The position numbers and the translations under genes are program-made. A stretch of 20,330 nt of DNA from a virus. How positions within the stretch are numbered: the first letter of the stretch is position 1; every line of letters starts with the position of its first letter. The notes under the pieces were generated by a model. That model was not told the DNA's origin, ran no database searches, and worked only from the letters and a program-made list of their open reading frames with translations. The stretch spans positions 1 through 20,330 of IMG/VR virus record IMGVR_UViG_3300035698_002885. The stretch is one strand, 5' to 3'. Below, in pieces: positions 1 to 20,330 of the stretch.

Positions 1-360
1 TAGCACCCAATCACTGCCAACCTGTTGGATAAATACATAAGAATCATCGCCGCTGGTTGCTAATGTGGGCAGCCAATCAGCCACAGTGAACGCACTGGTA
101 CTTTTCGATTTGCGGATATAAACATCAAAGGCATCGCCGGTTTGACTGCCAGAAGTATTCAAAAGTTTGACCGCGATTTTACCGCTTCCCACCGATGACA
201 GGCTAGTGATCTGCGCCCAGCTAGAACCGCCGCCCGTACTACTCCCGCCTTGCCTTTGCCTACGTGGCGCCATACCGCCCCGCTCATTCAACCTAAACCA
301 CTTGAGCATCCTTTGTATTCGATCCCAATCCCTCTCATTTAAGAAAAATCCTTTGGCCAT
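1..360 (-). CDS. Partial hypothetical tail-region protein (N-terminal 120 residues)
   Basis: The reading frame opens at the ATG at 360-358 and stays open to the left edge, so only the first 120 residues are visible. The start overlaps the stop of the upstream tail gene by one base (TAATG), which supports both the start and translational coupling. The N-terminus has a charged helix (FFLNERDWDRIQRMLKWF), then a basic stretch (APRRQRQ) and a Gly/Ser-rich linker at about residues 38-46. After that comes a beta-rich segment with GKIAVKLLN and DAFDVYIRKS. I do not recognise a family. Its place directly after the tape measure and the next tail gene suggests a tail-tip or fibre-associated structural protein, inferred from context only. 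A ribosome binding site is weak (GGGG about 7 bases upstream). Confidence 0.7.
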   Translation of the reverse strand, partial: MAKGFFLNERDWDRIQRMLKWFRLNERGGMAPRRQRQGGSSTGGGSSWAQITSLSSVGSGKIAVKLLNTSGSQTGDAFDVYIRKSKSTSAFTVADWLPTLATSGDDSYVFIQQVGSDWVL

Positions 361-1217
361 TACAACCCCAAATCTGCATAAGTAGAAGTGTTTTCAAGGT
401 CGAAAGTTAAAAACTGAGCATCGCCGGAAACCCACACACCACCTGAACCATTTAGCTTGACCGGGGTAGTAATAGGCGTGCCGGCCTCGTCCAAAATTAA
501 AGTATAATCGCCGCCCGACAAAGTTCTTAATCCTTGATCTAAAAAGCTCCGTTCCCATTTATCTTCGCGTACGTGTATTTCTATCGTGTGTGCGTAATAT
601 TCCAAACCAGCCGCGCGAGTTAAAACGGCATTAAAGATTTTAATCTTTAGCTTGCCAGCCGTGTAACTCGTACCGTCCGGGGCTGTAAAAGTGTCAGAGT
701 TTACAGTGTTAATATAATCCTCTGTTGCAATTCTTGTTTCTCGATTAAACGTAACATGCATCACCACATCCGCTACGTCGATCTGAATAGGCGGATCGAA
801 AGGTTCGTGAGCGGAGTTTGCTAATGGTGTGCCGTCATAAGCTGCATCGACAGGCTCATTAGTAATAGACGTATCATAATTCCAAACGTCTGCTTGTCGC
901 AAAGGTTCCTCAACTCTCGAAAAATTACAAGTCAACTCCCAATACCCGGGACTTACCCAGCTAGGAACTTTGCTTACACAATACATCCACGGGTCGAACG
1001 GGAACTCTTCCCACAACAAAGGAATATAACCACCGGTAGCAATAGCATATCCAACATCCGAAACATTTACAAACTCTTCGAGCGGATCATTGCCATCATA
1101 AAACCTAATATTAAAAAGCCTTACAACCGTTCCACCAAACCCGCCGATATCTTTTGTTTCGGTTTGACCTGTCAATTCTCGAAAGTCTTCTAATACTGAT
1201 TTTGCTGATAGTGCCAT
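360..1217 (-). CDS. Putative minor tail protein, 285 aa
   Basis: A 285-residue protein lying immediately downstream of the tape measure gene, where lambda has its tail-tip genes M and L. The start at 1217 has a good ribosome binding site (AAGGAT, about 7 bases upstream). The sequence is rich in beta-strand-like segments and aromatic residues, for example WEEFPFDPWMYCV at about residues 69-81 and YWELTCNF at about 92-99. It ends in a compact domain with LSGGDYTLIL and GGVWVSGDAQFLTF. No catalytic motif, signal peptide or membrane segment is visible. A role at the tail tip or as a tape-measure-linked distal tail component is inferred from position only. It overlaps the next gene by one base. 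Confidence 0.7.
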   Translation of the reverse strand: MALSAKSVLEDFRELTGQTETKDIGGFGGTVVRLFNIRFYDGNDPLEEFVNVSDVGYAIATGGYIPLLWEEFPFDPWMYCVSKVPSWVSPGYWELTCNFSRVEEPLRQADVWNYDTSITNEPVDAAYDGTPLANSAHEPFDPPIQIDVADVVMHVTFNRETRIATEDYINTVNSDTFTAPDGTSYTAGKLKIKIFNAVLTRAAGLEYYAHTIEIHVREDKWERSFLDQGLRTLSGGDYTLILDEAGTPITTPVKLNGSGGVWVSGDAQFLTFDLENTSTYADLGL

Positions 1218-1226
1218 AATATATCC

Positions 1227-2672
1227 TTATGCGAAATTAGCCGCCATTAGTTGATTTAGCCCCGACGTTGTTTGTGCTTTGCGAACGGTTTTTTCTTGAG
1301 TTGTTTTTTGCTTTTCTAACGATGTTAAAATCTTAGTTAATAGTTCATTGCTTTTATTCACTGGATTTTTGACATTAGAAAATGTTAGGAATCTTGACTC
1401 AATAGCCTCGACACTGCCCCGCTGAACCAACGGATCACCGGGCTTATCTATCGCCTTTTCTATCGCCTTTGGCAAAACCAGCTTATCTATATCGGATTGT
1501 TTTGGAGGAACTGGTTTCCCTAAACCGGCATTCCCGTCTAATCCAAACAATCCTCCCGCCTCGCTATCTAATAGCTTTTGACCCAAGGCCGCCAATTGAT
1601 CTTTTAGTCCCTGCTCAATAATTGTTATTGGCCTATCGACCCGCTCGGCAAAATCCTTATAAACAGGGGCATCTCCAGCACCTCCTCTTAATAACGATCC
1701 ATATTCTACGCTTGGGTCTTCGCCATATAATTTATCAACTTGCCTAACAAGAAACTTTTCTGATTCTTCAAAAGCATTGTTTAAGATTTTCCAAAGACTT
1801 ATAGCTTGATCTGTTACGTATATATCCGCATTTGTCCACGCTGTCTTAATGTCGTCAACCATTGTCGTACCGAACCAATGCTTCATATCTTCAGATAGCT
1901 CAAAGAAGGCTAGGGCCATAGATGTAATGAAAATATCAACCCCGGTATATAGATTTTCAATTGCAAACCCCACTTTTTCTATTGCCGGTATTAAGCCCGG
2001 TATTTCTAAAAGAGTTCCTGCAATCTTCTCTTGTAAATCCCCCCAAATATTAGATAATTGGTCTAGTTTTCCGCCGAAGGTTTCAGTTTCGGCTTCAGCT
2101 AATTTGAAACCTTCAGCACCTTTAGCTAATACTACTTGGAACTTTTCCTGAGCGGTCATGTTTTTGTCAAGCTGAATACCATATCTGCTAAACGAATCGG
2201 AGTTACCTTGAGCCGCCTTTGCTATCAAGGTCATTGCAGCTTTCATGTCGATTTTCAAAGACTTAGAAAATCCAATAGCTGCAATAGTTGCCTGCTTTAA
2301 TCCCTTGCCGGATAACCCGCCCATTGATGCACCTAAAGCAGCTATTTCTAAAGTAGCTTCATCGCCTATAGTAGTCATGCGTTGAACTTGTGAAGCAAAC
2401 TGTAACATATCTAGTATGTCTTCGGTTGTCGCTTCCCCTAAATTTTCCAATGCAGCTGTTAGTTGATTTACCGCTAATTCTTGTCGGTTAAATAGTTCAA
2501 TAGATTCTTTACCAAACCTAAACAAAGCCCTCGCACCAAGAAACGCCGCACCCGCAACCGCTAAAGACTTAAAAGAGGCAGCTAACCTTTTAGACGCACC
2601 GCCTATTTTCCCAAACTTCTTACTCGCTTGGTCGCGTGCTTTTATTACTATGTCAACTTTACTTTTAGCCAT
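1227..2672 (-). CDS. Tail tape measure protein (short, gpH-like)
   Basis: A 481-residue protein with the usual features of a tape measure. The basic helical N-terminus (MAKSKVDIVIKARDQASKKF) is followed by a hydrophobic segment at about 40-52 (AVAGAAFLGARAL). A long helical region then contains the conserved-looking block SLKIDMKAAMTLIAKAAQGN at about 135-154, typical of phage tail length tape-measure proteins. More hydrophobic segments occur near 220-265 (IPGLIPAIEKVGFAI and FITSMALAFFEL). The C-terminus is helical and lysine/threonine-rich. The protein sets tail length by spanning the tube lumen; at roughly 0.15 nm per residue it would give a tail near 70 nm. The gene overlaps the end of the frameshifted chaperone reading frame by eight bases, the same arrangement as lambda GT-H. 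Start at 2672 has GAGG eight bases upstream. Confidence 0.88.
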   Translation of the reverse strand: MAKSKVDIVIKARDQASKKFGKIGGASKRLAASFKSLAVAGAAFLGARALFRFGKESIELFNRQELAVNQLTAALENLGEATTEDILDMLQFASQVQRMTTIGDEATLEIAALGASMGGLSGKGLKQATIAAIGFSKSLKIDMKAAMTLIAKAAQGNSDSFSRYGIQLDKNMTAQEKFQVVLAKGAEGFKLAEAETETFGGKLDQLSNIWGDLQEKIAGTLLEIPGLIPAIEKVGFAIENLYTGVDIFITSMALAFFELSEDMKHWFGTTMVDDIKTAWTNADIYVTDQAISLWKILNNAFEESEKFLVRQVDKLYGEDPSVEYGSLLRGGAGDAPVYKDFAERVDRPITIIEQGLKDQLAALGQKLLDSEAGGLFGLDGNAGLGKPVPPKQSDIDKLVLPKAIEKAIDKPGDPLVQRGSVEAIESRFLTFSNVKNPVNKSNELLTKILTSLEKQKTTQEKTVRKAQTTSGLNQLMAANFA

Positions 2673-3063
2673 TGTCTAACCTCGGCCCCAATTTATTGTC
2701 CCATTGTTTTTGTTCATAAAAAACTAACTCTACCGCGTCAATAAAACTCTTAGCCTGATCGAACACTCCGCCCGCTACGGGAGGTAGTCCTTTTTTATAC
2801 AATCCAGCCAATGTCAATAGTTCCCATATGTCATCTGTTATAATATACAAAGGGCATTGTTCAATCCGCCATTCACCTGATCCGTTACACTCTTCACATT
2901 TTACCTGTTCGCCATCGTCGTCCGGTACGGTTCTTTTGCCCTTACACGCCGGGCATACATCCGTAATTGGACTTACTTTCGACGGCTGGTCTTTGCACGC
3001 TTGCGGCCCTTGGCACGAGCTTTTACAGATTTTGCCGTACTGGAGCGCAACTGCGAGTTTGAT
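2665..3063 (-). CDS. Frameshift extension of the tail assembly chaperone (gpGT-like T domain)
   Basis: This is the -1 frame part of a probable fusion protein. The frame has a TAA ending inside the nine-A run at 3071-3063 and then stays open for 132 codons, through to the stop at 2665 which overlaps the tape measure start. There is no good start or ribosome binding site inside it; the first possible start is a TTG at 2850 with nothing convincing upstream. Expression by slippage from the preceding chaperone gene is therefore the simplest reading, giving a 249-residue product (117 + 132). The extension is rich in cysteine: CPAC and CEEC separated by 15 residues form a DnaJ-like zinc ribbon, and four further cysteines (KICKSSC, ACK, QCP) lie nearby. 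The C-terminal half is helical with aromatic residues (DIWELL, VFYEQKQW). In lambda the T part recruits tail tube protein to the tape measure. Confidence 0.82.
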   Translation of the reverse strand: MKLAVALQYGKICKSSCQGPQACKDQPSKVSPITDVCPACKGKRTVPDDDGEQVKCEECNGSGEWRIEQCPLYIITDDIWELLTLAGLYKKGLPPVAGGVFDQAKSFIDAVELVFYEQKQWDNKLGPRLDNG

Positions 3064-3413
3064 TTTTTTTTATCTGCCATCGAAGGTAACTGTTCATATA
3101 TTGCTGCTATGATTTGCTTAACCTCTTTGACTAATAATAACCCGGTTATTTTGTCGATATCGAACGCAATTGCCTTGCCTTTAGTATCAATCATATCCCA
3201 TCCGACTAAACCCAAACGCAACAACCCATCATAGGCCGCTAATAGAGCATCGGTGTCATCGTTCTTTATTTTGTCAAGTTTCTTCGACTGATCCATAAGT
3301 TCAGCGAAAGCTATTCCTGACAAATACGCCAAATAGAATACAGGCGGATCACCTACATAATCATGTTCAGGCGTAAACTCATACGTCATTCCCGGTCTGT
3401 TTGCTATTGTCAT
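2973..3413 (-). CDS. Tail assembly chaperone (gpG-like), 146 aa
   Basis: A mostly helical protein lying between tail tube and tape measure, the position of lambda gpG. I chose the ATG at 3413 (MTIANRPGMTYEFTPEHD), which has a modest AGAGAG eight bases upstream. A second ATG at 3389 is possible, and an upstream extension to 3506 is unlikely because it adds a very basic tail that only reads through the preceding gene. Residues 22-110 form the chaperone-like body. The last 29 residues of the unshifted product are very basic (ending KRAKTSRRK) and may be an artefact of reading past the slip site. At codons 115-117 the gene reads AAA AAA AAA, a classic slippery run that gives access to the -1 extension. 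The gene overlaps the small upstream gene by 35 bases. Confidence 0.8.
   Translation of the reverse strand: MTIANRPGMTYEFTPEHDYVGDPPVFYLAYLSGIAFAELMDQSKKLDKIKNDDTDALLAAYDGLLRLGLVGWDMIDTKGKAIAFDIDKITGLLLVKEVKQIIAAIYEQLPSMADKKKSNSQLRSSTAKSVKARAKGRKRAKTSRRK
3063..3071 (-). promoter_or_regulatory. Slippery A9 run for -1 ribosomal frameshifting
   Basis: Nine consecutive adenines on the coding strand are read as GAT AAA AAA AAA TCA in the zero frame, which fits the X XXY YYZ pattern (A AAA AAA). The -1 frame is blocked by TAA immediately at the run and then open for 132 codons. The site sits about 90 bases before the zero-frame stop. A short possible stem (TTGCG at 3050-3046 with CGCAA at 3005-3001) lies downstream but is not strong. 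Confidence 0.78.
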
Positions 3414-3558
3414 TTTTCTTGCTCTCTTTCTGTTTCTGTTCGATCTTTTTCTCTGTGGCCCAAAGTTTGCCAATCTGCTGATCGGTTGCATCTCGTAGGC
3501 CGCCATATTTCTTATTTAGTAATTCACGTATCTTTTTTATATCAGTTTTAATATCCAT
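3379..3558 (-). CDS. Small hypothetical protein, 59 aa
   Basis: A short lysine-rich helical protein between the tail tube and chaperone genes. The start at 3558 (MDIKTDIKKIREL) has a strong ribosome binding site, AAAAGGAA about six bases upstream, and lies 11 bases after the tail tube stop. A longer reading to 3591 would overlap the tail tube gene and lacks support. The sequence looks like a single helix with many Lys, Asp and Gln residues and a hydrophilic C-terminus (KESKKNDNSKQTGNDV). It overlaps the chaperone start by 35 bases, unusually long for this operon. Function unknown; a small tail assembly helper is possible from position only. Confidence 0.6.
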   Translation of the reverse strand: MDIKTDIKKIRELLNKKYGGLRDATDQQIGKLWATEKKIEQKQKESKKNDNSKQTGNDV

Positions 3559-3569
3559 TATATTTCCTT

Positions 3570-4481
3570 TTAAGCTGCTACTATAGTCCATTCGTCGTCA
3601 CCAGTTGCAATCGTTTCGACGTTGCACTGACCTGTCATGTCCTGAATAATAGTTCCGTCTCTGTCCCCTGTAGGGATTTCGGTACGTTGCCATTTAGGAG
3701 CGTTTAATGTAAAGCTAGTAGTGCCGTCGGTCATAGCAATGTCAACCGCCGACTCTGTTCCTAATTTCCAAATCGCATCATCGGCACGAGTTGCAACCAA
3801 TGCTGCATCGGGATCAAATGCAATCGTCGGGCTCCTATCGGTTATTTGATAATAAGCAATTGCTCCTTGGTCGTAAACAGGAGAGACTTCATTGCCCATG
3901 TCAAACGTGAACGTACTGATAGCTAAATCAGCCGCCGCAAGGGTAGCGGTGTTTGTGCCTTGGCCCCAAGGTATAGGTATAGTTACAGCATAAGCCGTGG
4001 TAGGTAGTGCAAGATCAGCAACAGGTGTACCGGTATCCTCAACTCCTTTATAAGTAAATGACCATACAAGCCTACCGTCATCAGGTGCCAATACACCCGT
4101 ACCACAAGAACCTTTAATTTTTTTAACACGTCCATCCTCGTAAACATAAGCCGACATGGTCTTAAAATTAGCGGACGCCGACGTTGGATTCATCGTTTTG
4201 GTCGATAGTAAGCTACCACTGGATTGCATTAATATTGACAGCCCTGCATCCCAGTCACTCGAACCTCGAAGCTCGGTTTTAAAACTCAATGTCCAGGCTC
4301 CAGAGTTTTCAGGCACAGCCGCCGCCGTCTGGCCCATAAATGCACCCGAGCCTTTCCGTTCGGCCATAGACTCATCCGGGTTGCATTCAATATCGAATGC
4401 AAATACGTCTGTATCGGGAACAACCGCAGTACCTCGAGCAGTTTCTAATTTTACTTTTAATGATCTTAATCGGGTTAACAT
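3570..4481 (-). CDS. Major tail tube protein (gpV-like)
   Basis: A 303-residue protein forming, by inference, the hexameric rings of the tail tube. I chose the ATG at 4481 (MLTRLRSLKVKLE) because GAGGAG lies seven bases upstream; the longer frame to 4496 uses a non-ATG start inside the upstream gene. The N-terminus has the usual tube pattern of a strand pair followed by ARGTAVVPDTDVFAFDIECNPD. The middle contains GAWTLSFKTELRGS and RLVWSFTYKG, typical strands of phage tube proteins. The C-terminus, GDDEWTIVAA, is close to the ending seen in many siphovirus tube proteins. It follows the tail terminator candidate and precedes the chaperone and tape measure, matching lambda U-V-G-H order. The length leaves room for an extra surface domain. 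Confidence 0.82.
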   Translation of the reverse strand: MLTRLRSLKVKLETARGTAVVPDTDVFAFDIECNPDESMAERKGSGAFMGQTAAAVPENSGAWTLSFKTELRGSSDWDAGLSILMQSSGSLLSTKTMNPTSASANFKTMSAYVYEDGRVKKIKGSCGTGVLAPDDGRLVWSFTYKGVEDTGTPVADLALPTTAYAVTIPIPWGQGTNTATLAAADLAISTFTFDMGNEVSPVYDQGAIAYYQITDRSPTIAFDPDAALVATRADDAIWKLGTESAVDIAMTDGTTSFTLNAPKWQRTEIPTGDRDGTIIQDMTGQCNVETIATGDDEWTIVAA

Positions 4482-4492
4482 AATTACACTCC

Positions 4493-4957
4493 TCAAGTTT
4501 GTGTATAAGGGTCGTTGAATACTGTTCTAAATTTAATATCTACGTCTATCACTATTCCAGTGAACGCTTCATTTATTGTAAATCTGCTTGCAGATGTTAC
4601 TAAGGTATCTCTTGCAAGTCCCCCGCGTGTTATATCAACCTTTAATGCCTTCTCAATATCAGCCGCAACCTGATTAATAACCAAATCTAATTCGGTTGTA
4701 GCGTCCTCAGATTGAATGATTATCGCAGACAATGAAAAGGTTTCTGTTTTATCAACCGCATTAGTTTGCAGTGTGTTGTCAAACTCTTTGTCTGCTTGAT
4801 TAATTAATACATCTAGGCTATCCCATTCGGCGTCATCGAAAGGTATTCTCTTAGGTCTTACAGCGTTTAATGTATAGTTGTATCCATTACCAGTAGTGAT
4901 ACCATTTATAGTTGTCTCTACGTTCTGGGCTATTTGTTCGATTATAGGTTCGCTCAT
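4493..4957 (-). CDS. Tail terminator / tail completion protein candidate (gpU-like)
   Basis: A 154-residue acidic alpha/beta protein between the gpZ-like and tail tube genes, the position of lambda gpU. An N-terminal helix (EQIAQNVETTINGIT) leads to a strand (YNYTLNAVRPKR). A second helix follows at about 88-108 (ATTELDLVINQVAADIEKAL), and the C-terminal strands (FTGIVIDVDIKFRTVF) end in NDPYTQT. This layout matches the tail terminator fold, in which a long strand of the form 'v.i.i.yrt' precedes DP. Tail terminators cap the tube and stop polymerisation. Start codon overlaps the upstream stop by four bases (ATGA). Assignment rests on size, layout and synteny rather than a unique motif. Confidence 0.68.
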   Translation of the reverse strand: MSEPIIEQIAQNVETTINGITTGNGYNYTLNAVRPKRIPFDDAEWDSLDVLINQADKEFDNTLQTNAVDKTETFSLSAIIIQSEDATTELDLVINQVAADIEKALKVDITRGGLARDTLVTSASRFTINEAFTGIVIDVDIKFRTVFNDPYTQT

Positions 4958-5604
4958 TTTTTGGCTTGCCTCTCTAATTCAAGTGCTATTTGGGTATCTG
5001 TATTGTTAAGTAAATCGGCCTGAGCCTTTGTTATCGTGCCTTTTAGTATAGCCCCTCTTATTACCTTTACCATAGATGGGCCATAAAGCCCTATCAGCTT
5101 TCCTACTCGTTTGCGATATCCGCCGCCTCTCGTCCTTGCTTTGTCTTTTACTGTAGTGCCTATGCGTCTTAATACCATAAGTTTTCCCACTCCATCCGTC
5201 GGAGCTAGTTCTGGGTACCTACCAAGAACCCTAGCGATAAAACCGTCTTCTATCTTTTTCCGCCCTTCTCCGGCATTGTAAGTTACCCCTCTTTTTGTTT
5301 GTTTGGCCTTGAACGCCACTAATGGGACTCTTACGTTAATGGCTCTTATCCGGGCAGATAATCTATTTTGATTGGCTTTGGATTGGCTGATTGGCCTTCT
5401 AGTTACATTCCTTTTGAATATAACTCCTTGTTTTAAGCTCGTATCTTTGGCTATTTTTCTAACCATTTGAACCCTTGACGCGTCCGTAGTTTTATTGACC
5501 GCCCGCGATAAAACCATAGGGGCTTTGCGTGGGTACGCTTTAAGTAAATTGTCTACTCGCTTCAGTTGCCGTTTATCAACCTGGATGGAAATAGCTTTAG
5601 CCAT
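4954..5604 (-). CDS. Minor tail protein Z-like (tail completion)
   Basis: A 216-residue very basic protein resembling the phage minor tail protein Z family, whose members help join or complete the tail and are placed before gpU. The N-terminal part has a helix with LLKAYPRKAPMVLSRAVNKT, followed by a second helix (ASRVQMVRKIAKDTSLKQGV) typical of the family. The C-terminal part carries RIGTTVKDK, GLYGPSM and VIRGAIL; the short 'LYGPS' block is a frequent family landmark. The start overlaps the upstream stop by one base (TAATG) and the end overlaps the next start by four bases, so it is tightly coupled. Position between the FII-like and U-like genes agrees with lambda Z. Confidence 0.8.
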   Translation of the reverse strand: MAKAISIQVDKRQLKRVDNLLKAYPRKAPMVLSRAVNKTTDASRVQMVRKIAKDTSLKQGVIFKRNVTRRPISQSKANQNRLSARIRAINVRVPLVAFKAKQTKRGVTYNAGEGRKKIEDGFIARVLGRYPELAPTDGVGKLMVLRRIGTTVKDKARTRGGGYRKRVGKLIGLYGPSMVKVIRGAILKGTITKAQADLLNNTDTQIALELERQAKK

Positions 5605-6341
5605 TATCGTACCTCCAGCATCATCGACCCGGCGTCCTGGTTCAGTATCTTTTTGATTTTCCTATCCATCGCAACCTTGCCGCGTCTTATTGGCATAGTG
5701 ATTTTATCTCCCCCGGTGTCTAACTCGCTTGAGCTTATACCTGTTACAGTATCATTTAGAACAATTATACGCATCAAAGCACTGGAGCTATTAGGGACTC
5801 CGTCCATAGATGGATGCCCTTCACGGATTATCCGGGCCTTAATAGACCGACTACCGCCGCCCAAAGGCTTATAGGTTGCAGGGACTCCAAAGGCTTCCAT
5901 TGCCGCCGGTGCGGATGCCCCGGTTTGTAATGAATCGATAACATTATCTGTATCTTCTACCATTAAAACTTCTATCGCTTGCGTGGGCGTCGAGATAAAA
6001 TCGTTTATATCCGAATATCCGCAAAAGATATAGCCTACATTATAATCCAAACCACTTACAACTATAGTTCCATCCCCCGCCCGATCCCCGCCGTCTGTCC
6101 ATGTTATAGCATTTGGTTTGCGATATAAAAGATAGTTCGTAACGCCCGAATCGCTTCCCGCAAATGTAGCTGTAACAGCGTTATCAACTGCCACCGTCGT
6201 TAGCGCTGGAGTAGTCACATCTTGCGAACAAACTGCAAGCGTGCCGGTTAAGTCGTCTCCACCTGTACCATAGTCTATATCAGTTCTAACATCTGTTACA
6301 GCTGGATAAACCACTCCGTAATCTTGACCTACTCCCATCAT
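5604..6341 (-). CDS. Fibronectin-like domain fused to head-tail joining protein (gpFII-like)
   Basis: A 245-residue protein that appears to be built from three parts. Residues 12-35 carry a short motif seen in phage fibre-type proteins (VTDVRTDIDYG followed by TGTL). Residues about 45-126 look like a fibronectin type III or Ig-like beta sandwich, with strands around TVAVDNAVTATFAGS, NYLLYRKP and YIFCGYSD. Residues about 132-245 resemble head-tail joining (stopper) proteins: MEAFGVPATYKPLGG, then SALMRIIVLNDTVTGIS, SELDTGGDKITMPIRRG and a final KKILNQDAGSMMLEV. Stoppers connect portal/adaptor to tail. The gene starts with ATGATG; the first ATG overlaps the fibre gene stop by four bases. GAGGAG lies about 11 bases upstream. 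The N-terminal fusion is uncommon compared with lambda FII (117 residues). Confidence 0.7.
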   Translation of the reverse strand: MMGVGQDYGVVYPAVTDVRTDIDYGTGGDDLTGTLAVCSQDVTTPALTTVAVDNAVTATFAGSDSGVTNYLLYRKPNAITWTDGGDRAGDGTIVVSGLDYNVGYIFCGYSDINDFISTPTQAIEVLMVEDTDNVIDSLQTGASAPAAMEAFGVPATYKPLGGGSRSIKARIIREGHPSMDGVPNSSSALMRIIVLNDTVTGISSSELDTGGDKITMPIRRGKVAMDRKIKKILNQDAGSMMLEVR

Positions 6342-9190
6342 AAACTTACATTCTCCTCTGCTGCAATTCTATCCGATGCTGCTGTAACCGGATCACCGTC
6401 GGGCTTGAGAAGGTTCTTTTTCAGAATTACGGTATCCGTTCCTTTTGTTTTATGTAACAAAGTCCCTTGCTCGGAATCTGTAGTTAGGTCTATTTCCTTA
6501 TCAGCTTCAAGTAATCCCGTAATCGCGGCAAGGCTTGTTGTATTGCCAGTTCCACCATGTGCATCCAATTGATTAGTTGCATCAACTGCCTCAATTAGAT
6601 AGACATTAGAATCAACTTTGCTTGCAGTTGTGAAAGTTAAGCTATCTGTTTTAGCTTTAATCGCATCAATCAACACATCAATCGTTCCACCATTTGCCAA
6701 ATAACTATCAAGAGTCGCGTCTAGTGCTGTAATTTGATCGGGTATTGTAGTACCTGTGTCGGTTAGTATAGCAGTTGTATCAACCTGCAAGCTCGCTACG
6801 TCCGCCGCAATATCTGTACCGGCGGCATTGGTTACAACAGCCGTATTGATTGCCTGAACTAACAGCTCAATCGTTCCGCCGGTGTCCAAATAGTCATCCA
6901 ATACCGTATCAAGTGCTGCTATTTGTGCGGGTATGGTTGTACCGGTATCGGTTAGTGTTAAATCTGCAACTGATTTAAGTGCAATTATATCAGCTGCAAT
7001 ATCTGTACCTGCTGCATTTGTAATTATAGCCGTTTCAAGCTGGTCAACATTAATATCGATAATGTCGATCTTAGTTTCATTTGCATTTACCTGATCTATG
7101 ATATCATTTCTATCAGAAATGTCCTCAGTTCGTGTTGACGGATCGTAAGAATTAATAGCGTCTAAGCATTCGGACTGAACCTCTGCATCCCATACGGAAT
7201 TATTCCAAGGCAAATTAGTTAGCCCCGCTCCATCGGTTCCTATTTGCGTTTGCAAGTCTTGCGTATCGCCTTCAATGCTATCAGCCGTTGTCTGCAATGT
7301 CGTAATAGTACCTGGAATAGTCGTTCCGGTGTCTAACACAATAGCTGCAAGCTGTGTTGAGTTAGCATCCATGTCAGCGGTAATTTGTGTTACGGTTGGA
7401 ACTGCATTAGTTATAACCGTTGCATCAAATCTAGCTTCCTCGTTTATAGTCCCGCCCCATCCACCACTTACATTATCTTCGTCCTCAAAATTGCCACGCA
7501 CGTTTAACACGTCACTTTCGATTGCCGCGTCGCAGCTTGAGTTAAGTATATATTGCCCGTCACCCTCAAGCGATACGACATGAGTTCCTACAGCGTGACC
7601 GAAATTCTTAAACTCAATACCGCCCGAATAATGCCGCATATTCAAATATTTATTTTCAGCAGCATTTTCTAAATCTATGCTTGGCTTATCCGTACCAGCC
7701 CCAGCCGAAAAACAATTATCAAAAATATATGTACCACCGGAGCTTGTTAGCGTTATCCCTGCTGTTAATGCACAGGTTTGCATACCACAGGACGTAAGTG
7801 ATACTGTACCCATCTTGCACTCATAGAATCTGGCATTAATGCCGGCACTCGTCCCCGAGACAGTAGCTCCGTGGATACAGCTCCCCGCTATAGATTGACC
7901 CGCCAAGGCTAGCGTATATTCGGTGCCCCTAATACAATAGCTGTCACTATTTGCAGTAAGCTCAATAGCTGATCCGTTTGCAATCTCGAATTTGTTTAGA
8001 TTAGTCAACGCCGATAGACTTAAAGCCGCCGCCCATGTCGATACCGGATTAGTTGCAACCCCATCAGTTCCAACCACTACACCTTCATTTGAAACAGAAT
8101 CGTCAACCCAAATGGCACCAAGCTCATACCCCGACATCGCCATATTAAAGTTAACACGAATTTGGTCAATGTAAAGTGTGGCAGTCGATAGCGTATAATC
8201 TCCATCTCTGAATCTCACTTTGAAATCACCTAGATTTGCACCCGTTCCAACCATAGATGTATATACTGCAAACTCATCAACTTCATTTTTAGTCGATACC
8301 TTGCCTTCAAGAATGCCAATTTGAACATATTCATCTGCAATATAATCATAAGCAGCCACCTCTAAATCATCATTATTCCCTGTCAAAGCACCCGTAATAG
8401 TTACACTTGAAGGCGTACCTGATCCAATATTAAATTCATAATCCAATACCATTTCATTCCCATCATCCGTATGGGTATGCTTGGTTCCATTTAGTGCAGC
8501 CGTATCAGTATATAAGTTGGCCGTTTGGTTACCTGTCGTTAATGTGTAACTACTTGCAGGACGACTAACAGCACTTCCTGAATTTGTAATATTAAGCATT
8601 TGAGCTTGTGTAGCAGGGAAAGTGTCTCCTGCCAGCCCATTGCCGTCATATTGCAACTCAAGATTATTTGCAGATGTAGTATCTCCGCTTACCGATATTA
8701 CATCAACCGTTAATCCAGCAAGCGTTGTAGTTGTGGCCGTAGTCCATGCGCTTTGGTTGGTTTGCAGTTCGCCGGTGTCTTCAACAATTAAAACCGTCTC
8801 AGCCTTAATTGCTTTAATATCAGTTGCAACGTCCGCACCGGTTGCATTTGTAATCGTTGCTACCACTATAGTATCTATCTTTGTTTCAATTGCAGCCGTT
8901 ATTACCGGATAGATTATAATCGGTTCAATTACTATATCATCTGTCGAGCTTACAGATGAAAGCACAACCAAATCAGCATTGGTTTCAGCTTGCGTCATGT
9001 CAAACAAATAAATACCTGGAGCATCCGTGGAATCTAATTCCGTTGGACTAGCATCATTTGTCGCCGCCGTTGCCTCTCCATCTAAAGATATTTGTGCTGT
9101 AATCTGGGCGGCGTCCCCGGTCTTCGCTGTTTCGTTAACCGCATCATACGCATAAATAGCTATTTTCTGGCTTGCTACATTCTTAAACAT
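6338..9190 (-). CDS. Large fibre-like virion protein, 950 aa
   Basis: A 950-residue, Thr/Asp/Ala-rich protein with almost no basic residues in its central part, as expected for a surface fibre. By eye: an N-terminal Ig-like domain (1-95; KTGDAAQITAQISLDGE, DAPGIYLFDMTQAET); a linker with heptad-like repeats (96-160); a jelly-roll-like domain (about 235-350; TIDP-like strands ending YIDQIRVNFNM); a beta-helix-like domain (about 355-580; GAIWVDDSV, IFDNCFSAG, LNMRHYSGGIEFKNFG); and a repetitive stalk (about 590-860) with recurring TDTGTTIP, ITNAAGTDIAADI and DYLDTGGTIELL. The last 90 residues form a small terminal domain. GGAGG lies seven bases before the start. It overlaps the beta-helix gene by eight bases. 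Because it lies between capsid and neck genes, it may be a head or neck fibre rather than a tail fibre; that is inference. Confidence 0.75.
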   Translation of the reverse strand: MFKNVASQKIAIYAYDAVNETAKTGDAAQITAQISLDGEATAATNDASPTELDSTDAPGIYLFDMTQAETNADLVVLSSVSSTDDIVIEPIIIYPVITAAIETKIDTIVVATITNATGADVATDIKAIKAETVLIVEDTGELQTNQSAWTTATTTTLAGLTVDVISVSGDTTSANNLELQYDGNGLAGDTFPATQAQMLNITNSGSAVSRPASSYTLTTGNQTANLYTDTAALNGTKHTHTDDGNEMVLDYEFNIGSGTPSSVTITGALTGNNDDLEVAAYDYIADEYVQIGILEGKVSTKNEVDEFAVYTSMVGTGANLGDFKVRFRDGDYTLSTATLYIDQIRVNFNMAMSGYELGAIWVDDSVSNEGVVVGTDGVATNPVSTWAAALSLSALTNLNKFEIANGSAIELTANSDSYCIRGTEYTLALAGQSIAGSCIHGATVSGTSAGINARFYECKMGTVSLTSCGMQTCALTAGITLTSSGGTYIFDNCFSAGAGTDKPSIDLENAAENKYLNMRHYSGGIEFKNFGHAVGTHVVSLEGDGQYILNSSCDAAIESDVLNVRGNFEDEDNVSGGWGGTINEEARFDATVITNAVPTVTQITADMDANSTQLAAIVLDTGTTIPGTITTLQTTADSIEGDTQDLQTQIGTDGAGLTNLPWNNSVWDAEVQSECLDAINSYDPSTRTEDISDRNDIIDQVNANETKIDIIDINVDQLETAIITNAAGTDIAADIIALKSVADLTLTDTGTTIPAQIAALDTVLDDYLDTGGTIELLVQAINTAVVTNAAGTDIAADVASLQVDTTAILTDTGTTIPDQITALDATLDSYLANGGTIDVLIDAIKAKTDSLTFTTASKVDSNVYLIEAVDATNQLDAHGGTGNTTSLAAITGLLEADKEIDLTTDSEQGTLLHKTKGTDTVILKKNLLKPDGDPVTAASDRIAAEENVSL
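6681..7058 (-). repeat. Two tandem 189-bp (63-residue) repeats in the fibre gene
   Basis: Two copies, 6681-6869 and 6870-7058, are in register with the reading frame (189 bases is 63 codons). Each begins on the plus strand with ATCGTTCC and encodes the pattern ITNAAGTDIAADI, TDTGTTIP, QI.ALD..LD.YL and GGTI..L. Further degenerate copies of TGTTIP and ATITNATGADVATDI occur near 7310 and 8830. They probably form a repeating stalk. Confidence 0.7.
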
Positions 9191-10283
9191 TGTGCCTCCG
9201 TCCCCTTGGTATTTGGTTGCGGTTGGCCTGACTATAACCTATATCTATATTAGTTCCCAACCCCGCATTAATAGCGGGCGATCCAGGTCTTAACTGATAA
9301 TCGTCACTGCCAACATCTACAAACAATGGATCGGCCAACACGTCGCCATGATCGGCATCCACTCCGCCGGTTATATTAGTATCAGTCGCATTATCGTAAT
9401 ATAAGTTATTAAGGTTTGGGAAATTATAACTCGGATCTTCTCCGACTTTTCCAACCAATCCATATAAGCAATTATAAAATATATTATTTACAGCTAAACA
9501 CTGGGCCGCTACACCGCTTTCACCGACAAGCCATGTCCCGTTTCCTTGATTATTTCCATCGCAAGTACATCCGTAAACTATAAAAGGCTTAACATTTGCG
9601 ACAAATGGCGTAACGCCAGAGCCAAACTCTTCGTTGCCAAAACCCAAACAGTTTATAAATATTCCACCAAATACACAGTTGCACCCGTATGATGTATTAT
9701 TATAAGCAGAGCAGTTTACAAAAGTACCAGTACCAACATCCGCACCCTTACCTGAATTGTTGTCGAATTCACAGTTTATGCATATAACAAAATCTGCGCC
9801 GTATGGCTGGGATAACCCGTCTCCGCCATTATTCTGGAAGCGGCAATTAACAAATGTTACATTATCGGCAATTGATACCCCTATCGCGAGTGAACTCGTA
9901 ATGTCAAACCCTATAAAATTATTGTATACTGCTAAACATGCTATTCCTGTAACAATGTACCCGCCGCCGCTTGCATCAATAACAACACGGCTATCAGGGT
10001 CATAGCCCGTATCGCCGATTGTAATAGTATATGATTCCCAAACTATTGGAGCTGTGGCAGTTCCCGCACCAAATAAAATACCTAACACAGCTACTCCGCC
10101 AACGGTGGCATGTGCCTCATCATAAGCAACCCCTGTATTTTTAACCCAAACATGAACATCTGTTCGCGTATTAGTGGTTATGTCGTCTTCGGCTTCGCCA
10201 AGAGTGGGCCAGCCCTTTGCTTCTGTCGTTCCATCTTTGGCTCCAACATTACCATTATTAACATATATGTTTGTTACGGCCAT
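9183..10283 (-). CDS. Right-handed beta-helix virion protein
   Basis: A 366-residue protein with repeated short rungs of the form N-C-x-F/A-x-N-N (FVNCRFQNNGGDG, CINCEFDNNSGKG, FVNCSAYNNTSYG, FINCLGFGNEEFG), about 22 residues apart. This is the hallmark of a pectate-lyase-like right-handed parallel beta-helix. The start is followed by NIYVNN and KGWPTLGEAEDDI, the usual entry into such folds. The C-terminus has ADPLFVDVGSDDYQL and PGSPAINAG, a motif common in secreted beta-helix proteins of environmental bacteria. No clear catalytic residues can be assigned, so receptor or glycan binding is as likely as hydrolysis. There is no signal peptide, consistent with a virion component. The ATG overlaps the upstream stop by one base and GGAGG lies about 12 bases upstream. 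Confidence 0.8.
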   Translation of the reverse strand: MAVTNIYVNNGNVGAKDGTTEAKGWPTLGEAEDDITTNTRTDVHVWVKNTGVAYDEAHATVGGVAVLGILFGAGTATAPIVWESYTITIGDTGYDPDSRVVIDASGGGYIVTGIACLAVYNNFIGFDITSSLAIGVSIADNVTFVNCRFQNNGGDGLSQPYGADFVICINCEFDNNSGKGADVGTGTFVNCSAYNNTSYGCNCVFGGIFINCLGFGNEEFGSGVTPFVANVKPFIVYGCTCDGNNQGNGTWLVGESGVAAQCLAVNNIFYNCLYGLVGKVGEDPSYNFPNLNNLYYDNATDTNITGGVDADHGDVLADPLFVDVGSDDYQLRPGSPAINAGLGTNIDIGYSQANRNQIPRGRRHNV

Positions 10284-10624
10284 TAGTATTCATAACCTCC
10301 GTCGATATACTTTCCGTAAACAACGTCTTCATATATCAGAATATCCATAATTTCCCCGTCGATCTCAATTTGGTTTATGTCTACAACTGTGTCAAATTCT
10401 TTAATAGTCGTGTTGCATCCAACTAATATCGATCCGGCGGGCGGCTCACAATTACAGAGATTACAATTTATAAACGTGCGAGCTACGTCGTCAGTAAAAA
10501 TAGCTACTCCAACCTTAAGCCCATCTATTTCTCTAGGGATTTTCTGCGTGAAGTTACACCCTTTGAATTCTGTGGCATTACTGGCATCGATCAACCCTGA
10601 AAAGTTTTCACCGGTTATAATCAT
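10283..10624 (-). CDS. Hypothetical protein, 113 aa, Cys/Asn-rich
   Basis: A 113-residue protein I do not recognise. The first half has two short rung-like segments (FKGCNFTQK and FINCNLCNCEPP, then ILVGCNTTI), which resemble one or two turns of a beta-helix. The second half is acidic and ends in DVVYGKYIDGGYEY. The start at 10624 has AAAGG five bases upstream and overlaps the preceding gene by 17 bases. It immediately precedes the beta-helix protein with TAATG coupling, so it may act as an adaptor or cap for that protein; this is inferred from order and the similar short repeats only. Confidence 0.65.
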   Translation of the reverse strand: MIITGENFSGLIDASNATEFKGCNFTQKIPREIDGLKVGVAIFTDDVARTFINCNLCNCEPPAGSILVGCNTTIKEFDTVVDINQIEIDGEIMDILIYEDVVYGKYIDGGYEY

Positions 10625-10814
10625 TTGCTACCTTTGCTAGTTTTAATAGCTTATCTGTAAACTCATCTCTATCACGAATCCACTGAATTTGATCTTTTGT
10701 TAGCTTTTCCATTGCCGCAAAACGCTCATTGGCCTCAGCTGTTACAACATCTATTGCAACACGAGCGTTTTTTGTTTTTTTAGAAGTCTTATTTATTGTA
10801 AGTTTTTTAGCCAT
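10608..10814 (-). CDS. Small basic helical protein, 68 aa
   Basis: A 68-residue protein starting MAKKLTINKTSKKTK and continuing as one long helix (about 18-66) with alternating charged and hydrophobic residues (DVVTAEANERFAAMEKL, FTDKLLKLAKVAND). A coiled coil is plausible. The ATG overlaps the stop of the small membrane protein upstream by one base (TAATG), which argues for translation of both. Function unknown; its neighbours suggest a virion-associated or assembly role. Confidence 0.6.
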   Translation of the reverse strand: MAKKLTINKTSKKTKNARVAIDVVTAEANERFAAMEKLTKDQIQWIRDRDEFTDKLLKLAKVANDYNR

Positions 10815-10987
10815 TATTTAATTAACCAACCTACAAAACACCATACCGCCGCAAACGCCAAACTCATCCACACAGGCGGGCGGTTCTTAACATTATCAAC
10901 TGCCATAAATATCTTTTCGATATTCGTTCTATTGGTCTCTATTTGTGTTACGCATCCAGAATGATCTTCGCACTTTTCTTTAGCCAT
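10814..10987 (-). CDS. Small membrane-anchored protein, 57 aa
   Basis: A 57-residue reading frame starting at the ATG at 10987 with AAGGA eight bases upstream, and ending TAA at 10816-10814 where the next gene starts (TAATG). The N-terminal two thirds is hydrophilic and helical (KEKCEDHSGCVTQIETN, then IEKIFMAVDNV). Residues 40-57 form one hydrophobic segment (WMSLAFAAVWCFVGWLIK) that would span a membrane. The layout, a short helix with one C-terminal membrane span, resembles XhlA-type or holin-accessory proteins, but there is no lysis gene next to it and it sits directly after the capsid gene. Function is therefore open. Confidence 0.6.
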   Translation of the reverse strand: MAKEKCEDHSGCVTQIETNRTNIEKIFMAVDNVKNRPPVWMSLAFAAVWCFVGWLIK

Positions 10988-11007
10988 GTTGGTATCCTTA
11001 AAAAGTA

Positions 11008-11041
11008 TTTTCGCTCTGAGATTTCACGCCCAGAGCGAAAA
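11008..11041 (-). terminator. Hairpin after the capsid gene (possible partial terminator)
   Basis: A perfect 11-bp inverted repeat (11008-11018 and 11031-11041; TTTTCGCTCTG against CAGAGCGAAAA) with a 12-base loop lies 11 bases after the capsid stop. On the minus strand a five-U run follows three bases after the stem (TACTTTTT). The offset U-run makes it a weak terminator; protection of capsid mRNA ends or attenuation of downstream genes is equally possible. Confidence 0.5.
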
Positions 11042-11052
11042 ATGAAAGTTAA

Positions 11053-12003
11053 TTAAGCATCGACTTTGAGCAAGTGGCCATAATAAGGATCAAAGAGTTT
11101 CTCTTGCTGGAATTGGCGAACACGAACAACGTCGGACGCTGTTTGGTTTTCGCGATACATATCAACGCTAACAACGCCATCAACTGCCCTGTCCCAAGTG
11201 ATAGTCCTGCCAAGTCCACCAGACTTAGGGCCTAAGGTTTGTTTGACAAACAACAAAGCATAGTCATCGGACCAAATATCGGAGCCTGAGAAGTCTTGAC
11301 CTTCTAATGCAGAGTCATAAACCTTTTCGCCGACAATCAATTCAGGAATACCAACCAAAGCTCCTAACTGAGCCATTAACAGAGCTACTGTTGGAACAGC
11401 AGTCGGACTAAATGCCGCCCGGATTGCAGTATTGTTCAGGAGGTTGGTTGCTGTAACAGCACCTATAAGCATCGAAGTCGGATACATGCCGACGTTTGCT
11501 CTGATCTGGTCGCGGGCCGCCAAGATATGACCAATGGCATCACTGCCAGCCGCATCCCAGGGGGCCGCACTAACATCGGTATAAAGGGCCGCACCTGTGA
11601 AGGTGGTCCCGTTAAATAACGCCGTCGCTCCACGTATTTCCTGCTCTAAAAACATGTGATACCGGACGTTTGCTAGTGCCTCCGCATCTGCGTCAAAGTC
11701 AGTAACATAGTTCTCGCGGTCGGTGTCGGTGATCAGTTCTTCCAGACCATAATCTATAGTCTGGTAAGTCAAATCCTCAACATTAAGATTGATACGATTA
11801 AACGCCCCGCCGTTGGAATGTTTGGCGTCGGCTCGTTTTAGGTTTTCACGCATGCGGACGGAAATTGCCGCCGCTTGTTTGCCCAGTTCAAGAACTGGCA
11901 ATACCTGTGTTGTGACAAAGCCTTCTTCTACTGCGTTGAATTGAGAGAAAATTTCTCCGAGGTCTGCTCTCTCTGCACCTCTTGAGGCGTATTGAATAGC
12001 CAT
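11053..12003 (-). CDS. Major capsid protein (HK97-fold, inferred)
   Basis: A 316-residue protein that forms the capsid shell by position and pattern. I chose the ATG at 12003 (MAIQYASRGAERAD) because AAGGAG lies nine bases upstream; the longer frame to 12108 runs through the hairpin-rich leader and lacks a ribosome binding site. The sequence has an N-terminal arm without a large cleavable delta domain. It then has the mixed alpha/beta body expected of HK97-like shells, with LEQEIRGATALFNG, then ARDQIRANVGMYPTSMLIGA, NLLNNTAIRAAF, and a C-terminal beta region (ALLFVKQTLGP, ITWDRAVDGVVSVDMY). It follows the protease/scaffold and decoration genes, as lambda E follows C-Nu3-D. No single diagnostic motif is present, so the fold is inferred. 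Confidence 0.85.
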   Translation of the reverse strand: MAIQYASRGAERADLGEIFSQFNAVEEGFVTTQVLPVLELGKQAAAISVRMRENLKRADAKHSNGGAFNRINLNVEDLTYQTIDYGLEELITDTDRENYVTDFDADAEALANVRYHMFLEQEIRGATALFNGTTFTGAALYTDVSAAPWDAAGSDAIGHILAARDQIRANVGMYPTSMLIGAVTATNLLNNTAIRAAFSPTAVPTVALLMAQLGALVGIPELIVGEKVYDSALEGQDFSGSDIWSDDYALLFVKQTLGPKSGGLGRTITWDRAVDGVVSVDMYRENQTASDVVRVRQFQQEKLFDPYYGHLLKVDA

Positions 12004-12012
12004 AATATATAG

Positions 12013-12049
12013 CTCCTTATCTTTTTTTAGTTCCTTTGCTGATAAGGAG
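12013..12049 (-). promoter_or_regulatory. Capsid-gene hairpin masking the ribosome binding site
   Basis: A perfect 9-bp inverted repeat: CTCCTTATC (coding strand 12049-12041) and GATAAGGAG (12021-12013), with a 19-base loop. The 3' arm contains the AAGGAG of the capsid start at 12003. Folding would hide that site. The loop also contains AAAGGA and a run of seven A. Confidence 0.6.
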
Positions 12050-12071
12050 TTTCGTTGTGCTGAATATAAAA

Positions 12072-12121
12072 CATTGGGCAAGCGTTCAGCGACGCCTTTC
12101 GGTTGCAAGCCTAGCCCAATG
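12072..12121 (-). terminator. Terminator-like hairpin between decoration and capsid genes
   Basis: On the coding strand CATTGGGC (12121-12114) pairs perfectly with GCCCAATG (12079-12072), followed at once by TTTTATATT. The 34-base loop can hold a small inner stem (GCGT/ACGC). The layout is that of an intrinsic terminator or attenuator, though the loop is long. It lies in the 127-base gap before the capsid gene. Confidence 0.5.
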
Positions 12122-12130
12122 GGTATTAAA

Positions 12131-13057
12131 TTAACCCTTAACGTCTAAAAGCATCTGAATAGCGTTAATCGTTGGGAGAACTTCGGCACTAGTTGCAGCA
12201 TCGGTACAAGCAATCGTCAATACAACATCGAGCAAATCACCCGCCGTAACATCGGTCGCCGTGATCGTAAAATCAATATCAGCAACGGTAGTGTCGTTCA
12301 TATCTGTGACCGCTGTTGCACAAATATCCTCTGTTGGATCATCAAAGTTTGTAACCTCTGCATCAAGCGTACAAGATGTATCAGCCACGTTCGTGGCCAC
12401 AAGCGCCTTAACTCTCAGCGTAATTGTTTCCGCCGCCGTGTATTCGACGGGCATCGCAAATTGGAATCCAACTTTCATAGTTGTTAATCCGGCATCTTGC
12501 AAATCACCCGCATTAAGTGTATTGTTACTGGTTCCAAAGGTTCCCGCGACAAAAGCAAGATCATCGGCAGCCGCTGTAGTCACTACAGCTAAGGTGTGCA
12601 TCGCGTTCCATACCCGCATGTCGGTCAATGGAACATGGTAAACAGCCGCGTTATCCTGTGTCATTTGGGCCCTGGCCCAACTCATAGTACCAGCTCCATT
12701 ATCAAGTAAACATTCGACGATATCATCATCTGCGGTCGCGGCTTCCAACGCTGTGCCAATAGCGTTACCGCTAGCCGAATCGGAAACTTTCCCATCATCC
12801 GCGGCATACAAAGTCGCACCGACATCGAACGAATCAGCTGCTGTACATTTGAACGATTGCTGCATACCTTTAAGCTGAACAGCTACCGAAGTAGTGATTA
12901 CTGACGCTTCCGCGGTAATACCAATAAAGCTCGAACTGTCAGTTTGGTCGGCATACTCCACCGCTGTACCACTTGCGGCGGTTAGTTTCACTCGCCGAAA
13001 TGCCTCTAGTGCCTCGGTAGAGGTGAAGGCTTTCGGACTCATGTTTTCTTGTGACAT
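12131..13057 (-). CDS. Capsid decoration-type protein, copy 2 (308 aa)
   Basis: Second of two tandem 308-residue paralogues placed just before the capsid gene, where lambda has decoration protein gpD. Residues 1-110 resemble DUF2190-type capsid decoration proteins: FRRVKLTAASGTAVEYADQT, then FIGITAEA and LYAADDGKVSDSASGNAIG, ending with IVECLL. The remaining 190 residues form a second, beta-rich domain (MRVWNAMHTLAV, DDLAFVAGTFGTSNNTL, VGFQFAMPVEYTAAETITL, PTINAIQMLLDV), jelly-roll-like by eye. The protein is acidic. The start at 13057 has AAGGAG nine bases upstream, in a leader nearly identical to that of the capsid gene (AAGGAGCTATAT). Role on the capsid surface is inferred from the family and position. 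Confidence 0.7.
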   Translation of the reverse strand: MSQENMSPKAFTSTEALEAFRRVKLTAASGTAVEYADQTDSSSFIGITAEASVITTSVAVQLKGMQQSFKCTAADSFDVGATLYAADDGKVSDSASGNAIGTALEAATADDDIVECLLDNGAGTMSWARAQMTQDNAAVYHVPLTDMRVWNAMHTLAVVTTAAADDLAFVAGTFGTSNNTLNAGDLQDAGLTTMKVGFQFAMPVEYTAAETITLRVKALVATNVADTSCTLDAEVTNFDDPTEDICATAVTDMNDTTVADIDFTITATDVTAGDLLDVVLTIACTDAATSAEVLPTINAIQMLLDVKG

Positions 13058-13104
13058 AATATAGCTCCTTAATTTTTAATATTTTTGTTTGCTAGTAATA
13101 ACGG

Positions 13105-14031
13105 CTAACTCTTAATATCCAAAAGCATCTGGACAGAGTTAATCGTCGGATTGACCGCTGTGCCAGTTCCTGAATCATTAACGGCCAATGTTAAAACCAC
13201 GTCGAGCAAATCGCCCGGCGTTACATCGGTTGCTGTAATTGTAAAATCTTTATTAGCCGCTACTACTGCATTTATACTCTGGAGAGCGGTCGCGCAAATG
13301 TCTGCAGTGGCATCATCATAGTTAGTAACCTCACAATCAACCGTACTCGAAACACTCGCAACGGTAGTCGCAGTTAAAGCATTGACTCTCAAGGTTATAG
13401 TCTGGGCCGCCACGTATTCGATTGGTACGGCAAACTGAAAACCAACTTTTCGACTTGTCGCTCCGGCATTTTTAAGATCACCAGTGCTAAGCGTATTATT
13501 GCTGGTTCCAAAAGTTCCAGCTACAAACGCAAGGTCATCGTTGGCGCCCGTGGTTGCAACCGCTTTAGTATGCATCGCATCCCATACTCGCATATTAGTT
13601 AGCGGGACATTATATACGGCTAAGTCTGCTTGAGTTAATGTCGCTCGTGTCCAAGAGACTACACCGCCATTATAGTCAAGCGTACATTCAACTATATCAC
13701 CTGCAGCTGTAGACGCTTCCAATGCTGTACCAATTACGTTACCGCTAGCAGAATCGGAAACTTTCCCGTCGTCGGCTGCGTATAGGTCTGCACCAGCGGC
13801 GAAAGTATCAGCCGATTCACATTTGAAGGTTCTTTGCACGCCTATAAGGTGTATAGCCACATGCGTAGTTATCGCAACTGCTTCATGTGTGACCCCGATA
13901 TAGTCCGAGCTATCGGTCTGGTCGGCGTATTCGACAGTCGTTCCGCTAGACGCGGTTAATTTTACCCGACGATACGCCTCTAGGGCTACCGTCGAAGTAA
14001 AGGTTTTAGGACTCATGGTCTGTTGTGACAT
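13105..14031 (-). CDS. Capsid decoration-type protein, copy 1 (308 aa)
   Basis: First of the two paralogues, also 308 residues, aligning with copy 2 end to end almost without gaps; by eye about two thirds of positions match. The same two-part layout is visible: a DUF2190-like N-terminal domain (RRVKLTASSGTTVEYADQT, LYAADDGKVSDSASGNVIG) and a beta-rich C-terminal domain (MRVWDAMHTKAV, DDLAFVAGTFGTSNNTL, PTINSVQMLLDI). The start at 14031 has AAGGAG about eight bases upstream. An 8-bp inverted repeat places the start codon in a weak stem. It is separated from copy 2 by 47 bases that hold only the ribosome binding site and AT-rich sequence. Likely binds the capsid exterior, possibly mixed with copy 2. 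Confidence 0.7.
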   Translation of the reverse strand: MSQQTMSPKTFTSTVALEAYRRVKLTASSGTTVEYADQTDSSDYIGVTHEAVAITTHVAIHLIGVQRTFKCESADTFAAGADLYAADDGKVSDSASGNVIGTALEASTAAGDIVECTLDYNGGVVSWTRATLTQADLAVYNVPLTNMRVWDAMHTKAVATTGANDDLAFVAGTFGTSNNTLSTGDLKNAGATSRKVGFQFAVPIEYVAAQTITLRVNALTATTVASVSSTVDCEVTNYDDATADICATALQSINAVVAANKDFTITATDVTPGDLLDVVLTLAVNDSGTGTAVNPTINSVQMLLDIKS

Positions 14032-14065
14032 AACATCACTCCTTAATTAATTTGTTAATGTTATG
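14029..14065 (-). repeat. Inverted repeat enclosing the start of decoration copy 1
   Basis: CATAACAT (coding strand 14065-14058) pairs perfectly with ATGTTATG (14036-14029), whose last ATG is the start codon. The AAGGAG site is in the 21-base loop. The stem is AT-rich, so it would be weak; it may simply tune initiation. Confidence 0.4.
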
Positions 14066-14066
14066 G

Positions 14067-14540
14067 TTATTTGCTCTTACGCGGTTTCCGAGCCGGTGGA
14101 CATTTCTCAACGAACTCATAATATGAGTCCGGGTCAGACCTTGCTATTTGCTTCATAGCTTCGCCGGTATCAATCCCTTTTTCTTTGGCTAAATCGTGAG
14201 CCTGTTGGATAAAATCACCCTTTGAACCAGAGGAACTATCTGTACCGCTGGTATTAATTGCATCTGCACCCTCAACCGCTACGGTTTCGGTTGCTTTAGC
14301 GTCGGCGATTTCTTTGTCCTTGGCTTCGATGCCAGCTTTAAGATCGGCGTTTTCCTTTGCAAGAACATCGGCATATGCAATTTTAGCCTGATCTAATGAT
14401 GCACCGGCTTTAAATTGCGTTATAGCGAACTCCTGATTTTCAGGAAATGCCGCTAACATCTGATCGAACTTGCCCATAACTTCTTTTTCATTTTCAGCTT
14501 TGGCCGTCTCGATCAGTTCTTGAGACTCTTTTTCACTCAT
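14067..14540 (-). CDS. Nested scaffold protein from an internal start (Nu3-like)
   Basis: Inside the protease gene and in the same frame, the ATG at 14540 (codon 289, MSEKESQELIETAK) has AAAGGA seven bases upstream, as good as the site of most real genes here. Translation would give 157 residues: a charged helical body, a Ser/Gly-rich linker (TSGTDSSSGSKGD) and a C-terminal helix pair with a basic end. This matches the lambda C-Nu3 layout, in which the scaffold is the C-terminal third of the protease made separately. The scaffold guides capsid assembly and is removed later. No other scaffold gene is visible, and the capsid protein has no delta domain, which supports this reading. Confidence 0.65.
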   Translation of the reverse strand: MSEKESQELIETAKAENEKEVMGKFDQMLAAFPENQEFAITQFKAGASLDQAKIAYADVLAKENADLKAGIEAKDKEIADAKATETVAVEGADAINTSGTDSSSGSKGDFIQQAHDLAKEKGIDTGEAMKQIARSDPDSYYEFVEKCPPARKPRKSK

Positions 14541-15404
14541 AACTTTATCCTTTATGTTTGAGTTTACGGACGGTTCGATTTGGCCGTCACTATTTTCACT
14601 ATTTATAACTGTATCAATTAACCCCAATTCCTTAGCCTCCGCAGCTAACCACATTCGACCCGTAGCTAATGCTTGCACATTAGTTATGCCCATGTCGCGT
14701 CCCTCTGCGACGCTGGAAACAAACTGGGCCGCTAGGCCGCTGACTATTTCCTGAAACGGTTGCAATTGCTTGTCGGTAATTTCAGTACCAGGAACACCCG
14801 TTCCCTTAAATTCTCCCGAACTGATAACATTAACCTTGACCCCTTGGTTTTCCGCCATTTTGCTAAGATCAGTAATGACCATATAAACGCCAATTGATCC
14901 AATAGTCGCTCCACGATTAGCTTCGATCGTTCCTGCTTGCGACGCAAGCATATATCCAGCCGATGCGCATAAATCATTAACGCAAGCCGTTACGTTTTTC
15001 TCTTGTCGTAATGATTTCAAATCATCGACGACAAAATCAACGCCTGACACCTGCCCACCGGGAGACGATATATCGAGATTTACGTTTTTAATTTTTGGAT
15101 TAGATGATACCGATGCAATATCATTTCTGATTGCATCATAACCAGTTGCTTCAATTCCAAGCCACTTAAAATACGCTGGAACGGTTTTCATTAATACGCC
15201 GGTTACATGGATAGTTGCCGTCTCACCATTTATAGTCATGGCTGTTTGAGGTGCTTTGTCTCTTGCGTTCTCAATAGCAGCTATCATTGGCGATGCTTCA
15301 AAGCTGCTGATTCTTGTAAATAAATCAGTTAACTTTTCAGGCTGCATTGCCCACGGCTCTTTAGCTAATTCAGACAGATACGCCTGGTTCATGTACTCAC
15401 TCAT
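14067..15404 (-). CDS. S49-family head maturation protease with scaffold-like C-terminus
   Basis: A 445-residue protein of the SppA/lambda gpC type (peptidase S49). The protease domain spans about 55-265. The oxyanion-loop motif SPGG is at 114-117, the likely nucleophile is Ser148 (CASAGY), and the likely general base is Lys200 (GEFKG). From about residue 289 the sequence changes to a charged, helical, low-complexity region (KESQELIETAKAENEKEV, then ENADLKAGIEAKDKEIADAK), which looks like a scaffold. It ends in a short basic tail (CPPARKPRKSK). The start at 15404 overlaps the portal gene by eight bases and has AGAGGA upstream; a second ATG at 15392 is less favoured. The protease processes the scaffold and probably portal proteins during head maturation. 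Confidence 0.9.
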   Translation of the reverse strand: MSEYMNQAYLSELAKEPWAMQPEKLTDLFTRISSFEASPMIAAIENARDKAPQTAMTINGETATIHVTGVLMKTVPAYFKWLGIEATGYDAIRNDIASVSSNPKIKNVNLDISSPGGQVSGVDFVVDDLKSLRQEKNVTACVNDLCASAGYMLASQAGTIEANRGATIGSIGVYMVITDLSKMAENQGVKVNVISSGEFKGTGVPGTEITDKQLQPFQEIVSGLAAQFVSSVAEGRDMGITNVQALATGRMWLAAEAKELGLIDTVINSENSDGQIEPSVNSNIKDKVMSEKESQELIETAKAENEKEVMGKFDQMLAAFPENQEFAITQFKAGASLDQAKIAYADVLAKENADLKAGIEAKDKEIADAKATETVAVEGADAINTSGTDSSSGSKGDFIQQAHDLAKEKGIDTGEAMKQIARSDPDSYYEFVEKCPPARKPRKSK

Positions 15405-16914
15405 TATCTAAATCCTCTTTATTTTTAGCAGTATTGCCAGGGGTATCTGACTGGGTATTAACTGTTTCGGTTGGTTCTAATCCTGCAAATGTTTGCCACG
15501 GAACTACAACCTTGGTATCTTTTTCAATTTTCTGGGAGCGTTCTATAGCGTCGCGTACTTCTCGTTCGCGGATATTTACAATATCCTCGCGCTCAAACCC
15601 TAGAGACTTACACACTTGACCATGTGTGGCGTATGACCTATCGACCTTCGACCCCCATGCTTGTACTTCTTTGAGTTGATCGAGCCACGGGAACGATGGT
15701 TTAATCCATTCATGCCTGTCAAAGTCAGGTGATTGCTTGCCTTTAATAAGTCCCGATGCTTGCCATGATCTAATCTTCCAATCAAAAATCTCATTTAACG
15801 CCGTTTCCAAAAGCGACTGCCACGACGTAAACGTCTTAAATGTCTGCTCTAATACCGCCCGCGATTGGCTATAATTGGATTTCGTCCAGTCAAGCAGGAT
15901 TATTTCTAAAGGTAGTCCCAAAGGCAATCCCAGGAGGCGTAAGAACATATTGATCGACGACGGAAAATTGCTTCCCGGCAAATCGTGCTTTATAGATTCG
16001 ATCTTGTCGCCTGGTTCGCCGTGGAAGACTAAAGCATAATCCAATTCCTGAACACGCATTGCCAATTCGTCGTCCGTTGCAGTTGTATCCGCAGAGCTTT
16101 CGTCAAAAGCTAAAGAGTTTGCATTTTCACGGGTTACAGATACCGCCAGTCTTGCCAGCAGTTGCCAAGCTATTGCCTCGGAGTCACAAACATCATTGAT
16201 TCGGTGTAGCATCGCAAAGACTGATTGACACGGTGGAACGGTTCTTATACTGGATGGCCGGTCGGGGTCGGTTACAAATATAAACTCCTTAGGCTCATAG
16301 GGTTTAGCTTTGCCTGCTTGAACATAACCACTGGGATTATAAGGACTTACCCAATACTTTGTAGGCTTACCTACGCTGGTAGTCTCTATCCCATTCTTGA
16401 GCTTTTGACCCTTGCCCGCTATTTGTTCAGCTTCGATATGTTGGACTAAACCATTTTTAACCTTGATTAACCCGGTATCCCCCGCAACGAACATTTCACG
16501 AATAATCATCCGTTCGACGCGTTCGCCGGTTTGAATCCCTTTAACCTCCGGGCTTTTCCAATAGTTTTTCCATAAAGCCTCGATTTTAGCTGCGTTTTTC
16601 TTGTTCTTGCTTAAAACTTGTAAACTAAAACCGTTACCGACTATATAATTTACGGCCCTTTCGAGCATCCCGTAATATATCCCATTGTCACGCATGAACT
16701 TACGCGACTGATTGACTAATGTTGCCCGGTCATATTCTAAACTTTGAAACCCTGCTGACTGAGGCGACATTCTACCTTCACGCCGCGAAACAGTTACAGA
16801 ATGATACCCCGTTGCAGAATAACATCCTTGCTTGTTAGGGGTTTGTACGCCTGACCTTGAATGACCATTGCTTTGGGCTTGAGTGGTAACAGATCGTATA
16901 GGTCTGGTACTCAT
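15397..16914 (-). CDS. Portal protein (lambda gpB family)
   Basis: A 505-residue protein of the lambda-type portal family, close to lambda gpB (533). It forms the dodecameric ring at the capsid vertex through which DNA passes. Family features by eye: an N-terminal helix with RKFMRDNGIYYGMLERAVNY and VGNGFSL at about 72-98; an insertion-poor wing with ALWKNYWKSPE and EMFVAGDTGLIKV; ICDSEAIAW-like helix (DVCDSEAIAWQLLARLAV); the central LVFHGEPGDKIE segment; and NFPSSINMFLRLLGLPLGLP, a typical stretch before the stem helices (YSQSRAVLEQTFKTF). The C-terminal crown includes VQAWGSKVDRSYAT. GGAGG lies eight bases before the start, which overlaps the upstream stop by four bases (ATGA). Confidence 0.92.
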   Translation of the reverse strand: MSTRPIRSVTTQAQSNGHSRSGVQTPNKQGCYSATGYHSVTVSRREGRMSPQSAGFQSLEYDRATLVNQSRKFMRDNGIYYGMLERAVNYIVGNGFSLQVLSKNKKNAAKIEALWKNYWKSPEVKGIQTGERVERMIIREMFVAGDTGLIKVKNGLVQHIEAEQIAGKGQKLKNGIETTSVGKPTKYWVSPYNPSGYVQAGKAKPYEPKEFIFVTDPDRPSSIRTVPPCQSVFAMLHRINDVCDSEAIAWQLLARLAVSVTRENANSLAFDESSADTTATDDELAMRVQELDYALVFHGEPGDKIESIKHDLPGSNFPSSINMFLRLLGLPLGLPLEIILLDWTKSNYSQSRAVLEQTFKTFTSWQSLLETALNEIFDWKIRSWQASGLIKGKQSPDFDRHEWIKPSFPWLDQLKEVQAWGSKVDRSYATHGQVCKSLGFEREDIVNIREREVRDAIERSQKIEKDTKVVVPWQTFAGLEPTETVNTQSDTPGNTAKNKEDLDNE

Positions 16915-17186
16915 GTCAACATCCTCCCACGCGTGAAGGATGTTTTAGTTGATCGGCTCGTAGTCCCCGCCGCTGCAATATAGCTTTCTAGCTTCCCCTT
17001 TTCACTATCAATGCTCGCATAATTGATCGATTCATTTTCACCACTTATCGACTCAGCCCGATTAATCAACAACCACCGCACAGCCTCCAAAGCTAAAACC
17101 GCCTTGGCAGGACTACCGTCCCATGAGAGGTTATCATTATATTGAGCCAACGCTGTCGCAAGAGTACTTGAGCTTGTTAATGACAT
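16911..17186 (-). CDS. Small head-tail connector candidate (gpW position), 91 aa
   Basis: A small protein between the terminase block and the portal, the position of lambda gpW (68 residues, head-tail connector). I chose the ATG at 17186 (MSLTSSSTLATALAQYNDNL), preceded by TGGAAAA; a longer frame starting with GTG at 17231 lacks a ribosome binding site. Two helices are evident: LATALAQYNDNLSW, and SPAKAVLALEAVRWLLINRAES with the pattern of a small helical hairpin, followed by GKLESYIAAAG and a basic, serine-rich C-terminus (TSRSTKTSFTRGRM). The 4-base overlap with the portal gene supports translation. The gpW role is inferred from size and order; a DNA-binding helper is also possible. Confidence 0.68.
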   Translation of the reverse strand: MSLTSSSTLATALAQYNDNLSWDGSPAKAVLALEAVRWLLINRAESISGENESINYASIDSEKGKLESYIAAAGTTSRSTKTSFTRGRMLT

Positions 17187-17266
17187 ACTTTTTTCCAATA
17201 GTGACCATTCACTACCAGAAATATACACCACAAGCCCAAGTAATCAAGCAAGATAATTCACTTTTG

Positions 17267-17299
17267 CGAAATAGTTTACAGATTTTGTAAACTATTGCG
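17267..17299. repeat. 27-bp perfect dyad in the gap before the gpW-position gene
   Basis: AATAGTTTACA (17270-17280) and TGTAAACTATT (17286-17296) form a perfect 11-bp inverted repeat around a 5-base centre; with one mismatch it extends to CGnAATAGTTTACA. It lies in the 136-base gap between two genes. No U-run follows on either strand, so it looks more like a protein binding site or RNA processing hairpin than a terminator. Confidence 0.55.
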
Positions 17300-17322
17300 A
17301 ATATATCCACAAATGCGTAGTA

Positions 17323-17613
17323 TTATTTAAGGATTTCCTGCATAACCGTGAAAGTTCGATTGCAATGTACCCGATTACACTTGCGATATTGCACGTTTCC
17401 CTGTGTTGACGTAGCTTTTGAGTCGTCCACTTTGCACCACGGGCATTTTTTACGGGGGAAATAGTACTGCGGATCGGGCTTTTTCGCCGCTTCTTGCGTG
17501 GAAGAAGCTACTAAAGGCTTAGGTTTTTCGGTATTTTTATCGACATTTTTGATTGTACCTGATGTTACTTTCTTCTTCGCGGTCTTTTTCTTTGTTTTCT
17601 TGACTTTAGCCAT
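17323..17613 (-). CDS. Small lysine-rich zinc-ribbon protein, 96 aa
   Basis: A 96-residue protein with a basic N-terminal tail (MAKVKKTKKKTAKKK) and a C-terminal zinc ribbon: Cys57 and Cys60 (CPWC), then Cys79 and Cys84 (KCNRVHCNRTF). The pattern CPxC ... C-x4-C-x2-TF resembles the Ogr/Delta family of phage late-gene activators, in which 'C....C..TF' closes the zinc site, but the basic tail is not part of that family. It could also be a DNA-packaging helper. The start at 17613 has AGGAG six bases upstream. Placed between an HD-like protein and the gpW-position gene, so a regulatory role inside the operon it belongs to would be unusual. Confidence 0.7.
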   Translation of the reverse strand: MAKVKKTKKKTAKKKVTSGTIKNVDKNTEKPKPLVASSTQEAAKKPDPQYYFPRKKCPWCKVDDSKATSTQGNVQYRKCNRVHCNRTFTVMQEILK

Positions 17614-17645
17614 TTTAGCTCCTGTTGTTAGGGGTTTGTTTTTGG

Positions 17646-18191
17646 TTATTTATTATCTGATTTCGATACCTTTGCTTTGAAGCAACGTAAACATCTGTCC
17701 ATATATTTAACAACCTGACCCCACTGATAATCATTAAAATACTTGATATGGCTCCTTTTCCAAACCGTTTCGTAATACTTCTCGAAATCCCCTTCGCCAA
17801 ACTCATCTGCCATTGCCTGTAAGTCGCAAGCCATTTCGATAATTTCCATAGAAGTCATCATACCTTGCCTGTTTTCAAACCTCTCTGGATGGTGGTTCTC
17901 TATCTGGTAATGATCTAAACACGCTATGTCAAATACTTCTTGCTGCTCATTTATTAATTCAGTACCGTTCTTTTTATGCCAAGAGAATTCAGCATATGCG
18001 GAATATTGCTCGTCGCTAAACTTGGTTGAATCGTGGATTAATGCGTTCCACATAAGAATCCTTTTTTCGTCATCTGTCATCATAAAGTCATTCCCGCAGT
18101 GCGTCAATAAATAATACACATTAGCCTGAACACGTCGTATATGCTCATAAGTTCTTTTTAGATAATAATCGTTTTTTTCTTGGTTTTCCAT
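17646..18191 (-). CDS. DUF5662-like HD-domain protein, 181 aa
   Basis: A 181-residue helical protein with an HD-superfamily metal pattern: His17 (YEHIRRV), His53-Asp54 (IHDSTKF), His94 (LDHYQ), His100/His101 (NHHPERF) and Asp123 (MACDLQAM). The HDxxKF block followed by E...Y is typical of DUF5662 proteins, which occur often in phages and have no proven function. HD proteins usually are metal-dependent phosphohydrolases acting on nucleotides or nucleic acids, but the substrate here is unknown. The start at 18191 has AAGGAG five to six bases upstream, nine bases after the terminase gene, so it is in the same operon. It has no counterpart in lambda at this place. Confidence 0.75.
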   Translation of the reverse strand: MENQEKNDYYLKRTYEHIRRVQANVYYLLTHCGNDFMMTDDEKRILMWNALIHDSTKFSDEQYSAYAEFSWHKKNGTELINEQQEVFDIACLDHYQIENHHPERFENRQGMMTSMEIIEMACDLQAMADEFGEGDFEKYYETVWKRSHIKYFNDYQWGQVVKYMDRCLRCFKAKVSKSDNK

Positions 18192-18200
18192 CGTATCTCC

Positions 18201-20252
18201 TTAATATCTAGATTTAATCTTCTTGCCCGCCGTACGCTTGGCAGGGCGTTTAATTGGTTTAGTTGGTTTGGGGGTTGGTTTTGTTTCGGTCTTGGTTAAA
18301 GCCTTTATTCCTAGCATGTTAGCAACTGCGTAATTACCTGCCACGGTATCCAAATAATGATTATGACGGTACGTCACAACGAACCCCTCGCTCCAACCCT
18401 TGCCCGGCTGGAACTCCCTAACCCATTGTTCAGCAACTATTTGGCGTGCGAAGTCTCGATGCTTCACCGGGTCGCTACCGTAAAGACTGATACTACCTTG
18501 CATTTTTTCAGGGATCATAAACCCAGTATGTACCGCGTTTTTGAAATAATCGGCGTCCAGATTGAACAACCAACCGTACCGGGGCAGCTGGGAAGCGTAC
18601 CAATGGTGACCTATTTTCTTGGTTTTCGCCGTACCCTTTGAAGCCGGTTGTTTATATTTGGCCTTACCCGAACCAGTGCCGAACCCCTGAGCGGGCCGGA
18701 ATACTCCGCGGGTTTCCTGGCAGAATAGGCAGACCGGGTCGGGTAGCCAATTAGAATCAACCAATCCAAGATCAACATGGCGAACTTCCCCGGTATCAGC
18801 ATTAGCCCATCCGTTATCCCGCTCCCACGTGTAAAAATCCACTAAAGCGGAATGGATAGCGTTCTCTACCGACTCCTTATTTTCGTCTGAATTGAGCTTG
18901 CCGGTATGCGGAGAGTGAACGGGTTCGGTTCCGTAATCCACGATATACCCCTCCAGCCCTTGCCGCCATGCGACGATTGACCAATGCAACAAACGCCCGC
19001 CCACATCGATATAGCAGGTTAGTTTCTCACACCACGCCGGGACAACACCACGCTCTAAGTGATTAACCTTCTTGCAAACCGTTGCTATTTCAAGGTTTAC
19101 GCTCCCCTGCGTGTTGTCCTCTGGCTCGTTTTGGTACTCGCAGGCAAAGTCAGTCCAGCCCATATCGGCTATTAAAACATAAGTGGCTTCCAATGCAGAT
19201 AACTCGAACTCCTTATTGTATCGGTACTTATTGCTAACCTCCGCCCCTTTGTCCATCTTCTTACGGGTCTTCTTATAATATAAGTGGGCATCCTTACCCA
19301 GCTTATCACCCTCTATCTGACCGGCTCTGCGTAACTCTATAAACCTGTCCCACATCTCCAAGTTATCGGGTTTCTTAATAAGTAGCTTTTGACGGACGCC
19401 ATGCCAAGCCGGCTGCCTTTTCGGGTCAGTGTATTCGTCAATAATACAATCTTTTTTAATGATCGTGCCTAGCATAACAGCAGATATTTTCTTACCGGGG
19501 CCAGCTAAACCTATCACATCTTGATTAACAGTCGCTTTCCTGGCTCTGGACTGCGAAACACTATAGGCACTTTCGCGGGTTTCTATATCGTCCAGGATTA
19601 CATTATCAGGACGGATTGCCCGCTTATTCAATCCCCGGATTGCCCCGTCGATTCCACGAGTCATAATAATAGCCTTGGCAGCAAGGGAGTTTTTAATCTC
19701 TGGCATCGTGATTATATCCCGGCCCCATTCTAAATTAGTCCGTTCACCCTCGCAAATCTGCATCCTGGCCCGTTGGGCCGCACCTTCCAGCTTCATCACC
19801 GGATAGCAAATTTCGGGGAAGTCCTCTGCCAATAATTCCGAAGACTCGTACATATATTGGATATTCTCCAAAGAATTAGCAGCCTCTGCCTTGTTAGCGT
19901 TTATCAATACTACAAAATTCATTCGCCCATAATTCACCTCGTGAGTTATAAAACCCCGCGTAATCTGGGACTTACCGCCGCCACGCTCCGCCGCCAATGC
20001 CTGCCAGCCAAGAGAATCGACACCGGATTTTAACACCTTGAGTATATATTTCTGGTCATTAGAGAAGGGGTTAAAATAGATGTAGTCAAAGTAAGTCCGC
20101 AGATAATACTCAGTATTTCCCTTAGCTTTCCGCCGGCGGCGTAGGTTCTTGATCGCGGGGATCGGGCCAATGTCGCGCTCACTAGCTCGACGCTTTTGGC
20201 GGGCTTCCAAGTCGTATTGGTTTAAGGTTTTTTGTTGATCAGGTGGAGTCAT
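18201..20252 (-). CDS. Terminase large subunit
   Basis: A 683-residue DNA-packaging motor with both expected domains. ATPase: Walker A-like AAERGGGKSQ at 88-97, Walker B NVILDDIE at 217-224 with the catalytic Glu likely at 224. Nuclease (RNase H fold): Asp416 (YIDVGG), Asp499 (LVDSNW) and Asp635 (HYLDTVAG) are the likely metal ligands. An unusual basic N-terminal region (RRRRKAK) and a Pro/Lys-rich C-terminal tail (TKPTPKPTKPIKRPAKR) flank the core; the tail may contact the portal. The ATG at 20252 has only AGAGG at a long distance, so initiation looks weak; the next Met is at residue 111, inside the ATPase domain, so this start is retained. A small subunit is not visible in the window. Confidence 0.93.
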   Translation of the reverse strand: MTPPDQQKTLNQYDLEARQKRRASERDIGPIPAIKNLRRRRKAKGNTEYYLRTYFDYIYFNPFSNDQKYILKVLKSGVDSLGWQALAAERGGGKSQITRGFITHEVNYGRMNFVVLINANKAEAANSLENIQYMYESSELLAEDFPEICYPVMKLEGAAQRARMQICEGERTNLEWGRDIITMPEIKNSLAAKAIIMTRGIDGAIRGLNKRAIRPDNVILDDIETRESAYSVSQSRARKATVNQDVIGLAGPGKKISAVMLGTIIKKDCIIDEYTDPKRQPAWHGVRQKLLIKKPDNLEMWDRFIELRRAGQIEGDKLGKDAHLYYKKTRKKMDKGAEVSNKYRYNKEFELSALEATYVLIADMGWTDFACEYQNEPEDNTQGSVNLEIATVCKKVNHLERGVVPAWCEKLTCYIDVGGRLLHWSIVAWRQGLEGYIVDYGTEPVHSPHTGKLNSDENKESVENAIHSALVDFYTWERDNGWANADTGEVRHVDLGLVDSNWLPDPVCLFCQETRGVFRPAQGFGTGSGKAKYKQPASKGTAKTKKIGHHWYASQLPRYGWLFNLDADYFKNAVHTGFMIPEKMQGSISLYGSDPVKHRDFARQIVAEQWVREFQPGKGWSEGFVVTYRHNHYLDTVAGNYAVANMLGIKALTKTETKPTPKPTKPIKRPAKRTAGKKIKSRY

Positions 20253-20263
20253 TTTAAGTGCTT

Positions 20264-20292
20264 ATTTTGTGCCTCTCATAACTTGTTGTCAA
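20264..20292 (-). promoter_or_regulatory. Weak promoter candidate upstream of the terminase gene
   Basis: On the coding strand TTGACA (20292-20287) is followed after 17 bases by CAAAAT (20269-20264), a full -35 match and a partial -10 match. A start there would leave almost no leader before the ATG at 20252. The same stretch can also be read as the end of an upstream gene (a frame ending TGA at 20278-20276), so this may be chance. The 78-base right end holds nothing else clear. Confidence 0.25.
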
Positions 20293-20330
20293 TGCATAAC
20301 TTACGTACAAAGTGTTGCGCACGAGGGCCA

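Follow-up and report, generated by a model that had tools for sequence, protein, structure and literature searches.

A probable G/GT-type -1 fusion of a phage tail assembly chaperone at a conserved run of nine adenines, perhaps made by transcriptional slippage

The window analysed here is a 20 kb IMG/VR virus record (20,330 nucleotides, taken at its full length), in which the genes of the chaperone region lie on the minus strand. Two overlapping ORFs sit between a probable major tail protein and the tape measure gene, and this order is repeated in phage JP1, in the relative L020 and in others. The features of the region are as follows.

1227–2672 (−): tape measure protein, 481 aa (weak PHROG tape-measure matches, E ~0.013; tblastn match to the tape measure of Dinoroseobacter phage R4C, E=1e-4; its homologue adjoins the extension in L020)
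2665–3063 (−): putative -1 frame extension, T-like and Cys-rich, 132 aa plus stop (open frame, profile, alignment, AlphaFold model)
3063–3069 (−): A AAA AAA, the in-phase -1 heptamer that the nine A's contain (position relative to frame 0)
3063–3071 (−): run of exactly nine A's (A9), GAT AAA AAA AAA TCA, the putative slippage site (sequence, conserved length)
2973–3413 (−): frame-0 tail assembly chaperone, G-like, 146 aa, with its ATG at 3413–3411 and its stop at 2973 (ORF, profile match, relative in L020)
3379–3558 (−): small ORF of 59 aa between the tail tube gene and the chaperone (ORF, position)
3570–4496 (−): probable major tail (tube) protein (gene order: it precedes the chaperone, as in JP1)

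A PHROG scan gave no family match for the product of 3570–4496. The 59 aa ORF overlaps the chaperone start, and an ORF of similar size is found there in JP1 and in the Rhizobium and Rhodobacter relatives. Elsewhere in the window, 12131–13057 and 13105–14031 (−) encode adjacent proteins of 308 residues that look clearly alike (MSQ..MSPK.FTST.ALEA.RRVKLTA...); the pair, which lies upstream of the capsid gene, looks like a tandem duplication. The loci L024 and L027 encode capsid proteins 47–49% identical to that of the window, next to a seemingly different chaperone and tape measure. No match to the extension family was found in these two loci either, so the tail module appears to have been exchanged.

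Read in the chaperone frame, the A9 at 3071–3063 (−) consists of three AAA codons (GCA GAT AAA AAA AAA TCA), as the initial annotation had seen. The last upstream stop in the -1 frame is the TAA at 3072–3070, formed by the T of GAT and the first two A's. After the slip, the -1 frame stays open for 132 residues (IKLAV...LDNG) until the TAA at 2667–2665, which overlaps the tape-measure ATG at 2672 (overlap of 8 nt). These coordinates agree with the earlier description of a frame that is closed at the A-run and then open for 132 codons up to the tape-measure overlap. The probability that 132 codons contain no stop is about 1e-4 judging from the local base composition and 5e-5 by shuffling. Runs of at least eight A's are expected 3.8 times per window in dinucleotide shuffles; the A9 is the only one present. 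It had also been claimed that the extension frame lacks an ATG start, and there is indeed none in the window: no start-like codon comes before a TTG at 2850, which would yield only 61 aa and miss most of the Cys motifs. Past the slip site, frame 0 continues for 29 Lys/Arg-rich codons (2973–3062, −). Across the relatives this tail ranges from 0 to 55 codons and is little conserved in sequence.

We found no close relatives in the viral collection when the chaperone, the extension and the tape measure of the window served as queries, and the extension had no hit in the genome collection. Against phage records, the window's own proteins gave weak matches only, and the tail-completion protein gave none. 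One weak match, in Alteromonas phage P24, falls in an unannotated gap between the chaperone and the tape measure. The P24 chaperone ends in AGA AAA AAC TAA, and its -1 frame encodes a Cys-containing domain with the C-terminal motif of the window. From P24 the search was extended to Agrobacterium phage JP1, to the Rhizobium phages L338C, RHph_I4 and TM16 and to the Rhodobacter phages RcTiptonus and RcZahn. The site is A AAA AAC in JP1, RcZahn and TM16, G GGA AAC in L338C and RHph_I4, and A AAA AAG in RcTiptonus, and the extension is in the -1 frame in all of them. The same arrangement occurs in Dinoroseobacter phage R4C with an unrelated and shorter extension. A match in mEp044, situated in a recombination-gene region, was discarded. 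In the P24 record (L003, 3858–4155) the -1 extension is unannotated; in the Rhizobium and Rhodobacter phage records L013, L014, L016 and L017 it appears as a CDS of its own, and the starts assigned to it are inconsistent.

Further loci came from queries with capsid-gene relatives, followed by queries with the extensions of these. The scan of capsid relatives, P24-like ones included, gave 25 loci with an extension, all 25 of them with a -1 frame and an in-phase heptamer. L020 and L021, two of the nearest by capsid protein, carry exactly nine A's, as does L058, which was found through the L020 extension. A search with the L020, L021 and L058 extensions yielded 43 loci, and here, too, all 43 showed the -1 relation with an in-phase heptamer; the slip site had not been selected for in these loci, because the search patterns were taken from the interior of the extension. 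The nine contigs fetched later behaved in the same way (9/9). Altogether, about 85 loci including eight phage isolates have the extension always in the -1 frame, at an in-phase XXXYYYZ heptamer.

The homology begins at the slip point or within a few codons of it. Over the first codons after the slip, amino acid identity among the relatives is 0.42 in the -1 frame versus 0.26 in frame 0. An extension profile built without the window (from seven extensions) matches the window's -1 ORF with E=4e-7 among 318 ORFs, and a chaperone profile likewise built without the window matches the frame-0 ORF with E=0.004; the latter ORF also has a relative in L020 (phmmer, E=5e-7). The homologues in RcTiptonus and RcZahn are annotated as tail assembly chaperones, and this annotation together with the gene order supports a G/GT role. 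Judged from these sequence comparisons, the -1 extension is a real part of the gene that is conserved in the relatives, and the locus almost certainly encodes a -1 fusion of a tail assembly chaperone of the lambda G/GT type. The initial annotation had proposed such a fusion and had named conservation of the extension frame in relatives as a check; the frame is conserved, and the window-free profile recovers it.

An alignment of 37 rows showed eight conserved Cys residues and a C-terminal KGLPPVAGG..DQ..F motif in the extension. Its AlphaFold model has a mean pLDDT of 85. A fold search with the model gave no confident match; its middle part bears only a weak resemblance to the DnaJ Cys-rich domain (best E 0.09). 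Pfam and PHROG scans returned no family-level assignment for G or T, and profile matches of the extension to PDB chains of tRNA synthetase and ubiquitin hydrolase were short and were set aside. By analogy with lambda, the T domain of a G-T fusion would connect the tape measure with the tail tube protein, and it may bind zinc and the tube protein.

We then considered the length of the A-run. In the clade of the window, exactly nine A's are found in 27 of 32 lineages (defined at 70% identity) and never more; the remaining lineages have A8 (L072, L078), A7 (L085) or six A's followed by C (A6C; L090, L095). Among the later-fetched contigs, seven of nine have A9, one has A7 and one A6C. The nine A's occur in three registers, for example GAT AAA AAA AAA T, GAA AAA AAA A(G/C) and GCA AAA AAA AAC. 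A codon-usage null that requires only an in-phase A AAA AAA, takes the lineages as unrelated and puts no Lys constraint on the joint predicts 35% A7, 33% A8, 20% A9 and about 12% longer runs. On a quick tree of the clade, with many weak forks, four changes suffice to explain the A9 state, and at least three shifts of register took place without any change from nine in the length; the A7 and A6C members branch near the base. The existence of A8, A7 and A6C members means that the homopolymer is not indispensable. The A9 clade was found only once capsid-gene relatives and their extensions served as queries, and the A6C relatives alone would have pointed to ordinary ribosomal frameshifting throughout.

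A direct scan of 314 kb of these loci revealed only four other A9 runs and no T9. In coding sequence, runs of nine or more A's are mildly under-represented (2 versus 6.1 expected, p=0.06). An apparent excess of T9 most plausibly reflects antisense ORFs covering the site and was dropped. L058 carries a second A9 at 1824–1832, 568 nt upstream of its shift site and close to an A8 in a similar context (GTGGCTAAAAAAAA), which looks like a short repeat.

At the fused joint, nearly all A9 lineages encode Lys-Lys-Lys, with the L020 lineage (A9 with KKN) as the clear exception. In the shorter-site lineages, the heptamer takes its first base from a codon for R, Q, E, S, A, L or I, so that Lys is not generally required at this position.

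In the distant relatives the site is A AAA AAC, A AAA AAG or G GGA AAC, and in most cases a Shine-Dalgarno (SD)-like stretch lies upstream or a hairpin downstream of it. Stable hairpins directly follow the canonical heptamers in L040 (z −6.6) and JP1 (z −5.3), GGAGG precedes them in others, and the A6C clade member L095 has a downstream hairpin with z −2.5. The stems directly downstream of A AAA AAC in L040 (14208–14267, 14 bp) and L095 (5001–5060, 11 bp) are strong candidates for ribosomal frameshift stimulators. In contrast to the distant relatives, with a median hairpin z of −2.4, the A9 lineages are near chance (−0.8; p=3e-4). In the window itself, the hairpin z is −0.47 and no SD-like stretch rises above background. 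Upstream SD-like pairing is at background in about half of the A9 lineages (median −3.2 kcal/mol), whereas all seven clade lineages with A8 or less have an upstream SD-like stretch of −5.6 kcal/mol or better (p=0.017). Counting any stimulator, 13 of 32 A9 lineages have one versus 15 of 17 lineages with shorter or other sites (p=0.002); these tests ignore shared ancestry, and their thresholds were chosen after inspection of the data.

These observations suggest the following scheme. Most translation would end in frame 0 and yield G (146 aa), while a minority of the product would shift to -1 at the A-run and yield a G-T fusion of 249 aa. RNA polymerase would slip on the A9 and add one A in a fraction of the mRNAs, which gives exactly the -1 frame, and such mRNAs, translated normally, would produce G-T. 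The ribosome may contribute by slipping to -1 on the A AAA AAA within the A9. We infer here the slipping enzyme, the product ratio and the function of T.

Several published numbers bear on this scheme. In Thermus thermophilus, dnaX slips at about 50% at an A9 (PMC1088944), and nine A's is the length at which selection against transcriptional slippage shows in many bacteria (PMC1088944). Lambda needs about 30 G for each fusion product, i.e. about 1 in 30 (PMC5009743), and the best heptamers without stimulators reach about 0.3% in E. coli (PMC4066793), which may not be the host of these phages. Together with the exact A9 in three registers and the scarcity of stimulators, these figures favour transcriptional slippage. 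The behaviour of E. coli RNA polymerase counts against it: although insertion was the commoner slip in one study, on poly(A) this enzyme slips poorly relative to poly(T), with little slippage on short poly(A) and none detectable below eight A's (PMC6260861). On balance, we lean towards a G/GT-type pair whose frame shift at A9 would occur mainly by transcriptional slippage, perhaps with a ribosomal share. The initial annotation had remarked that the A9 could slip at transcription; the comparison makes this the likelier mechanism in the clade but does not amount to proof. There is about an even chance that the clade swapped a ribosomal G/GT frameshift for transcriptional slippage at A9 and that ancestral hairpin or SD-like stimulators were lost first. 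The A6C, A7 and A8 relatives are possible steps in such a switch of recoding machinery.

The main competing explanation is purely ribosomal -1 frameshifting at A AAA AAA, with the extra A's owed to a selected Lys-Lys-Lys joint. If the Lys triplet is under selection, the heptamer and KKK together produce nine A's without any transcriptional slippage. The heptamer is in phase in every relative. Every A9 necessarily contains A AAA AAA, so the ribosome could always slip there; an IS element is reported to have this heptamer as a proven shift site (PMC4066793). The canonical sites with hairpins in distant relatives, the KKK read from the codons of most A9 lineages and the 13 A9 lineages that retain some stimulator-like feature fit this explanation as well. 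However, it does not readily account for a length held at nine in three registers and never reaching ten, nor for A9 with KKN in L020, the residues other than Lys in shorter-site lineages and the general absence of the expected stimulators in the A9 lineages. The KKK joint is the main counter-argument to transcriptional slippage; L020 and the freedom at shorter runs speak against it but do not settle the matter. We rate the purely ribosomal explanation as a serious minority possibility. The two mechanisms cannot be separated by mass spectrometry of the joint peptide alone, a check suggested in the initial annotation, since a -1 ribosomal slip and an mRNA with one extra A both give ...DKKKIKL.... 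Only the mRNA itself, or the minor products DKKIKL (two A's lost) and DKKKKIKL (four gained), would distinguish them.

Ribosomes are also known to slide along consecutive AAA codons in a manner that depends on run length (PMC4363877). Sliding on poly(A)/poly-Lys in place of a defined two-tRNA -1 slip could explain the upper limit on the length of the run. Since sliding is robust at A11 with little at A9 or A10 (PMC4363877), and the run in these relatives never exceeds nine, we regard it as very unlikely.

It is also very unlikely that the extension is a gene in its own right, with coupling or reinitiation bringing ribosomes to a start codon that belongs to it. RcZahn has an ATG (TAATG) near the extension start, and the Rhizobium phage records annotate separate CDSs. 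However, the annotated starts lie at different places among the relatives, always downstream of an intact heptamer and in some cases inside the conserved domain, while an ATG is lacking there in the window, in P24 and in others, and conservation starts at the slip site, upstream of any start. The initial annotation had named a homologue with an independent extension gene as the finding that would speak against a fusion, and no homologue clearly has one.

A sequencing or assembly indel in an error-prone homopolymer, or decay of a gene whose two frames were once a single ORF, has practically no chance of being the explanation, since isolates and many samples agree over about 85 loci on the same -1 relation, also at A6C and at G3A3C.

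The tail chaperone frameshift has been described as widely conserved in long-tailed phages and, in the literature consulted, as ribosomal. We found no report of transcriptional slippage at a phage tail chaperone in the open-licence literature, which is weak evidence of novelty; slippage has been suggested for a phage methyltransferase gene (PMC2853527). If transcriptional slippage does set the same product ratio here, conservation would concern the fusion and its dose rather than the way of decoding, and the clade would offer a natural series in which to study the conversion of one recoding mechanism into another. Frameshift finders that seek only a heptamer and a structure may misjudge such sites, and several phage genomes leave the extension without annotation or list it as a gene of its own.

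As in lambda G/GT (PMC5009743), the pair in the window lies between the major tail protein and the tape measure, the C-terminal extension is in the -1 frame, and its stop overlaps the start of the tape measure gene, which is also seen in RcZahn. The in-phase heptamer near the end of G that marks lambda-type systems is present, whereas the hairpin or SD-like element, common but not obligatory there, is absent in the window. The window also differs in its Cys-rich T domain and in having a homopolymer A9, not a standalone heptamer. PHROGs and Pfam gave no family-level match to known G or T proteins, and homologues in RcTiptonus and RcZahn carry the tail assembly chaperone annotation. The isolates P24, JP1, L338C, RHph_I4, TM16, RcTiptonus and RcZahn share the homologous Cys-rich -1 extension and the gene order, but the sites of these Alteromonas, Agrobacterium, Rhizobium and Rhodobacter phages are A AAA AAC, A AAA AAG or G GGA AAC, and most have a hairpin or an SD-like stretch beside them.

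With respect to known transcriptional slippage, the junction has an A9 (at least about eight are expected) and the length is kept across registers, for which the Lys triplet is a possible confounder. T. thermophilus dnaX likewise has exactly nine A's in the coding strand (PMC1088944), but slippage there makes the shorter product, while in the phage it would make the longer one. A longer product from a homopolymer is seen in Shigella spa13 and mxiE (PMC5009743, PMC1088944). Slippage in spa13 adds 112 aa, and this extension ends in an overlap with the beginning of spa32, the gene for the needle-length ruler (PMC5009743, PMC1088944). Slippage is proven in this bacterial secretion system, whereas we infer it for the phage, and the resemblance of spa13/spa32 to the chaperone and tape measure is one of analogy, not of demonstrated homology. 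If our preferred reading is right, the phage locus would parallel the Shigella needle-length system in placing slippage beside a molecular ruler.
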